Source: Nitrospirales bacterium (GTDB lineage Bacteria; Nitrospirota; Nitrospiria; Nitrospirales; UBA8639). From it: a DNA stretch of 64,000 nt. Below, in pieces: positions 1-64,000 of the stretch. The notes under the pieces are model-generated. The model saw only the letters and a list, made by a program, of their open reading frames with translations. It had not been told where the DNA came from and did not search any database. Numbering within the stretch: the first letter of the stretch is position 1; each line of letters starts with the position of its first letter. The DNA lies in contig BQIX01000001.1 in the NCBI GenBank assembly GCA_021604145.1, positions 296,343-360,342 of the forward strand, in the 5' to 3' direction. The position numbers and the translations under genes were made by a program.

Positions 1-273
1 GCAGCAGCGATCCGCCGTCAGGCCCCAGTATTAGTTGAGAATCTCTTGAGTGTCATTAAGCGGAAGGAGCCTCACGTCCATTACGACGGGTACACGTCGT
101 GTCCAATTGTCACTGACTATGGAAAGCTCATCTTAGCCGAGTTTGCTTACGACAAGAATCCCTGCGAGACTTTTCCGTTCGATCAGTCAAAAGAGCGGCT
201 GAGCATGTACCTGCTCAAGAAACATGTGCTACCGCCGTTATATTGGCATGGCATGCTCAAGGGCCGTGTCTGA
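1..273 (+). CDS. sqr: Sulfide:quinone oxidoreductase, C-terminal end (partial)
   Basis: The reading frame is open from base 1, so the gene begins outside the window; the ORF-track start at 46 is only an internal TTG. The visible 90 residues resemble the C-terminal tail of flavoprotein sulfide:quinone oxidoreductases, including [15 protein letters not shown] and a final segment containing [17 protein letters not shown] and [10 protein letters not shown]. In this family the tail helps bind the enzyme at the membrane surface, where sulfide is oxidised and quinone reduced. The FAD and active-site cysteine regions cannot be seen. The following TauE/SafE gene starts 35 bases later, a common pairing in sulfide-detoxification loci, which supports the call. 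Confidence 0.8.
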
Positions 274-307
274 GTTTACACACCGAGATGAAAAATCGAG
301 GTGACTG

Positions 308-1057
308 TTGTTTCTGGCTTTCACAGGAGCCCTAGCTATTGGTCTGAGCCTTGGACTGATGGGGTCGGGTGGGTCGATTTTGACTGTCCCCATCCTGGTC
401 TATCTCGTAGGCCAAGATGAGAAGATTGCGATAGCCGGCTCTCTTTTTATCGTTGGCTGTATCGCCGCGGTTGGTGGGCTCCAGAGCGCCGTTCAGAAGA
501 ATGTCCACTGGCACAGTGTCCTCTGGTTTGGGCTACCCGGAATGGTTGGTGCGTGGCTGGGAGCACAGCTATCCATCTTTGTCTCGGGTAGAGTGCAGCT
601 CTTATTGTTCGTGTTTGTGATGCTAGCGGCGGGTGTGTTCATGCTGAGGCCCACTCAGTTCAAGCCTGACACACATCAGCGTACCGTCTGGAAAGTTGCG
701 CTGGACGGTCTCCTTGTGGGCATGTTGACGGGGCTTGTTGGTGTTGGTGGCGGATTTCTGATTGTGCCGGCCCTGGTCCTTCTTGGTGGGTTGCCCATGC
801 ACCTTGCAATTGGCAGCAGCTTGATCATCATCGCGCTCAAGTCATTCAGCGGGTTTGCCAAATATCTCGAGGTGCTGAGTCATCACGAGCAAACGCTGGA
901 CTGGACGATCTTAGGAACGTTCGTCGGCCTCGGCATAGTCGGCACGGTGTTCGGTGGTGTGATCGCCAGCCGCTTGCCCCAGAATTTCTTACAGAAAATG
1001 TTTGCGGGGCTCCTGTTTCTCATGAGCGCAGCGATGCTCGGGGCCATGGTGCTGTAG
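308..1057 (+). CDS. TauE/SafE-family membrane permease
   Basis: This 249-residue protein is almost entirely hydrophobic and shows the internal duplication of the TauE/SafE (DUF81) family. The first half has GLMGSGGSILTVPILVYL near residues 15-35 and the second has VGVGGGFLIVPALVLLGG near 145-160; about eight membrane helices are expected. Family members export sulfite, sulfonates or related anions across the inner membrane. A TTG start at 308 follows a GAGGTG ribosome-binding site and an in-frame TGA at 302, so a longer product is unlikely. Position just after the SQR gene suggests removal of a sulfur oxidation product. The substrate is inferred. Confidence 0.85.
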   Translation: MFLAFTGALAIGLSLGLMGSGGSILTVPILVYLVGQDEKIAIAGSLFIVGCIAAVGGLQSAVQKNVHWHSVLWFGLPGMVGAWLGAQLSIFVSGRVQLLLFVFVMLAAGVFMLRPTQFKPDTHQRTVWKVALDGLLVGMLTGLVGVGGGFLIVPALVLLGGLPMHLAIGSSLIIIALKSFSGFAKYLEVLSHHEQTLDWTILGTFVGLGIVGTVFGGVIASRLPQNFLQKMFAGLLFLMSAAMLGAMVL

Positions 1058-1403
1058 ATGAATCTAAACGACAAGAGTCTTAGTCTGTATATGAGCGTGT
1101 TATTCTGTTGATCAAGACATAACATGTGTGTGTGGGAGCGTACGTGGAAAACGCTATACTGTACAGTCGACGGCAATTTGGATTGACTGTTCTCAGACCA
1201 TTGGAGAATTGATGGTTTTCGAAGTTTAATCGGAAAGGATGGAGGTAAAGATGAGAACGATTCTTCAACCCCGTAATCATATGTTTTGGGTGTTGAGTGA
1301 AAACGGAGATTGAGCTAAGGAATTGTCAAAAACAGAATGGGCGTGTCCCTCCTTGATGGGCGCAGAGGCTTCCAGCAATGTGTTCGGCCTGTGATTCGAA
1401 TTG
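1058..1403. other. Intergenic region between convergent genes
   Basis: The TauE/SafE gene and the CBS gene converge here. Short minus-strand ORFs in the track have atypical composition and no recognisable domain. I see no strong hairpin followed by a T-run and no RNA gene. Confidence 0.4.
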
Positions 1404-1835
1404 TTAGCATTTCCATTCCAATCCTAATCCAAGTTTGACCCAAGCCTGGAGCAGGTCATGTCTTGTAATACATCCAATCGTCACACCGCCCTTTTCAACC
1501 GGAAGGTTCAAGAATCGACTTTTCTCCATAATTTTCACGGCTTCACCGATGGTCGTGTAGGCTGTCACGGGTACACGGTCTTTGACCATCAGATCTGCAG
1601 CGGTAACCCGATTGAGGTCCTTCCCGTCTGCGAGGGCTTGCAGTATATTAAATTCACTGATAAACCCAACAAATTTTCCCTTCTGATCCACGACTGGCGC
1701 TCCAGGCGCGTGGTTCGAGAGTAATAACACGGCGATGGCCAAACCGTTTTGCTCATGTTGAAAACGCAGCCTATTGCTTCCGACGATTCCTTCTATGGTT
1801 GAGTTTTCAGCTGCAGAAATTTTTTCTGAATCCAT
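1404..1835 (-). CDS. Tandem CBS-domain protein
   Basis: This 143-residue soluble protein consists of two CBS motifs. The first contains GAPVVDQKGKFVGFISEFN around residues 45-65 and the second ends with GGVTIGCITRHDLLQA around 116-131. CBS pairs bind adenine nucleotides or related ligands and report cell energy state; no effector domain is attached. It is a clear paralogue of the CBS protein at 8695-9108, sharing the GAPVVD, FVGFISEF and TRHDLL blocks. It follows the RR/cytochrome cluster on the minus strand but is separated from the preceding gene by a 14-bp hairpin, so it may be transcribed separately. The partner protein is unknown. Confidence 0.85.
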   Translation of the reverse strand: MDSEKISAAENSTIEGIVGSNRLRFQHEQNGLAIAVLLLSNHAPGAPVVDQKGKFVGFISEFNILQALADGKDLNRVTAADLMVKDRVPVTAYTTIGEAVKIMEKSRFLNLPVEKGGVTIGCITRHDLLQAWVKLGLGLEWKC

Positions 1836-2020
1836 CGGACACTCCTTATGTATTGTTCGTTCTGTTTACGTCACCTACTAAATGCCATGGCATGACTGTG
1901 AATTTTCCAGACGTCGAAATATACCATGAAATTTTCACACATGCTTCCCCTTCCTCGGCTAACTACGGAAGACAGAACAGCCAGTCACAGGTGAGCCGAA
2001 TCGTTTTTTTTAATGTTAGT

Positions 2021-2061
2021 CGTCTCCATTCTTTACATCAACCATGAAAAGAATGGAGACG
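2021..2061. repeat. Perfect 14-bp inverted repeat (hairpin)
   Basis: CGTCTCCATTCTTT at 2021-2034 is exactly complementary to AAAGAATGGAGACG at 2048-2061, with a 13-nt loop. It lies 14 bases after the stop codon of the minus-strand exported-protein gene, so it probably ends or stabilises that transcript. Neither side has a good U-tract, so a standard intrinsic terminator is not certain. Confidence 0.7.
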
Positions 2062-2075
2062 AAGAGCCCTTCAGA

Positions 2076-2687
2076 TTATTTTAAGTCTTGTATGCCCACT
2101 TGGCTCATGGCATACGTGAGCGTCCCAGTCACTGGCGAGCCGGTGTCGTTCTTTCCATGAGCTGCCACGAGCATGGCCGCGACCGTTCCTGCATGGGTGT
2201 GAGTCTGTCTGATGCCAGCGCCGGCGACCGATTCATTGGCTTGTTCAATGGCCTGCAGGGTATGCTTTAAGGCAAAGTCAATAGCTTGCTGAACTTTTCT
2301 AGGAGCTTGATTATCTTGCAAGACAATTTCAGCCTGCTCTAAATAAGGAATTAGACCAGTGCCGTCTCCAGGATTTCCCACCTTTTCTTGGAAAGGGTCT
2401 CGAAATCCCTCGAAATACGCCGGACTTTTTGAGCCCCCTAAAATGTTCACTGCGCGTTGCATATGCGTCCGAACCCAGGCACTGCCTTTTCGATGAGGTC
2501 CCAGTGCCTCCTCTGCTTCGGTGAGAGCAAGCTCCATTTGAGTATGCGCCTTTTCGATTAACGGCTTCACCTTGGCTTTCCAGTCGTCCGTTGCCAAAGA
2601 TGGCCCTGCCAGACTCAATGTGAATGCGACGACCATCATACCGATGCCCCATTTTGAACCCGTCCGTTCTTTGCCTGCGTGAGCCAT
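2076..2687 (-). CDS. Exported helical protein of unknown function
   Basis: I do not recognise the family. The ATG at 2687 is preceded by AAGGAG and gives 203 residues; the longer ORF-track start adds an implausible tail before the signal peptide. The N-terminus has a basic stretch and a hydrophobic core ending ...LSLAGPSLATDD, typical of Sec export. The mature part is rich in Ala, Glu, Gln and His and looks wholly helical (for example KAHTQMELALTEAEEAL and QAIDFALKHTLQAIEQAN), perhaps a four-helix-bundle metal or ligand binder. No CXXCH is present. It lies downstream of a cytochrome c and a receiver gene on the same strand. Confidence 0.7.
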   Translation of the reverse strand: MAHAGKERTGSKWGIGMMVVAFTLSLAGPSLATDDWKAKVKPLIEKAHTQMELALTEAEEALGPHRKGSAWVRTHMQRAVNILGGSKSPAYFEGFRDPFQEKVGNPGDGTGLIPYLEQAEIVLQDNQAPRKVQQAIDFALKHTLQAIEQANESVAGAGIRQTHTHAGTVAAMLVAAHGKNDTGSPVTGTLTYAMSQVGIQDLK

Positions 2688-2727
2688 GTCACTCTCCTTG
2701 TTGTGGTAAATGAATACTGTTAATGAA

Positions 2728-2745
2728 TGTTCAAACATTTGAACA
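2728..2745. promoter_or_regulatory. Dyad operator candidate TGTTCAA-N4-TTGAACA
   Basis: TGTTCAAACATTTGAACA is a perfect 7-bp dyad with a 4-bp spacer, 41 bases upstream of the ATG at 2687. Symmetry and position fit a dimeric repressor or activator site. No cognate regulator is identifiable here. Confidence 0.5.
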
Positions 2746-2771
2746 GTGAACACGTTATTTTCGTCATTCTC

Positions 2772-3251
2772 TTATTGAGCAAGGTGCCTCAGATAATGAA
2801 TGAGCTGCCAGATTTGCTTATCCGGCATCCCCGGAAAGGCCATCATGCCTGTACCGGGTGAGCCATTCTTGATAATCCAGAACATCTGTCCATCAGAAAT
2901 ATCCTTCATGGTCTTTCCGCAAGTAAAGTTCCGAGGGTGTGGATTCAACGCCGCGCCCATGGGCCCTTGACCATCACCTTTTTCACCATGACATTGTTTG
3001 CAGGCCAACGGTTTCGCTGTTTCCTGATATAAGGTTTCCCCAGCTTTAATGGTCTCCGCTGAAGCAGGGATGGGGGTTGTCATCGTGAGAAATGTTTCTG
3101 GAGCCCGTTTGGTATTTCGTGGTTGTGGGCAGACCCCCTGATCCATGGCCAAGCTCACAGTGGACCAGCTGAACAAAAGCAACGTACATATCAATACGAA
3201 GAGCATGTTCTGTCTGTGTCGCTTTGCGAGACTGTGTGATCGGCCCATCAT
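2772..3251 (-). CDS. Monoheme c-type cytochrome
   Basis: The chosen ATG at 3251 follows AAAGGA and gives 159 residues. The next codon is also ATG, and the track start 15 codons upstream would place a long polar tail before the signal sequence. A signal peptide (core LFVLICTLLLFSW) is followed by one heme motif CKQCHGEKGDGQG near residue 84. The tail contains SPGTGMMAFPGM, which could supply the distal Met ligand. This is the cytochrome-c class I fold of small periplasmic electron carriers. The local IIKNGSPGTGM pattern recurs in the cytochromes at 9775 and 17736, so these are related paralogues. The donor and acceptor are unknown. Confidence 0.88.
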   Translation of the reverse strand: MMGRSHSLAKRHRQNMLFVLICTLLLFSWSTVSLAMDQGVCPQPRNTKRAPETFLTMTTPIPASAETIKAGETLYQETAKPLACKQCHGEKGDGQGPMGAALNPHPRNFTCGKTMKDISDGQMFWIIKNGSPGTGMMAFPGMPDKQIWQLIHYLRHLAQ

Positions 3252-3334
3252 GAATCCTTTGTTAGTTGAGATGATGCTTTTCACCAACTCATGCAATGAA
3301 TAAAAACTCCCACTATGAGTAGTGATGAAATGTC

Positions 3335-3781
3335 TTACAAGCGACTGTTCTCTCGTTGTTCTAATCCCTTTGCAACTGCGGTTAGCAGTTTTTCCTTTTC
3401 TACAGGTTTGGCAAGATAATCCACTATTCCTTGTTTCATTAAATTCGTCGCAGTCTCTATGTCCGGATGCCCGGTGAGTACAACTATAGGTTTACGAGGA
3501 AATTCTTTTTGGAAAAACTGAATGGCATCCAGTCCGTTAAGCTTAGGCATGCGAATGTCGGTGATAATGAGATCAAGAACCAACGGGTTTTCGCCACTCT
3601 TGACTTGTTGAATAGCTTTTTCACCATCTTCTGCTTCGATCACCGTATATCCGGATTTTTCTAGGATCATACGCACGACCGTCCGCACATCTGGTTCATC
3701 ATCAACGATGAGCACGAGACCTTCAGACACTTTCCCACTAAACATTCCCGCAGATTTTGGTGGTGCAGAAACTTCTAACAT
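3335..3781 (-). CDS. Stand-alone response-regulator receiver protein
   Basis: This 148-residue protein is a CheY-like receiver without an output domain. The acidic pocket is VDDEPD (about 26-31), the phospho-acceptor is Asp75 in ITDIRMP, the switch Thr103 is in VVLTGHP, and the conserved lysine is Lys125 in LAKPVEK. It probably relays phosphate or binds a partner protein. An exact sigma-54-type -24/-12 match lies about 55 bases upstream, and the cytochrome c gene follows on the same strand after 83 bases, so the two may share a transcript. No histidine kinase is present in the window. Confidence 0.88.
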   Translation of the reverse strand: MLEVSAPPKSAGMFSGKVSEGLVLIVDDEPDVRTVVRMILEKSGYTVIEAEDGEKAIQQVKSGENPLVLDLIITDIRMPKLNGLDAIQFFQKEFPRKPIVVLTGHPDIETATNLMKQGIVDYLAKPVEKEKLLTAVAKGLEQRENSRL

Positions 3782-3834
3782 ATTGTCCCCCTGTGAAAAT
3801 TAAATGGTGGTAAACATATCATGTCTGGCAATTA

Positions 3835-3850
3835 CGCAATCACTATGCCA
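3835..3850 (-). promoter_or_regulatory. Sigma-54 (-24/-12) promoter for the receiver gene
   Basis: On the minus strand the sequence reads TGGCATAGTGATTGCG. It has the invariant GG and GC with the 10-nt spacing required by RpoN and lies about 55 bases before the ATG at 3781. An inverted repeat at 3910-3926 lies at a usual enhancer distance. Confidence 0.65.
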
Positions 3851-3909
3851 CTACGTTTAAGAGATCATGGGGATGATGTTTTCATAGATATCAACATTGT
3901 AGACAGCCA

Positions 3910-3926
3910 TGCTCATAACAAGAGCA
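3910..3926. promoter_or_regulatory. Possible enhancer site TGCTC-N7-GAGCA
   Basis: A 5-bp dyad with a 7-bp spacer lies about 60 bases upstream of the proposed sigma-54 promoter. It could bind an enhancer-binding protein. Short dyads occur by chance, so support is weak. The rest of 3782-4110 holds no convincing gene; the 95-aa minus ORF there overlaps the next gene and has no domain. Confidence 0.35.
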
Positions 3927-4110
3927 AGAAACGATGTTAAACTGTTAGCTTGGAATGTAAAGTGTTTACTTAACAGATATTCTCCCTCCTGGTGCTTGGC
4001 CGCCCCTTGCCTCTTTCTTTCACCCTGCCGCCCGGCACTAGGGGTTCTCAGTAGGGCTAAAAGCCATCCTATCAAAAACGTGTGAATCTCCCTTCTTGCG
4101 TATCGACCCG

Positions 4111-4656
4111 TTAGCGTTGATAGGTTCGATGACATACCACACATGCACGCAATGTTCGCTCCAAGTGCGGGAGAATTTCTTTCAGATCGTGTGAAGGCAT
4201 GGCTTGTGCTAGTTCTTCAGCTGCTTCATGATGAGCCATCGCCAGGTCATGGTACGCCAGAGGAAAATTTTCAGGCTGTTGCCGACGCATGGCTTCACGA
4301 TGTTTGGCGAAGCCTAGTTGGTTCCTTGTGATATCTTCTGCCTTGGAGAAATTACTCTGTGCCAACGCGCTCACAATTTCATGGATGGATTCTAAATGTT
4401 CAAGCATGACGGCCCGATGTGCCTTTTCAGCTGACGGGCTAAGATTGAATGCTGATCGATTATTTTGCAGGGATTCCCCAACGCTGGCATGTCCGTTACT
4501 CATGTGGGTGCCATCATGTGTTCCTGGTTGATGGGAACAACCAAGCATGACTATGCACCAGACGAGGAACGAACCTGACAGTCTCGTGAAGACTGTATAC
4601 TTATTTGTTTTTCGTTTGAGAAGTGAGGACATCATATGGTTGTTCAAGATCTTCAT
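4111..4656 (-). CDS. Cytochrome c'-like lipoprotein
   Basis: This 181-residue protein starts with a signal sequence ending in a lipobox-like VMLGC (Cys40), so it is probably anchored to a membrane. The mature region is helical, His- and Glu-rich, and ends with a single CVVCH at residues 172-176, five residues before the stop. A C-terminal CXXCH on a four-helix bundle is the layout of cytochrome c'. These proteins bind NO, CO or O2, or carry electrons. The window also encodes an NO reductase, which makes an NO-related role attractive but unproven. It follows the DsrE-like gene on the same strand. Confidence 0.75.
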   Translation of the reverse strand: MKILNNHMMSSLLKRKTNKYTVFTRLSGSFLVWCIVMLGCSHQPGTHDGTHMSNGHASVGESLQNNRSAFNLSPSAEKAHRAVMLEHLESIHEIVSALAQSNFSKAEDITRNQLGFAKHREAMRRQQPENFPLAYHDLAMAHHEAAEELAQAMPSHDLKEILPHLERTLRACVVCHRTYQR

Positions 4657-4782
4657 TATTCATTCCAATCAGGTACAGATACATAAAGAAACCAGTGATG
4701 ACTTCTGTCCTCATCTGTCTCATACAATAGTTTTCGACAGATACTCGACAATGCCTAGAAGATGAAAGTTGAGTTTTAGAAA

Positions 4783-5247
4783 TTAATAATCGATAACCGT
4801 GGTTCCTCCCGCAAAAATTTTTGACATCTTTTCGGGATGGGAAAACTCTGCTCCAGGAAGAAGGTCGGACTCCTTCACACCCATCTTTTGTAAACAAGGG
4901 CGGCACACAATCACTCGACCGGCCGTGTCGATAAATTCTCGAACTTTAGCATTGGCTTCTTGCAAGTCAGCAGGTGGATTCTCCACACCAACCTTGACTC
5001 CCTTGACATCTAAGAAGACCAGGACGTTTTGGGTGTTTTTGCGAAGCTGCGAGGCTAACGACATCGCCATGCCTGCGGCGTCCGGATCTACTCTTGAGGG
5101 ATGAACGACGGTCATTTTCTCCTTCTTCATTTTCATGTGCTTCATATATTTCATTTCGCCTTCATCTGCCAAGGCCGACGAAAAACCCCCAGAGTAGTTA
5201 CCCAGAATGATGATCAGTAGAATAAAGTAATTTAGTTTACGCATCAT
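4783..5247 (-). CDS. Exported DsrE-like protein
   Basis: The ATG at 5247 has AAGGGAGA upstream and yields 154 residues; 23 extra residues in the track precede the signal peptide and are doubtful. A hydrophobic signal (YFILLIIILGNY) is followed by a lysine/methionine-rich linker and a DsrE/DsrF-like alpha/beta domain with VLVFLDVKGVKVG and a VCRPCLQKMGV segment. The cysteine pair in that loop matches periplasmic members of the family, which are associated with sulfur transfer or peroxiredoxin-like activity. A sulfur link fits the SQR and TauE genes nearby, but is not shown by the sequence. Confidence 0.78.
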   Translation of the reverse strand: MMRKLNYFILLIIILGNYSGGFSSALADEGEMKYMKHMKMKKEKMTVVHPSRVDPDAAGMAMSLASQLRKNTQNVLVFLDVKGVKVGVENPPADLQEANAKVREFIDTAGRVIVCRPCLQKMGVKESDLLPGAEFSHPEKMSKIFAGGTTVIDY

Positions 5248-5320
5248 GTCAGAATCTCCCTTTTGAAATCGTGTCACTGTCAATGGCTCTGAGTTGAACA
5301 CCAAGACTATGGACAATGTA

Positions 5321-5518
5321 TTAGGCCACTGTTAATTGACTGATTGGGCTCGGAGGCTCAGCACGTTGGCTTTTGACTCGATTCTGGAGAATTTTTGAAT
5401 TGATACTTTCCCCACAATTCACACAACGCCAAGTGCTTATCCATACCCCCGCGTCGTCTCCGCGCATATCCAAACAGACGTCAACAACCATCAACCCACC
5501 ACACCGCTCACAACACAT
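5321..5518 (-). CDS. Small double-CXXC zinc-ribbon protein
   Basis: This 65-residue protein has CCERCGG at the N-terminus and CVNCGES about 30 residues later, forming a zinc ribbon. The ATG at 5518 is preferred because GGAG lies 7 bases upstream; the TTG used by the ORF track is too close to that site. The C-terminal third is polar and looks disordered. Such proteins often bind nucleic acid or a protein partner, but I cannot name a function. A TGGC-N7-TTGAT sequence, a weakened sigma-54-like element, lies about 100 bases upstream. Confidence 0.68.
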   Translation of the reverse strand: MCCERCGGLMVVDVCLDMRGDDAGVWISTWRCVNCGESINSKILQNRVKSQRAEPPSPISQLTVA

Positions 5519-5615
5519 CTTCAAACTCCTTTCTTCGCATGCATGAGAGAACCCCTAAGCCGACAAATTGATTTTGAAGGTTCAAAAAGTTATACCGCCT
5601 ACTCGTAGGCTGAAT

Positions 5616-5631
5616 ATCAAATTGTATGCCA
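5616..5631 (-). promoter_or_regulatory. Weak sigma-54-like element (TTGAT variant)
   Basis: The minus strand reads TGGCATACAATTTGAT. The -24 box is good but the -12 GC is GA. It lies 98 bases before the zinc-ribbon ATG. Two further TGGCA-N6-TTGAT sequences occur ahead of genes on the plus strand. Confidence 0.3.
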
Positions 5632-5834
5632 TACCAAAAACAACGGAGTTTCAACTGCAAAAAGATGTAATTTCAATCCAACTCCATAAGGAATTCATAT
5701 AGAAAGGAACCCATCATCTTGCTTTCTTGGAATTATGCAGCTTTACATGAATCGATTCGCCGTGCTCACCATCGAACAATTTTTATCACCTGAACAGGAT
5801 CTGCTGACGTTTGCCACAGTTTTCGACTGGCGTG

Positions 5835-5854
5835 TGATGCAAAATTCCGCATCA
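5835..5854. promoter_or_regulatory. Candidate enhancer dyad TGATGC-N8-GCATCA
   Basis: A perfect 6-bp dyad lies about 105 bases upstream of the exact -24/-12 promoter at 5959, a normal enhancer distance for sigma-54 activators. It is the clearest symmetrical element in the 5519-6090 intergenic region, which otherwise holds no convincing gene. Confidence 0.45.
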
Positions 5855-5958
5855 TTATCGTTTGAGGTGCAGACTTGATCGTGAATATCGTTAAAAATAG
5901 CAAATTACAGTCAGGTTCAAAGACGAACATATGTCGGAGGAAAGACCAATTCGTTGTC

Positions 5959-5974
5959 TGGCGCCACTCTTGCT
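5959..5974 (+). promoter_or_regulatory. Sigma-54 (-24/-12) promoter for sodC
   Basis: TGGCGCCACTCTTGCT matches the RpoN consensus at TGGC and TTGCT with exact spacing. The SOD gene starts 117 bases downstream. A 23-bp block including this site matches the promoter block at 45453-45475 at about 20 positions. Confidence 0.65.
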
Positions 5975-5998
5975 TTTCTACACAAGAAATGGAAGTAA

Positions 5999-6015
5999 GT
6001 GGAAACCGTTTCCAC
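5999..6015. promoter_or_regulatory. 17-bp palindrome GTGGAAACCGTTTCCAC
   Basis: Eight-base arms flank a single central C. The palindrome lies about 25 bases past the proposed -12 box, near or just downstream of the transcription start, and 76 bases before the SOD start codon. It could be a repressor operator (LacI-type sites have a similar look) or a 5'-UTR hairpin. Confidence 0.5.
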
Positions 6016-6090
6016 GAAAAATGTAGACAAATCATTCCCTGATTATAAGAATGAGGGGAAAAACGTACTCATAGCTAAAAGGAGGTTGCG

Positions 6091-6684
6091 ATGGCACAAT
6101 TGCTGTCAATCAAGGGAATGCTGTTCTTCTCAGTCATTCTAGGCACAGGAGTCAGTTTGGGATGTGCTCATCACGGGCATGGCCCGTATTCAAAAGTCGC
6201 CAAAGCCACGATTAAGGGTTGTACTGATTCAAACATTACTGGAACTGCCACCCTAAAAGAACGCGAGTCGTCAGAGGGGTTGAAGCTTGTCGATATTCGG
6301 ATGGAAGTGAAGGGGCTCAAGGACGGAAAACATGCTGTCCATATTCATGAAGTTGCCAACTGCGTGCCATGCGGTGAGGCCAAAGGGCATCACGATCCTG
6401 GACCAAACTCCAATTCTGACCCTGATGCTCCTTTATTTAATCATCCCTATCATATGGGAGACTTAGTCAACATCGAAGTGAAGGACGGAGTGGGTAAAGT
6501 CCACATGGCTACCAGTCGCGTGACACTCTCAAGTGGTCGGTTGAGTGTGTTTGATGAAAATGGCAGTGCCTTCATTATTCATACAAACCCGGATTTGTAC
6601 TGTGATCAAGAGGATGAACTGAACAAAGGATGTGCCGGTGGGCCACGAGATGCGTGTGGAATCATCGAGTCGATAGAAAGTTAA
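6091..6684 (+). CDS. sodC: Cu/Zn superoxide dismutase lipoprotein
   Basis: This 197-residue protein dismutates superoxide to peroxide and oxygen in the periplasm. A signal sequence ends with VSLGC (Cys25), so the mature enzyme is probably a lipoprotein. Copper and zinc ligands are visible as HAVHIHE (His84, His86), a His-rich loop (GHHDPG), NHPYHMGDL and IIHTNPD (His164), and the C-terminal CAGGPRDACG carries the conserved Arg and Cys. The ATG follows a strong AAGGAGG. A sigma-54-type promoter and a 17-bp palindrome lie upstream, pointing to controlled expression. The gene appears monocistronic. Confidence 0.92.
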   Translation: MAQLLSIKGMLFFSVILGTGVSLGCAHHGHGPYSKVAKATIKGCTDSNITGTATLKERESSEGLKLVDIRMEVKGLKDGKHAVHIHEVANCVPCGEAKGHHDPGPNSNSDPDAPLFNHPYHMGDLVNIEVKDGVGKVHMATSRVTLSSGRLSVFDENGSAFIIHTNPDLYCDQEDELNKGCAGGPRDACGIIESIES

Positions 6685-7039
6685 GAGAGTTTCTGGCTGA
6701 CAATTTTGCCAAACGAAATTTTCCGTTCGATTTGTAATGTCAGTGTATCAAAGGGGGCTTCAGAAGCTTATCTTCTTCTCATCTCTCTTTGAGGGTGTGG
6801 AGAGGAATTCAAAAATGGGAAAGAACGAACGATTCAGGTCACAATAAAAGTTATGCGTCAGTGCTCGATAAGGTGTGGCATCTTCAGTATATATACTTGG
6901 CAAGTGAAGACCCTCACAATGAATGAGACGGAGTTCTGCTCTTTGAACCTCAATTAAAAATGAGGTATTGCGACAGCCACTAAGGAGGCGTGCCGAGTGT
7001 AGAGACAAAACATGCACAAAGAACTAAAAAAACATAAGA
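6685..7039. other. Intergenic region without a recognisable gene
   Basis: An 85-aa minus ORF occupies part of this stretch but has no domain, no signal and no good start context. I see no clear promoter or terminator. Confidence 0.35.
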
Positions 7040-7597
7040 GTGGGGCTTGCGCTTGTTTTGATGGGACGTGAGTATCGGTATTTCATTCGGAGTCAATGAA
7101 AATGCCTATAGGAGTTTTATTGCCGAAGGGGTGACCGCCAACCCCACCGTCCATGACGAAAACAGCCAGGACAAGATTTGGCGTTATGCTCAACGAGTTC
7201 ATTTTCATGCGACGGGTATTTCGGCATTCTCGCTAGGCTTGGTTATCCTTGTTATGTTTTCTGATCTGACATCGAGGTTAAAAAAACGCATCAGTGTTTC
7301 TCGGGTTCAGCAGCTTGTATCCGCTTTCATAGTTCACCATGTTTTTGTTAGCACCATCAATTGGTCGTGGACCATGAACATGTGGTCACAGAGATCTTTG
7401 CGTATGCCGGTGTAGGAGGCTTGTTGCTTGGCGGAGTTCTTCTCTGTGCGAATCTTTTTTGGGCTGTTTTGAGAAGAAACGACGACCTGACTACCGGCTT
7501 GAGGCGACACGAAACACCCCCAGCCCTGTGGGAGTCTCATTCATTCGCTGATTTTAAACCCAACATGTGTTCGAGCGAACCGTGTTGTAAGAGATAG
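7040..7597 (+). pseudogene. Frameshifted multi-helix membrane protein gene
   Basis: One membrane protein can be rebuilt only by moving through all three frames. Frame one gives GLALVLMGREYRYFIRSQ then stop; the next gives TANPTVHDENSQDKIWRYAQ and VHFHATGISAFSLGLVILV; then SVFLGFSSLYPLS-stop-FTMFLLAPSIGRG; finally HEHVVTEIFAYAGVGGLLLGGVL. At least three frameshifts and one stop, possibly TGG to TAG, separate the pieces. The parts together form a plausible protein of about 170 residues with several helices and a conserved-looking VHFHATG motif. I do not know its function. Decay seems likely, since the lesions are too many for simple sequencing error. Confidence 0.72.
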
Positions 7598-8221
7598 CTT
7601 GTTCACAACGAAGGTGTATGAACGTGGCACTCCACACGTACTTTCCAAGAAACTCTTTCGACTCGCTTTGCTTTTTGGGGTTGCTGGACAGCATGTCACG
7701 CAGGAGATCCTTCGACAATCATACTTCGCTACCACGTTGACCTTCCACGACCAAGATGCTGTACGCGATGAAATCTTTTCCCCATCACCTTTTGATGTCG
7801 AGCACTTGTAGAAATGCCCTGATCCTCGCTTTGAATGCTCCCTTTCCTCGGTCCTTATAAACGTTCGAATTCGTGAACAACTCAAAGTGTGTCACGCCAT
7901 TGTGGCAAGAACCCTTTCCAACTTCACTCCCCATCTGCCCCATTTTAAGTGACGACAATTTCCCTTCTGTCGATCAAATGACTGTGGCCAAATTCCTCAA
8001 ACAGTGTGTGTCTGGGTTCGCGCGGTTCAAAAAACCCTTGGAAATCAGTATTTCTCGAACTGGCACTGAACTTGATAGGACCATAACAAAGGGGAAGGAG
8101 CAGCAAAGAAAAGGACCGCTGTTGGTTTTGCTATTCAAATCCAAAATAGCTCAATAGTTGAGTCGTAGGATCAAACTCATAAATTTTCATTCTTCGGTGA
8201 AAAAGATTTAATGGAGGTCTC
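7598..8221. other. Gene-poor region with unassigned ORFs
   Basis: Plus-strand ORFs 7599-7811 (70 aa, TTG start) and 7873-8157 (94 aa) and a minus 114-aa ORF lie here. The 70-aa frame (SKKLFRLALLFGVAGQH) looks most protein-like and may be another gene remnant, but I cannot place any of them in a family. A TGGCACTGAACTTGAT sequence near 8060 resembles the TTGAT-type -24/-12 variant, about 150 bases ahead of the DUF2934 gene. Confidence 0.3.
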
Positions 8222-8521
8222 ATGATGCAAACGACTCGGCAGACTGTTGGCACTGAAGAACCGATTAACCCAGTTTCCACCTCTGAATCCGGAAAGAGCG
8301 TCCTGATCAAAAAGAGAGACTTCAAGTCCTCCAGGTTTGTACCCTCTGGCGACGACACCATCATCTCTGTTGATTCCTCTAATCACGGAGAATCGTCTTT
8401 TACGGAAAATCTCGATGCTCGGATTGCCAGGCGAGCGTATGAGCTCTACCAGCAGCGAGGGGGCTGTCATGGGGAAGATCAAGCAGACTGGTTTGAGGCG
8501 GAACGTCAGATACTGTCTTAA
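8222..8521 (+). CDS. DUF2934-domain protein
   Basis: This 99-residue protein has a polar, probably disordered N-terminal two-thirds and a C-terminal DUF2934 domain from about residue 66: ARIARRAYELYQQRGGCHGEDQADWFEAERQ. The domain is short, helical and of unknown function, and is common in Nitrospira-like and plant-associated bacteria. The tandem ATG at 8222/8225 follows TGGAGG, giving a clear translation start. It precedes the CBS gene by 173 bases on the same strand. The SGDDTIIS segment carries no known motif. I infer a soluble, perhaps DNA- or protein-binding, accessory role. Confidence 0.8.
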   Translation: MMQTTRQTVGTEEPINPVSTSESGKSVLIKKRDFKSSRFVPSGDDTIISVDSSNHGESSFTENLDARIARRAYELYQQRGGCHGEDQADWFEAERQILS

Positions 8522-8694
8522 CAATGAAAAGGCTTGTGTCGCTTCTTTTTGGAGACAGCAAAATGATGAAGGATAACGTTCGTAGAGCGGACGCAAGTCG
8601 GAATATTATGTAACGAGACAAGAAGGAGCTAGGAAATTGTAAGGAATCATCTGCTCACATCGAGAAATATGACTCACAAACACAGGAGGTCAGT

Positions 8695-9108
8695 ATGCCA
8701 GCGACTAATCAATTTGAGACCGTGGGACAGATTTCAGGCAGCAACACCATGCGCATTCAAAGAAAGTCTAATGGTCATTCCGTTGCCATTGCGCTGTTAT
8801 CCAGTCATACACCTGGCGCCCCAGTTGTAGATGACGCAGGCCGATTTGTCGGCTTCATCAGTGAATTTGATTTATTGAAAGCCCTAGAAGACGGAAAAGA
8901 CCTTGAAACGCTTTTGGCTGAAGATCTGATGAAAAAAGATCGAATAGCCATTTCCGCTTCCACTTCCTTACGAGAGGCTGCCCAACTCATGGAGAAGAAT
9001 CGCTTGCTCAATTTACCGGTAGAAGAAAATGGTGTAGTTTCTAAAACCATCACACGCCATGACCTACTTCGAACAATGTTAGGGATCGATGTTGGAATTG
9101 AGTTTTAA
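8695..9108 (+). CDS. Tandem CBS-domain protein (second copy)
   Basis: This 137-residue paralogue of the CBS protein at 1404-1835 keeps the same order: NTMRIQRKSNGHSVAIALL, GAPVVDDAGRFVGFISEFD, LMKKDRIAISASTSLREAA and ITRHDLLRTM. Both copies lack any effector domain and both sit among cytochrome and stress genes, so they probably sense adenine nucleotides in the same response. The ATG has an ACAGGAGG site 6 bases upstream. The DUF1264 gene follows after 66 bases on the same strand, so co-transcription is possible. Confidence 0.87.
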   Translation: MPATNQFETVGQISGSNTMRIQRKSNGHSVAIALLSSHTPGAPVVDDAGRFVGFISEFDLLKALEDGKDLETLLAEDLMKKDRIAISASTSLREAAQLMEKNRLLNLPVEENGVVSKTITRHDLLRTMLGIDVGIEF

Positions 9109-9174
9109 GACAAAGAAGCAGAAAGTTTTTCGTTCTCGGAAGCTCGTGTTGGTCTATTATTCAAGGAGGTTGCT

Positions 9175-9693
9175 ATGTATGCATGTATTCGAAGTATTGG
9201 ACTCATCGGTGCCGTGTGCATTTTTACGATAGGATGTCTCTCGACCCAGGCCATGAGTGCAGGTGGAGGGCCGGCGGATGGCTATGATCTTCATGTGCAG
9301 GCCCCTCATCTCATGGCTAATGGAGAGATTGGTGGTCCGTTCCACCATTACTGTAAAGGAATTTCAGACACGATTTTTCAGTGCCTCTTGTTTGAAACCA
9401 CTGCGGCCAATGCGCCGTTGGTTGCCATAGAATATTTTGTGGCAAAGGATGTTGCACGGAAACTTCCCTTGATTCAATGGCATCGGCATTTCCATGATCA
9501 TCAACAAGAGATTGACACTGGGAGGCTTTTCATTCTTGATGTCGACGATGAGAACAAGAAAAAAGAAATCGCTGAGGCTGCTGGTAAGACCGATGGCGTG
9601 ATCTATCATTTATGGCAAAAGGGGAAAGAGTTTCCAGATGGGACTGTGACCTTTCCACAATCAATTGGTCATATTTTTAGTCAACCGAAGTAA
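9175..9693 (+). CDS. DUF1264 exported protein
   Basis: This 172-residue protein fits DUF1264, a family first noted for plant oil-body-associated proteins. Typical blocks are FHHYCKGISDTIFQCLLFET, LVAIEYFVAKDVARKLP and QWHRHFHDHQQEIDTGRL, rich in histidines that could bind metal. A signal sequence (IGAVCIFTIGCLSTQAMSAGG) suggests export; the TIGC within it might act as a lipobox. The ATG follows AAGGAGG. The function of bacterial members is not established. It lies between the CBS gene and a run of cytochromes c. Confidence 0.8.
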   Translation: MYACIRSIGLIGAVCIFTIGCLSTQAMSAGGGPADGYDLHVQAPHLMANGEIGGPFHHYCKGISDTIFQCLLFETTAANAPLVAIEYFVAKDVARKLPLIQWHRHFHDHQQEIDTGRLFILDVDDENKKKEIAEAAGKTDGVIYHLWQKGKEFPDGTVTFPQSIGHIFSQPK

Positions 9694-9774
9694 GCGACAT
9701 CGTTGCGATGAGAAATTTATCAAGGGGCATCTATTTGTTCACCACGACGAATACCAAATTTGAAGGAGAGGGTC

Positions 9775-10356
9775 ATGCGTTTCACATATCTGACAGTGAG
9801 TATCATCATGTTTTCGATTACGACTAGTATCACAATGGCAGCCGGGCAACACGGGCAACACATGATGAGGGCCCGTGTACCAGCTGATAAAATTGAGGAA
9901 GCGCGTGCGCTCACGAGTCCTCTTCCGCAATCGCCAGATATTGTGGCAAAGGGAAAGGCTATATATGAAGGGAAGGGAACATGTGTGAACTGTCACGGGG
10001 TACAAGGTCGTGGTGACGGCCCAGGTGGAATTAACCTCAATCCTCCGCCGAGAATATTTCGTTCTCATGGGTTTTGGCGACACCGAACGGAGGGCGAGAT
10101 CTTTTGGGTCATTAAGCATGGTTCCCCGGGGACGGCCATGATTCCGTTTGGTGGACTGCTCACTGACGAGGATATCTGGACGGTGATGCAGTATGAACAG
10201 AGTTTCTCCGGGGGACATGGACGGCGAGGCATGGGGCGAGGTAGAGGAATGGGACCAGGAGGCAGACATGGTGGTAACAGAGGGCATGACATGATGAGGG
10301 AGATGGAGCATGAGAGAGGTGGAGAAGACCATGAATGTTGCCAACAATCTGAGTGA
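9775..10356 (+). CDS. Monoheme cytochrome c with His/Gly/Arg-rich tail
   Basis: The ATG at 9775 follows AAGGAGAGG; the track start is a TTG inside that site. The 193-residue product has a signal peptide, one heme motif CVNCHGVQGRGDG at about residue 70 and a HGSPGTAMIPFGG loop likely to hold the Met ligand. The last 45 residues are a low-complexity tail (GRRGMGRGRGMGPGG, later HECC) rich in Gly, Arg, His and Met, unusual for a small cytochrome and possibly metal binding. Its end overlaps the start of the next cytochrome gene by 26 bases, which indicates translational coupling and a shared redox role. Confidence 0.88.
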   Translation: MRFTYLTVSIIMFSITTSITMAAGQHGQHMMRARVPADKIEEARALTSPLPQSPDIVAKGKAIYEGKGTCVNCHGVQGRGDGPGGINLNPPPRIFRSHGFWRHRTEGEIFWVIKHGSPGTAMIPFGGLLTDEDIWTVMQYEQSFSGGHGRRGMGRGRGMGPGGRHGGNRGHDMMREMEHERGGEDHECCQQSE

Positions 10357-11047
10357 TCACCATACACTATTTAGTAGACAGAGGCGAGGACGAATCCATC
10401 GTATGTGCGTGATCACCACATTTGTTGCATTGATTCTTGTTACATCTCTAGCTCACGCAAAAGAGGACAACCTCGGGAAAACGATTGTGATGAAAAGATG
10501 TACTGTATGCCACCGCCTCGAGGGAGACCCGATGCCACGACGGACCAAACAGGCTCCTGATCTCATCTGGGCTGGGAACAAGTACCAGGAAGAGTGGTTA
10601 GGGAAATGGCTACAAAACCCTGATGAGAAGCTGTATCCGCTTGGCTTCGATTACAAAGCTAAGCGTAAAGGGAGACATCTTTCGCTCTCGCCATCAAAAG
10701 CTGGTGAAGTTGTAGATTTCTTGCAGACGATCAAGGACCCTCGAGTGAAGAAAGGGGTGATGCGATCTGGCACAGCTCAGGAGTTAAAGCGCGGGAAACA
10801 ACTCTATCAGGAGCATGCGTGTCAAAACTGTCATTGGACACCGGCGAGCAATCGTCGGGGATATACGGGAGGTAAATCCAGTACATCATTAATCAAGATG
10901 GGGGCGCGCTTACAAGCTGATTGGGTGTATCGTTTTAATCAAAATCCCAACGATTTTGTCCCAGATAGTGGGGCGTATATTCCCAAGCCTCCACTCCCGG
11001 AAAAAGATATTTATGCGATTACAGCCTATATGATGACGTTTAAATAA
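10331..11047 (+). CDS. Diheme c-type cytochrome
   Basis: The ATG at 10331 follows GGTGGAG and gives 238 residues. A signal segment (VITTFVALILVTSLAHA) is followed by two cytochrome domains, each with one heme: CTVCH near residue 57 and CQNCH near 164. Methionines in GDPMPRR and YMMTFK may be ligands. The arrangement resembles small periplasmic diheme electron carriers. The start lies inside the preceding cytochrome gene, so the two are almost certainly made together. A 6-bp AATATC/GATATT dyad follows the stop but lacks a U-tract. Confidence 0.87.
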   Translation: MNVANNLSDHHTLFSRQRRGRIHRMCVITTFVALILVTSLAHAKEDNLGKTIVMKRCTVCHRLEGDPMPRRTKQAPDLIWAGNKYQEEWLGKWLQNPDEKLYPLGFDYKAKRKGRHLSLSPSKAGEVVDFLQTIKDPRVKKGVMRSGTAQELKRGKQLYQEHACQNCHWTPASNRRGYTGGKSSTSLIKMGARLQADWVYRFNQNPNDFVPDSGAYIPKPPLPEKDIYAITAYMMTFK

Positions 11048-11261
11048 GGAATATCTGACGGGATATTTAAACGATGTTTCATGAGCCGAACTTTACGAGC
11101 ATTCTTATTCAACTATCAGTATCTTGAAAGGTCAAACGGGTATGGCTGTGGCTGGATTCGAAGGTGCGTGAGAGGTGACTCAAATGGCAGACCTTCTCGC
11201 TTACCTTCCTTCGTTAAAGCCTTAGGTGTGTTAGCAGCATTATTCATGGGGAGGGCATAGT

Positions 11262-11579
11262 GTGAAAGCCACAGAAAAGAAGCACCTGACGGTCAGAGTG
11301 CCAGAGCAAAGGGATTGCTGGGATTGGGAAATCCTCACTGCTGATGGGAGCCCACTCGACGGATGGTATTCAGCGTCAGTTGGAATTGACCATTCAGGTC
11401 GATATTGTCTTCACGTTGTCTTTGATCAGTTCGATTGTGTGAATGCAGATGGCCAACCTATAAAGATTGAACTTCTGGGAGTGACACATAGGCCAGTCAA
11501 GAATGAACCGGCGATACCGAGTCCTCGAATGCATAAAGCGAAGAAGAAGGGACCTGATGTCGATTGGGAGTGGGAGTAA
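11262..11579 (+). CDS. Small soluble protein of unknown function
   Basis: I do not recognise this 105-residue protein. It begins with GTG after GGGAGGGC, has no signal or membrane segment, and is rich in Trp, Asp and Gly in the first two-thirds (DCWDWEILTADGSPLDGWY), followed by a basic Lys-rich stretch and an acidic DVDWEWE end. It is followed 5 bases later by the SpoIIAA-like gene, so the two probably form a pair. The shape suggests a small beta-rich domain. No catalytic motif is evident. Confidence 0.6.
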   Translation: MKATEKKHLTVRVPEQRDCWDWEILTADGSPLDGWYSASVGIDHSGRYCLHVVFDQFDCVNADGQPIKIELLGVTHRPVKNEPAIPSPRMHKAKKKGPDVDWEWE

Positions 11580-11584
11580 GGAAT

Positions 11585-11941
11585 ATGTATCGAGTGTTGG
11601 ATGAAAGCTCTGGTCGTACCGTCGGGATCAAAGTTGATGGCAAACTGACCAACAATGATTATGAGGTCTTGGTACCTTATTTTGAAAATCTTATCAACGA
11701 ATATGGATCGCTGAATTTGCTCTGTGATATGACTCAGTTTAGTGGGGTGGAAATTGGAGTCTTCTGGGAAGATTTCAAATTTAGCATTCGCCATGTACGT
11801 GACTTTACGCGAATGGCCATTGTGGGCGATGAGCAATGGCTGGATTGGTATACAACGATCTTCAACCCCATGGTCAAGACGGAATTAAAATGTTTTTCCT
11901 CGAAACACATTCATGACGCGTGGAATTGGGTGAAGGCCTGA
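11585..11941 (+). CDS. SpoIIAA-like (STAS-fold) protein
   Basis: The ATG at 11585 gives 118 residues; the track start is an upstream GTG inside the previous gene. The sequence fits the SpoIIAA-like family: RTVGIKVDGKLTNNDYEVLVPYFENLI, NLLCDMTQFSGVEIGVFWEDFKF and FTRMAIVGDEQWLDW. These small cytosolic domains share the STAS fold and are thought to bind lipids or regulators. Their exact role is not settled. It follows the unknown 105-aa gene with a 5-base gap. Confidence 0.8.
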   Translation: MYRVLDESSGRTVGIKVDGKLTNNDYEVLVPYFENLINEYGSLNLLCDMTQFSGVEIGVFWEDFKFSIRHVRDFTRMAIVGDEQWLDWYTTIFNPMVKTELKCFSSKHIHDAWNWVKA

Positions 11942-12028
11942 CCGCCGTTATATGTGATGGGATCATCCGGAGAGATTATTTAAAACTCAGAGTAGCTCTA
12001 ACTATTAGAAGAGAGGAAAGGAGACGAG

Positions 12029-12358
12029 ATGATTAAAGAAGACAGCAATCACGATACACAGAATATGAACTGGCAAGAATTACGGGAATTCCCTGGACCG
12101 GCAGAGGTGAAAGTTCTTCGTGAAGAGAAAGATTTAGGAGCGAAAACGATGCTCCTTCGTGTCCCACCCCAAGGGAAGATTATTCCTCATTCACACCGAG
12201 GTGTGGTTCAGCACTATGTACTCGATGGGCACTACGAGACCGAAGGGAAATCGTTTGGTCCAGGGAGCTTTCGACTCATGCCAGAGCATGCGGAAGTTGC
12301 GCCGATTACTACTGAAAAAGGCGTCACGATTTTGATGATCTACGATGCTGTAAGGTAA
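12029..12358 (+). CDS. Cupin-domain protein (ChrR-like)
   Basis: This 109-residue protein is a single cupin barrel. Metal ligands are visible in IIPHSHRGVVQHYVLDGHYETEG, and the second motif lies around GPGSFRLMPEHAEV. The domain resembles anti-ECF sigma factor ChrR-type cupins that bind zinc and respond to oxidants, but no sigma factor lies next to it, so a sensor or small dioxygenase role is equally possible. The ATG has a GAAAGGAG site upstream. A TGCATC-N7-GATGCA dyad follows the stop. Confidence 0.8.
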   Translation: MIKEDSNHDTQNMNWQELREFPGPAEVKVLREEKDLGAKTMLLRVPPQGKIIPHSHRGVVQHYVLDGHYETEGKSFGPGSFRLMPEHAEVAPITTEKGVTILMIYDAVR

Positions 12359-12382
12359 AAGAATACGACACGTTCCAATGTC

Positions 12383-12401
12383 TGCATCACTCAAAGATGC
12401 A
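12383..12401. repeat. Inverted repeat TGCATC-N7-GATGCA
   Basis: A perfect 6-bp dyad lies 25 bases after the cupin stop and about 100 bases before the PH-domain gene. It could be a weak terminator hairpin without a T-run or an operator for the next operon. Confidence 0.35.
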
Positions 12402-12503
12402 TGAGTTCAGGTCATTCGGTTGTATCCGACGACCCTATTTTTTCCTGTGAAAGCAGGGATCGTATGTGCGTCTGCGCCACGAGACCATATCAGTTACGAA
12501 GCT

Positions 12504-12983
12504 ATGAAAAACCCTATGAATGAAGGGCGAGAACAAGAGCGAATAATCTGGCAGGCCTTTCCTTCATGGGGGCAGTTTAGTTGGCTCTATTTTTTTACAT
12601 TCCTGACAGCACTTCGAGGAGTCTTGTTTCTTCGTTTTGGTCTACCAGGTTGGCCGCTGTGGTTGGCTGGTGCCGTGGTGTTACTTTTGGTCGTCGCTCT
12701 TATTCGTCGTTGGGCATATTATGTCGTGACTCCGACGCGCGTAATTATTAAGAATGGATATACCCAACGTGACATGAACTCTCTCAAGCTTGAGATGATC
12801 AAGAACATGTATCTGGTGCAAGGTCCAATTTCTCGATTTTGGGGTATTGGAACTCTGGTTATTCAGTCAACCGAAACCGGGAAAGAGCTTAAGCTGCGTG
12901 GAGTGAAAGATCCCGATATCGTCGAAGCGAAAGTAAAAGCGTTGTTGCCGGCGCGATATGCAGATTCTTTAGATTTGCCATGA
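12504..12983 (+). CDS. Membrane protein with bacterial PH domain (YdbS-like)
   Basis: The ATG at 12504 gives 159 residues; the track's TTG start adds a weak leader. Two membrane helices lie near residues 28-75 (WLYFFTFLTALRGVLFL, WLAGAVVLLLVVALI), followed by a bPH2 domain: YYVVTPTRVIIKNGY and GIGTLVIQSTETGKELKLRGVKDPD. Such domains face the cytoplasm; their binding partner is unknown. The stop overlaps the next ATG by 4 bases, so this gene is coupled to the cytochrome b-like and pentaheme genes, and may help assemble that redox module. Confidence 0.8.
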   Translation: MKNPMNEGREQERIIWQAFPSWGQFSWLYFFTFLTALRGVLFLRFGLPGWPLWLAGAVVLLLVVALIRRWAYYVVTPTRVIIKNGYTQRDMNSLKLEMIKNMYLVQGPISRFWGIGTLVIQSTETGKELKLRGVKDPDIVEAKVKALLPARYADSLDLP

Positions 12984-13564
12984 ATACGATTTCTCGCCGA
13001 CGCCAAATCATCATCTGGATGAGTATTGCATTAATTTCGATTGCTTTGGCAATTGAGTTCATGTTGAGTTCACAACCAGAACGGCCCTTCGGACATACTC
13101 AAGTGGCTCATGTCGTGGGGTGGCTGGGCTTCGGTATGATCGCGCTAACGTTTGTGTATCCTATCAAACGATGGTTGCATCCAAATCAAGTTTGGCCCAA
13201 AGACTGGTTTCAAATTCATCAGATCATGGGAATTGCTGGACCGTTGCTTATTGTGGTTCATTCAGGTGCTCACTTTCACGCCGCGGTCCCGGTGCTTGCG
13301 CTCGTTGCATTGCTACTCGTGGTCTTTAGTGGCATTACGGGACAAGCTCTCCATTACTTGGCGTTTCGGACGCTATACGAGCAACGTCATGAACTAGCCG
13401 CTCAAGGCCTGACTGAAGAAGCTGTAGAATCTCATCTTCACAATCTGGCTCTAGAGGAAGAAACCCTCCGGTCGTGGCGATGTGTGCATGGCCCCTTGAC
13501 GGTGACATGCGTCGTGCTCACGCTGATACATATTGGCGGCGCACTCTACTTTGGAGGCGTATAG
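12980..13564 (+). CDS. Cytochrome b-like integral membrane protein
   Basis: This 194-residue protein has about five hydrophobic helices. Histidines in DWFQIHQIMGIAG, VVHSGAHFHA, HYLAF and the late VHGPLTVTCVVLTLIHIGG are placed like axial ligands in small cytochrome b561/ferric-reductase-type proteins. It probably passes electrons between the quinone pool and the pentaheme cytochrome encoded next, which begins 3 bases after its stop. Coupling on both sides (4-bp overlap upstream) marks a three-gene operon. The heme count cannot be fixed by eye. Confidence 0.72.
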   Translation: MNTISRRRQIIIWMSIALISIALAIEFMLSSQPERPFGHTQVAHVVGWLGFGMIALTFVYPIKRWLHPNQVWPKDWFQIHQIMGIAGPLLIVVHSGAHFHAAVPVLALVALLLVVFSGITGQALHYLAFRTLYEQRHELAAQGLTEEAVESHLHNLALEEETLRSWRCVHGPLTVTCVVLTLIHIGGALYFGGV

Positions 13565-13567
13565 CTT

Positions 13568-14143
13568 GTGTGGTGTTTACGTCGATGGGTGTTACCCGTC
13601 GTTTTGACGAGTACAGGTTTGATCATTGTCTACATCGCCTGGGGATCGGTGTATACGCCAGAAACGTTGTGGGCTCCTGGTCATCTCAGCCGATATCACG
13701 CAGACATTGCCACCTGCGGGACCTGTCATGAACCGTTTATTGGGGCAACGGATACACAGTGTCTTGTCTGCCACACGCTTCAGCAGTTCCAACTCAAATC
13801 CCAACCAGAAGTACATCGCATACATCAAGAAGTCATTGTTCGTAAGCAATCCTGCCTGACATGCCATACTGAGCACCGCGGGGTATTAGCTAGTATTACC
13901 ATGGGGACGGCGCGGAATCCGCATGGCGAGTTTATTTTTCGGGCCACTAGTACGTCCTCATGCTCAGACTGTCACACGATGGATACGGAAAAGGAAAAGA
14001 CAAAACCCGTTCTCTTAAACAATGCGACGGTCCGTCATCTCATTGAAGAAGGGGAGGGGGCTCATCGACCGGGACATTTTGCGCACTGCTTACATTGTCA
14101 TGTTGGAGGAAAGCGAGATGTTGAAGATGAAGATGAGGATTGA
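13568..14143 (+). CDS. Membrane-anchored pentaheme cytochrome c
   Basis: This 191-residue protein begins with GTG and has a single N-terminal anchor (VLPVVLTSTGLIIVYIAW). Five CXXCH motifs follow: CGTCH, CLVCH, CLTCH, CSDCH and CLHCH, with several extra histidines that could be distal ligands. The C-terminus is very acidic (EDEDED). Multiheme proteins of this size act as periplasmic electron wires. Directly after a cytochrome b-like gene, it probably takes electrons from the quinol pool to a periplasmic acceptor. The family resembles tetra/pentaheme NrfH/NapC-like or cytochrome c7-type proteins but I cannot assign it more closely. Confidence 0.82.
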   Translation: MWCLRRWVLPVVLTSTGLIIVYIAWGSVYTPETLWAPGHLSRYHADIATCGTCHEPFIGATDTQCLVCHTLQQFQLKSQPEVHRIHQEVIVRKQSCLTCHTEHRGVLASITMGTARNPHGEFIFRATSTSSCSDCHTMDTEKEKTKPVLLNNATVRHLIEEGEGAHRPGHFAHCLHCHVGGKRDVEDEDED

Positions 14144-14239
14144 ACCGTGCTTAGTGTTGGTTCTCTCAACAACAGGATTAGCGTGAGAAAAAGGGGGCCT
14201 GTCTCAGCGGTCGAAAGCCACGCAGCGTAGCGAGAGGCT

Positions 14240-16933
14240 ATGAGCATACGTCACTTACAATTTTTGTTTAAGCCTCGATCGATTGCAGTTATTGGGGCTT
14301 CGAACAAGCTGAATCGAGTTGGGAATGTGGTGATGGGCAATCTACTCAGAGCCGGATTTCTCGGACCCATTATGCCCGTGAATCCCAAGCATCAAGCTGT
14401 TGCGGGAGTTCTGGCCTATCCTAATGTGCATGCGCTGCCAATCGTTCCGGACCTTGCGATTCTTTGCACACCTCCACAAACGATCCCGTCAATCATTCAG
14501 GATCTTGGTGAGCGTGGGGTTCGGGCTGCTGTCATTATGACCGCCGGCCTTTCCAAAGAACCATCACAATCGGATGGAAAATGTGTACAATCCGTCATCC
14601 TGGAAATTGCTCAGAGGCATCGCATGCGGGTCTTAGGGCCGAATACGATCGGTCTTCTCGTTCCGCATCTTGCGTTGAATGCGAGTTTTGCGCATGTCGA
14701 AGCCATGACAGGAAACCTCGCGTTTGTCTCTCAGTCGGGAGCATTGTGCACAGTCGTACTTGATTGGGCTCGGTCCCGAGGCATTGGGTTTTCGTATTTT
14801 CTAGCCCTCGGTGATAGCGTTGATATCGATTTTGGTGACGTGCTTGATTATCTTGGAAGCGATCCCAGCACTGACGCCATTCTTCTATACATTGAATCTA
14901 TTACTGAGTCGAGAAAGTTCATGTCGGCGGCCAGAGCTGCGGCTCGCAATAAACCTGTCCTTGCGATAAAGGCTGGGCGCCGGCCCGAAGGCGCTGCAGC
15001 GGCAGTATCCCATACTGGTGCTCTCGCAGGATCTGACGATGTGTATGATGCATCGTTTCGTCGAGCCGGGATTCTTCGGGTCTTTGAAATCGATGAACTC
15101 TTCGACGCCGTCGAAACGTTGGGACGTGTTCGCTTTTTTTCAGGAAATCGATTCGCCATTCTGACGAATGGTGGGGGACCAGGTGTGTTGGCAGCGGACG
15201 CACTGGCGGATGCTGGTGGGACTTTGCTTCGGCTTTCTGAGACGACCATCCAGCAATTGGATACCGTGTTGCCCAACACCTGGTCTCGTGGAAACCCTAT
15301 CGACATTGTTGGAGATGCCTCAGCAAAGCGATACACCAACGCACTGAACATTGTCATGCAAGATCAAGACATCGATGCCTTGTTGGTGACACATGCGCCA
15401 ACGGCAATCGTCGCGAGTGAAGACGCGGCTCACTCCGTCATTACTGCGATACACGCGTCAGCCTTCAAAAAACATGTGCTAACCAGTTGGCTCGGGGCCG
15501 AAACAGCCGTGAAGGCACGACGTCTGTTTGCGGAGGCCAATATTCCTACCTACGAGACTCCGGAAAAAGCTGTTCGTGCGTTTCTTCATCTCGTTCGCTA
15601 TCGCCAAAGCCAAGACATGTTGATGGAAATTCCACCTTCCGTTCCACAAGAATTTCATCCGATCTCATCTTCTGCCCGATACGTAATCGAACAGGCGTTA
15701 GCCCAAGAACGGTTTCTCCTCAGCGAGCCAGAGGCCAAGGCGATTCTTGCCGCGTATGGTATTCCAACGGTTGAAACGCATATTGCCAATACCCCAGAGC
15801 AAGCTGTTCGATTTGCTGAGCAGATTGGATTTCCGGTTGCGATTAAAATCCTTTCCCCACACATTACCCACAAGGCTGATGTCGGTGGTGTCGCGCTTGA
15901 TATTGATTCTCCAGAAACAGTTCGAACGGCCATCGCTGGGATGAGGCAGCGTTTGCACGAAGTAGATCCCAAAGCCACGATGGACGGTGTGACGATCCAA
16001 CCTATGGCTCGACGCCCAGGAAGCTATGAGTTACTCGTGGGAGTGACAACGGATTCAGTCTTTGGGCCCATCATTCTGTTTGGACATGGAGGCGCGGCCG
16101 TGGAACTCGTGCGGGATCGAGCGGTAGCATTGCCGCCCCTCAATATGAAATTGGCGAACGAACTGATCAACCAAACCCGGATTGCCACGTTGCTTAAAGG
16201 GTTTAGAAATCAGCCACCGGTTGACCTCGAAGCACTCAGTCTGACACTCATTCAAATTTCTCACCTCATCATAGATTTTCCTGAAATTGTTGAACTGGAT
16301 ATTAATCCCTTGTTGGTCGATCCTCAGGGAGTCTTGGCATTGGATGCCCGTATGAAAATTATTCCTGCCAAGACTGCTGGATCAGATCGACTGGCCATTC
16401 GTCCATATCCCCAAGAGTTAGAGGAGTGGATGACACTTCGGTTTGGTCAACGCGTGCTTTGCCGGCCGATTCGTCCCGAAGATGAACGCGCGCATAATAA
16501 ATTTTTTAAACAATTGTCTCCAGAAGATATTCGATTTAGATTTTTTGGATTGATTCAAGAATTACCACATACACAAATGGCTCGTTTTACACAAATTGAC
16601 TACAACCGGGAGATGGCCTTTATTGCCACAATAGCGAATACGCATGATCACCCTGAAACGTTAGGGGTGGTCCGAACCATAAACGATGCCAACAACCACA
16701 CCGCCGAGTTTGCCATTATTGTCCGTTCAGATATGAAAGGACAAGGGTTGGGGCAGCTGCTACTGGAGAAAATGATTCGCTACTGTCAGGCAAGAGGAGT
16801 GGTGCAGTTAGTCGGACAAGTTCGAACAGACAATACCGCCATGCTGGGGCTCGCCAAACGACTTGGATTTACAGTCAGGCTGACTCTGGAAGGAGATGCT
16901 ATGGAAGTGAAACGTATTCTGAATACTGACTAG
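14240..16933 (+). CDS. ADP-forming acyl-CoA synthetase-like/GNAT fusion
   Basis: This 897-residue protein has the order CoA-binding domain (from SIAVIGASNKLNRVGN), succinyl-CoA-ligase-like domains with the His loop AAVSHTGALAGSDD near residue 257, ATP-grasp domain from about 490 (AIKILSPHITHKADVGG) and a GNAT acetyltransferase domain from about 735 to the end (RPIRPEDERAHNKFF, SDMKGQGLGQLLLEKM). This is the architecture of Pat/PatZ protein lysine acetyltransferases. The His is retained, so true acyl-CoA plus ADP chemistry giving ATP is possible; PatZ-type enzymes usually lack it in active form. Placed beside a fermentative gene set, it may make acetate with ATP gain, acetylate metabolic enzymes, or both. 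Confidence 0.87.
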   Translation: MSIRHLQFLFKPRSIAVIGASNKLNRVGNVVMGNLLRAGFLGPIMPVNPKHQAVAGVLAYPNVHALPIVPDLAILCTPPQTIPSIIQDLGERGVRAAVIMTAGLSKEPSQSDGKCVQSVILEIAQRHRMRVLGPNTIGLLVPHLALNASFAHVEAMTGNLAFVSQSGALCTVVLDWARSRGIGFSYFLALGDSVDIDFGDVLDYLGSDPSTDAILLYIESITESRKFMSAARAAARNKPVLAIKAGRRPEGAAAAVSHTGALAGSDDVYDASFRRAGILRVFEIDELFDAVETLGRVRFFSGNRFAILTNGGGPGVLAADALADAGGTLLRLSETTIQQLDTVLPNTWSRGNPIDIVGDASAKRYTNALNIVMQDQDIDALLVTHAPTAIVASEDAAHSVITAIHASAFKKHVLTSWLGAETAVKARRLFAEANIPTYETPEKAVRAFLHLVRYRQSQDMLMEIPPSVPQEFHPISSSARYVIEQALAQERFLLSEPEAKAILAAYGIPTVETHIANTPEQAVRFAEQIGFPVAIKILSPHITHKADVGGVALDIDSPETVRTAIAGMRQRLHEVDPKATMDGVTIQPMARRPGSYELLVGVTTDSVFGPIILFGHGGAAVELVRDRAVALPPLNMKLANELINQTRIATLLKGFRNQPPVDLEALSLTLIQISHLIIDFPEIVELDINPLLVDPQGVLALDARMKIIPAKTAGSDRLAIRPYPQELEEWMTLRFGQRVLCRPIRPEDERAHNKFFKQLSPEDIRFRFFGLIQELPHTQMARFTQIDYNREMAFIATIANTHDHPETLGVVRTINDANNHTAEFAIIVRSDMKGQGLGQLLLEKMIRYCQARGVVQLVGQVRTDNTAMLGLAKRLGFTVRLTLEGDAMEVKRILNTD

Positions 16934-16956
16934 AGCCTCTGGCTCAACTACAACCT

Positions 16957-17682
16957 ATGATGACTCACTTTTGGACAGCGTTTCTGGCAAGTGTACTTGC
17001 TGCCCTGGTCACGACTATCGGGATTTATGTCATTCGTCATTTTGAGACATGGGGTCGACAGAATACGACGTACTTTTCCTGCTTTGCCGCCGGCGTACTG
17101 ATATCAGTCTCATTTTTGCATATCATTCCTAAATCGTTTGAAATGAACGAACAAGCCCCTTTCTATCTACTCACCGGATATCTGTCTCTACATTTTTTTA
17201 ATCGGTTCATCACGGCGTATGTGTGTGATAAGAATCCAGAGACAGCGATTGGTCTTATTCCAATGCTTGGGATTGGGTTTCATTCATTTATCGATGGGGT
17301 AGTTTATTCCATTACCTTTAGTGTCAGTGTTTTCACTGGAATGCTGACAGCCATTGGGATGGTCTTGCACGAGTTTCCCGAAGGGATAGTCACTTATGTG
17401 CTGTTAATTCGAGGTGGATTTACAAAAAAGAAATCCTTTGTGCTTGCCTTTCTCGCCGCGGCACTGACGACACCTTTGGGGACGCTTACTTCCTATCCGA
17501 TGATTAGTCAAATCGATAAGCCGTTGCTCGGTGCGTTGCTATCTGTTTCGGCTGGTGCGTTGGTCTATGTCGGCGCGACTCATCTGCTCCCACACGCAGA
17601 GCACGAACCGAGGAAATACAGTGTGGTCGCGTTGCTTGGAGGGATTTTGGTTGCTGTCGGTATCATTATGAGCAAGGCCTGA
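16957..17682 (+). CDS. ZIP-family divalent metal transporter
   Basis: This 241-residue inner-membrane protein has eight predicted helices. The two ZIP metal-site motifs are clear: GFHSFIDGVVYS in helix four and VLHEFPEGIVTYVL in helix five. ZIP proteins import zinc, iron or manganese down their gradient. The final segment (SAGALVYVGATHLLPHAEHE) is typical of the GufA-like branch. It starts 23 bases after the synthetase gene and is probably co-transcribed. Metal specificity cannot be read from sequence alone; zinc would fit the zinc alcohol dehydrogenase and SOD in the window. Confidence 0.88.
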   Translation: MMTHFWTAFLASVLAALVTTIGIYVIRHFETWGRQNTTYFSCFAAGVLISVSFLHIIPKSFEMNEQAPFYLLTGYLSLHFFNRFITAYVCDKNPETAIGLIPMLGIGFHSFIDGVVYSITFSVSVFTGMLTAIGMVLHEFPEGIVTYVLLIRGGFTKKKSFVLAFLAAALTTPLGTLTSYPMISQIDKPLLGALLSVSAGALVYVGATHLLPHAEHEPRKYSVVALLGGILVAVGIIMSKA

Positions 17683-17735
17683 ATTTTACTCATGGAATAA
17701 AACGTCGTAAGGAAAGGTAGAAATAGAGAGATGTG

Positions 17736-18119
17736 ATGAAGATGTTCTTTTTGGGAACCCTACCCTTCGCGATGATTTTGGTATTTTCTATAACTGAGCT
17801 CGGCCACACGAAGACAGAAAAGGAAGGTGGCAGCCAGTCTCCTAAGTCTCCTAAGTCTCCTAGAGGCCATAAAGTACCCAAAGCCTCATCTCCCTCAATG
17901 GAACAGATTACACAGGGCAAAACCCTGTATGAGGGCCGAGCCAGGTGTGTCTATTGTCATGGGCATAAAGCAGTAAGACGTGAACTTACCGATCAAGAAC
18001 TGTTTTCCATTATCAAATTCGGGGTGCCAGGCACATCCCATATAGCGTTTAAATATCTGCTTTCAGATGAGGAAGTTTGGTCCATCGTCCATTATCAACT
18101 CCGCAACAACCTACGCTAA
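17736..18119 (+). CDS. Small monoheme cytochrome c with Ser-Pro repeat
   Basis: The product is 127 residues from the ATG at 17736. A signal peptide is followed by a short linker with a perfect small repeat (PKSPKSPR, from tandem TCTCCTAAG units) and one heme motif CVYCHGHKAVRRE near residue 72. The tail IIKFGVPGTSHIAFKYLLSDEEVW parallels the other short cytochromes here, but the usual Met in the PGT-M loop is replaced by the SHIAF sequence, so the sixth ligand may be His. It follows the ZIP gene by 53 bases. Confidence 0.82.
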   Translation: MKMFFLGTLPFAMILVFSITELGHTKTEKEGGSQSPKSPKSPRGHKVPKASSPSMEQITQGKTLYEGRARCVYCHGHKAVRRELTDQELFSIIKFGVPGTSHIAFKYLLSDEEVWSIVHYQLRNNLR

Positions 18120-18257
18120 TAGCTGTCGACACGAAGAGGGCCTCCGAGATAACCCTAAAAAGGAAATACGGATATCACGTCCCAACTTTTCAAGAGCTAA
18201 GACTATAGTGAGGTCGGAACCTTACTCTTCCATGCAACTGACATTCATTTTGATGAT

Positions 18258-18318
18258 CTATAGCGAATCCAATTAATTTCTATTTTATGAAGGTGCGTAG
18301 CCTAGGCGACGATTGTTC
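18258..18318 (+). repeat. Interspersed element, copy 1
   Basis: CTATAGCGAATCCAATTAATT is followed after about 22 bases by CCTAGGCGACGATTGTT. The same two blocks with nearly the same spacing recur at 32102-32159, where they cover the end of the ATPase B gene and the first unit of a tandem repeat. A related copy of the first block lies at 19136. The element abuts the truncated 5' end of the permease pseudogene. Confidence 0.6.
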
Positions 18319-18324
18319 CGTAAC

Positions 18325-19120
18325 CCATACGCAACGGCCGCATCGCGCCATTCCAGGTCGTTGTCGATGGGACAGACTCGAATACCGCTGGGATCATCTT
18401 GGACTATGTCGGACGAATTGCCGCTCCGTTCAGCGAAAAAGTGCTGATGACCCGGTTGAGGAAGGCGGCTGGACGACAGATTAACCCAGGCCGAGTGGAA
18501 CTCGAAGCGCGTGCGTGGTTCAACGAGAATCTGGAAAACCGTTCCCGGTGTCATCGCACTCGTGGTGAAGCTGGTCACGTTGATGTTGGCGAGCATGGCC
18601 GTCGTTCGCGAAAAAGAAATCGGGACGTTGGAGCAGATTATGGTGACACCAATTTCACAGCTTGAATTTATCCTGGGTAAACCCCTGCCGTTTGTGCTCA
18701 TTGGTTTTGCTGATGTTATCCTCATCACGGGTGTGGGTCTACTGGTTTGAGGTACCCATTCGGGGTAGTCTGGTCCTCCTATTGGCTGCGACCGCATAGT
18801 ATTTATTAAGCACCCTCGGAATTGGTTTATTCATCTCGACAGTGAGCCGAACACAGCAACAGGCAATGATGAGCGCTTTTTTCTTCTACTTTCCAGCTGT
18901 GCTGCCCTCCGGTTTTATGTTTCCCATTTCGAACATGCCTGAAATGGTGCAGTGGATGACATATTTCAACCCGCTTAGGTATTTTCTTATCATCATTCGT
19001 GGGATATTCCTGAAAGGCGTTGGCCCGGAAGTCTTGTGGCCTCAAATGGCGGCATTGGCAGTATTGGGAGTGACGATGTTGTGGTTCGCTGCCCGCCGAT
19101 TTCAAAAAACCTTAACGTGA
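18325..19120 (+). pseudogene. Decayed ABC-2 type permease gene
   Basis: Pieces of one ABC-2 permease of the YbhR/YbhS type lie in successive frames. Frame 3 gives FQVVVDGTDSNTAGIILDYV and a long helical stretch; frame 1 gives PGVIALVVKLVTLMLASMAV and REKEIGTLEQIMVTPIS; frame 2 gives WFEVPIRGSLVLLLAATA, a TAG stop, then GLFISTVSRTQQQAMMSAFF to the natural end. There are at least two frameshifts (near 18540 and 18747), one nonsense codon (18797) and loss of the 5' part. It is a different subfamily from the intact permease at 54931. The 5' break coincides with an interspersed repeat, suggesting recombination followed by decay. Confidence 0.8.
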
Positions 19121-19135
19121 GATTATGAGAATACA

Positions 19136-19272
19136 CTATAGCGAACCCAAGTAAGTTCCATTGAAGGCCTAGGGTGGCATGATTCAATTAAGCCATGACC
19201 CAATGGGTAACCATTCATTCATTATCTGAAACGCTGTACACTCTGAATCATGGAATTGAGGTGCCCTAGGCC
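19136..19272. repeat. Interspersed element, copy 2, with CCTAGG inverted repeat
   Basis: CTATAGCGAACCCAAGTAAGTT matches copy 1 with three changes and is followed by GGCCTAGGG at 19166-19174. A complementary CCCTAGGCC lies at 19264-19272, giving a 9-bp inverted repeat about 90 bases apart. The element follows the permease pseudogene directly, so that pseudogene has a copy at each end. The rest of 19273-19333 shows nothing further. Confidence 0.5.
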
Positions 19273-19333
19273 GCGTTTAGTTGAGTACGCCAATTGCATT
19301 TGAACAACCTGCTTGTACTTGTTTCTCTCTGTT

Positions 19334-19478
19334 GCTTTTTGCACCATCCCTGAAAACCCGTTCTGTAGAAAAACGACTCTTTTATCAATGCATCTCCTCA
19401 TTATCTAGGCTAAGAACCCCTATTTTCATTGATTTCCTGTTTCTTAGGAGTCTTCAATAAAAAGGCAAGGTCTTTGCT
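19334..19478 (+). promoter_or_regulatory. Sigma-54-like promoter with upstream element, ahead of USP
   Basis: AGGCAAGGTCTTTGCT at 19463-19478 has the GG/GC spacing of a -24/-12 promoter. About 100 bases upstream lie GCTTTTTGCACCATC and AAAACCCGTTCTGTAG. Both the promoter and the upstream block recur in diverged form at 47205-47345 ahead of a cytochrome c gene, which points to shared regulation. The leader to the USP start is long (about 245 bases) and holds no recognised gene. Confidence 0.5.
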
Positions 19479-19720
19479 GTGCAAGGACAAGAGGGTTCAT
19501 CTTGAGGATTGTGCTGAGAGCATTGGAGTAGAGACGAGGAGGACCTTCTGCGACCTGTTGAAAGCTTCAATATGAAATGGATTTTCAGTAACGTGCAAGG
19601 ACATAATCTATAAGACAATTTGTGATACAGTCTCAATTACGTAGAGAACAAAGATTTCACATTAGGCGAAACGTGTGAGGAATACGCCTTCAATTCAACT
19701 ACCTTGAAAGGAGTCTGTGG

Positions 19721-20659
19721 ATGAAAGTCCTGTTGGCATTGGAAAAAACTCGGGCCTCAGTCGGCGCTATTCGGATACTCAAGAAATTATTCCTTCCTAA
19801 AGGATCCAATCTTTTTCTTCTGCATGTGCACGCCATTCCTCAAAAGATCACGGGACTAGCGAAAGAACGGATTTTAAAACTATCAAAGCATGTGGAAAAT
19901 ATTCAAAAAGAAGAGCTTGAGCAGGCGCATCAGTTTCTGAGTAAGACCGAGAACACGTTAAGACATCAGGATGTGCGTGTTCAATCTCTTGTAAAAAAGG
20001 GCTTTCCGGGAGAGGAAATATTAAAGCTCATTCGAACGAAAGGTATTGATCTCGTGGTCCTTGGAACACGAAACTATTCCAAAGTGACCGGGTTTTTGAT
20101 CGGCAGCGTGAGTCAATGGGTGCTACAGGAATCGCCATGTTCTGTATTGATCGCCAGGAATCATCCACGAAAAAACTTGAATGATCGAAAAATAAAGCTG
20201 CTATTGGCTACGGATGGGTCACTGGACGCCCAGGCGGCCATCGACTTTGTGAACGCGGTGGAATTACCGTCTTCTTCGCAAATCACCGTACTTCATGTCA
20301 TGCAAAAACAGGTGTATGAGACGGAATTGGCGTTGCGAATGAGCAGAAAGGATGAAGAGGAATTTGCCAGATTAGCCGAAGAACTCTTTAAGGCACGAGG
20401 ACGAGAAGGGGCGAAATTGCTGAAAGAGACTCGAACGGCACTATCTTTACCTGATCTTCATATTGATGAACAGTTGGTCTATGGCAATGCAGCGGCTGAA
20501 ATTCTTAAATCCGCTCGAAATATGCAAGCAGATCTTATTGTGTTGGGTTCGCGTGGGTTATCGGGAGTCAAACAGATGTTCTTAGGCAGTGTGTCGAACA
20601 AGGTTGTGCACCGTGCCGGATGTTCGGTAGCCGTCATTCGTCACCAACACAAGAAGTGA
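19721..20659 (+). CDS. Tandem universal stress protein
   Basis: This 312-residue cytosolic protein holds two UspA domains, about 1-145 and 155-312. The second has the full ATP-binding signature GSRGLSGVKQMFLGSVS; the first has GTRNYSKVTGFLIGSVS, where one glycine is lost, so ATP binding may be confined to the second half. The ATG follows GAAAGGAG. Tandem USPs of this kind accumulate under hypoxia, starvation or stress. Paralogues lie at 46100, 60323 and 61316. A sigma-54-like element lies upstream. It appears to be transcribed alone. Confidence 0.9.
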   Translation: MKVLLALEKTRASVGAIRILKKLFLPKGSNLFLLHVHAIPQKITGLAKERILKLSKHVENIQKEELEQAHQFLSKTENTLRHQDVRVQSLVKKGFPGEEILKLIRTKGIDLVVLGTRNYSKVTGFLIGSVSQWVLQESPCSVLIARNHPRKNLNDRKIKLLLATDGSLDAQAAIDFVNAVELPSSSQITVLHVMQKQVYETELALRMSRKDEEEFARLAEELFKARGREGAKLLKETRTALSLPDLHIDEQLVYGNAAAEILKSARNMQADLIVLGSRGLSGVKQMFLGSVSNKVVHRAGCSVAVIRHQHKK

Positions 20660-21016
20660 TTTTTGGAAATCATGGAACAAAAGATTGTTAGGTCATTTGA
20701 ATCAAGAAGTCGTGATGCCGTTCAGCTGTTACCAAAGGTAGGCTCTTCAGCATTGAAGGTTGTGACACGATCGACCGCATGACACGAGTTATGAAGAAAC
20801 TCGAAATTTTCTGTAAATCCGCAATCTCTCAGGTCATGAACAACTTGGGTCATATTGTATAATAGTGAAAGTTGGTGGTTCTCACCCTTACATCTACGTT
20901 AGAGCTACTGCTCTGTATTATCATAATGGTCATATAACTCTTTTATTGTTTTTCGAATCCATCTGCAAGCTCGGATTGGAATGAAAAGACGAGAGAACAC
21001 AAAGGGCCATATCTCG
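20660..21016. other. Intergenic region with two short hairpins
   Basis: CGAGTT-N7-AACTCG at 20785-20803 and AGAGC-TACT-GCTCT near 20892 are perfect short hairpins downstream of the USP gene. Neither is followed by a proper T-run, so they are weak terminator candidates. No gene is seen. Confidence 0.35.
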
Positions 21017-21370
21017 TTAGTCGAGCAAACGATTGACCGTATCCAACAGTTCCGACATGCGCACCGGTTTCCCAAGAAACGCATCCACTCCCTGTTGCAA
21101 GACTTTTACTCTGGTTGCCTCATCGTTTAAGGATGTGAGCACCACAATCCGGCAGGTTCAACACTTCTCGCGAAGTGCTCGAAGAAATTCGAGTCCCCCG
21201 GCAGGCATGCGAAAGTCAGAAACGACGTCATCCGGCTTGCTTTGATCGATTTGAGCTAATGCGTCATTGCCGTTTACGGCCTGTATCACCTGAAAGCCGA
21301 CCTCTTGGAGTTCAAGGAGCCGGAGCATTTCCTCGTCATCTTCCACCAATAGAATTTTGTACCCGAGATT
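21017..21370 (-). pseudogene. Frameshifted response-regulator receiver gene
   Basis: The minus strand encodes a receiver domain in two frames. The first gives KILLVEDDEEMLRLLEL and VVSDFRMPAGGLEFLRAL, then stops at 21158; one base shift restores CRIVVLTSLNDEATRVKVLQ and VDAFLGKPVRMSELLDTVN to a natural stop at 21017. The acidic pocket, phospho-acceptor Asp, switch Thr and Lys are all retained across the frames. No convincing start codon is visible. It resembles the receiver at 62938 (both have MP-A/G-GG after the Asp). A single frameshift could be an assembly error or recent inactivation. Confidence 0.75.
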
Positions 21371-22517
21371 CTCAGGATTATCGGATGAATCATTGGGGTC
21401 GTCCTTGCGTATTTGGGACGGTTACCAGATTTCAGATTTTTCCCACAAATCTAGAACAGAAAGATAGGCAACATGCATGCCTTAAAGCATAGGCTTGTTT
21501 CGTGAACAACTTGGAAAATTTATTGTAAATAAAAAAAGTTCGGTAGGATTATGAAGTATTTGTGCGTATCCGGCTCATTTGTCCACAACAATATTTTTTT
21601 AAGATGGGGAATTTCTCCCCTGTATTTTTCGTGATAACTTCCAACATAGAAAGCATGATCTCTCAACTTGCGTTCAGTTCAGCGTCTGAGACCAGTCACA
21701 TTTATTGGGATTTCACTCGTCTATGCGTGATTTATGCTGGGAATAGGAGAATATGTCCGAGTTCGTGAAGCGATGATGCAAAATTTAATAAACCATGACC
21801 ATCCACTGGAAATGCAAATTTCGAGCGAGAACGTCAAGCGCATAAAACATGTCAGCAATTCTTCCCTACATCACTCGTTAGAAAAAGCGCTCCTCTCTGA
21901 ATCGTGAGTGACAGGAATATATTTCCGTTCAGTCGGTGCCTTCGCGCATCGCTAATCATTCCACCATCATCCATGATGTGCTCTTCCACCATTCAAATTA
22001 AAGCGGTTTGATAGTTCGAGCATTGCTTTTCGTCATGATACTCTTTATCCCATAGTCGTTTGTCCTACAGGCACCAGTTTCATTCAAAAAACTAAAAGCC
22101 CTCATTTCCTTTGCCTTAATCTATTTGTAAAACAATTCTTTAGCTAACTCATTTTCGTAAAGAACATATCTTTTTTAAATTCGTTTTCTATTACAAAGAA
22201 TCGACGTTCAAAATCACCATATCTCGAAGAGTATGATGGCTTTGAAGAAACAATAATTTCATGGAATATGAGGCATTTCGCAACAATATCGTATGAGGCT
22301 ATTGGGGTCAAAAAACCACATTTAGAATTCTTTGAAAAGTTTCTATGTTCGGAAGCATTGAAAACTTCTCACATTTTTCGATGGCATTACTCTTGATAAA
22401 TGAAAATACAGAATGAAAAGAAAATAGGAAAACTAAGACATCGGTACAACAACCGATTTCTTCTGTTTCCATTGCATTCCACAACAGGAACCTTACTCAT
22501 AAACAGGAGATCACGTG
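21371..22517. other. Long AT-richer gene-free region
   Basis: No convincing gene is present over about 1.1 kb. A 57-codon ORF at 21734-21907 (starting MLGIGEYVRVREAMMQ) has no ribosome-binding site or known domain. TGGCATTACTCTTGAT at 22382-22397 is a TTGAT-type sigma-54-like element 120 bases before the alcohol dehydrogenase. The composition is more AT-rich than neighbouring genes, fitting decayed DNA or a regulatory region. Confidence 0.35.
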
Positions 22518-23582
22518 ATGGCGAATACGATGAACACGTTTGTGATGAAACATATAGACGAAGTGGGCGTCATGGAGAAGCCGATACCTGATCCAGGTCC
22601 TAACGATGCCATCATAAAAACTACTGCCGCATTAATCTGTACTTCAGATGTCCATACAGTGGCCGGTGCCATCGGGGAACGAACGAATCTGACCATAGGC
22701 CATGAAGCGGTGGGAGTCGTGCACAAACTTGGTAACGCCGTTAGTGGATTTCGAGAAGGTGATCGCGTCGCGGTCAACGCTATTACCCCCTGCTACCTCT
22801 GTGAAAATTGTCAGCGAGGCTATACGTCCCAATGTACGACTATGCTTGGCGGTTGGAAATTTGCCAATGTCAAAGATGGTAACATGGCGGAATTTTTCCA
22901 TGTCAATAGTGCCCAAGCCAACCTGGCTCCGATTCCAGATAGCTTGACGGATGAGCAGGCTCTGTACTGCACCGATATGATGTCGACAGGCTTCATGGGA
23001 GCCGAACATGCCAGCATTCCCATAGGAGGAAGCGTCGCTATTTTTGCTCAAGGCCCCGTTGGATTAATGGCGACAGTTGGAGCGAGATTATTAGGAGCAG
23101 GGCTCATCATCGCCGTAGAGACGGTTCCGCATCGTCAAGAACTGGCCAAACGCTTTGGTGCTGATATCGTGGTTGATTTCAAAGCCCAAGATCCTGTTGA
23201 AGCCATCCTTGCTCTGACTGATGGTTTGGGTGTGGACTCTGCCATCGAGGCACTGGGACTACAAGCGAGTTTCGAGGGTTGTATCAAAGCGACGCGACCT
23301 GGAGGCACCATCTCCAATATTGGCTATCACGGCGACGGAGAGTCTGTGGAAATTCCAAGGGCTGCGTGGGGGGTCGGGATGAGTGATAAGGCTATTCGAA
23401 CTGGACTTTGCCCGGGTGGAGCTGAGCGGATGAAACGGCTCTTGCGACTCCTCGAAATGGGCCGCGTGGATCCCACTCCTCTCACAACTCATCGCTTCAA
23501 CTTCAGCGAGGTAGAAAAGGCGTTCCACATGATGAAAATCAAAGAGGATGGCATGCTCAAGCCTTTGATCCTTTTCGACTAA
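22518..23582 (+). CDS. Zinc-dependent alcohol dehydrogenase
   Basis: This 354-residue medium-chain dehydrogenase starts at the ATG after an AGGAG site. Catalytic zinc ligands are Cys41 and His62-Glu63 (ALICTSDVH, GHEAVG) with an Asp in ALYCTDMMSTG. A full structural-zinc loop is present, PCYLCENCQRGYTSQC. The nucleotide fold follows at AQGPVGLMATVGARLLGAG. The sequence resembles the secondary-alcohol/NADP branch (Thermoanaerobacter and Clostridium type). It would interconvert an alcohol and aldehyde or ketone with NAD(P)H, a plausible redox outlet beside the phosphoketolase. The substrate is not known. Confidence 0.9.
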   Translation: MANTMNTFVMKHIDEVGVMEKPIPDPGPNDAIIKTTAALICTSDVHTVAGAIGERTNLTIGHEAVGVVHKLGNAVSGFREGDRVAVNAITPCYLCENCQRGYTSQCTTMLGGWKFANVKDGNMAEFFHVNSAQANLAPIPDSLTDEQALYCTDMMSTGFMGAEHASIPIGGSVAIFAQGPVGLMATVGARLLGAGLIIAVETVPHRQELAKRFGADIVVDFKAQDPVEAILALTDGLGVDSAIEALGLQASFEGCIKATRPGGTISNIGYHGDGESVEIPRAAWGVGMSDKAIRTGLCPGGAERMKRLLRLLEMGRVDPTPLTTHRFNFSEVEKAFHMMKIKEDGMLKPLILFD

Positions 23583-23743
23583 ACATCGGCATAGAAGTTC
23601 TACAGTCAGCAAGGTTCCATGTAGTGGAGACCTCTAATTTCTTGGTCACGAGAATACCTGAAGCCGTGTCTATACGCAGAAACATTTTATAAACCAATAC
23701 CGTGTCTTCGGACACGAATTTTTTTCACAAAGGGAGGTATCTA

Positions 23744-24271
23744 ATGAATTTCAACAAGTTTGCCAAAACTATGGTTGCTATTTCAGGTTTTTGTGTATTG
23801 ATTTCTGGGTCGGCATTCGGTGCGACCGTTGAGGTCGGGAATGCCATAACTAGTTGGCTCGGGAAAGGAGAGATTCATGAAATAGGAAAGGATCGCGTCT
23901 TGTTTCATGGTGCGCTTGACGGCGTGATTTTTATCCATCAGCGAAAAGGAGGGATCAACGCCCCCCTACAAGCGGCAAAGATGCACTGTCTCGTTATGAT
24001 GAATTTAGATAAGAATACAAAGGAGAGAGCCTCAGAAGGATTCTGCATGATTACGCCAAATGAAGAAAGCGGCATGGTCTACACGGAATTTCAGTGTGCC
24101 AGTTCCGCGGACGAATGTCAGGGGGAGTGGACCCATATTGGCGGCACAGGGAAGTACGCTGGAATATCCGGTACGACAAAATTTCGCTCGAGGGTGGATA
24201 TCGGCCCAAAGGAAAAAGGGACGATCAGCGGGTACGCGGTGTGGCCAAGCCTGACTTATAACTTACCGTAA
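23744..24271 (+). CDS. Exported beta-barrel-like protein (allene-oxide-cyclase-like fold)
   Basis: The ATG at 23744 follows GGGAGG and gives 175 residues. A signal peptide ends near LISGSAFGATVE. The mature part carries MHCLVMMNLDKNTKERASEGFC, EFQCASSADECQGEWTHIGG and GTGKYAGISGTTKFRS; the last block is the GTGKYAGI pattern of the allene-oxide-cyclase-like barrel. Cysteine pairs suggest disulfides in the periplasm. No enzyme activity can be assigned. A broken paralogue at 45527-46016 retains the same blocks and sits beside a USP gene, so the family seems tied to this stress set. Confidence 0.72.
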   Translation: MNFNKFAKTMVAISGFCVLISGSAFGATVEVGNAITSWLGKGEIHEIGKDRVLFHGALDGVIFIHQRKGGINAPLQAAKMHCLVMMNLDKNTKERASEGFCMITPNEESGMVYTEFQCASSADECQGEWTHIGGTGKYAGISGTTKFRSRVDIGPKEKGTISGYAVWPSLTYNLP

Positions 24272-24432
24272 CATGAGAGAGGGGGGAGTTCGTGGAGTTT
24301 TCAAGAATCAGCAAATGTGATTATAGCTGCGACTCCCCCATCAGCTCTCGAACTGAAGATGATGACCAATGAACGTGATCGTAGGGTTCTTTTTGTCGTA
24401 GCGTTGGGATGCATGCCATACAAAAGGAATAC

Positions 24433-25194
24433 ATGATGAATGGAGTACATACTAAGTATCCTGTTACCAAGGATAAGTACGACGCTGTACTTTTCGACTT
24501 GGATGGTGTGGTCACGAAAACGGCAAAGATACATGCTGCATGTTGGAAAACAACGTTTGACGAGTATCTGGAGAAGCGCTCGGTGAGAACCGATGAAACG
24601 TTTCGTCCTTTTGACATTGCCACGGACTATCTGTTGTACGTAGATGGCAAACCTCGGTACGACGGAGTACGAGATTTTCTAAAATCCCGCAATATCATTC
24701 TTCCTGAAGGCTCGCTCGATGATCCGTCTCAAACAGAAACCGTGTACGGGCTTGGCAATCGCAAGAATGAATTGGTTGAGGAGGCTATTGAAACGGATGG
24801 TGTCGACGTATACGAGGGGGCCCTGGCGTTTCTCGAATACGTCCGTGGTGAGGGAATCAGCACGGCTGTTGTGACTTCGAGCCAGAAGTGCCACGCGGTG
24901 CTCCAAGCTGCTGGAATCGAGGATTTTTTTGAGGTGGAAATAGATGCCAATACAATCGTCCAGCAACAATTGGCCGGCAAACCAGCCCCGGATTCCTTCT
25001 TGAAAGCTGCCCAATTACTCGATGTTCAGACAAAGCGTGCAGTCGTCATCGAGGATGCCATCTCTGGCGTTCAAGCTGGAGTCAGGGGATGCTTTGGGCT
25101 CGTGATCGGGGTTGCCCGGAAAGATAATGCCGAAGAACTCAAGATACATGGAGCTCATATCGTTGTCACGGACCTGAGAGAACTAGTCCCCTGA
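24433..25194 (+). CDS. pgmB: Beta-phosphoglucomutase (HAD family)
   Basis: This 253-residue cytosolic HAD enzyme starts at an ATG after AAGGA. Motif I is VLFDLDGVVTKTAKIH, with the nucleophile and acid aspartates; motif II is VVTSSQ, and later VIEDAISGVQAG carries motif IV. It interconverts beta-glucose 1-phosphate and glucose 6-phosphate. The neighbouring GH65 phosphorylase yields beta-glucose 1-phosphate, so the pair turns a disaccharide plus phosphate into glucose 6-phosphate and glucose without ATP. The gap to the GH65 gene is 123 bases, so one transcript is likely. Confidence 0.88.
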   Translation: MMNGVHTKYPVTKDKYDAVLFDLDGVVTKTAKIHAACWKTTFDEYLEKRSVRTDETFRPFDIATDYLLYVDGKPRYDGVRDFLKSRNIILPEGSLDDPSQTETVYGLGNRKNELVEEAIETDGVDVYEGALAFLEYVRGEGISTAVVTSSQKCHAVLQAAGIEDFFEVEIDANTIVQQQLAGKPAPDSFLKAAQLLDVQTKRAVVIEDAISGVQAGVRGCFGLVIGVARKDNAEELKIHGAHIVVTDLRELVP

Positions 25195-25317
25195 ATGCAC
25201 TGGCGTGTGACGAACTATACAACGGTTTTGGTCCCTGGTCTTTTGAATTCCAGAAAGAAATTTGAATGACAGGATCTAAAGAAGCTTCGACAACATTCAT
25301 GGATGAGGTGAGTTAGG

Positions 25318-27705
25318 ATGATTCACCATGAACGCCTTGTGCCACCTCGGCACATTTATCCACCTGATGAATGGAACATGGTGGAAACACAGTACAATCC
25401 AGCTTTCCTGTCTCAAACCGAATCAATGTATTCAGTCGGCAATGGCTACTTCGGCATGCGTGGATGTCCTGAAGAAGGAGTGCCCGTGATTCAGAATGGC
25501 ACCTTCGTCAATGGCTTTTATGATTCATGGCCGATTATGTATGGTGAGGAAGCGTATGGCTTTGCCAAGACCGGCCAGACCATCGTGAATGTGACAGACA
25601 GCAAAAAAATCAAGCTCTATGTCGACGATGAGCCCTTTCATCTCACGAGCGCTACCCTGCTGAGTTTCGAACGTCGCCTGAATATGAAATCCGCAACGCT
25701 GGACCGAGAGGTTGTGTGGGAAACGCCATCAGGGAAACAGGTGTTAATCAAATCGCGACGTCTCGTGTCTTTTTCGCATCGACACCTTGCGGCCATGTCC
25801 TACGAGGTGACCGTATTGAATGCAGAGGCCCCGATCGTCATCTCCTCAGAAATGCTCTACATTCAAGATGATCATAAGAGAGATGGCGATCCGCGTCAGA
25901 CGAAGGGTTTTATCGAACGGGTACTCCACCCAAGAGAGCATTATGCTAAAGATCGTCGCGTGGTACTGTGTCATGGGACGATGAATAGTAACATGACGCT
26001 CGCCTGTGGCATAGCCCATGATCTCAAGACCGACTGTGCTCATTCTTATCAAAGCAAGTGTTCCGAGGATTTCGGTGCCATCGTGTTCTCTGTCGAGGCT
26101 CAACCTGGCATGAGAATCCACCTATTAAAGTATATCACCTATCACACCACGAACCTTGCCTCCCCCCGAGGTCTATGCGATAGGGCCGAACGGACATTGG
26201 ACAGAGCCATGGGCTATGGATTTGATGGCATTCTGGCTGAGCAGGAGCAATACATGGATGATTTCTGGCGAAGGAGTGATGTTCACATTAGCGATATTGA
26301 ATCCAAACAGGACAAGCGTTCTACCATTGAAATTCAGCAGGCCATTCGTTTCAATTTGTTTCATATTCTTCAGGCAGCGGGGAGAGCCGATACTGCCGGA
26401 GTGCCAGCCAAGGGGCTAACGGGCCATGCTTACGAAGGGCAGTATTTTTGGGATACGGAAATCTATCTCCTTCCATTCCTGATTTATACGTCACCGCGCA
26501 TTGCCAAAAACCTTCTGATGTTTCGGTATCGCATGTTGGACAAAGCCAGGGAACGAGCTCGAGAGTTGAACCAGAAAGGTGCAATGTTTCCATGGAGAAC
26601 GATTAACGGCAAAGAAGCATCGGCCTACTATGCGGCAGGAACAGCCCAGTACCACATCAATGCGGACATCATGTATGCGTTGCGAAAGTACGTGAACGCC
26701 ACAGGCGATAAAGCGTTTCTGTATAACTATGGAGCAGAAATGTTGCTTGAAACGGCACGATTATGGAGTGACCTTGGATTTTTTTCGGAACACAAGGGAG
26801 GAAAGTTTTGCATTCACGGTGTGACGGGTCCCGATGAATACAACACCGTTGTGAACAACAACACCTTTACGAATCTCATGGCGCGAGAGAATCTGCAGTA
26901 CGCAGCCTCGACGATAGAGTCGCTGCGCGAAAAGAGGCCAGAGGTGTTTGCCGCGTTAGTCAGTAAGACCGCGTTGACGATGGATGAGGTCAAGGAATGG
27001 CGGAGAGCTGCAGAGAACATGTACATCCCCTATGATGAGAAAATGGGAATTCACCCACAAGATGATGCCTTTTTAGAAAAAGAGATGTGGGACTTTAAGA
27101 ATACCCCACCGGAGAAATACCCGCTTCTGTTGTTTTACCACCCGCTCGTCATCTATCGATATCAGGTCATCAAGCAGGCCGATATTGTGTTGGCAATGTT
27201 TCTCGTGGGTCAGAACTTCTCCTCCGAACAAAAGAAACGCAACTTTGACTATTATGACCCCTTGACCACAGGGGATTCCTCACTCTCATCCTGTATCCAG
27301 AGTATCGTCGCGGTGGAGATTGGATATGTTGAAAAAGCATTTGAATACGCTCAAGCCGCCCTGCTGATGGATCTCGCAGATATCGGAGGAAACGTCAACG
27401 ATGGATGCCACATTGCCTCAATGGGGGGCACGTGGATGGCCCTGACATATGGGTTTGCCGGAATGAGGGACGATGATGGGGTGCTCACGTTCAAGCCCAG
27501 GCGCGCACCTGACCAACCAGCTCGGTTACGATTTCCGCTGACCTATCACGGTCAAATCCTGGAAGTGGAACTCGGGCCGGATGTCGCCACGTATACATTG
27601 CGGGAGGGTGATGGTCTGGTGATCCGACACGAAGATGAAGAAATTTACCTTTCACCCAAGACTTCCGTTGCCACCAGATCGATTATCAAACGGAAGCCAT
27701 TTTAA
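25318..27705 (+). CDS. GH65 disaccharide phosphorylase
   Basis: This 795-residue protein is a full-length glycoside hydrolase family 65 enzyme. The N-terminal beta domain includes YSVGNGYFGMRGCPEEG, the catalytic (alpha/alpha)6 barrel has QYFWDTEIYLLPFLIY and the acid Glu in HGVTGPDEYNTVVNNN (about residue 505), and the phosphate-binding region is near DSSLSSCIQS. GH65 enzymes split maltose, trehalose, kojibiose or nigerose with phosphate, giving beta-glucose 1-phosphate and a sugar. Sequence alone does not fix the substrate. Position after beta-phosphoglucomutase strongly supports a phosphorylase. Confidence 0.9.
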   Translation: MIHHERLVPPRHIYPPDEWNMVETQYNPAFLSQTESMYSVGNGYFGMRGCPEEGVPVIQNGTFVNGFYDSWPIMYGEEAYGFAKTGQTIVNVTDSKKIKLYVDDEPFHLTSATLLSFERRLNMKSATLDREVVWETPSGKQVLIKSRRLVSFSHRHLAAMSYEVTVLNAEAPIVISSEMLYIQDDHKRDGDPRQTKGFIERVLHPREHYAKDRRVVLCHGTMNSNMTLACGIAHDLKTDCAHSYQSKCSEDFGAIVFSVEAQPGMRIHLLKYITYHTTNLASPRGLCDRAERTLDRAMGYGFDGILAEQEQYMDDFWRRSDVHISDIESKQDKRSTIEIQQAIRFNLFHILQAAGRADTAGVPAKGLTGHAYEGQYFWDTEIYLLPFLIYTSPRIAKNLLMFRYRMLDKARERARELNQKGAMFPWRTINGKEASAYYAAGTAQYHINADIMYALRKYVNATGDKAFLYNYGAEMLLETARLWSDLGFFSEHKGGKFCIHGVTGPDEYNTVVNNNTFTNLMARENLQYAASTIESLREKRPEVFAALVSKTALTMDEVKEWRRAAENMYIPYDEKMGIHPQDDAFLEKEMWDFKNTPPEKYPLLLFYHPLVIYRYQVIKQADIVLAMFLVGQNFSSEQKKRNFDYYDPLTTGDSSLSSCIQSIVAVEIGYVEKAFEYAQAALLMDLADIGGNVNDGCHIASMGGTWMALTYGFAGMRDDDGVLTFKPRRAPDQPARLRFPLTYHGQILEVELGPDVATYTLREGDGLVIRHEDEEIYLSPKTSVATRSIIKRKPF

Positions 27706-27816
27706 GGACGAATATATCAAGGGAATCTGAGATACTCTAGGGAATTCAATAAATATCTGATTGATGCTTCGGACACGATCCAGTTTCCAAGTATCCCTAT
27801 TTGCGAGGAGATCTAC

Positions 27817-30225
27817 ATGTCAAATCCACTGTCAAAAAAAGAATTGGACCTCATCGATGCGTACTGGCGGGCTGCAAACTATCTGTCGATTGGACAAATC
27901 TATCTCTACGACAACCCATTACTCAAGAAAACATTGACAAAAGACCATATCAAACCGCGCTTGTTAGGCCACTGGGGCACTACGCCGGGCTTGAACTTTA
28001 TCTATGCTCACTTGAATCGGATCATCACGGCACATGACCTCAACATAATGTATATCACCGGCCCAGGACATGGCGGACCTGCTCTCGTCGCCAATGCCTA
28101 CCTTGAGGGAACGTACAGTGAGATTTATCAGAACATCTCCCAGGATGAAGAAGGCATGAAACGTTTCTTTACGCAGTTTTCGTTTCCCGGCGGCATTCCT
28201 AGTCACGTGGCTCCGGAAACTCCTGGGTCGATTCATGAGGGCGGAGAGCTTGGGTATGCTCTTTCGCATGCGTATGGAGCCGCCTTTGACAATCCAGATC
28301 TGATCGTTGCCTGCGTCGTTGGTGACGGTGAGGCAGAAACCGGTCCACTCGCCACAAGCTGGCATTCCAACAAGTTCTTGAATCCGGAGGCGGATGGAGT
28401 CGTTTTGCCCATTCTCCATCTCAACGGCTACAAGATCGCTAACCCCACTGTCCTGGCCAGAATCAGTCACGAAGAGCTGGATGACCTTTTCCGCGGCTAC
28501 GGGTATACGCCTTATGTCGTCGAGGGACATGAGCCGGCGAAGATGCATCAACTCATGGCCGAGACGCTCGATACAATTATCAAGGAAATTCAGACAATCA
28601 AAGCCGATGTGCATCGAAACGGCTTCAAGAAACGACCTCTCTGGCCTATGATTATTCTCCGCACCCCCAAGGGATGGACCGGTCCCAAGGAGGTCGACGG
28701 CAAGCGGACTGAAGACTACTGGCGTTCCCATCAGGTACCCATGGGTGAGATGCACGACAACCCTGCCCACGTGCGGTTACTTGAAAAATGGATGAAGAGC
28801 TACAAACCTAATGAACTCTTTGATAAGAATGGGCAGCTAAAAACGGAACTCGCCGACCTGTCTCCCAAAGGCGATCGGCGAATGAGTGCCAATCCGCATG
28901 CGAATGGTGGATTACTACTCAAAGACTTGCGCATGCCCGACTTCCGCGACTATGCCATCACGGTCTCGTCTCCCGGTGCCTCGGTGGTGGAATCTACCCG
29001 CATCATGGGCCAATTTTTACGGGACGTGATGAAGCGCAACATGGCAACCAAGAACTTCCGCCTCGTCAGTCCAGATGAGAATAACTCCAATCGTTGGCAG
29101 GACGTCTTGGAAGTGACCAACCGAGCTTGGGTCGCCGAGAGCTGTCCGTACGACGACCATCTGGCACCGGATGGTCGCGTGATGGAGATGCTTAGTGAGC
29201 ATCAGTGCCAGGGCTGGCTGGAAGGTTACTTGCTCACGGGCAGGCACGGTTTCTTCTCTTGCTACGAAGCGTTTATTCACATCATCGATTCCATGGTCAA
29301 CCAACATGCGAAGTGGATCAAGGTCTGCAATGACATTCCCTGGCGACGACCGATTGCCTCACTGAATTATCTGCTCTCCTCCCACGTGTGGCGGCAAGAC
29401 CACAATGGTTTCAGCCATCAGGATCCGGGCTTTATCGATCATGTGGTCAATAAAAAAGCAGAGGTCGTTCGTGTCTATCTCCCGCCCGATGCGAACTGTT
29501 TACTGTACGTGACCGACCAATGTTTGCGCAGCCGTAACTTCATCAATGTAGTCGTGGCGGGCAAGCAACCTGCCCGGCAGTGGTTGAACATGGATCAGGC
29601 GATTAAACATTGCACAGCCGGTATTGGCATCTGGGAATGGGCGAGTAATGATAAGGGTGGAGAACCCGATGTCGTGATGGCGTGTTGTGGTGATACCCCG
29701 ACGCTCGAAACACTCGCGGCGGTTGATCTCATTCGCCAATACTTACCGGCGTTGAAAATTCGAGTGGTCAATGTCGTGGATCTCATGACACTCCAACCAG
29801 AACGTGAGCACCCTCACGGTTTGAGCGATAAGGATTTTGATGTTTTGTTCACCACGGACAAGCCCATCATCTTTGTGTTCCACGGCTATCCCTGGCTTAT
29901 TCACCGGTTGACATACCGACGGACGAACCACAAAAACCTCCATGTGCGTGGGTACAAGGAGGAGGGCACGACCACCACGCCATTTGACATGTGTGTCCTG
30001 AACGATCTCGATCGTTTCCACCTCGTGGGCGACGTGATCGATCGCGTCCCACACTTAGGCTACAGTGCAGCTTATGCCAAACAGGCCATCCGCGACAAAC
30101 TCATTGAACACAAACAGTACATTGTTAAGCATGGCGAGGACATGCCTGACATTAGTGGGTGGCAATGGGGTCAGCAGGAGACGAAGTCTCGGAAGACGCG
30201 TTCGACAGAAGCAGACAATCTTTGA
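27817..30225 (+). CDS. xfp: Phosphoketolase (Xfp)
   Basis: This 802-residue thiamine-diphosphate enzyme is full length for the family. Signatures are [35 protein letters not shown] and [12 protein letters not shown] in the N-terminal TPP domain. It cleaves xylulose 5-phosphate or fructose 6-phosphate with phosphate to acetyl-phosphate plus a triose or tetrose phosphate. That feeds acetate or acetyl-CoA formation without carbon loss. It follows the GH65 gene by 111 bases and precedes a truncated transketolase, so carbon flow here favours the phosphoketolase route. The ATG follows GCGAGGAG. Confidence 0.95.
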
Positions 30226-30408
30226 ACAGGCGAAGTGATACGTTGAGCTCGAAAGGTGTGATGCACAGCGTGCCAGGCCTGGACAAAGGACGGTTTAAAT
30301 CTCTACGACAAAAACTTCTTAGGGAGAAAGGACCCTTTCAAATGCGGTAGGAGACTTGTCGTACACTGGTGAAATAAATTCTATAGTTGACGAATGAAGG
30401 TGAACGTC

Positions 30409-30730
30409 ATGAGAGACAAACAGCATGAGAAGATAGACCAGCTCTGTATTCATACGATTCACACGTTATCGATGGATTCAGTTCAACAGGCTAACTCAGG
30501 TTATCCAGGTACGCCGATGGCAATGGCCCAAGCGGCATATTGTTTGTGGAATCGTTTTTTGCGGTTCGATCCCAATGATCCTATATATATGGTCGAACCG
30601 AGATCGTTTGGTGCTTTCCGTTGGGCATGCCTTAATGCTGTTGTACTCTTTGCTACATCTCTCTGGGTTCACGGTCGAGCACGTGGTGAGTGAAGCAAAA
30701 GAGCAACTCGTGAAAACAGCAAACACATAA
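30409..30730 (+). pseudogene. Truncated, frameshifted transketolase remnant
   Basis: The first third of the TPP domain of transketolase is readable: [40 protein letters not shown] and [10 protein letters not shown] frameshift near 30595 then moves the frame, where [20 protein letters not shown] and [11 protein letters not shown] follow before a stop at 30730. About 110 codons of an expected 650 or more remain, so no enzyme can be made. The 3' end lies 28 bases before the ATPase B gene, suggesting that a deletion brought the ATPase operon next to the phosphoketolase. HPGTP is altered to YPGTP, a sign of relaxed selection. Confidence 0.85.
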
Positions 30731-30758
30731 ACAAGATGACACCAGTGAGGAGTTCTCG

Positions 30759-32117
30759 ATGATCCGAGATTTGAACCGATATACCCGCATTCTCAGCATT
30801 GTGGGCGACATCATCAAAGTCCGGGCAGAGCGTGTTCCAGTCGGACACTTGGCCATGGTGGAAAATGTCAATGGCGACATGTCACTTGCCCGTGTCGTGG
30901 AGCTTGATCGCGATGTCGTGAGCCTGCAGGTGTTTCGAGGCAGCAAAGGGTTTTCCACGGGATCCTCCGTTCGCTTTCTTGGCCATCCCATGCAGGTCAC
31001 CTACTCGTCCAGTATTCTCGGACGCATCTTCCGGGGATCCGGTGAACTCATGGATGGCGGACCTGATCTCTCGACAGAGCCAAAAATCGGGATCGGTGGC
31101 CCGACCGTGAATCCTGTGATGCGAGTGCTTCCCGGCACTATGATTCATACCCATATCCCAATGATTGATCTCTTCAACTGCCTCGTCGAAAGCCAAAAAA
31201 TTCCCATTTTTACGGTAGCAGGAGAACCCTACAACCAATTGCTCGCACGTATTGGGTTTCAGGCTGATGCCGATGTCGTCGTGTTTGGCGGACTCGGCCT
31301 CATCTTTGATGATTACTACTTTTTCCGCCAGACGTTTGAAGACCACGGGGTATTTCATCGCACGGCGATGTTCGTCAATCTTGCTTCCGATCCCATTGTG
31401 GAACGATTGCTGGTTCCGGATCTCGCGTTAGCGGTGGCCGAACGATTTGCGGTTGAAGAAGGGAAGCGAGTGTTAGTCCTCATGACCGACATGACCGCCT
31501 ATGCGGATGCGATGAAAGAGGTCGGCATTGCCATGGAACGTATTCCGTCAAACCGGGGTTACCTTGGTGACCTCTATACGCAGTTGGCCATGCGCTATGA
31601 GAAGGCCTGTGACTTTAAAGGAGCCGGCTCAGTCACCATTCTTACGGTGACGACGATGCCTGGAAACGATGTGACACACCCTGTACCGGACAACACCGGT
31701 TATATTACGGAAGGTCAGCTGTACTTACATGACCGCATGATTGATCCGTTCGGTTCACTCTCCCGACTCAAACAACGAGTGATCGGAAAAGTGACACGGG
31801 AGGATCATGGACAGATCATGAATACTATGATCCGCCTTTATTCCAATGCAGGTGAGGCCATGCAAAAGCAGGCCATGGCATTCGAACTGTCTGTCTTTGA
31901 CGAGAAGCTCCTGAAATTCGGCAAACTTTTCCGGGAGCGCTTCATGGATATCGGCGTGTCCATGCCATTGGAGCAGGCGTTGGATGCCTGTTGGCAAACT
32001 TTAGCTGAATGCTTTTCGCCACAAGAAACCTTAATGAAACAATCCTTATTGGATAAGTATTGGCCGGAGAAGGAAACACACCATACGGATTCGGAGAATT
32101 ATCGCGAATCCAATTAA
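30759..32117 (+). CDS. atpB: V/A-type ATPase subunit B
   Basis: This 452-residue non-catalytic subunit of the V1/A1 head is full length. It has the A/B N-terminal barrel (YTRILSIVGDIIKVRAERVP) and the nucleotide-fold core with PMIDLFNCLVESQKIPIFTV, MTDMTAYADAMKEVG and YLGDLYTQLAMRYEKAC; there is no Walker A, as expected for B. It pairs with A to form the catalytic ring. The gene is first in the operon here. Its last codons, ending ESN, fall within the interspersed element GCGAATCCAATTAATT, so the extreme C-terminus seems to be repeat-derived. Confidence 0.92.
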   Translation: MIRDLNRYTRILSIVGDIIKVRAERVPVGHLAMVENVNGDMSLARVVELDRDVVSLQVFRGSKGFSTGSSVRFLGHPMQVTYSSSILGRIFRGSGELMDGGPDLSTEPKIGIGGPTVNPVMRVLPGTMIHTHIPMIDLFNCLVESQKIPIFTVAGEPYNQLLARIGFQADADVVVFGGLGLIFDDYYFFRQTFEDHGVFHRTAMFVNLASDPIVERLLVPDLALAVAERFAVEEGKRVLVLMTDMTAYADAMKEVGIAMERIPSNRGYLGDLYTQLAMRYEKACDFKGAGSVTILTVTTMPGNDVTHPVPDNTGYITEGQLYLHDRMIDPFGSLSRLKQRVIGKVTREDHGQIMNTMIRLYSNAGEAMQKQAMAFELSVFDEKLLKFGKLFRERFMDIGVSMPLEQALDACWQTLAECFSPQETLMKQSLLDKYWPEKETHHTDSENYRESN

Positions 32118-32138
32118 TTGCAAGTTTAGGAGGAAAGA

Positions 32139-32396
32139 TCGCCCTAGGCGACGATTGTTGTATGCCTCTCACAGCGATGCCGTGCGTACCGATGGTGAGA
32201 CTTGTTTGCTATTGGAGTGTTAATTATAGGTCGCCTAGGCGACGATTGCTGTATGCCTCTCACAGCGATGCCGTGCGTACCGATGGTGAGACTTGTTTGC
32301 TTTTGGAGTGTTAATTATAGGTCGCCTAGGCGACGATAGCTGTATGGCTCTCATAGCGATGCCGTGCGTACCGATGGTGAGACGGCTTTTGAAGCG
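32139..32396 (+). repeat. 91-bp tandem repeat, about 2.8 copies
   Basis: CCTAGG occurs at 32143, 32234 and 32325, exactly 91 bases apart. Each unit reads CCTAGGCGACGAT, then GTATG..CTCTCA..AGCGATG, then CCGTGCGTACCGATGGTGAG. Copies 1 and 2 are nearly identical for the whole unit; copy 3 is truncated and more diverged. Copies 2 and 3 hold the 14-bp palindrome GTCGCCTAGGCGAC. CTCAC and GTGAG within a unit can pair across about 22 bases; in copy 3 CTCAT still allows a G-U pair. The array sits between subunits B and D of the ATPase operon, where it may affect mRNA stability or relative expression. Confidence 0.85.
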
Positions 32397-32411
32397 GATA
32401 CAGAATAACGA

Positions 32412-33041
32412 ATGGCACAACTCGCCCTTAGCAAAAGCGCTCTTCAACAGGCACGACAGAGCCTTCACATGTACCATCGATTCTTGCCCTCGCTCGATCT
32501 CAAGCGTCGGCAACTTATGACGGAACAGGCACGGGCTCAGGACGCCTTGTCGCAAGAACAGACTCAGGAAGAGAATCTTCTGTCCGACGTGGCTCACAAT
32601 ATCCCAATGTTGGCAAATCCGAACATCGATCTGGAGGCCCTTGTGTCTATAGAGTCCTACCAACTCGTGGAAGAAAATGTCGTTGGAGTCAAGCTTCCGG
32701 TCTTAGAGAAGGTGAATACAAGAATACGCGATTACTCCATAATGGCCAAGCCTCAATGGGTTGATGCGGTTGCTGAAAGATTGGTCCGCATCCTTGAGCT
32801 GAAAATCAGAGTCCAGGTTTCTGTTGAACGCATTCAGCGACTTGACTATGCCATTCGGCGGACGACCCAACGGCTCAACCTCTTTGACAAAGTGTTGATC
32901 CCGAGAGCCAGAATGCATATCAAACGCATTCAAATCGTTCTGGCGGACAACGAACGGGCAGCGGTAGTCAGATCTAAAATTGCGAAAGGCAGACATGAGC
33001 AAAGAGCTGAACACGTCGGCGTTGTCGAGGGGGTAGTGTGA
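32412..33041 (+). CDS. atpD: V/A-type ATPase subunit D
   Basis: This 209-residue subunit forms the central rotor shaft. It is almost wholly coiled coil, with a typical start (LALSKSALQQARQSLHMYHRF, later LDLKRRQLMTEQ) and end (RRTTQRLNLFDKVLIPRARMHIKRIQIVLAD). Family members are about 200-215 residues, so it is full length. The start codon lacks a strong ribosome-binding site and lies 16 bases after the 91-bp tandem array. Its stop overlaps the GTG of subunit I by 4 bases. Confidence 0.9.
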   Translation: MAQLALSKSALQQARQSLHMYHRFLPSLDLKRRQLMTEQARAQDALSQEQTQEENLLSDVAHNIPMLANPNIDLEALVSIESYQLVEENVVGVKLPVLEKVNTRIRDYSIMAKPQWVDAVAERLVRILELKIRVQVSVERIQRLDYAIRRTTQRLNLFDKVLIPRARMHIKRIQIVLADNERAAVVRSKIAKGRHEQRAEHVGVVEGVV

Positions 33042-34825
33042 GCATCGCGTTACTCAGCAAAGTCACGTTCTATGGTTTGATGAGTGACAAGGAGAAGGTG
33101 CTAGAGGACCTACAGGATATGGGGTGTATTCACGTTGTGCCCCTCGGGAAAAACTCAGGACATGCCGAGACGGCCGGACTTTCCCAAACTACCAGAAACG
33201 CGTTAACGTTCTTGCTTTCCTGCCCCGAAAAACGACATCAAATATTGAATCCAACTAACTTTCATGCAGCATCAGTCGAGGGTCGAGCGCTTGAAATCAA
33301 GGAGAGAATACAGCCTCTTCAGAATGAACGCGACTTCCTTCTTCGCCGAATTGGAGAATTATGCCCATGGGGTTATTTTACATCCCCACCACCTGAGGTC
33401 TTGGGCGAGCTCAAACTGTGGCTGTATATCGTACCGCACTACCAGATGAAAGAGCTTCAGGGAAGCGGTGTCGTCTGGAAAGAAATCAATCGGGACAATC
33501 GCTTTCGGTATGTGGTGATCGTCGCTTCACAAAAACCGACTTCTACACCGGGAGAGTATGTGCCTATGGAAGACGTCTCGCTTTCGGATCTGGAATCCCG
33601 TCTTGAGGAAGTTGAGGTGGAGCTCGAAGACCTCCAGGCAGCGAGAGTCGCACTCACACGTTGGCTCACCTTATTCATCCGTACTGTCAATCAGCTGGAA
33701 AACCAAGAGGCTCGTGTCAATGCTGCTCAACAAACATTCGACAGCGCCCCAATATTCGCCGTGCAGGGATGGACCAAACTGTCGAATGGCCAGAATCTTC
33801 AATCCTATGCGCAAAGAACAGGGTTGGCATTGACGGTTGAAGAGCCTGGTCCAGAAGACGAGCCTCCCACGTTGCTTGAGAACCCGGAACCAGTGGCTGG
33901 CGGACAGGATTTGGTGTCATTTTACATGATGCCGTCTTATCGATTGTGGGATCCGTCATCGATTGTCTTTTTTTCCTTCGCCGTGTTCTTCGCGATGATT
34001 CTGTCAGATGCAGGCTATGGAGCTCTGCTCGGGGTTATCCTGATTGGATATTGGGCGCGGATGGGCCACACTGAGACTGGGTGTCGGATGCGGAGACTCT
34101 TCGCTGTGCTCGTGGCAGCTTCCGTGGTATGGGGTGTTCTGACCGGTAGCTTTTTCGGCGTTTCTCCACCAAAAGGAAGCATCCTGGCTTCATTAAAACT
34201 TTTTGATATTCAAGACGCCACTACTATGATGATCTTCTCCATACTTATTGGAGCCGTTCATATTACGATAGCAACCCTGGGTACGGCATGGACCCATCGT
34301 GGGAAACGTCAAGCTGTGGCATCGATAGGCTGGACGGCCATCATTGTAGGCGGCTGTGCGTTGTGGCTGAGTTCTCAAGACCTGGTACCCGAGGTTTTTG
34401 CTGACGTGAGTCCCTGGATTATGGGAGTGGGCATGTTCTGTGTCCTCCTCTTCTCGGGTAGCAAATCCAATCTGCCATGGCGTCTGGTTGACGGGGTCCT
34501 GGCACTTGCCGGTGTGACCAGAGCCTTTGGGGATGTGCTCAGCTATCTTCGATTGTTTGCCCTTGGCCTGGCCAGCGCTTCACTCGCGTTGGCTTTTAAT
34601 GATCTGGCTCAACAAATATCTGAAAGCGTCGCGGGATTCGGGACGTTCCTGGCCTTGCTGATCCTGCTACTGGGTCATGGGATTAATTTGGTGCTAGGCA
34701 TCATGAGTGGCGTGGTGCACGGACTTCGCTTGAACTACATCGAGTTTTTCAACTGGGGGGTACCTGAAGAAGGAACGGTATTTCGGGCTTTTGCCAAGAA
34801 GGAGGGTACGACGTGGAGTCCTTAA
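33038..34825 (+). CDS. atpI: V/A-type ATPase subunit I (stator/membrane)
   Basis: This 595-residue protein is the ion-channel stator subunit. The first 280 residues are soluble and contain coiled coil (SLSDLESRLEEVEVELEDLQA). The C-terminal half has seven or eight membrane helices, with MILSDAGYGALLGVILI, RAFGDVLSYLRLFALGLASA and LLGHGINLVLGIMSGVVHGLRLNYIEF; the Arg in YLRLFALG is the conserved residue opposite the K-ring carboxylate. The GTG start overlaps D, and its 3' end overlaps K by 13 bases. Length is usual for bacterial members. Confidence 0.92.
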   Translation: MSIALLSKVTFYGLMSDKEKVLEDLQDMGCIHVVPLGKNSGHAETAGLSQTTRNALTFLLSCPEKRHQILNPTNFHAASVEGRALEIKERIQPLQNERDFLLRRIGELCPWGYFTSPPPEVLGELKLWLYIVPHYQMKELQGSGVVWKEINRDNRFRYVVIVASQKPTSTPGEYVPMEDVSLSDLESRLEEVEVELEDLQAARVALTRWLTLFIRTVNQLENQEARVNAAQQTFDSAPIFAVQGWTKLSNGQNLQSYAQRTGLALTVEEPGPEDEPPTLLENPEPVAGGQDLVSFYMMPSYRLWDPSSIVFFSFAVFFAMILSDAGYGALLGVILIGYWARMGHTETGCRMRRLFAVLVAASVVWGVLTGSFFGVSPPKGSILASLKLFDIQDATTMMIFSILIGAVHITIATLGTAWTHRGKRQAVASIGWTAIIVGGCALWLSSQDLVPEVFADVSPWIMGVGMFCVLLFSGSKSNLPWRLVDGVLALAGVTRAFGDVLSYLRLFALGLASASLALAFNDLAQQISESVAGFGTFLALLILLLGHGINLVLGIMSGVVHGLRLNYIEFFNWGVPEEGTVFRAFAKKEGTTWSP

Positions 34826-35259
34826 TATTAATTCTCGGTTGGGTCGGGATCTATAGTCCGATGGCGTTGGGAGCCATCGGCAGCATGATCGGTTGCACGA
34901 GAGCGGGACAAGCTGCCATCGGTGCCCTCCTCGAAACGGAAAGTGGGCATGGCCGTTTCATCGGCGTGTCCGCCATGCCTTCGTCCCAGACCATCTATGG
35001 CATTGTCGTCATGTTGACATTGAATCGAGCGGTAACGGCCGAGAGCAGCCCTGGGCTGTTTGGAATCGGATTATTGGTTGGATTGGCACTGATGATTAGC
35101 GCGATGGCACAAGGAAATTGTGTCGCCGCTTCAATCAATGTGACGAAAAGCAAGGTCGAGGTATTTGGACTAACGCTGGCTCCTGCGGCGGTTGTCGAAG
35201 GTTTTGCAGTGTTTGCGTTCGTGTTTGCCTTATTACTCAGTGCGGCGATTCCAGCGTAG
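34813..35259 (+). CDS. atpK: V/A-type ATPase subunit K (rotor ring)
   Basis: This 148-residue proteolipid has four membrane helices, the doubled-hairpin form of the ring subunit. The carboxylate is Glu129 in PAAVVEGFAVFAFV. Residues that in Enterococcus hirae NtpK coordinate sodium seem present as Ser58-Gln59 (SAMPSSQTIYG), Gln100 (ISAMAQGNCVAA) and Glu129, with Ser replacing Thr. This hints at sodium coupling, but I have aligned it only by eye. GTG start follows AAGGAGGG. The first hairpin lacks a carboxylate, so there is one site per subunit. Confidence 0.9.
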   Translation: MESLILILGWVGIYSPMALGAIGSMIGCTRAGQAAIGALLETESGHGRFIGVSAMPSSQTIYGIVVMLTLNRAVTAESSPGLFGIGLLVGLALMISAMAQGNCVAASINVTKSKVEVFGLTLAPAAVVEGFAVFAFVFALLLSAAIPA

Positions 35260-35269
35260 CAGGTGAACC

Positions 35270-35947
35270 ATGGCAGATATTCCCCAACAATCATCCGGTG
35301 TAGAAGAGCTTATCCAACAACTCAGAAATCAAGGCGTCGAGGCAGGACGGAATGAGGCGCAACATATTGTTAAAGAGGCCCATCGAAAGGCCGCTCAAAT
35401 TGTGGCCGATGCTAAGGCTGATGCGGAACAGATCCGGATTACAATGCGCATCGAAGCTGAGGCAGAGAAGAAGGCAGCTGAGGCAGCGCTTCAGTCTGCG
35501 TATCGAGATACGGTGCTTCGGCTTGTATCCGCAATCACCAATCTTTTTGAGGACCAAGTCAAAAGGCTTGTTTCGCGAAAGTTATCGGAGAAAGATGTTA
35601 TCAAGAAACTTATTCTTGAAGTTGCAAGACAAGCGACGCCTCACGATTTGGGTGCTCAACCAGCTGAGATCCTGTTGCCGACTGAGCTCATTGGGGTGGA
35701 TGAATTGCGGTCAAAACCTGCGGAGGTCCAGGAAGGAACCCTGACCAACTTTGTTATGGAAATGTCTGGAGAGGTGCTTAGAAAAGGCATCGAGCTAAAA
35801 CCCATGGGGGAGAACACGCCGGGCATTCGAATACGGCTTGTCGGGCAAGATATTGAAATAGATCTGACGGAACAGGCAGTGGCCGAATTGCTATTGAAAC
35901 ATTTGCTGCCACGGTACAGGGCCGTCCTGGAAGGCGTGATCCGATAG
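35270..35947 (+). CDS. atpE: V/A-type ATPase subunit E (peripheral stalk)
   Basis: This 225-residue protein is the peripheral-stalk subunit. The N-terminal half is a long charged helix (NEAQHIVKEAHRKAAQIVADA, AEAEKKAAEAALQSAY), and the C-terminal half is a mixed globular domain. Its length and coiled-coil start fit E of bacterial V/A ATPases. Subunits F and G are absent from the operon, as in the spirochaete/chlamydia-type gene set. The gene follows K by 10 bases. Confidence 0.85.
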   Translation: MADIPQQSSGVEELIQQLRNQGVEAGRNEAQHIVKEAHRKAAQIVADAKADAEQIRITMRIEAEAEKKAAEAALQSAYRDTVLRLVSAITNLFEDQVKRLVSRKLSEKDVIKKLILEVARQATPHDLGAQPAEILLPTELIGVDELRSKPAEVQEGTLTNFVMEMSGEVLRKGIELKPMGENTPGIRIRLVGQDIEIDLTEQAVAELLLKHLLPRYRAVLEGVIR

Positions 35948-35955
35948 GAACCAAG

Positions 35956-36666
35956 ATGAGAATCTGGCAGAGGCGATACTATACCTTGTATGCGAGCTTG
36001 CCGGCATTACCCCATTTTCACAAGGCCAAAGTCCTGCCGATCAGCCGTGAGCGATTAGATGCGAGGTTGCGGATGCTGGCTGAGGAAGACTCCAACGTCG
36101 TTGAGCAGACCTGGAGTTACTTTGATTACGAACGGCAACCGATGAATCGGACCGATTCAGAAATGGTGACCTTTTATACACGATTTATGAATGAAGTTAC
36201 CCAGCCAACGCTACGGACCATTATTGAGTTCGACATGATCCAAAGAACCATAGTCGCTGCTTTACGCCGAAGGACTCGTGGACGAACAGCTCCTAGGAAA
36301 AGTCGTGTGTGGGGAGGAGGTCCCTACGTTCGGCAGATTGAACGTCATTGGAACAAGGCGGACTTCAACCTGACCTCAGTGTTTCCATGGATTCCGGAAA
36401 TTCGAGGATTTTTGGAATCAAACGAACCATTAGCCCTAGAACAAAAACTCAAAAATTTGACCTGGGGGTTTCTGGATCGTCTGTGTGAAGGCCACTACTT
36501 CACCTTCGATGCTGTGCTCATCTATTTGGTGAAATGGGGCATGCTTAATCAGTGGCTGCTACATAGCGAGGAAGCAGCAATCACACGCTTTCAATCCTTA
36601 GTGGAAGAGATGATGATTGAACATGAGCACCTCTTTGGTGAAAAGCAAGTTTATGGTAAAGCGTAA
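35956..36666 (+). CDS. DUF2764 protein, subunit C-like
   Basis: This 236-residue protein belongs with the DUF2764 genes found between E and A in spirochaete- and chlamydia-type ATPase operons. Recognisable blocks are YYTLYASLPALPHF at the N-terminus and WGFLDRLCEGHYFTFDAVLIYLVKWGML near the end. The surrounding subunits include no canonical C subunit, so this protein probably links the rotor to the K ring. It is soluble and largely helical. Its 3' end overlaps the start of subunit A by 14 bases. Confidence 0.8.
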   Translation: MRIWQRRYYTLYASLPALPHFHKAKVLPISRERLDARLRMLAEEDSNVVEQTWSYFDYERQPMNRTDSEMVTFYTRFMNEVTQPTLRTIIEFDMIQRTIVAALRRRTRGRTAPRKSRVWGGGPYVRQIERHWNKADFNLTSVFPWIPEIRGFLESNEPLALEQKLKNLTWGFLDRLCEGHYFTFDAVLIYLVKWGMLNQWLLHSEEAAITRFQSLVEEMMIEHEHLFGEKQVYGKA

Positions 36667-38446
36667 CATCTCAGGGGTAGCTTCTGTCATCAGAGTGCGG
36701 GAGAGCCTTGTGGCGGTCGAAGTCACCGAGGGCAATATCATGAAAAACGAGGTGGCCTACATCTGCGTAGGCGATCTTCGTCTCAAGTCCGAAGTCCTTC
36801 GCGTACAGGGACGGACAGCGGATATGCAGGTGTATGAAGACACCTCCGGAGTCACAGTGGGTGACAGGGTCGAACTGACAGGAGAACTGCTATCCGCCAC
36901 CCTTGGGCCGGGATTGTTGGGTCAGGTGTATGACGGTCTTCAAAATCCCTTACACGTCCTCGCCCAGGACCAGGGATTTTTTCTTGCAAAAGGGGTCTAT
37001 GCCAACGCCCTGGATCAAAGCAGAAAATGGTCCTTCGTGCCGGCTGCAAAAATTGGCACGACTCTTCATGCCGGTGAGGTGATTGGCACTGTTCAGGAGG
37101 GACGCTTCGTCCATAAAATCATGGTTCCGTTTAATGAACCGGAAGGCGTGATAGTCAAGTGGCTTCAAGAGGGGACATTCACGTTGACGACACCCATCGC
37201 AAGAATCGCGGCATCGGATGGTCAGGAGAGGGACATCACCATGATGCAGCATTGGCCAATTCGTCGACCGATTCCCGAAGCCATGCTCAGTCGGAGGCAA
37301 GTTGAACGACTGTATCCAACCGAACCATTGACAACTACTATTCGCCTGATTGACAGTTTCTTCCCGGTAGCCCGGGGTGGAACGGCTTGCATTCCCGGTC
37401 CGTTTGGGGCAGGAAAGACCGTCTTGCAGGGTTTGATTGCGCGGTATTCGAATGCCGATATCGTGATTATTGTGGCCTGCGGAGAGCGGGCAGGGGAAGT
37501 CGTCGAGACCATCACTGAATTCCCGGGCATGAAAGATCCCCAGACGGGCGGTTCGCTCATGGATCGAACCATTATCATTTGCAATACTTCCTCCATGCCG
37601 GTGGCTGCAAGGGAAGCCTCTATTTATACGGGAGTCACTCTTGGAGAATATTATCGACAAATGGGATACCACGTGCTCGTCATCGCAGACTCCACATCAC
37701 GATGGGCACAAGCCCTCCGAGAAACATCAGGTCGTATGGAAGAAATTCCAGGTGAGGAGGCGTATCCAGCTTATCTGGATTCTTCAATCAGGATTCTCTA
37801 CGAAAGAGCTGGAATGATTCGGTGCGCTGATGGAGCGATAGGCACCTTGACACTGATCGGGACTGTCTCACCTTCAGGCGGAAATTTTGAGGAGCCTGTT
37901 ACTCAATCGACTTTGTCCACGGTTAAAACATTTTTAGGTTTATCGGCTGAACGAGCGTATAAGCGTTATTATCCGGCTGTCGACCCGCTCATGTCCTGGT
38001 CTCGTTATAGTGAGCAGTTGCGGATATGGTATGACACGAATTTGGAAGTGGGATGGACCGATCAGGCCAAAGCGATCTTGGCGCTGCTCAAGCGGGGTGA
38101 TGACGTCTATAAGATGATGCAAGTGACTGGGGAAGAAGGGATGACGCTGGAAGATTTTATTATTTGGCACAAAGCCACGTTGCTCGACATGGTTTTCCTT
38201 CAGCAGGATGCCTTCGACGAAGTGGATGTCTCCATGCCACTCGGTAGACAGGTAGAGAGTTTGCGCCTTCTTAAATCACTGATCGACCAGGATTATCGAT
38301 TTAAAGACCGAGACCAAACTCGAGAGTTTTTCACGCGACTCACTGGCCTATACAAAAACTGGAACTATAGCCGATCTAAGTCTTCCGAATATGCGAGATA
38401 CCGACAAGAAATCGAGGAGCTCGCAACGCAATATTCAGCGGGCTAA
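36653..38446 (+). CDS. atpA: V/A-type ATPase catalytic subunit A
   Basis: The ATG at 36653 (MVKRNISG) gives 597 residues; the track start 12 codons upstream lies deeper in the previous gene. The catalytic Walker A is GPFGAGKTV near residue 250, followed by the GER loop (VACGERAGEVVETITEFP) and the Walker B region (HVLVIADSTSRWAQALRE). The non-homologous insert typical of A-type subunits precedes the Walker A. This subunit hydrolyses or makes ATP on the cytoplasmic face. It is last in the operon, whereas related operons usually have A directly before B. Confidence 0.93.
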   Translation: MVKRNISGVASVIRVRESLVAVEVTEGNIMKNEVAYICVGDLRLKSEVLRVQGRTADMQVYEDTSGVTVGDRVELTGELLSATLGPGLLGQVYDGLQNPLHVLAQDQGFFLAKGVYANALDQSRKWSFVPAAKIGTTLHAGEVIGTVQEGRFVHKIMVPFNEPEGVIVKWLQEGTFTLTTPIARIAASDGQERDITMMQHWPIRRPIPEAMLSRRQVERLYPTEPLTTTIRLIDSFFPVARGGTACIPGPFGAGKTVLQGLIARYSNADIVIIVACGERAGEVVETITEFPGMKDPQTGGSLMDRTIIICNTSSMPVAAREASIYTGVTLGEYYRQMGYHVLVIADSTSRWAQALRETSGRMEEIPGEEAYPAYLDSSIRILYERAGMIRCADGAIGTLTLIGTVSPSGGNFEEPVTQSTLSTVKTFLGLSAERAYKRYYPAVDPLMSWSRYSEQLRIWYDTNLEVGWTDQAKAILALLKRGDDVYKMMQVTGEEGMTLEDFIIWHKATLLDMVFLQQDAFDEVDVSMPLGRQVESLRLLKSLIDQDYRFKDRDQTREFFTRLTGLYKNWNYSRSKSSEYARYRQEIEELATQYSAG

Positions 38447-38712
38447 GAATTTAGCCGGCAAGTATTAGCAGATTCCGCTATACACCAATTCTGTCAAAAG
38501 ATTCCTCTGCTCGGGTACTGCTATTTGCACAAATTCCCACAATACCGAGGAGAATGAGGGGGATCTGATCAAGTTCCGGCATAGCAAACCTGTTACTTCC
38601 AGACAATTGAGGCATCCACTGCACGACGTTAGCAGAGTCTGCACAGTGCAGCGCAATTTATTAGAAGCATCCAGAGCGCTGTTCACCTCAGAGTTTGATT
38701 AGTAACTCGAGT

Positions 38713-39297
38713 TTATTGAAAAAGAGGGGCATTCCATATTTGCACGGCTGGGACTCCTCGGTAATACCCAAGAATGTTCAACGTGCCGGTATCCAGAAGA
38801 AAATGACGTCCAGCCATAGCAGGAAGACCGAGCCAGCGAGCTCCTAGTACTCGCAGGATATGACCATGTGCAAACAGCGCAACATCTCCTTTGACAGCAC
38901 GAACTTTGGCGATAACGCGGTCAGCCCTTTGGCCAACCTCCTCAGGCTGTTCACCACCCGGGCAGCCGTTGACAAATACTGTCCACCCTGGGGTCTTTTT
39001 GTGAATCTGTGAGGAAGTCAATCCCTCGTATTCTCCATAATTCCATTCGACCAGATCTGGGACAATTTCAGCCAGTTCGCCAAGACCGGACAGTTTGCAG
39101 GTCTCTTTAGCACGTTGCAGTGGGCTTGTTAGGACCAGAGCGAAGGACTGCTTTGCCAGCATCGGTTGAAGTAGCTTCGCATTTTTCCTGCCGTTATCAG
39201 TCAGCGGAATGTCTGTAACACCTGTATGCTGCCCGCTTACACTCCATTCAGTCTCTCCATGTCGAATCACATAAACCTTCTGATTGTTATCAGTCAT
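38713..39297 (-). CDS. Histidine phosphatase family protein
   Basis: This 194-residue protein has the phosphoglycerate-mutase-like core. The catalytic RHGETEWS (His13) lies near the N-terminus, the second Arg is in TSPLQRAKET, the acid is in LVEWNYGEYEG and the second His is in LFAHGHILRVLGARW. Length fits small phosphatases rather than dPGM. Substrates in the family include sugar phosphates and phosphorylated metabolites. A sugar-phosphatase role would fit the glucokinase gene upstream on the same strand, separated by a Gre relic. Confidence 0.85.
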   Translation of the reverse strand: MTDNNQKVYVIRHGETEWSVSGQHTGVTDIPLTDNGRKNAKLLQPMLAKQSFALVLTSPLQRAKETCKLSGLGELAEIVPDLVEWNYGEYEGLTSSQIHKKTPGWTVFVNGCPGGEQPEEVGQRADRVIAKVRAVKGDVALFAHGHILRVLGARWLGLPAMAGRHFLLDTGTLNILGYYRGVPAVQIWNAPLFQ

Positions 39298-39623
39298 AGC
39301 TCAATCCTTTTCATTTCGCGTCACCTAATCCAGAGAGAATTGGTGCAAATAGTCTTTCCCTGCGATATTAAAGGAATGAATATACTATCCAATTCCTCGA
39401 ATCACCTCAAAGGGCTCTACTTCGGTCAGAAAATTATCGTACTCCGTGTAAGGAGCCACAGTACTGCACTAAAAGATTCGAGATTCGCACAGCGAAGTGC
39501 TTGCTCAATCGAACCGAACGGGAACATCGATGGAACAAACAGCGGACTCGGGTGATACAGACATTTCAGGTCTTTGGAACGCACAGATGACTAGCGCAGG
39601 CGAGTCATTTAGCCCTGACTGCA

Positions 39624-39945
39624 TCAGGAAACGCGGATTGAAGCGATCTCGAGCTCAACCTGGTCTTTCCCACACAACGACATCGCCAACCTTGTTACGG
39701 ATCAATGCGCGGGCGAGGGGCGAAAACGGTATACTAAGACCTCGTGCGGGGTCAGCATCATCTTCACCGACGATGCGATAGATGTGCGTTTCACCATTTT
39801 CGTCAAGCACTTCAATTATTGCGCCGGAGGCAATCATCATCGGTGGTTGGGTGCGCGGATCGACCAGAATAGCGCGCTTGATGCGCTTCTCTATAAAGCG
39901 TGTGTCCCGCTCAGCCGCGGCCAGGTAGGTTTTGTGTCGTCTTTG
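39624..39945 (-). pseudogene. GreA/GreB-like transcription factor relic
   Basis: The minus strand keeps the end of a Gre-type transcript-cleavage factor: KTYLAAAERDTRFIEKRIKR in the coiled coil and GAIIEVLDENGETHIYRIVG, then DPARGLSIPFSPLARALI in the C-terminal domain. After VVVWERPG the frame hits TGA; a one-base shift gives QVELEIASIRVS and a stop at 39624, the usual family end. The 5' half is missing or unreadable beyond about 39945. It is a broken, truncated copy, so it should not be counted as the cell's Gre factor. The remainder of 39298-40149 has no other gene. Confidence 0.78.
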
Positions 39946-40149
39946 TGCGCGTGTAACTCAACTAACTTGGAGCAAACTTTTTACCATTACACGCGCAAGA
40001 GCGGCATTCAATTGTGAGAGGGTGATTGCCTACTACGGCGCGTCCAATCACCCTTTGCTCTATCCAATAAAAGTGTCATGCCTGCTCTTGACCATCTCGG
40101 CTGGCGGATGGATGGCGTCCCACCTTGAATCGGAATCGAAGTGAGTCAT

Positions 40150-41151
40150 CTAACCTAAATGGTTATTTCTTCGCGCCACTCGATGAACCGCGTACCGGGC
40201 TGCCCCTAACAGTCCAGTTTTATCATTGAGAATCACGTGCACTGGCATAGCCGCCAACAATGGTCTCATCCTTCCCTTTTGCGTAAAGGCAGACATAAAG
40301 ATGGGCTCCTTGAGTTTCTGGATAATCTTTGGAGCAATGCCTCCTCCAATAAATACTCCTCCACGAGCCATGACCTTTAATGCGAGGTTGCCTGCCTCTG
40401 CACCGTAAAGAGAGACGAAGAGGTTGAGTGCATTTGTGCACACTTCTGATCGATTTTCTAATGCGGCTTGGACTACGGAAGCGGGGTGGGCCTGTTGATA
40501 GAGGACTTCAGTCAATTCAGGTCGTTCCTCTCCACGATGGGTATGCTGATGAAATTTGTAGATTTCAAATAGGCCGGAGCCAGACAACAGTCTTTCGTAG
40601 CTGACTCGATCAAAGTCTGTTAACAAATAGGTCAATAATTCCATTTCTGTGGGATTCCGTGGCGCGAAATCGGCGTGTCCCCCTTCGGAGGCAAAAGGTT
40701 GATGTTCCTGTCCATCCCAAAAACAGGCCGCCTCACCCAGTCCTGTGCCGGCTGCAACAATCGCGATGTTTCCAACAGACGACGCGTTGCCGATGTTCAA
40801 TGTGGCAAGATCGCTGTTCGTCAATTCTGTCAACCCATAGCCGATCGCTTCTAAATCGTTGATGAGTCCGACTTGCTTCACGTTCAACAGATTGGCCAGT
40901 TTTTGAGCATCAACGAGCCACGCTAAATTCGTCGTTGCCACGCGTCCTTCATGAACGGGACCGGCAATGGCAAAACACGCATTCTTAATGGGCAATGATT
41001 GTTCTTTGATAAATTGGGCAACGATTTCATGAAGGCTGGTATAGTCTCGGCTTGGGTAGTTCTTGACCACCACTGGTTTGATTCGGTCATCAGCCAGCTC
41101 AAACAATCCCAACCGAGCATTAGTTCCTCCAATGTCGCCAGCAAGAATCAT
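40150..41151 (-). CDS. glk: Glucokinase
   Basis: This 333-residue enzyme phosphorylates glucose with ATP. It has the bacterial Glk layout: phosphate-1 motif GDIGGTNARLGLFEL at the N-terminus, FAIAGPVHEGRV, the catalytic Asp in LINDLEAIGYGL, adenosine/phosphate-2 motif VAAGTGLGEAAC and the HxD region SEGGHADFAPRNPTE. The C-terminal GGVFIGGGIAPKI fits the family. Free glucose from the GH65 phosphorylase or amylase activity would be its substrate, linking it to the glycogen genes in the window. It appears to be transcribed alone. Confidence 0.93.
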   Translation of the reverse strand: MILAGDIGGTNARLGLFELADDRIKPVVVKNYPSRDYTSLHEIVAQFIKEQSLPIKNACFAIAGPVHEGRVATTNLAWLVDAQKLANLLNVKQVGLINDLEAIGYGLTELTNSDLATLNIGNASSVGNIAIVAAGTGLGEAACFWDGQEHQPFASEGGHADFAPRNPTEMELLTYLLTDFDRVSYERLLSGSGLFEIYKFHQHTHRGEERPELTEVLYQQAHPASVVQAALENRSEVCTNALNLFVSLYGAEAGNLALKVMARGGVFIGGGIAPKIIQKLKEPIFMSAFTQKGRMRPLLAAMPVHVILNDKTGLLGAARYAVHRVARRNNHLG

Positions 41152-41435
41152 GGTGCCTTACTTTCTGTTAGTGCTATTTACTCGGTATCAAAGCATCTGG
41201 CTTTTCACAAAATTTTTACCGGCATCTCGTTTTAAATGAGTTCGAAACCGAAGACTGCTGCACTGACGTAAAACTCCTCGACTTCTTACAACACCATCTC
41301 TTTTTATAAATAGGTCTATCCGTGGGTATCTCACGACAGACAATCTTGCCGCTTTTTTATCTCACAATATGGATCTTTATCAAATTGGTGCCTGTGACTT
41401 TCTGTCCATGTATACCCGAGAAAGTGTATCAAGAT

Positions 41436-43736
41436 TCACATTCTTTCCGATCCCGTGGCACGCACACTGAGGTAGCCCTTGAGCGATGCGATGACCAACG
41501 GGACGACCCCGAATAGGATAAAGACCAGGTCCCCGGGCAGCCGAAGCCATTCGATCAGGTGTGACCGCTCACTTCCGATGTAATCAAGGCTGCGCGCATG
41601 CCAGTACCCGTGCTGGAGCACATCCCAGAGCTGCAGCAATCCCCCAGGAAATAAACTCATCGTGACCATCATCGCCAGGCCAACGTTGGTGCCCCAGAAG
41701 GCCACTTTGATATATTTCTCGATGTCCACCCAGCGCGTATCGTCGCTAGTCTGGCGGAGCACGAACACCATCATGGCAATCGCCAGCATGCCGAAAACGC
41801 CCATCAGCGCGGCGTGGCCATGGTTCGGGGTCAGTAATGTTCCAACTTCATAATAGCTGACGATCGGCAGGTTGATCAGAAACCCGAATATGCCAGCCCC
41901 CAGAAAGTTCCAGAAGCCCACGGCCATCAGGAAATAAAACGTCCACCTGTGCGGGATCGAAATGGCCTTGCCGCACATATCGCAGTCGCCACGTGTGGTA
42001 CGAACAAAGTCCCAGGCGTCCAGCGTCAGCAAAGTGAGCGGAACTACCTCGAGCGCCGAGAAAAGAGCCGAGAACGCCATGTTGACATTGGTCTGTCCCG
42101 TGAAATACCAATGATGACCGGTGCCGATCAGTCCACCAAGAAAGTACAGGATAGCGTCAAGGTAAATGATTCGTAGTGCGACATTGCGGCGGGTCAGGCC
42201 GAGTTGATAGAACGTCAGCGCCACCACCGTCGTGGCGAAAAACTCGAAGAAGCCTTCCACCCACAAGTGGATAATCCAGAAGCGCCAGGTATCGACCACT
42301 GTGTAGTTAGTCTTTGCGCCAAAAAACAGGGCCGGCACGTAGAACACCGGAATTGCGAGCGCGGCCACCAGAAACATCTTGACAATGGGCTTGGATGCCG
42401 GCTCCGCCAGCGTGGACGGCCGGACTAATAGCCATAGCAGCACAAACCATAGCAATAAGCCCACGATCAATAGGTATTGCCACACTCGTCCAAGCTCCAG
42501 ATACTCCCAACCCTGGTTGCCAAGCCAGAACCACCAGTTACCGAGAAGTTGCGAAATCCCTAGCCACTCACCCAGTAAACTGCCGCCGATCACTACCGCA
42601 AATGCAACAAACAGTACATGCACCCAGCCGGCAAACCAGCGAGGTTCATTGACGCGCAGCGAGCGACCAAGGAATAGCGCCGCGGCGACATAGGCGGTCG
42701 CAATCCAGAAGATCGCCAACTGTAAATGCCAGGTGCGCATCAGGTTGCTGGGGAAAATACGTTCAAGTTCGAAGCCGTAGAAACTGCTCGGATCGGCACG
42801 GTAGTGGGCTGTGGCGCCCCCCACCAATGTTTGCGCCAGCAACAGTAGCGCGACCACGACAAAGAATTTTACCAGTGCACGCTGACCGGGACTGGCTCCG
42901 CCGGGCAACAGGTGTGGGTGGATGTGTTGGCCACGACTGATCCATCCCAGGAAATCGAATTTCCCGAAGCTCAGCAGCACAGCCCCTATGCCAGCGAGTA
43001 GCATGATCAGGCTTAGCGCACTCCACAACAATGTGTCAGGCGTGGGCAGATTCCCAACAGTCGGGTCGTATGGGAAATTGTTAGTATAGGAGTAGTCTTC
43101 GCCGGGACGGGCAGCCACCGACGCCCATGCCGCCCAAGTGACGAAAGCGGTGAATTGCTGCAACTCGGTTGGATCAGTGATGAGGCCAGCCTTCAGGCCT
43201 CCGTTTCGCGACGGATGGCGAAAGTACTCGGTCCAGTAGTGAATTTGCTGACGATAGGCTGTCGTTTCCGGCACGGTCAAATGCAAAGTTTCGGTGGCCG
43301 CATTGTAGCGATTGGTTTTGAGCACAATCGTGGTTTCGGCACGGACTGCAGTCTGCTGCGAAGGTGTCAAGGCTGTTAAAGACTGCTGGTAGCGGTGTTG
43401 TGCGATGGCCTCGGCGGTGTCCTCCCCCATTCGGTGTAGGGCTTCGGCGGAGTAATCTGGACCAAGATAGGCGCCATGTCCCCAGATGCTGCCGTTGGCC
43501 ATCAGGCCGTATTTGAGAAATACCGCCTGACCTTCGCTGATATCATCACCACTGAATAGCGTGACACCTTGCGCATCAACCACATGTGCTGGAATCGGCG
43601 GCGCATTACTATAGGCAAGCATCGTGATCGCCAGCAGCCCGGTAAAGCCAAGCACCATCACGATCAGGACAGCGCGTAACCACCATGGCGAAAGCGGGCC
43701 GTCGTCTTCGGTCAACGGGTGAGCTGCGTCACTCAT
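41436..43736 (-). CDS. norZ: Quinol-dependent nitric oxide reductase (qNOR)
   Basis: This 766-residue inner-membrane enzyme reduces NO to N2O with quinol electrons. The N-terminal extension (VTLFSGDDISEGQAVFLKYG) is the fused NorC-like domain lacking heme c, and 13-14 helices follow. Ligands are visible: TWHLQLAIFW, the non-heme iron set in IIHLWVEGFFEFF (His plus Glu) and GTGHHWYFTG, and NHGHAALMG for the two b hemes. Both HH residues and the Glu are retained, arguing for qNOR rather than NO dismutase. Codon choice is richer in GC than neighbouring genes, hinting at transfer. A WLGNQGWEYLELGR motif marks the likely quinol region. Confidence 0.93.
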   Translation of the reverse strand: MSDAAHPLTEDDGPLSPWWLRAVLIVMVLGFTGLLAITMLAYSNAPPIPAHVVDAQGVTLFSGDDISEGQAVFLKYGLMANGSIWGHGAYLGPDYSAEALHRMGEDTAEAIAQHRYQQSLTALTPSQQTAVRAETTIVLKTNRYNAATETLHLTVPETTAYRQQIHYWTEYFRHPSRNGGLKAGLITDPTELQQFTAFVTWAAWASVAARPGEDYSYTNNFPYDPTVGNLPTPDTLLWSALSLIMLLAGIGAVLLSFGKFDFLGWISRGQHIHPHLLPGGASPGQRALVKFFVVVALLLLAQTLVGGATAHYRADPSSFYGFELERIFPSNLMRTWHLQLAIFWIATAYVAAALFLGRSLRVNEPRWFAGWVHVLFVAFAVVIGGSLLGEWLGISQLLGNWWFWLGNQGWEYLELGRVWQYLLIVGLLLWFVLLWLLVRPSTLAEPASKPIVKMFLVAALAIPVFYVPALFFGAKTNYTVVDTWRFWIIHLWVEGFFEFFATTVVALTFYQLGLTRRNVALRIIYLDAILYFLGGLIGTGHHWYFTGQTNVNMAFSALFSALEVVPLTLLTLDAWDFVRTTRGDCDMCGKAISIPHRWTFYFLMAVGFWNFLGAGIFGFLINLPIVSYYEVGTLLTPNHGHAALMGVFGMLAIAMMVFVLRQTSDDTRWVDIEKYIKVAFWGTNVGLAMMVTMSLFPGGLLQLWDVLQHGYWHARSLDYIGSERSHLIEWLRLPGDLVFILFGVVPLVIASLKGYLSVRATGSERM

Positions 43737-44417
43737 TGTTTCGTTCCCTTGTCTGTCGTTTGGTGAGCGATGGACATAATGGGATGCGGGAGGCTCACCG
43801 ACATCTCGTACGACTTGATTTTCACTAACATAGGCAATAAGCCGTTTCCAGAGACATCGATGCGCTACTGCTTACCACCAGGTCGGCACCAGATCATCAA
43901 CTTTTTCTGAAGAACGGGATTGGCTGATACGTGTTCCCATTTAACCAACAGGCGGTTCAGCAACTGAATTTCTACACTCATGTTTTTGGTGTCGGTTTCA
44001 TGTGGCTTTATCCGTCACGAACCATCTTTTTTGACAAAGAGCGTAGAATATGTTTTCCCATATTCATTAATAGATGATAGGTGGACGTTTTGCATTGATA
44101 ACCGGCACCAATCGTTGACGTTGAAGTGGTTGATCGGGATCGCATGGGTCGTGCGAGACGTCTTCTGTCGTTCGTAGGGCGGAAGATCTACCCTCTCCAC
44201 CAATCAATGAGGATGCCTTGTGTATTTGGGAATGACTGGGTCCCATGAATGAGGAGACCCAGCAAGACATTCCTCATTTCGCGAAATAACTACGATTAGC
44301 AGAATAGGTTCCCCTCTCGTTTCCACCATGATGAGTTGGTTCTTCACCAGGGGAGTCACTATATGACCTAAAAATCCTCTGATCTATGGGATACATCAAT
44401 ACGCGCGGGCTTCGCCT
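43737..44417. other. Upstream region of qNOR; no gene seen
   Basis: Short ORFs on both strands lack domains. I looked for FNR-, NsrR- and NorR-type sites and for -24/-12 elements and found none I trust. The composition drops to AT-richer sequence beyond about 43900. Confidence 0.35.
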
Positions 44418-44714
44418 TTAGTCCTTTTCGATTTTTACGACATCCCCAGAATGCGCATCCACATAAATCTCTATCTTGTTGCCGGTCTCATCGATGATTT
44501 TGACTTCGAAAACAGTTTTCCCATCTTCTTTCTCAAGCTCTGCACTCACGGCTTTTCCCTGCGCATTGCTCAGGGCTTTATCCACGGCCTGAACGAGCGT
44601 GATATGTGAGTCTTTCAGGAGATCTGCTTTTTTTTCACCGAATAAAGCCCATGCGGGGCTTACCCAACATACGAAACTCACAATCGCTATCCCTAACATG
44701 AAATAATTCTTCAT
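44418..44714 (-). CDS. Exported PepSY-domain protein
   Basis: The ATG at 44714 follows AAAGGGGG and gives 98 residues; the track start adds 14 unlikely residues. A signal peptide (GIAIVSFVCWVSPAWA) is followed by a single PepSY domain: ITLVQAVDKALSNAQGKAVS, EKEDGKTVFEVKIID and GNKIEIYVDAHSGDVVKIEKD. PepSY domains in the periplasm bind or inhibit proteases or metal-related partners. No kinase or peptidase gene adjoins, so the partner is unknown. It is monocistronic. Confidence 0.85.
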   Translation of the reverse strand: MKNYFMLGIAIVSFVCWVSPAWALFGEKKADLLKDSHITLVQAVDKALSNAQGKAVSAELEKEDGKTVFEVKIIDETGNKIEIYVDAHSGDVVKIEKD

Positions 44715-45459
44715 TTCGAACCCCCTTTGTAAAGTTTGAGTTTTTGAATATGCCATTTTCCTCTTACTTGCCTTGCCCGCATCACTCGTGGACTATAGCG
44801 GACGAATCAGTAGTGCTTGATCCTAAGATGACTTGAGCCGTTAATATATGTATTTAATGTTTTTCCAATTTGTGGCGCATCTTCATGCTACGAGTAGGGG
44901 AGAAGGCAGTTTTCGCTTGCTCTAACGAAAGTCATTATGCCGCATGGGTTCGAGTTTGATAATTCAACTTGACTGAGTGAGATCGAACTATATTGTTTAC
45001 TTTTCTTGCAACCAACGTACCGTTTTATCCAACCTTAGAAGTTCTCAAAGGAAAAAAAGCCACAATACCACAGCCCTTTCTTTTCACTATGAGAAAGAGC
45101 GTTTCGGATATTGTGCTTTGACCTTTACTGGAGAGAAATCGTATGCAATGTATGAAGCGAAAAGTACGCATGGGTTGGTCTCATTTCCCTTCAATTAGTG
45201 GGTGGATGGGTGCAAAGAATTCTAATGGCTAGATAGTGGAGTTTCACATCTCCCCGAGCGCACTGAATTCACATGTGAGCGTTGCGCCACGTACAAGATC
45301 TGGTGACTTTTGCAACAAAGCCATACTGAGCGGTGGTCTCATAATTCCACAGTTCGTTTGCGGATACATAGGGTTCAAGGTAAATGTGGTGTGATCAGGG
45401 ATGTCGTGGGGGAAGTGTTAAGAACAAACTTTAACGTTGGGGGGGCCTGAACTGTTGTC
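44715..45459. other. Gene-free region upstream of a USP operon
   Basis: One 73-codon plus ORF has no domain. A GTTAA-N9-TTAAC dyad lies at 45417-45435, just upstream of the -24/-12 promoter. Nothing else is recognisable. Confidence 0.35.
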
Positions 45460-45475
45460 TGGCGTCAGTTTTGCT
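45460..45475 (+). promoter_or_regulatory. Sigma-54 (-24/-12) promoter
   Basis: TGGCGTCAGTTTTGCT fits the RpoN consensus with exact spacing and lies about 53 bases before the ATG of the pseudogene at 45527 and upstream of the USP gene at 46100. A 23-bp block here closely matches the sodC promoter block. Confidence 0.65.
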
Positions 45476-45526
45476 TCGCTAGGATAAAGCGGTAGCTCAG
45501 GGATTCAACGTAGACGAAGGTATGAC

Positions 45527-46016
45527 ATGCGTTTCAAGACGTTTTTCAAAATCATGATTTCCACATCGATTACTTGTTTATTGATTTCTGGATGGCCTCC
45601 GGGGGAACCGTTGAGGCGGGCGATGCCATCACCAGTTAACTTGACTAAGGTGAAATTCATAAAAATGGAAACGAACGCGTCTTATTTCATGGCGCGATTG
45701 ACGGAATCATTTATCCAGAAGCGCGAGGGAACAGTCAGAGCTCTGATGCAAGCGGCCAAGATGCACTGTCTCGTTATGATGAATGTAGATTTGAAAACAA
45801 AGGAGTGAGCCTCGAATGGATTCTGTGTGATTAGGCCGCATAATGACAGCGACATGGTCTACAAGGAATTTCAGTGTGCCAGTTACTCGGAAGAATGTCA
45901 GGGGGAGTGGACCCATAATGGAGGCACAGGGAAGCACGCAGGAATATCCGGTACGACAAAATATCGCTCTCGGAAAGATATCGGTGTCCAAAGGAAAAAG
46001 GGACGATCAGCGGCTA
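45527..46016 (+). pseudogene. Decayed paralogue of the exported barrel protein
   Basis: This copy of the gene at 23744-24271 still shows QAAKMHCLVMMNVDLKTKE, then a stop, then GFCVIRPHNDSDMVYKEFQC, ECQGEWTHNGGTGKHAGISG and TTKYRSRKDIG. The N-terminal half is shifted and garbled after the signal peptide, a TGA interrupts after KTKE, and a late frameshift destroys the end. The AAGATGCACTGTCTCGTTATGA stretch is nearly identical in both copies, so the duplication is not ancient. It keeps a well-matched sigma-54 promoter, probably because that promoter also serves the USP gene behind it. Confidence 0.85.
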
Positions 46017-46099
46017 CATATCGCTCTCCCCATTCTATCTCAAATGAGGTTTCATCATCTGCAGAGAAAGTAAAAGGTTTCGTATGAAAGGATTACGGA

Positions 46100-47056
46100 A
46101 TGAAAATTCTGGTCGCGGTTGACTCTTCAAAAGATGCCAGAGAGGCTATTCGGTATGTTGCGTCCGTGGAATGGCCAAAGAAATCCGAAATATACTTACT
46201 TCATGTTATCGAATTAAAAGATGCTCCTCCACTCATGCCGTCGGGTGGGCCATTTAATTGGCACCAAGTGATTGATCGGGCAAGAGGGAAACTCGTAGCC
46301 AAAGCGGAGATTTTTCTTAAGCGTACGAAAAAGGAGATTCTTAAACTGCAACCTTTGCACGTCCAATCTCTCGTGAGAGAAGGGCTTCCAGGAGCGGAAA
46401 TTTTACAGGCCGCGAAGGACTATCAGAGTGATCTGATTATCCTGGGAACTCGGGGACTTTCCAATATCAAACGCTTTTTATTAGGAAGTACCAGTGATTG
46501 GGTCATGAGGGACGCTTCGTGTTCTGTTCTGTTGGTTCGTGGAAAACTCAGTCGAGCGATGATGGGGAAAACTGCAGCGAAAATACTACTGGCAACTGAT
46601 GGTTCATCTGACGTGTCGCATCTGGTGCATATGCTTCGTCTTTTGACGTGTCGCACACCTCCCAAAGTGACCGTCGCGCATGTGATCGGTAGGCCTGCCT
46701 ACTTGGAAGGCTGGTATTTTGGGAACGGGAAAGCAGAATTTATGCGGTTGGCAGAACGGTTACTGAAAAAAATGGAAAAAGACGGAGCCAGTCATCTGGA
46801 AAATATGCGTCAAAGGGTCAAAAAATTCAATATGAAAGTCGATACGGTATTAACGAAAGGAGATCCTGCCGACGAAATTCTTAAAACCGCTGAGCGCTTG
46901 AAGGCTGCATTGATCATTGTCGGATCAAAAGGTTTCAAGGGTAGCAAGCCGATACCATTAGGAGGGGTCGTTAGGAAAATCGCCCGTTATGCCCCATGCT
47001 CGGTGTTGATAATTCGTCCTGGCAGACCTCAGGTGTCGCAAGCAATAACTGGGTGA
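46100..47056 (+). CDS. Tandem universal stress protein
   Basis: This 318-residue protein has two UspA domains. The first carries the full nucleotide signature GTRGLSNIKRFLLGSTS; the second has GSKGFKGSKPIPLGGVV, where the final Gly-Ser is Gly-Gly. The insert after TVAHVIGRPAYLEGWYF is longer than in the other copies. It lies behind the barrel-protein pseudogene and probably depends on the sigma-54 promoter at 45460. It is about as long as the copies at 19721 and 60323. Role is inferred as stress or energy-limitation response. Confidence 0.9.
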   Translation: MKILVAVDSSKDAREAIRYVASVEWPKKSEIYLLHVIELKDAPPLMPSGGPFNWHQVIDRARGKLVAKAEIFLKRTKKEILKLQPLHVQSLVREGLPGAEILQAAKDYQSDLIILGTRGLSNIKRFLLGSTSDWVMRDASCSVLLVRGKLSRAMMGKTAAKILLATDGSSDVSHLVHMLRLLTCRTPPKVTVAHVIGRPAYLEGWYFGNGKAEFMRLAERLLKKMEKDGASHLENMRQRVKKFNMKVDTVLTKGDPADEILKTAERLKAALIIVGSKGFKGSKPIPLGGVVRKIARYAPCSVLIIRPGRPQVSQAITG

Positions 47057-47204
47057 CAAATTTTGAAACTCAATAACCTTAATTCCAAGTTCCGAAAATT
47101 TGAACGGTTGCTCAGTTCTTATGAATATTCTGTGCCAATCCTCTAGTTAAAATTTGATCTGTGAGTTGGACCTGTGTGCTGATGATATCCATCTATGATT
47201 TGAC

Positions 47205-47345
47205 GCTTTTTGCGCCACCGCTGAAAAACATCGCTGTAGAAAAAATTCCCCTGAAGTTAGACCTCTTGTCTTTACCTCGAGATCTTCTGTTTTCAAGTTC
47301 TCTTTTTGTTTATAGTCACTCGTGAGGAACGGCAAGGCCTTTGCT
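47205..47345 (+). promoter_or_regulatory. Sigma-54-like promoter with conserved upstream element
   Basis: CGGCAAGGCCTTTGCT at 47330-47345 has -24/-12 spacing and lies about 87 bases before the cytochrome c start. GCTTTTTGCGCCACC and AAAACATCGCTGTAG lie about 100 bases upstream. The entire arrangement is a diverged copy of that at 19334-19478. Confidence 0.5.
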
Positions 47346-47430
47346 ATCCATTGAATAAATGTCGGCCTTGGTGTTAGCTGTCTTCTTATTATACGATTTG
47401 CGAGTTATTCATCAGTGAATGAGGTACCAT

Positions 47431-47772
47431 ATGAAGATTGCTATGATATTGTTCATTGGATTCCTGCTTGTCATGTGTGTATTTCCGGCAAATACAATTG
47501 CAGAAGAGAGAGATTTCAACAAGGGGAAAAAACTCTATCTGAAATATTGTGAGAAGTGTCATGGGCAAGAAGGTAAGGGAGATGGGTATACGCTCTTTAA
47601 TCCGCCCGTTGCAGATCTCACTTCCCCAGAAATTCAAAAGAAAACTGATGCAGAATTGTGGCACGGCGTTCACGAGGGCATACCGAATACGGCAATGGGA
47701 ACGTGGAGGTTTGTGTTGTCGGATGAGGAAATCAACAGTGTCCTTGCCTTTCTGAGATCCTTTGGCCACTGA
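47431..47772 (+). CDS. Monoheme cytochrome c
   Basis: The ATG at 47431 gives 113 residues; the upstream ATG in the track is possible but has poorer spacing. A signal peptide (MILFIGFLLVMCVFP) is followed by one heme motif, YCEKCHGQEGKGDGYT, at about residue 44 and a likely Met ligand in NTAMGTWRF. The end LSDEEINSVLAFLRSFGH is a usual C-terminal helix of class I cytochromes. It precedes the DUF1207 gene by 32 bases, and a sigma-54-like element lies upstream. Confidence 0.88.
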   Translation: MKIAMILFIGFLLVMCVFPANTIAEERDFNKGKKLYLKYCEKCHGQEGKGDGYTLFNPPVADLTSPEIQKKTDAELWHGVHEGIPNTAMGTWRFVLSDEEINSVLAFLRSFGH

Positions 47773-47804
47773 ATTACGACGAGTGATAAAAAAGTGAGGG
47801 ATTT

Positions 47805-48809
47805 ATGCCCCATTTGACCATGGGAAAATGTAAGAGAAATAGGAAAAGATTGCAGACGTTTGGTTCAGGATTCGTTTTTGTTGTCATTGTTACCCTTATT
47901 CCGGGTGTTGGATGGGCGAAAGAAGGAGAGTGGTTCTCATCAACGTCTGCACGACACGTTGATTGTCGCTATGCTGACACGTCCGACGATGTGAGGACTT
48001 CAGAGAGCGATGAATTTCATAGCGTGGGCTTGCCGGATGACGACGTCTTCCGTCCTCTTCTGGCCGCTCCAAAGGAACCAAGGTTTTTCGGAGCTTATCA
48101 ACGTGTGCGATATAGGGAGGCCGGTGAGTCTTTGAATGTTGGCTTCATTACCGCCGGGGGTACATTTGGGTTATGGGGCCATCGACATAAAACAAACTGT
48201 GATGGACTGCAGTTTAATCTCTTTGGTGCCATATTTTCTCAGTTTAATCTGGATGGAGACTCAACCGATCTTATCAATTCTGATTTTCAGGTTGGCTTTC
48301 CTCTCACATGGCGTCGTGGACCATTTTCCACACGTGTGCGAGTGTATCATCAAAGCAGCCATGTCGGAGATGAGTTCCTACTGAGAAATCCTGACTTCAA
48401 GAGGGTGAACCTTGGTTTTGAAGCCGTGGATGCCATTGTCTCATTCGATTCACACTGGTGGAGGGTTTATGGAGGGGGAAGCTATCTCGTCCGTCGGTCT
48501 CCGGCGCTTGATCGAGGCCTAGTCCATTGGGGCCTGGAATTGCGAGATACTCCAGAACCTTCGCCCATTTTGGGCCAGCTTATGAGAGAGGTTTACTTTG
48601 CGCCAGTATTGGGAGCCGATTTCCAGTCAGTCGAAGAATTCGGCTGGAATGTGAATACGAGCATCTTGGGTGGTCTTGAGTGGTCGCGCATGGGCAGTAC
48701 CCGCCGGTATCGGCTTCTTCTGAGTTACTATCGCGGCCATAATCCTTTCGGACAATTCTTCGATCAGAAGATCGAGACCTATGGCATAGGTTTCTATATT
48801 GAGATTTGA
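47805..48809 (+). CDS. DUF1207 outer-membrane beta-barrel protein
   Basis: This 334-residue protein has a signal sequence (FVFVVIVTLIPGVGWA) and the DUF1207 pattern: FRPLLAAPKEPRFFGAYQRV, FSQFNLDGDSTDLINSDFQV, FPLTWRRGPFSTRVRVYHQS and SHVGDEFLLRN. Alternating aromatic beta strands and a terminal aromatic/Ile end fit an outer-membrane barrel. Function of the family is unknown; it is usually annotated only as a membrane or lipid-related protein. It shares a likely transcript with the preceding cytochrome c. Confidence 0.85.
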   Translation: MPHLTMGKCKRNRKRLQTFGSGFVFVVIVTLIPGVGWAKEGEWFSSTSARHVDCRYADTSDDVRTSESDEFHSVGLPDDDVFRPLLAAPKEPRFFGAYQRVRYREAGESLNVGFITAGGTFGLWGHRHKTNCDGLQFNLFGAIFSQFNLDGDSTDLINSDFQVGFPLTWRRGPFSTRVRVYHQSSHVGDEFLLRNPDFKRVNLGFEAVDAIVSFDSHWWRVYGGGSYLVRRSPALDRGLVHWGLELRDTPEPSPILGQLMREVYFAPVLGADFQSVEEFGWNVNTSILGGLEWSRMGSTRRYRLLLSYYRGHNPFGQFFDQKIETYGIGFYIEI

Positions 48810-49006
48810 CGAATTCCTGGAGCAGAAGTACAGAACGATCGAATGTTAAAACCACAATATACATTAACGTGATGGGGGAGTCTTGTATGAATGGATGTCC
48901 CAGATTATGTCTCAACATCGTTTTGTCGCATAGAAGTTTCTGAATCAAATGTCTAGCTCAACGTGAAGAAGACATATGAAATCTTAGCAAAACCAAGGAC
49001 ATTAAA

Positions 49007-49537
49007 ATGGAGGAAACTCGACTGACTAGTGAAAAGCCTATAAGACAACAGCTGACTCTACATGATTGTATGAATCGTATCGAGAAAGTCGAAAAGGAAA
49101 ATCAAAAATGAAAAAAAATACAATACTCTATTCTTGTAGTTCTCGTTCTCGAGATACTTCTTGGTGCGACACTTCAAGCCCCACGCACAATTGAAGCCGA
49201 GCGGTTTATCTTAAAGGACACAAAGGGTAAACAACGAGCCGTTTTGCATGTGACCGAAGAGGGAAGCCCCGCCATGCTCTTCTATGACGCAGACGAACGA
49301 GCACGCGTGTATTTGGGGCTCTCGTGTCCAAAGTGCGACAAGTTTTCGGGTTTGCTGTTTTACGATGACAAAGAGGGGGTTCGTGTTTCTCTTGTGACCG
49401 ATGTTGCAGGCACGTCCTACCTGACCTTTCGTGATACAGAGGGAAAGATCCATGCGCAACTCGGTGTCAACGCAGAAGGCTCTCCGTTTCAGGAATTCAC
49501 TAATAAGAATGGAAAAAGTGTATGGCGGAAACCTTAG
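49007..49537 (+). pseudogene. Membrane-anchored protein gene with in-frame TGA
   Basis: One frame runs from an ATG at 49007 (AAGGA upstream) to 49537 with a single stop, TGA at 49109. Before it: 34 codons ending MNRIEKVEKENQK, a coiled-coil start. After it: KKIQYSILVVLVLEILLGA, a membrane helix, then APRTIEAERFILKDTKGKQR and repeated short beta units (AMLFYDADERARVYLGLS, TSYLTFRDTEGKIHAQLG). The fused product makes sense as one membrane-anchored repeat protein, so the TGA, perhaps from CGA, looks like a nonsense mutation. An ATG overlaps the stop but opens a wrong frame. Read-through or an internal start could still give a product. Confidence 0.75.
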
Positions 49538-49586
49538 AGGCATTAGAGCTGAATTAGCGTACATATTGGAGTGAGTACTGCAGGTT

Positions 49587-51134
49587 ATGAAAATGAAAAA
49601 ATTACTGAGCGCTATCGTTATGTGTCTACTATCCGGTGCCTGTGTCGCAGTTGGCCCAGACTATGCGCCGCCTGAACCAAAGGCACCGGAAGCATTTAGT
49701 AGTGAGCTAACAGGTGGGCTCAGTGCGGATCCGCTAGACAATGAAATGCTGAGTCAATGGTGGTCGACGTTGAACGATCCTGAACTCACGAGTCTCATCG
49801 ACCGTGCCATTGCTGGTAGTCTGGATCTTCGCAAGGCTGCCTCACGCATACTCGAAGCTCGCGCCGAGCGGGGCATCAGTGAAGCGGATCGCTTTCCAAC
49901 CATTGACGCGACTGGAGGAGTCTCGCAAAAACGTTTCCGATTTGGCACAAATCAGGACAACGTGTTGGCTGCCACGACGCCGCTTTATGAGGGAGGCTTT
50001 GATGCCACCTGGGAGCTTGATCTCTTTGGCCGTCTTCAACGCCAGGTAGAAGCCTCCGCGGCGGAACTCGAGGCGAGTGAAGAAGACTATCGGGATGTCT
50101 TGGTCACTCTCTTAGCGGAGGTCGCGCTCAACTATGTAGAAGTACGGTCGTTTCAAACACGGGTGGCCGTAGCCGAAGCGAACCGTGACGCACAAGCCAG
50201 GACACTTGAACTGGTACAGGCCAACTTCGAGGGAGGAGAAGTGTCTCGGCTCGATGTCGAGCAGGCCCGGTCCAATCTGGAATCTACACGTTCGCAAATT
50301 CCTACCTTAGAGACATCTCTTGCGCAGGCCAAGCATCGTTTGGCCGTCCTGCTTGGCCAACCTCCAGGTTCACTCGATGAAGAGCTTCACAAGCCTACGC
50401 AAGTACCTCTGGCCCCACCGAGTGTGGCGATTGGGGTGCCCGCTAACGTCATGCGGCGAAGACCTGATGTTCGCCGTGCCGAACGGGAACTTGCTGCCCA
50501 GACCGCTCAGATTGGTGTGGCGACAGCTGATCTCTATCCGAAGTTCACGCTGATCGGATCAATAGGATTAGAGTCGTTTAGTGCGAGCGACTTTTTTATG
50601 CCGACGAGCCGTGTGTTTAGCATCGGCCCCTCCGTGCAATGGAACATCTTTGATGCGGGTCGTATCCGTCTTAACATCGAGGTCCAAAACGCCAGGCAAG
50701 AACAAGCACTCATCGCCTATGAAGCCGCTGTGCTGAATGCCCTACAGGATGTCGAAGATTTGCTGGTCGCCTATGGGAAGGAGATGAACCGTCGCCAATC
50801 GTTGGTGGAGGCAGAACATGCTATACGACGGACCGTCGAGATATCACAAGACCAATATCGCGCGGGAGAGAGTGACTTTCTCACGGTCTTAGATGCACAG
50901 CGCTCCTTACTCAGCATCCAAGATCAATTGGCGGAAAGTGACAGTCAAGTCACGACAAACGTGATCAGCCTGTACAAGGCGCTCGGCGGGGGATGGGAGA
51001 ACTTGGACCCAGTATCAAGCCGCAAGCTACCCATCGCAGGGTCCGGTGACAACCAGATCGAGAATGGTCGGAGTGGACACACTACAAACGGGCGAAACGG
51101 AGTTGATCGAATACCCACACGAAGCGAAAAGTAG
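49587..51134 (+). CDS. Outer-membrane efflux lipoprotein (TolC/NodT family)
   Basis: This 515-residue protein is the exit duct of a tripartite pump. The signal ends at LLSGAC (Cys19), with VGPDYAPPEPKAP following, as in NodT-type lipoproteins. Two OEP domains follow, with DATWELDLFGRLQRQVEASA and the mirrored VQWNIFDAGRIRLNIEVQNA, and MRRRPDVRRAERELAAQTAQ in between. It assembles as a trimer. The HlyD adaptor gene begins 19 bases after its stop, and two ABC genes follow, so the pump is probably ABC-driven. The 3' end is longer and more polar than usual. Confidence 0.9.
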   Translation: MKMKKLLSAIVMCLLSGACVAVGPDYAPPEPKAPEAFSSELTGGLSADPLDNEMLSQWWSTLNDPELTSLIDRAIAGSLDLRKAASRILEARAERGISEADRFPTIDATGGVSQKRFRFGTNQDNVLAATTPLYEGGFDATWELDLFGRLQRQVEASAAELEASEEDYRDVLVTLLAEVALNYVEVRSFQTRVAVAEANRDAQARTLELVQANFEGGEVSRLDVEQARSNLESTRSQIPTLETSLAQAKHRLAVLLGQPPGSLDEELHKPTQVPLAPPSVAIGVPANVMRRRPDVRRAERELAAQTAQIGVATADLYPKFTLIGSIGLESFSASDFFMPTSRVFSIGPSVQWNIFDAGRIRLNIEVQNARQEQALIAYEAAVLNALQDVEDLLVAYGKEMNRRQSLVEAEHAIRRTVEISQDQYRAGESDFLTVLDAQRSLLSIQDQLAESDSQVTTNVISLYKALGGGWENLDPVSSRKLPIAGSGDNQIENGRSGHTTNGRNGVDRIPTRSEK

Positions 51135-51153
51135 ATTCGGAGGAGAACCTTCT

Positions 51154-52155
51154 ATGGGAGGAAACATCGTACGGCAAGTGATACTTGGAGCCATCATCGT
51201 GGCGGGACTCGCTGGCGGTTGGCAATGGTGGCAGAGTCAGCAGCAATCCCCACTGCCTGAGGGGATCGTGTTTGGCAACGGCAGGATTGAAGCTGATCAG
51301 GTCGACATTTCACCGAAATATGCTGGGCGTGTGCAGAAAATCCTGGTACATGAAGGTGACTTGGTTCAACCTAAGCAGGTGATAGCTAAAATGGATACAG
51401 CAGAGCTTGACGCGGAGATTGACCAAGCCAAGGCCCAACTAGCCGAAGCTGAAGCCGCGGTCAAGCAGGCTGAAGCTGAAATTGTGCAACGCCAAAGTGA
51501 ACTCACACTAGCAAAGCAGGAATTGACCAGAGCCCTGCCTCTTGTCCGGAGGGGCTCTCTTTCGAAGCGGACACTCGATCAACGCCAAAGCCGGCGGGAC
51601 ACGGCCGTAGCAGCGGTGAACGCGGCAAAAGCAAATCTTGTCACGCAACGCCGAACCGTTGATGCGGCACGTGCGGCGGTAAACAGAATTCAGACGCAGC
51701 TTGATGATGCTCTCCTGAAGACTCCGGTAGTGGGGCGTGTTCTCTACCGACTGGCTCAGGAGGGCGAAGTTCTGGCCGCAGGAGGTAAGGTCTTGACTAT
51801 TGTGGATCTGAGCGAGGTGTACATGGAAATCTTCTTGCCTTCACGGGCAGCGACCCGGGTCTCCATCGGTGCTGCTGGGCGGATCGTCCCCGACGCTGCA
51901 GCATCTCAATTTGCAATTCCGGCTACAGTCAGGTTTGTTGCGCCGGAAGCACAGTTTACACCTAAGCAGGTCGAGACTTTGAGCGAGCGAGAAAAACTCA
52001 TGTTTCGTGTCAAGGTCAAGATACCGCAAGAGCTGGTCATCAAGCACATTGAAAAAGTCAAAACCGGAATGCGGGGAGTAGCCTATGTGCGACTCGATGA
52101 CAAGGTAGCCTGGCCTGAATTTCTCGAGAAGCGTTATCCGGGCGATCCGAAATGA
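51154..52155 (+). CDS. HlyD/MFP-family periplasmic adaptor
   Basis: The ATG at 51154 follows GGAGGAG and gives 333 residues; the track start overlaps the previous gene. One N-terminal helix (VILGAIIVAGLAGGWQWW) anchors it. The lipoyl half-motifs are YAGRVQKILVHEGDLVQPKQ and LLKTPVVGRVLYRLAQEGEV, separated by an alpha-helical hairpin (AQLAEAEAAVKQAEAEIVQR). This matches adaptors of the YbhG/YhiI type. It connects the outer-membrane factor to the RbbA-like transporter encoded next. Confidence 0.92.
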   Translation: MGGNIVRQVILGAIIVAGLAGGWQWWQSQQQSPLPEGIVFGNGRIEADQVDISPKYAGRVQKILVHEGDLVQPKQVIAKMDTAELDAEIDQAKAQLAEAEAAVKQAEAEIVQRQSELTLAKQELTRALPLVRRGSLSKRTLDQRQSRRDTAVAAVNAAKANLVTQRRTVDAARAAVNRIQTQLDDALLKTPVVGRVLYRLAQEGEVLAAGGKVLTIVDLSEVYMEIFLPSRAATRVSIGAAGRIVPDAAASQFAIPATVRFVAPEAQFTPKQVETLSEREKLMFRVKVKIPQELVIKHIEKVKTGMRGVAYVRLDDKVAWPEFLEKRYPGDPK

Positions 52156-52165
52156 AGTGTGTGCC

Positions 52166-54928
52166 ATGACCAACACGAGCGGCATTATCGCGAACGTCAC
52201 TGGCGTCACGCATCTCTATAGGAAGACGCGCGCGCTTGATGATGTGACGGCGGAGATTCCGTCGGGCCGTATGGTCGGACTCCTCGGTCCCGACGGGGTC
52301 GGCAAATCGACGTTGTTAGGCCTAATCGCGGGCGCACGCAAAATCCAAGTCGGAACCATCCATGTGCTTGGTGGTGATATGGCCAACGATCGACATCGCA
52401 ATGCCACCTGTCCGCGCATTGCCTATATGCCGCAAGGGCTCGGGAAAAATCTCTATGCAGAGCTGAGTGTCTTTGAGAATTTGGATTTTTTTGGTCGACT
52501 GTTCGGCCAATCGGCAGACGAACGTCACGAACGTATCGGCACGTTATTGAATGCAACCGGACTGGCCCCCTTTCCCGACCGACCGACCGGCAAGCTCTCA
52601 GGAGGGATGAAGCAAAAGGTTGGGCTGTGCTGCGCCCTCATCCATGACCCGGACTTCCTTATTCTGGATGAGCCGACTACTGGCGTCGATCCTCTCTCAC
52701 GCCGACAGTTCTGGACCCTGATCGACAGCATCCGAGCAGAGCGCACGGGTATGAGTGTCCTTGTGTCAACGGCCTATATGGACGAGGCTGAGCGATTTGA
52801 TTGGCTCATCGCCATGGATGCTGGAAAAGTCTTAGCGACAGGCTCACCGGACGTGCTGAAGGCACGGACCAATTCGAAAAGTCTGGAGGAGACGTTCGTC
52901 GCACTCTTGCCCAAGGACAAACGCGGAAGCCAGCACAAACTGACGATTCCGCCTCGAAAGGAAGCCGATGGTGAGCTAGCCATCCTCGCTAAAGGCCTCA
53001 CTCGGCGTTTTGGCAATTTCACGGCGGTCAACAATGTCAGCTTCTCGATTAAGCGTGGGGAAATCTTTGGCTTTCTGGGCTCAAACGGCTGTGGAAAAAC
53101 CACCACGATGAAGATGCTGACGGGGCTTCTTCCTGCCTCTGAAGGCGAGGCATCGTTGTTCGGGAAACCCGTTGAAGCGAGCAATCTCGAAACCCGGAAA
53201 CGTGTTGGCTACATGTCGCAGTCTTTTTCGCTCTATGGCGAGTTAACTGTACGACAAAATCTTGTTCTTCACGCACGCCTCTTTCATCTTCCGCGAGAGA
53301 AGATGGGAAGCAGGATCGACGAGCTCATTAACCGCTTCAGACTCGCTGAGCATATTGACCAACTAGCCGACCAATTGCCGCTCGGCGTGCGCCAGCGGCT
53401 CTCGCTAGCTGTCGCGCTCATCCACCAGCCAGAGATGCTGATCCTCGACGAGCCCACTTCTGGTGTCGACCCTGTGGCGCGAGATGAATTCTGGAAATAC
53501 TTGATCGATATTTCACGTAGCCAGAATGTCACAATCTTCATCTCTACCCATTTCATGAATGAGGCCATGCGCTGTGATCGTATCTCCCTTATGCATGCGG
53601 GTAGGGTGCTGGCCTGCGATACCCCGCAAGCCCTGCAGGTCGCTCGTGGTGTGGCAAGCCTCGAGGAAGCGTTCATTGGCCACATTGAGGAAGCAGTTGG
53701 CCGAACGATAGAAAGCGTGAAAGAGACTCCTAAAAGCCAAGTCGTAGAGCAACCCATTTCCAAAGACGTTGTCGCAGAAGTTTCTCGTGAGAGGACGCCT
53801 GTAAGTGTTTATCGCCTCCTAGCCTACAGCTATAACGAGTCGCTCCAGGTGATGAGAGATCCGATACGATTGGCCTTTGCGTTCATCGGCTCAGCGCTTC
53901 TTATGTTGATCTTTTGCTTCGGAATTACCACCGATACCGAACATGTGCGATATGCGGCTCTTGATCTTGACCAGACGCCGGAGAGCCGATCGTACTTGCG
54001 CACTCTTGCGGGCTCTCCCCGGTATTTCGTCGAGCAGACGCCGCTCCGCTCTCAAGCAGAGATACTTGAGCGACTGAAGGCAAACGACATCTCATTCGCG
54101 GTCGAGATTCCCCCGCACTTCGGTCGGGATCTCAAGCGGGGGAGCTCGCCGGAAGTGTCCGCCTGGATTGACGGAGCCATGCCGTTCCGGGGAGAGACCA
54201 TTCAAGGGTATGTGGAAGGGATGCACTCGACGTATCTCGAGGACCTCGCCCGAGAACAATCCAGTACGGAGCCGGAAACTCTCGCGGCTGATATCGAGAC
54301 CCGTTATCGCTACAATCCAAGCTTCGAGAGCATCTATGCCATGGGGCCGACCATTCCGACCATTCTTCTCATCATGATTCCGGCCATCCTCGTGGCGGTC
54401 AGCGTGGCTCGCGACAAGGAGCTTGGCTCCATCACCAATTTCTATGTGACCCCCACTACTCGGCTCGAGTTTCTGCTCGGTAAGCAACTTCCTTACATCG
54501 CGATTGCGATGCTGAACTTCGGGCTCCTGACCCTCATCGCGATCGTCGTATTTCATGTGCCTCTCAAAGGTAGCGCTCTTGCGCTGACGTTCGGAGCACT
54601 TCTTTATGTGACAGCGACAACAGGACTTGGCCTTCTGATGTCAACCTTTACGTCAAGCCAAGGCGCGGCTGTTTTCGCGACCATGATCGTGGCCATGATG
54701 ACGTCGATGCAATTCTCGGGCATGTTTCAACCGGTGTCCACGCTGAATGGGGGTGCCAAGTTCCTTGGCTCTTTGTGGCCGGCAACCTACTACATGCACA
54801 TCAGTGTCGGGGCATTCACGAAGGCCCTCGATGCAAGCGATTTGTGGCTTAATTTCCTAGCCCTCGCGGCGTTCATTCCGGTGTTCACGCTCTTAAGCGC
54901 TGTGGCCCTCAGGAAACAGGACCGTTAG
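52166..54928 (+). CDS. RbbA-like fusion of two ABC ATPases and ABC-2 permease
   Basis: This 920-residue protein has two nucleotide-binding domains followed by a permease. Domain 1 has Walker A GPDGVGKST (about 41), signature LSGGMKQK and LILDEPTTGVDP. Domain 2 has GSNGCGKTT (about 305) and LILDEPTSGVDP, but its signature reads LPLGVRQRLS, lacking LSGG. The permease (about 570 onward) has the large periplasmic loop and DKELGSITNFYVTPTTRLEF. This is the layout of RbbA/YhiH. It pairs with the permease gene beginning 2 bases later. The substrate of the pump is not known. Confidence 0.9.
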   Translation: MTNTSGIIANVTGVTHLYRKTRALDDVTAEIPSGRMVGLLGPDGVGKSTLLGLIAGARKIQVGTIHVLGGDMANDRHRNATCPRIAYMPQGLGKNLYAELSVFENLDFFGRLFGQSADERHERIGTLLNATGLAPFPDRPTGKLSGGMKQKVGLCCALIHDPDFLILDEPTTGVDPLSRRQFWTLIDSIRAERTGMSVLVSTAYMDEAERFDWLIAMDAGKVLATGSPDVLKARTNSKSLEETFVALLPKDKRGSQHKLTIPPRKEADGELAILAKGLTRRFGNFTAVNNVSFSIKRGEIFGFLGSNGCGKTTTMKMLTGLLPASEGEASLFGKPVEASNLETRKRVGYMSQSFSLYGELTVRQNLVLHARLFHLPREKMGSRIDELINRFRLAEHIDQLADQLPLGVRQRLSLAVALIHQPEMLILDEPTSGVDPVARDEFWKYLIDISRSQNVTIFISTHFMNEAMRCDRISLMHAGRVLACDTPQALQVARGVASLEEAFIGHIEEAVGRTIESVKETPKSQVVEQPISKDVVAEVSRERTPVSVYRLLAYSYNESLQVMRDPIRLAFAFIGSALLMLIFCFGITTDTEHVRYAALDLDQTPESRSYLRTLAGSPRYFVEQTPLRSQAEILERLKANDISFAVEIPPHFGRDLKRGSSPEVSAWIDGAMPFRGETIQGYVEGMHSTYLEDLAREQSSTEPETLAADIETRYRYNPSFESIYAMGPTIPTILLIMIPAILVAVSVARDKELGSITNFYVTPTTRLEFLLGKQLPYIAIAMLNFGLLTLIAIVVFHVPLKGSALALTFGALLYVTATTGLGLLMSTFTSSQGAAVFATMIVAMMTSMQFSGMFQPVSTLNGGAKFLGSLWPATYYMHISVGAFTKALDASDLWLNFLALAAFIPVFTLLSAVALRKQDR

Positions 54929-54930
54929 CC

Positions 54931-56055
54931 ATGAATCGACTCCAGAACATTTTTTGGCTCGGTATCAAGGAATTGCGCAGCTTTCAACGGGACCCAGTCA
55001 TCGTGGCGTTGCTCATTTTTGCCTTCACCTTCATGGTCTACACGCGAGCGACAGGATCGTCATCCGAGGTTCACCATGCCTCGATTGCTTTGGTGGACGA
55101 AGACCGATCGACTCTCTCTCGACAGATCTCTCAGGCCTTTCACCTGCCATATTTCCAGGAGCCTCAGCTGATCTCTGCCCAAGAGATTGATCCGGGCATG
55201 GACCAGGGCCAATTCATGTTTGTGCTCAACATCCCGCCACGCTTCGAGGCCGATGTGCTTGCGAATCGCCAGCCCGAGATCCAGGTGAATATTGACGCCA
55301 CTGCGCTGCTGCAGGCAGGCATTGGAGCGAGCTATATTCAGAATATTATCTCGAATGAAATCACACGTTTTAGGCAAGGTTCGGGCGAAGGGAGCAGGCG
55401 TGCGGTCGAACTGGTCACTCGGACTGCGTTTAATCCCAACAGAACGAGTTCCTGGTTCAACAGTATCCTCACCATCATCGACCAGATCACAATGTTGACG
55501 ATTATTTTGACAGGGGCGGCACTCATTCGCGAGCGTGAACATGGCACCATCGAGCATCTGTTGGTGATGCCGTTGACGTCTTTTGAGATTGCCATAGCCA
55601 AGGTTTGGTCAAACGGTCTGGTGATCCTTGTCGCTACGATTGCTTCTCTGCTGCTCGTGGTGGAGGGGGTTTTGTCGGTCCCGATCGTTGGCTCTAAGAT
55701 GCTCTTTCTTCTCGGGACGACACTCTACCTTTTTTTCGCCACGGCCCTGGGCATCTTTTTAGGGACGATTGCACGTTCCATGGCTCAATTCGCGCTGCTC
55801 ATCGTCCTCGTGATCATGACGTTGAATATGCTTTCAGGTGAGAACACCCCTGTGGAAAGTCAGCCTGATTGGCTGCAGAATATCACGTTGTTCCTTCCGT
55901 CGCGCCACTTTGTGAGCTTTGCCCAGGCCATCATCTATCGCGGCGCTGGACTAGACATCGTCTGGTCTGAATTTGTCGCTGTCACGGTATTAGGTCTCGT
56001 CTTCTTCATATTCAGTCTTGGACTCTTTCGCCGTTCGATTGCCCTGAGCAAATGA
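54931..56055 (+). CDS. ABC-2 type permease (YhhJ-like)
   Basis: This 374-residue inner-membrane protein has one N-terminal helix, a long periplasmic domain and five C-terminal helices. Family marks are EREHGTIEHLLVMPLTSFEI and IARSMAQFALLIVLVIMTLN, with the final SRHFVSFAQAIIYRGAGLD. It is the likely partner of the RbbA-like fusion, starting 2 bases after it. The four genes from 49587 to 56055 form one operon for a tripartite ABC efflux pump. It is intact, unlike the distant ABC-2 relic at 18325. Confidence 0.9.
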   Translation: MNRLQNIFWLGIKELRSFQRDPVIVALLIFAFTFMVYTRATGSSSEVHHASIALVDEDRSTLSRQISQAFHLPYFQEPQLISAQEIDPGMDQGQFMFVLNIPPRFEADVLANRQPEIQVNIDATALLQAGIGASYIQNIISNEITRFRQGSGEGSRRAVELVTRTAFNPNRTSSWFNSILTIIDQITMLTIILTGAALIREREHGTIEHLLVMPLTSFEIAIAKVWSNGLVILVATIASLLLVVEGVLSVPIVGSKMLFLLGTTLYLFFATALGIFLGTIARSMAQFALLIVLVIMTLNMLSGENTPVESQPDWLQNITLFLPSRHFVSFAQAIIYRGAGLDIVWSEFVAVTVLGLVFFIFSLGLFRRSIALSK

Positions 56056-56097
56056 AGGAATTCATACATTCAATAATCTAGGAAAAGGGTATATCAG

Positions 56098-58641
56098 GTG
56101 AGAGATCAAATTGACGATTCAACTATTTCGACTTATTTCTCCAAACGTTCATTGCCAAAAGGGCTCGAAGGATTGAACGAACTTGCATTGGACCTGCGCT
56201 GGACGTGGAGCCATTTCAGTGACCAACTCTGGGAGCGGCTCGATCCAGAAGCATGGGAGCGAACGGCCAATCCCTACTTTATTCTCCAAAGTGTGCGGCA
56301 AGCTCGTCTTGAAGAAGCGGCGCGTGAGGAAAACCTCAAACAGGAACTGAAAGGCTGGTTGGAGCAACGACAGGAATATCTCAAGAATCCAGGATGGTTT
56401 GGGCGAACGTATACAGAGACTGAGGTGAAGGGTATTGCATATTTCAGCATGGAGTTTGGGCTGAGTGAGGCGCTTCCGATTTACTCCGGTGGTCTTGGCA
56501 TTTTGGCCGGTGATCACCTAAAAGCGGCAAGCGACCTCGGTGTTCCAATTGTGGGTATTGGTCTTCTATACCAACAAGGCTACTTTCGACAGATTCTCAA
56601 TGCAGACGCTTGGCAACTTGAAGCGTTCCCTTATAATGATCCTATCAACCTTCCCGTCACACCGGTTCCGGATCCGGATGGGGGATGGCTACGCATTACA
56701 CTTGAGTTGCCGGGGAGAACGTTATTAGTGCGAGTGTGGCAAGCTCAGATTGGAAAAGTCATGTTGTATCTATTGGATAGTAATGATCCACTCAACAGTC
56801 CACGTGACCGCGGAATCACGGCCAATCTCTACCCCGCAGGACCGGAACAGCGTCTGATGCAAGAAATCGTCCTTGGAGTGGGAGGTTGGCGTGTTTTAGA
56901 AGAACTCGATCTTGAAATTGATGTCTGCCATCTGAATGAAGGACATGCTGCCTTTGCCATCCTCGCACGGGTAAAAAGTTTTATGACCCAAACTGGACAG
57001 TCGTTCCCAGTGGCTCTTGGTGCCACTCGGGCCGGTAACGTCTTTACCACTCATACTCCAGTCGAAGCAGGTTTTGACAGGTTTGAACCCAATCTGATTC
57101 GTCCATATGCCCAATTCTTATCAACGATGATTAATGTGTCAAAGGATCAGCTGTTTGCATTGGGCCGCCGAGATCCTGCAAACAATCAGGAGCCTTTCAG
57201 CATGGCCTACCTCGCCATACGTGGAAGTGGCTATGTAAATGGGGTCAGTTGTCTGCATGGGCATGTTAGTCGAGAGATTTTTCAACCGTTGTTCCCCCAA
57301 TGGCCAACGGCTGAAGTGCCTGTTCGATCTATTACGAATGGTGTTCATGTCCCATCGTGGGACTCTTCAGAGGCCGACGCGTTGTGGACGCGCATTTGCG
57401 GAAAATCGCGATGGTTGGGCACGCTGGAAGAATTATGTCCCCTGATCTCAAACATTCCGAATCGGGAACTTTGGGCCTTTCGCGTGGCTCAACGGCAAGC
57501 GTTGATCAACTATGTCCGACGACGTCTCGTCCGACAGCACAAGGAGCATGGCGCATCAGCGGACCACATTCAGCGTACGAAACATGTCTTGGATCCCAAT
57601 GCGCTTACACTCGGATATGCCAGACGATTCACAGCCTATAAACGTCCCACACTTTTTTTACATGATCGGAGTCGTCTTGCGAGATTATTGTCCGACTCTA
57701 TGCGACCAGTGCAACTGATTATTGCCGGCAAGGCGCATCCGAAGGATGACGAAGGTAAGCGTCTTGTGCAGATGCTCGCACAGTTTGCTTCTGATCCGCA
57801 GTTCAGCAATTGTGTCGTGTTCTTGGAGGATTACGATATGGCGTTGGCTCAGGAACTGGTGGCCGGCGTCGATGTGTGGCTGAATACGCCGCGAAGGCCT
57901 CTGGAAGCGTCTGGAACCAGCGGCATGAAAGTACTGGTCAATGGCGGACTGAACTTGTCTGTGCTCGATGGGTGGTGGGATGAAGCCTATGCACCTGAAG
58001 TCGGGTGGGCAATCGGAGAGGGAAATACCCAACATAATCTCAATCGGGATACCCTTGAGGCCGAACAGTTTTACCAGATTCTAGAGCAACAGATCATTCC
58101 TGAATTTTATAACCGCAATCAGGATGGGATTCCTCATGCCTGGACGAATAGAGTACGAGCCAGTATGTCCAGGCTCACGGCGCACTTCAGTAGCAATCGC
58201 ATGGTACGCGAGTACGTGGAGCAGACGTACATTCCCGCTGCCAAACGGTATCGTGATCGGGTAGCCAATGAAACGCAAGTCGGGAAGGAATTACAGAAAT
58301 GGCAAAAGAACATGCAAGAAACCTGGGAGACTCTCCGATTTGGGGAATTGCATGTCACGCAATATGATGATCACTATGCGTTCGATGTCCAAGTGTACAT
58401 GGGAGATATGGATTCTAGCTGGATCAGCGTGGAATTGTACGCTGACGATGAACATGGTGAAGGTGTCGTTCGAGTTACCATGAAGCAAACAGAAACGATT
58501 CCTGGAATGGTGAATGCGTATCGGTTCAAAGCTGAAGTGCCAGCGTCTCGACCCGTTGAGCACTATACTCCCCGAATCGTCCCTTGCCATCCCTCTGTGT
58601 TCATCCCATTAGAAATTTCTGACATCCTCTGGTACCGATAG
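56098..58641 (+). CDS. glgP: Alpha-glucan (glycogen) phosphorylase
   Basis: This 847-residue GT35 enzyme breaks alpha-1,4-glucan with phosphate to glucose 1-phosphate. It belongs to the shorter bacterial branch: an N-terminal DUF3417-like part (LNELALDLRWTWSHFSDQLW), AYFSMEFGLSEALPIYSGGL, DVCHLNEGHAAFAIL and the PLP region RRPLEASGTSGMKVLVNGG, whose lysine binds the cofactor. A GTG start is used. The GH13 gene follows after 4 bases, so the two are co-expressed. It would supply glucose 1-phosphate to the pathways leading to the phosphoketolase. Confidence 0.93.
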   Translation: MRDQIDDSTISTYFSKRSLPKGLEGLNELALDLRWTWSHFSDQLWERLDPEAWERTANPYFILQSVRQARLEEAAREENLKQELKGWLEQRQEYLKNPGWFGRTYTETEVKGIAYFSMEFGLSEALPIYSGGLGILAGDHLKAASDLGVPIVGIGLLYQQGYFRQILNADAWQLEAFPYNDPINLPVTPVPDPDGGWLRITLELPGRTLLVRVWQAQIGKVMLYLLDSNDPLNSPRDRGITANLYPAGPEQRLMQEIVLGVGGWRVLEELDLEIDVCHLNEGHAAFAILARVKSFMTQTGQSFPVALGATRAGNVFTTHTPVEAGFDRFEPNLIRPYAQFLSTMINVSKDQLFALGRRDPANNQEPFSMAYLAIRGSGYVNGVSCLHGHVSREIFQPLFPQWPTAEVPVRSITNGVHVPSWDSSEADALWTRICGKSRWLGTLEELCPLISNIPNRELWAFRVAQRQALINYVRRRLVRQHKEHGASADHIQRTKHVLDPNALTLGYARRFTAYKRPTLFLHDRSRLARLLSDSMRPVQLIIAGKAHPKDDEGKRLVQMLAQFASDPQFSNCVVFLEDYDMALAQELVAGVDVWLNTPRRPLEASGTSGMKVLVNGGLNLSVLDGWWDEAYAPEVGWAIGEGNTQHNLNRDTLEAEQFYQILEQQIIPEFYNRNQDGIPHAWTNRVRASMSRLTAHFSSNRMVREYVEQTYIPAAKRYRDRVANETQVGKELQKWQKNMQETWETLRFGELHVTQYDDHYAFDVQVYMGDMDSSWISVELYADDEHGEGVVRVTMKQTETIPGMVNAYRFKAEVPASRPVEHYTPRIVPCHPSVFIPLEISDILWYR

Positions 58642-58645
58642 CCCC

Positions 58646-60166
58646 ATGAATCCCTGTGCCTTCCGTCCCTCATGCCGTCCCCATCCTCATCTCTATGAAA
58701 TCAATACCTGGGTCTGGTTGAAGGAGCTCTCACGAAAAGAAAAAAGAATGATTCGTCTTGGTGATGTGCCAGATCAAGAATGGGATGACCTTCAGAGCAA
58801 AGGGTTTGATTACATTTGGTTGATGGGTATTTGGGAGCGAAGTCCTCACAGTCGATCAATTGCACGGAGTGACCCAGGATTACAGAAAGAGTATGAACAA
58901 GCCTTACCAGACTGGACAGCCAAGGATGTTGTCGGGTCACCATATGCCATTCGTGCGTATCGTCCAGATCCAGAACTTGGCACGTGGGATCAGCTCGATC
59001 GTGTCTTGGAGAAACTTCATCAACGAGGCATGCAGCTCATTCTCGATTTTGTGCCAAACCATACGGCTGTGGATCATGAGTGGATCCAATTGCATCCAGA
59101 ATACTACATTCAAGGAACCGCGAAAAACCTTGAGGCCCCTCCAGACGAATTCTTTACAATACATGTTAACGGGAGGGCTCTGAATCTCGCTCATGGAAAA
59201 GATCCCTACTTCCCGGCTTGGACGGATACGGCTCAGTTGAATTATTTTCAAGAAGCCACTCGTACGGCCTTAATTGAAGAACTGAAAACAATCGCTCAGC
59301 ACTGTGATGGAGTTCGATGTGACATGGCGATGCTGGTGCTGAATGAAGTGTTTCAGAAGACATGGGGTGATTTTCTAGGAATAGAAGGCACTCCTGCTAT
59401 CGAATTCTGGACAGAAGCCATCACCGCGGTGTCTGATTTGGTCTGGATGGCTGAAGTGTATTGGGATCTTGAATGGGATTTACAACAGCTGGGATTCCAT
59501 TTCACGTATGACAAGAGATTGTACGATCGACTGTGCCATTTGGCTTCCGATGAGATCCTTGCTCATCTCAACGCTGATGTGAACTATCAACAACACCTTG
59601 TTCGATTCTTAGAAAATCATGATGAACCAAGAAGTGCGTCGATGTTTGGCAATGTTCGTCTTCCTGCCGCTGCTACGCTCACGGCAACCTTACCTGGTAT
59701 GCGCTTTTATCATCAGGGCCAGCTTGAAGGGAAGAAAATTCGGTTGCCGGTTCAACTCGCACGAATGAAAGAAGAACTTCTCGATCATGAAATAATGGAC
59801 CTGTATGGTCATTTGCTTCAAATTACCAATGAGAGGATCTTTCACGAAGGTCAATGGCGACTCCTTACGATGCATTCGGCAAGTGATTCTTCCTATACAA
59901 ACCTCATTGGGTATCTGTGGGAACTTCACACGTCACAAAAGATTGTCGCCGTAAATTTTGGAGCAATTGAATCACAAGGCTTTCTTGATCTCTTTGACGG
60001 CAGAGAAGCTGAAGATGGTTTTCCCTCAATCTTTTCGTATCGTGACCAATTGACTGGACACGAATACGCATTCAATTATGAAGACGTCGTTGGCCGTGGA
60101 CTGTATATTCGCCTGAAGCCTTTTGATGCTCATATCTTCTCAGTCTCTGCTCAGGAGCCCCATTAG
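58646..60166 (+). CDS. GH13 alpha-amylase-family enzyme
   Basis: This 506-residue protein has an alpha-amylase barrel. Conserved regions are LILDFVPNHTAVDHEW (region I), CDGVRCDMAMLVL with the nucleophile Asp (II), WMAEVYWDLEWDLQQLG with the acid Glu (III) and LENHDEPRSASM (IV). No signal peptide is seen, so it acts in the cytoplasm on glycogen, limit dextrin or maltodextrin. The start sits 4 bases after glgP, so the pair degrades stored glucan. It is distantly similar to trehalose- or amylosucrase-like GH13 enzymes; the exact specificity is unclear. Confidence 0.88.
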   Translation: MNPCAFRPSCRPHPHLYEINTWVWLKELSRKEKRMIRLGDVPDQEWDDLQSKGFDYIWLMGIWERSPHSRSIARSDPGLQKEYEQALPDWTAKDVVGSPYAIRAYRPDPELGTWDQLDRVLEKLHQRGMQLILDFVPNHTAVDHEWIQLHPEYYIQGTAKNLEAPPDEFFTIHVNGRALNLAHGKDPYFPAWTDTAQLNYFQEATRTALIEELKTIAQHCDGVRCDMAMLVLNEVFQKTWGDFLGIEGTPAIEFWTEAITAVSDLVWMAEVYWDLEWDLQQLGFHFTYDKRLYDRLCHLASDEILAHLNADVNYQQHLVRFLENHDEPRSASMFGNVRLPAAATLTATLPGMRFYHQGQLEGKKIRLPVQLARMKEELLDHEIMDLYGHLLQITNERIFHEGQWRLLTMHSASDSSYTNLIGYLWELHTSQKIVAVNFGAIESQGFLDLFDGREAEDGFPSIFSYRDQLTGHEYAFNYEDVVGRGLYIRLKPFDAHIFSVSAQEPH

Positions 60167-60179
60167 CTGTTGGGCTTTT
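60156..60179 (+). terminator. Intrinsic terminator candidate after the glgP operon
   Basis: AGCCC and GGGCT form a short stem across the GH13 stop codon, followed directly by TTTT. The loop is 11 nt. The stem is only 5 bp, so it may be weak. Confidence 0.5.
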
Positions 60180-60322
60180 AACCATGAAACGAAATATTAT
60201 GTTGCCTGTTGATCATGGACGCCTATGATTCTACTCCGTTGATGGGATCGTAGTGCGGCGATAAACTATCCTTTCGAAGGCAATCATTCATGTCGTAGGG
60301 CGGAAAAGAGGAAAGCAAGACT

Positions 60323-61270
60323 ATGAAAATTTTATTGGGTGTCGATTTTTCACGTGACTCGAAAACTGCTATTCGTTTTTTGTCAGGCATCCAGTTTCCA
60401 GCAAACTCTGAATTGTTTCTTGTGCATGTGAAAAGTGGCTATGAGGCACTACAGATTGGGCATTCGCGAGAAGTTGAAAAGAGTCTAAACACCCTTTATA
60501 AGAAAGCGATCGATCGGTCACGAAGAAATTTAGAACAAATTAAAGACAAGTTGGGCAACGCTCGATTGGACGTTCGAACCATGATGAAGGAAGGTAATGC
60601 TGGAAAAGAAATTCTTTCTGTACTTGATCAGGAACATATCGACCTTGCGGTCTTAGGAACTCGAGGTCTCTCAGGCATTCAACGTTTTCTCTTAGGAAGT
60701 GTGAGTGAGTGGATTCTTCAAGACGCTCCTTGCCCGGTTCTTGTTGTGCGTGGTTCCAGCCATTGGATACACCGAAGGATTCGAGTGTTATTCACGACGG
60801 ATGGTTCCACCGAAGCACAGGCTGCTCTTAAGTTTCTCAATGCGTTAAGATTTCCGGCTGAGTCTGAAATCATCGTTTTTCATGTGGTGGAGGGAACGGA
60901 CTATCGAATTGTACAGGATGATTTCAGAGAACTAAAAGTAGATTCTTTCGGTCAAGTGGATCTCGCGAAGGTTTCCCAAGACATTCAATCACGAAAGGAA
61001 ATAGCGGGTCGTGCACTCGTGAAGGAAGCGAAGCGAGGTCTCATAAACAGGCATAGCAACGCCGATCATATTTCGACTGGACATGCTGCTGAAGAAATTC
61101 TGAAAGCTGCACGTCGGTTCAAAACCAACCTGATCGTTATGGGCTCGCGTGGCCTGACTGGGATCAAACAAAAATTTCTTGAAAGTGTTTCTACCCGTGT
61201 TGCTCGTCACGCTCCATGTTCGGTTCTTGTGGCTCGGCAATTACCGAAAAATGCGAGGATTGGTTTATAA
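60323..61270 (+). CDS. Tandem universal stress protein
   Basis: This 315-residue protein has two UspA domains. The first has a complete nucleotide signature, GTRGLSGIQRFLLGSVS. In the second, GSRGLTGIKQKFLESVS replaces the last Gly with Glu, which should weaken ATP binding. It is closest to the copies at 19721 and 46100 in length and layout. It converges with the minus-strand USP gene that ends 45 bases away. No -24/-12 element was found directly upstream, so it may be regulated differently. Confidence 0.9.
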   Translation: MKILLGVDFSRDSKTAIRFLSGIQFPANSELFLVHVKSGYEALQIGHSREVEKSLNTLYKKAIDRSRRNLEQIKDKLGNARLDVRTMMKEGNAGKEILSVLDQEHIDLAVLGTRGLSGIQRFLLGSVSEWILQDAPCPVLVVRGSSHWIHRRIRVLFTTDGSTEAQAALKFLNALRFPAESEIIVFHVVEGTDYRIVQDDFRELKVDSFGQVDLAKVSQDIQSRKEIAGRALVKEAKRGLINRHSNADHISTGHAAEEILKAARRFKTNLIVMGSRGLTGIKQKFLESVSTRVARHAPCSVLVARQLPKNARIGL

Positions 61271-61315
61271 GATACCCTGACTGGCGCTACATTCTTTTTT
61301 TTGAGATTACATCAG

Positions 61316-62167
61316 TCATCTATCTGGGGATATGACCGGAACCGCCAGGACGGGACATCGGACACCACGAACGATTCGTTCTGTCGTGCTGCCTTGAAAA
61401 ACATCAAACAGGCCACGATGACCTTCAGTCATCATGACGATCAAGTGAGGAGAAAATTCAGCTGCCATTTCAAGAAGCTGATCAACTGGATGACCGGGGC
61501 GGGCGAACTTCTTCCACTTCCACCCTTCACGTGAGGGTAGGTGTACAGCTGGGATATGCTCCTTTTTACCCACATGAAAAATTTTCCAGTCTATCCTGCG
61601 TGCATCGAGTAAGCTGGCGAGCTCGACAGCACGATCGATAGCCAGTTGAGGAGGAAGCAACCGGGTAATAGGGATTAATATACGTTCAAGGGTTACTGTT
61701 CCGTCTTTACATGAGACACCGCCTTCTGCCAATGGTGGAACGAACAATGTCGGGCATCGGGCCTCCCTTGCCAATGGTTCGGCTAGTGGCGTATAGAGCC
61801 ATCGATTCAATCCTTCGATTTGGTGAGTGGCGAGGACCATAACATCAGGATTTTTTTGATTCAAATGTTGAACGATTGAGGAGAATATATCCGGTCCTGT
61901 CGCAATAATGCCATCCACTCGCATCCCAAGCGCATGCATGTCATCTTTAGCACAGTCTCTTGCAAGAACGTTCCAATCCGACAAGGTTTCACGTACTTTA
62001 GGGAAATAATCCCAGCTTGTGACTAGCCCCTGTTCAGCATAATGAATCACAGTCAATTCAGCCTTCGCTGCCAAAGTCAATTTTAAGGCATGGGCATATG
62101 CCATTTCGCTCGCAAACGAAAAATCAGTCGGGTGAAAAATGGTTTGAAATATCTTGGAATTTTTCAT
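61316..62167 (-). CDS. Universal stress protein, divergent tandem type
   Basis: This 283-residue protein has two USP-like domains, FQTIFHPTDFSFASEMAYAH at the start and LERILIPITRLLPPQLAIDR at the middle. Neither carries the full G-2X-G-9X-G-S/T motif; the second has TEGHRGLFDVFQGSTTE and the first THQIEGLNRWLYTPLAEP. It is therefore a different branch from the three other USPs, perhaps not ATP-binding. It follows a cytochrome c gene by 18 bases and shares its sigma-54 promoter. Confidence 0.87.
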   Translation of the reverse strand: MKNSKIFQTIFHPTDFSFASEMAYAHALKLTLAAKAELTVIHYAEQGLVTSWDYFPKVRETLSDWNVLARDCAKDDMHALGMRVDGIIATGPDIFSSIVQHLNQKNPDVMVLATHQIEGLNRWLYTPLAEPLAREARCPTLFVPPLAEGGVSCKDGTVTLERILIPITRLLPPQLAIDRAVELASLLDARRIDWKIFHVGKKEHIPAVHLPSREGWKWKKFARPGHPVDQLLEMAAEFSPHLIVMMTEGHRGLFDVFQGSTTERIVRGVRCPVLAVPVISPDR

Positions 62168-62185
62168 GATACGAGAAAAGCTTTT

Positions 62186-62548
62186 TTAAGTAATCGGATT
62201 AAAGGGAGCCATCAGACGAATGTAACTGAGCACGTCCCAGCGCTCCTGTTCGTTTAATCGGTTTGCCCATCCATGCATCGGCGAAAAGGCAACCCCAAAA
62301 GTAATCGTCGTCATCAGTTCCCAATCAGTTTTAGATCGTGACTCATCGGAATGAAAATCCGCCGGTTTCACCGTAAGGAACTTGGTGTCCGGTCCTTGCC
62401 CATCTCCATTTTTCCCATGACAATTTACACAATGATGCATATAGATAGATTTTCCTTCTTGAGGATCTCCAAACAATTCTTGCCCTATTCCTAATGAAGC
62501 CATCCCAAGCACCAGGCACAGTATAAAGATTGTCGATAGGTGTTTCAT
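62186..62548 (-). CDS. Monoheme cytochrome c
   Basis: This 120-residue protein has a signal peptide (IFILCLVLGMASLGIG) and one heme motif, HHCVNCHGKNGDGQG, around residue 40. A likely Met ligand is in AFSPMHGWANRL. The C-terminal helix includes ERWDVLSYIRLMAPF. It is cotranscribed with the divergent USP gene and preceded by an exact minus-strand -24/-12 element about 70 bases upstream. Its role is a small periplasmic electron carrier. Confidence 0.88.
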   Translation of the reverse strand: MKHLSTIFILCLVLGMASLGIGQELFGDPQEGKSIYMHHCVNCHGKNGDGQGPDTKFLTVKPADFHSDESRSKTDWELMTTITFGVAFSPMHGWANRLNEQERWDVLSYIRLMAPFNPIT

Positions 62549-62616
62549 ATTATATTCCCTTTCTTTGCATTTGCATCGATGGGCTAGTGAGCTCTGATAT
62601 TTATTAATGTATATTC

Positions 62617-62632
62617 GGCAAAAGCTGTGCCA
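62617..62632 (-). promoter_or_regulatory. Sigma-54 (-24/-12) promoter for cytochrome c/USP
   Basis: The minus strand reads TGGCACAGCTTTTGCC, an exact spacing match to RpoN promoters, about 70 bases before the cytochrome ATG. It faces away from a second -24/-12 promoter at 62844. Confidence 0.65.
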
Positions 62633-62741
62633 TTTATGTTTTTATAAATTTTTGGCGTGATATTTTTGTGTCTCAAGGCCGATTTATATCGTAAATAATA
62701 ATGTATCCCGATTTTTCCGGGATGAATCTTTGTTAAAGGAA

Positions 62742-62763
62742 CTGTTGCTTCATGTCACAACAG
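62742..62763. promoter_or_regulatory. Shared enhancer candidate CTGTTG-N10-CAACAG
   Basis: A perfect 6-bp dyad lies between two divergent -24/-12 promoters, at about 80-110 bases from each. AAACGCTCTCTGTAG, similar to blocks upstream of the 19463 and 47330 promoters, follows at 62765-62779, and another CAACAG follows it. Confidence 0.5.
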
Positions 62764-62843
62764 GAAACGCTCTCTGTAGCCTTTTTCAACAGTGGAGTAG
62801 CTATAAAATACTGTAATCCAAGTATATTCATGTTTTCTTCCGC

Positions 62844-62859
62844 TGGCATTTGACTTGCT
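62844..62859 (+). promoter_or_regulatory. Sigma-54 (-24/-12) promoter for the receiver and activator genes
   Basis: TGGCATTTGACTTGCT matches the RpoN consensus and spacing and lies about 80 bases before the TTG start at 62938. It would drive the receiver gene and probably the sigma-54 activator gene that follows, allowing feedback control. Confidence 0.65.
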
Positions 62860-62937
62860 GTCATTAATGAGAGAAGGTCGGAAATCGAGTGATATCTGAC
62901 ACTCCGTGGCTAACTGTCGGAAAGATGGAGTAGTGAC

Positions 62938-63366
62938 TTGGAAGTGAGGATTTGTCAGTCAATTACCTGTACTATACTTGTTGTCGATGACGATCCAGCA
63001 ATGAGAAGCCTGCTCGTGGATGAATTAAGTGATAACGGATGCCAGGTTACCGAGTCTTGCGATGGTCATGACGCTCTTTCTCGACTGAAGACATACTCAC
63101 CCAACCTCATCATCACTGACTTGAAAATGCCTGGAGGAGGATTTACATATCTTAAAAACGTATGCCTGCTTGTTCAAAATTGCCCTATAATCTTGATCAC
63201 GGCCTTCGGGAATTCCCAAACGAGGAAACACGCACAAGCTTGTGGAGTTGCTGCCTATTTTGATAAACCTGTTCGCGTAAACGATCTCAAGGGGGCGCTT
63301 CAACAATTTTGTCCACTCGACAAGTCTCAGACTTGTCAAAATACCGTGTTATGGGACAAGATGTGA
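62938..63366 (+). CDS. Response-regulator receiver protein
   Basis: This 142-residue receiver has the acidic pocket LVVDDDPAMRS, the phospho-acceptor Asp in IITDLKMPGGGF, the switch Thr in ILITAFGN and the Lys in YFDKPVRVNDL. No output domain is attached. The start is a TTG; an upstream ribosome-binding site is weak. It lies 21 bases before a sigma-54 activator gene and behind a -24/-12 promoter, so it probably belongs to that activator's signalling chain. It resembles the frameshifted receiver at 21017. Confidence 0.85.
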   Translation: MEVRICQSITCTILVVDDDPAMRSLLVDELSDNGCQVTESCDGHDALSRLKTYSPNLIITDLKMPGGGFTYLKNVCLLVQNCPIILITAFGNSQTRKHAQACGVAAYFDKPVRVNDLKGALQQFCPLDKSQTCQNTVLWDKM

Positions 63367-63387
63367 CAATGAAAGGAAGTGTGAACG

Positions 63388-64000
63388 ATGGCCGGATCGT
63401 TTCTGCAAATTCAGCCTGATGATGATTGTATTCTTTTCTCACGTCTAGAGGGGCTCACTCTTCTTGCGAATCACCTGCCCAAGCCAGTGGTCATCTTTGA
63501 TCCAACCTTGAAATTAGTGTATGCGAATGCGCATGCCCAGACATTAGCCTCATCCTGTCCACTTTTGAGTAATCTCTCCACCCCTGAATGCGACTCTGTA
63601 TCGAATTCAAAAGATTCCTGCACGACATGTGCAGCAAAAGAACTTTTTTTGTACGAGGAACCTCAATCTGCAACAGATGGAGAGACGGCCATTGTCGGGC
63701 AGAGTGATCCTTCTTGTCCCTTTCCCAATTCGTTCTCGGTACCAGGCGATGAAGGAAACACAGCCTGCGTGGTAATGATGGGAAAATGTCCTGAAGAGAG
63801 CACGGTGTGGAAAACACGACTGGAGGGTCTTTCAGCACTGAATGTCTCATCTATTCCAGACAAACAACTCAGTCACTCCTTGATTGGACGTAGTGCGTCA
63901 ATGCAGCGATTGGTCGAGATGATTGGGTTGATTTCAACCTCTGAGTCGACCGTATTAATAGAAGGCGAAAGTGGTACCGGAAAAGAATTAGTCGCGAAGA
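63388..64000 (+). CDS. Sigma-54-dependent transcriptional activator (partial)
   Basis: The gene begins at an ATG after GGAAGTG and runs off the window; 204 residues are visible. The first part has a PAS-like segment ([20 protein letters not shown]) with many cysteines after it ([20 protein letters not shown]), which might hold a redox centre or metal. From about residue 163, [19 protein letters not shown] leads into the Walker [13 protein letters not shown] of an AAA+ enhancer-binding domain. The Fis-type DNA-binding domain would lie outside. It is the best candidate to activate the -24/-12 promoters seen across the window. Confidence 0.88.

Follow-up and report, generated by a model that had tools for sequence, protein, structure and literature searches.

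Predicted IHF/sigma-54 promoters precede mnxG and mcoA in Pseudomonas putida GB-1, in which the sigma-54 response regulator MnxR is paired with the kinases MnxS1/MnxS2 (PMC11930936, PMC11409713). Mn oxidation is lost in an rpoN mutant of a related strain (PMC11409713). MnxG-like genes have been noted in UBA8639 and Nitrospira MAGs, with their function unproven (PMC11995701, PMC12070406), and Mn(II) oxidation is reported to be unproven for these families (PMC11995701). Annotations of many nitrite oxidizers include MnxG-like oxidases, and a regulatory chain that is conserved and has defined DNA sites offers a direct route to asking when and why these oxidases are made. A literature search, with subscription journals largely outside its scope, brought up no description of such regulation in Nitrospirales.

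The NtrC half-site is TGCACY, and NifA sites have the form TGT-N10-ACA.

The DNA analysed here, termed the window, is a 64 kb stretch of a Nitrospirales genome (G000:C1:296343-360342), the right edge of which is the contig end. It was compared with Nitrospirales MAGs, the closest being G003. Near this edge are the genes for a stand-alone receiver domain (RR) and a sigma-54 activator (EBP); elsewhere on the same contig is a second activator, EBP2, of receiver-AAA-Fis architecture, encoded beside a PAS-rich histidine kinase. Sequence comparisons favour, with a probability of about 0.58, a two-tier cascade in which the kinase and EBP2 would activate RR and EBP (and, in this genome, a cytochrome c and the universal stress protein USP2), and RR-EBP would activate a giant oxidase.

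By analogy, this resembles the MnxS1/MnxS2-MnxR system in its sigma-54 promoters, its sigma-54 regulator with sensor kinases and its giant multicopper oxidases of the MnxG/McoA type. It differs in that two activators would act in series, one of them receiver-less but encoded beside a separate receiver, and in that the oxidase is only a distant MnxG relative, a putative Mn oxidase at most. The likeness points to a sigma-54 control of giant multicopper oxidases that Nitrospirales either share with Pseudomonas or have reached by convergence. As with NtrC/NifA upstream activating sequences, the Nitrospirales sites are tandem 17-18-bp TGT-N11/12-ACA dyads 5′ of a -24/-12 element, but the half-sites are TGTRGC and TGTCYA, not TGCACY.

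Gene layout and the divergent promoters

The gene USP1 (60323..61270, plus strand), assigned by Pfam profile and neighbourhood, is followed on the minus strand by USP2, which has a double universal-stress-protein domain (61316..62167; Pfam Usp), and by a gene for a small secreted cytochrome c of 120 aa (62186..62548; Pfam Cytochrom_C), with an ATG start at 62548. On the plus strand are RR (62938..63366; Pfam Response_reg), with a TTG start at 62938, and EBP (63388..64000). EBP is interrupted after 204 codons because the contig ends at the right end of the window; full-length EBP in relatives has 465-483 aa. Immediately 5′ of USP1 are glycogen phosphorylase-like and alpha-amylase family genes (56098-60166). 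The same MAG has another such locus, C172 (L004), in which USP1 is followed by RR and EBP and then by a giant multicopper oxidase. Its EBP is 94% identical to the window EBP across the shared portion, and an oxidase gene presumably follows the window copy as well.

EBP has a sensor domain, an AAA domain and a Fis HTH, as in receiver-less PAS activators of the NifA/NorR kind. It differs from these in scoring far below both equivalog cut-offs and in its N-terminus, where an invariant CxxC is accompanied by another Cys and, in family f1, by a fourth. The predicted structure of the N-terminus is PAS-like at low confidence (pLDDT 62), and PAS proteins lead the structural matches to the model, with no E value below 0.001. 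That EBP might sense redox state or a metal is a guess.

A preliminary description of this DNA had reported two back-to-back -24/-12 elements facing opposite genes. Both are present, divergently oriented within a single 389-bp interval. With a sigma-54 weight matrix built from -24/-12 consensus frequencies of general knowledge, the rightward element TGGCATTTGACTTGCT (62844-62859, plus strand), toward RR-EBP, ranks first on both strands of the 64-kb window, and the leftward element TGGCACAGCTTTTGCC (62617-62632, minus strand), toward cytochrome c and USP2, ranks second; mononucleotide shuffles give about 0.65 matches of equal strength per whole window. The rightward element has no mismatches to TGGCAY-N5-TTGCW and the leftward element one, its -12 part terminating in TTGCC, not TTGCA/T; GG and GC are at 10-bp spacing in both. 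The leftward element is 69 bp from the cytochrome c gene that it faces. An rpoN gene is encoded in this genome. Three matches to the RpoN DNA-binding domain, one fragmentary, were detected (G000 C449, C103, C553), and these may represent a strain mixture (6.7% contamination) or real paralogs.

The rightward element recurs about 65-120 nt 5′ of RR in most relatives across the order Nitrospirales. Its form is near-perfect in the genus, weaker (GGGCCC/AGGCCC) in genus g9 and TGGCAC in Nitrospiraceae. The leftward element was found in no relative, and the gene pair it faces is absent there, so that the conservation anticipated for both promoters holds for the rightward one and fails for the leftward one. 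The further proposal, joint switching of RR, EBP, cytochrome and USP2, is supported as a possibility, since two sigma-54 promoters share one candidate activator-site region.

Tandem sites between the promoters

Between the promoters are the previously described CTGTTG-N10-CAACAG dyad (62742-62763) and a third CAACAG (62787-62792). Three CAACAG/CTGTTG words in the 389-bp interval are unusual (P=0.0005); perfect 6-bp dyads number three against 1.9 expected (P=0.30). When the window is aligned with C172 and G004, only CTGTTG(C), CTGTAGCNTTTT and the -24/-12 element stand out. The dyad, described as shared by both promoters, does lie in a conserved site region and keeps its left half in C172 and G004, but its right arm CAACAG is not retained and the dyad alone is unremarkable; with perfect 6-bp dyads common by chance, it was rejected as a conserved operator. 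Another dyad, ATCCCG-N7-CGGGAT (62705-62723), is probably due to chance, because the dyad count is within the expected number and it is not kept in the genus alignment.

A first motif, TGTRG-N7-CMACA, was superseded by one derived by expectation maximization (EM) from 31 non-redundant RR promoters, all outside the genus of the window. This motif, TGTRGNNTTTYTCNMCA, has a log-likelihood of 278 versus about 67 in shuffles. In a held-out scan of the window with the EM matrix, 62774-62792 ranks first with 19.9 bits, the next best score in 64 kb being 14.0. This 19-bp stretch of the plus strand, CTGTAGCCTTTTTCAACAG, is the proximal candidate activator site and contains the third CAACAG. Nitrospiraceae RR promoters have a second site 33-34 bp upstream of the first. 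The window's dyad is 32 bp upstream of the proximal site, measured by site starts, and its position corresponds to that of the second tandem site of relatives; it is the distal candidate activator site. By these comparisons, what is conserved is two predicted 17-19-bp sites in tandem, made up of the left half of the dyad and the proximal site; the preliminary description had picked up the distal site and half of the proximal one. Activator sites keep their position relative to the -24/-12 element in relatives.

An exact-pattern scan of 98 genomes yielded 70 matches versus five for a reversed control (our own tally); several sites in relatives were set aside as they are inside genes. A second exact site in this genome (G000:C2:38115) is intergenic with no sigma-54 element nearby. 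Some EBP-positive genomes (G001, G006, G009, G018) have weak sites at RR.

The giant oxidase and its promoter dyad

The gene that follows EBP in most relatives encodes a secreted, MnxG-related protein of about 1635 aa. This gene has a sigma-54 element of its own, usually 224-236 nt after EBP. The protein is clearly homologous to the MnxG structure 9bxa (E 7e-75); its score of 133 bits against the NCBIfam MnxG equivalog is far below the cut-off of 3100. Ten full-length copies share 86-94% identity with the G003 reference, and Nitrospiraceae copies about 62%. Of the 56 oxidase loci that have 3 kb or more of upstream sequence, EBP is within 4 kb in 27 (25 of them with RR), EBP2-kinase alone is found in seven, and 22 have neither. 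Many of these 22 belong to a second, more divergent type of oxidase that lacks sigma-54 and dyad signals; some retain the dyad with no EBP nearby. The divergent type (L092-L104, L109, L111, L138, L143, L146, L147, L151) is mostly 66-79% identical to the reference, and EBP, sigma-54 element and dyad are all absent upstream of it. G002 has an oxidase locus with an upstream EBP matched in fragments only (L074/L136, C70); its contig C26 carries a full-length EBP without an adjoining oxidase.

The dyad TGTCYA-N6-TRGACA is present in all 31 EBP-linked oxidase promoters at 19.5-25.8 bits, these being the same set from which the motif was learned, and is nearly always 178-184 nt before the oxidase -24 element. 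It is found in none of 44 RR-EBP promoters (at most 4.1 bits) and is absent from g4-type oxidase promoters (at most 0.8), which have EBP2-type sites instead. Matches versus a reversed control are 113:30 in EBP-positive genomes and 11:13 in clearly EBP-negative ones, by our own tally, which leaves out six genomes of uncertain EBP status. Five oxidase promoters in Nitrospiraceae (L123, L127, L130, L131, L132) display both site types; a single protein might therefore recognise both types, or the two proteins might act jointly.

The 5′ leader of the oxidase gene, from its sigma-54 promoter to its start codon (L004:4370-4470 (-), L016, L017 and others), displays a conserved block, GGTGAAGG...GATGGACCGGCCTCC...CCCTTCACC in C172, which could form a hairpin.

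Activators, their probable targets and the cytochrome-USP2 pair

In family f1, EBP2 is divergent from a USP gene, and between the two lie a sigma-54 element and, 33-34 bp apart, paired sites of the kind seen in the window. The window site in reverse orientation, TGTTGAAAAAGGCTACAGAGA, equals the EBP2-USP divergon site TGGTGAAAAAGGCTACAGAGA of G012 in 20 of 21 bases. The divergon matrix scores the proximal window site at 16.2 bits, and a palindromic matrix trained on the divergon alone gives the window site 14.4 bits (P 0.004). The same palindromic matrix detects a site in seven of seven g4-type oxidase promoters (P 0.002-0.012 each, the seven loci being related); individually these sites are low, at 9.6-16.4 bits, and EM run on only the g4 oxidase promoters yielded no informative motif. 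The genes are also clustered: the order is EBP2-kinase-RR-EBP-oxidase in N. defluvii, EBP2-kinase-RR-EBP in another Nitrospiraceae genome and EBP2-kinase-oxidase, with RR-EBP absent, in g4.

In the simplest reading, EBP2 would occupy the window sites and EBP the oxidase dyad, which would put the two in a cascade; the loci behind it share ancestry and are not phylogenetically independent. EBP2 would bind the tandem pair, distally near 62742-62763 and proximally at 62774-62792, and would switch on RR-EBP to the right and, to the left, the cytochrome c-USP2 genes inserted in this genome. EBP would then act via TGTCYA-N6-TRGACA on the sigma-54 promoter of the MnxG-like oxidase; its activity is probably controlled by the PAS-like cysteine domain and perhaps also by RR.

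The preliminary description had instead proposed positive feedback, the rightward promoter preceding the activator gene itself. EBP would then bind both sites and activate its own operon together with the cytochrome-USP2 operon. The sites do precede the EBP operon in nearly all carriers, exact-pattern matches concentrate in EBP-positive genomes, with almost none in genomes that have EBP2 but not EBP, and the five Nitrospiraceae oxidase promoters bear the same site type. Paired sites of the same kind are found at the EBP2-USP divergon, however, EBP2-type sites occur at the oxidase promoter in genomes without EBP, and the dyad that tracks EBP, and which EBP would presumably bind, is missing from EBP's own promoter. 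Autoregulation is rather unlikely on this evidence, and the feedback first proposed is not supported.

The cytochrome-USP2 pair was absent from this place in every relative examined. No other genus member has a cytochrome c adjoining RR, 60 relatives hold no USP2 homolog above 44% identity, and USP1 is directly 5′ of RR in C172 and G001 and of EBP in G002. The pair is therefore best read as a probable insertion between USP1 and RR in this lineage, which would explain why no counterpart of the leftward element with a matching dyad was found 5′ of cytochrome homologs in relatives. A conserved divergent cytochrome promoter was considered and rejected: among cytochrome homologs, only G018 has a promoter pair of some loose similarity, and its -12 elements are poor. 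Evidence for the leftward promoter comes from one genome, and the element could be fortuitous, with control on the rightward promoter only; this would be compatible with a cascade, with feedback or with both. The atypical TTGCC end and the lack, in any relative, of the gene pair or of a promoter pair with such sites point that way. Its rank in the 64 kb and its closeness to the cytochrome gene argue against chance, as does the fact that these sites have USP genes as their other conserved targets and that USPs and a cytochrome c are likewise found among the genes divergent from EBP2 in this genome. A fortuitous leftward element is unlikely.

A mixture of cascade and feedback, in which the paralogous EBP and EBP2 would both bind the region or RR would modulate EBP2, is quite improbable: five oxidase promoters hold both site classes and the distal and proximal sites differ in detail, but the motifs separate cleanly in the 44 RR and nearly all of the 31 oxidase promoters.

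As to the evolution of the cascade, the chances appear even that Nitrospirales control the MnxG-like oxidase through these two tiers, that RR-EBP was added or lost as a tier, with one genus keeping direct EBP2-type control of the same oxidase, and that in the window a stress-protein and cytochrome operon was inserted beside the tier-two promoter and joined to it. RR-EBP would then be a naturally occurring example of a regulatory level that some genera have and another lacks.

At L280 (G000:C1:214500-222500), genes for USP, Hsp20, cytochrome c, cupredoxin and USP are divergent from EBP2 and resemble the cytochrome-USP2 genes of the window in kind.
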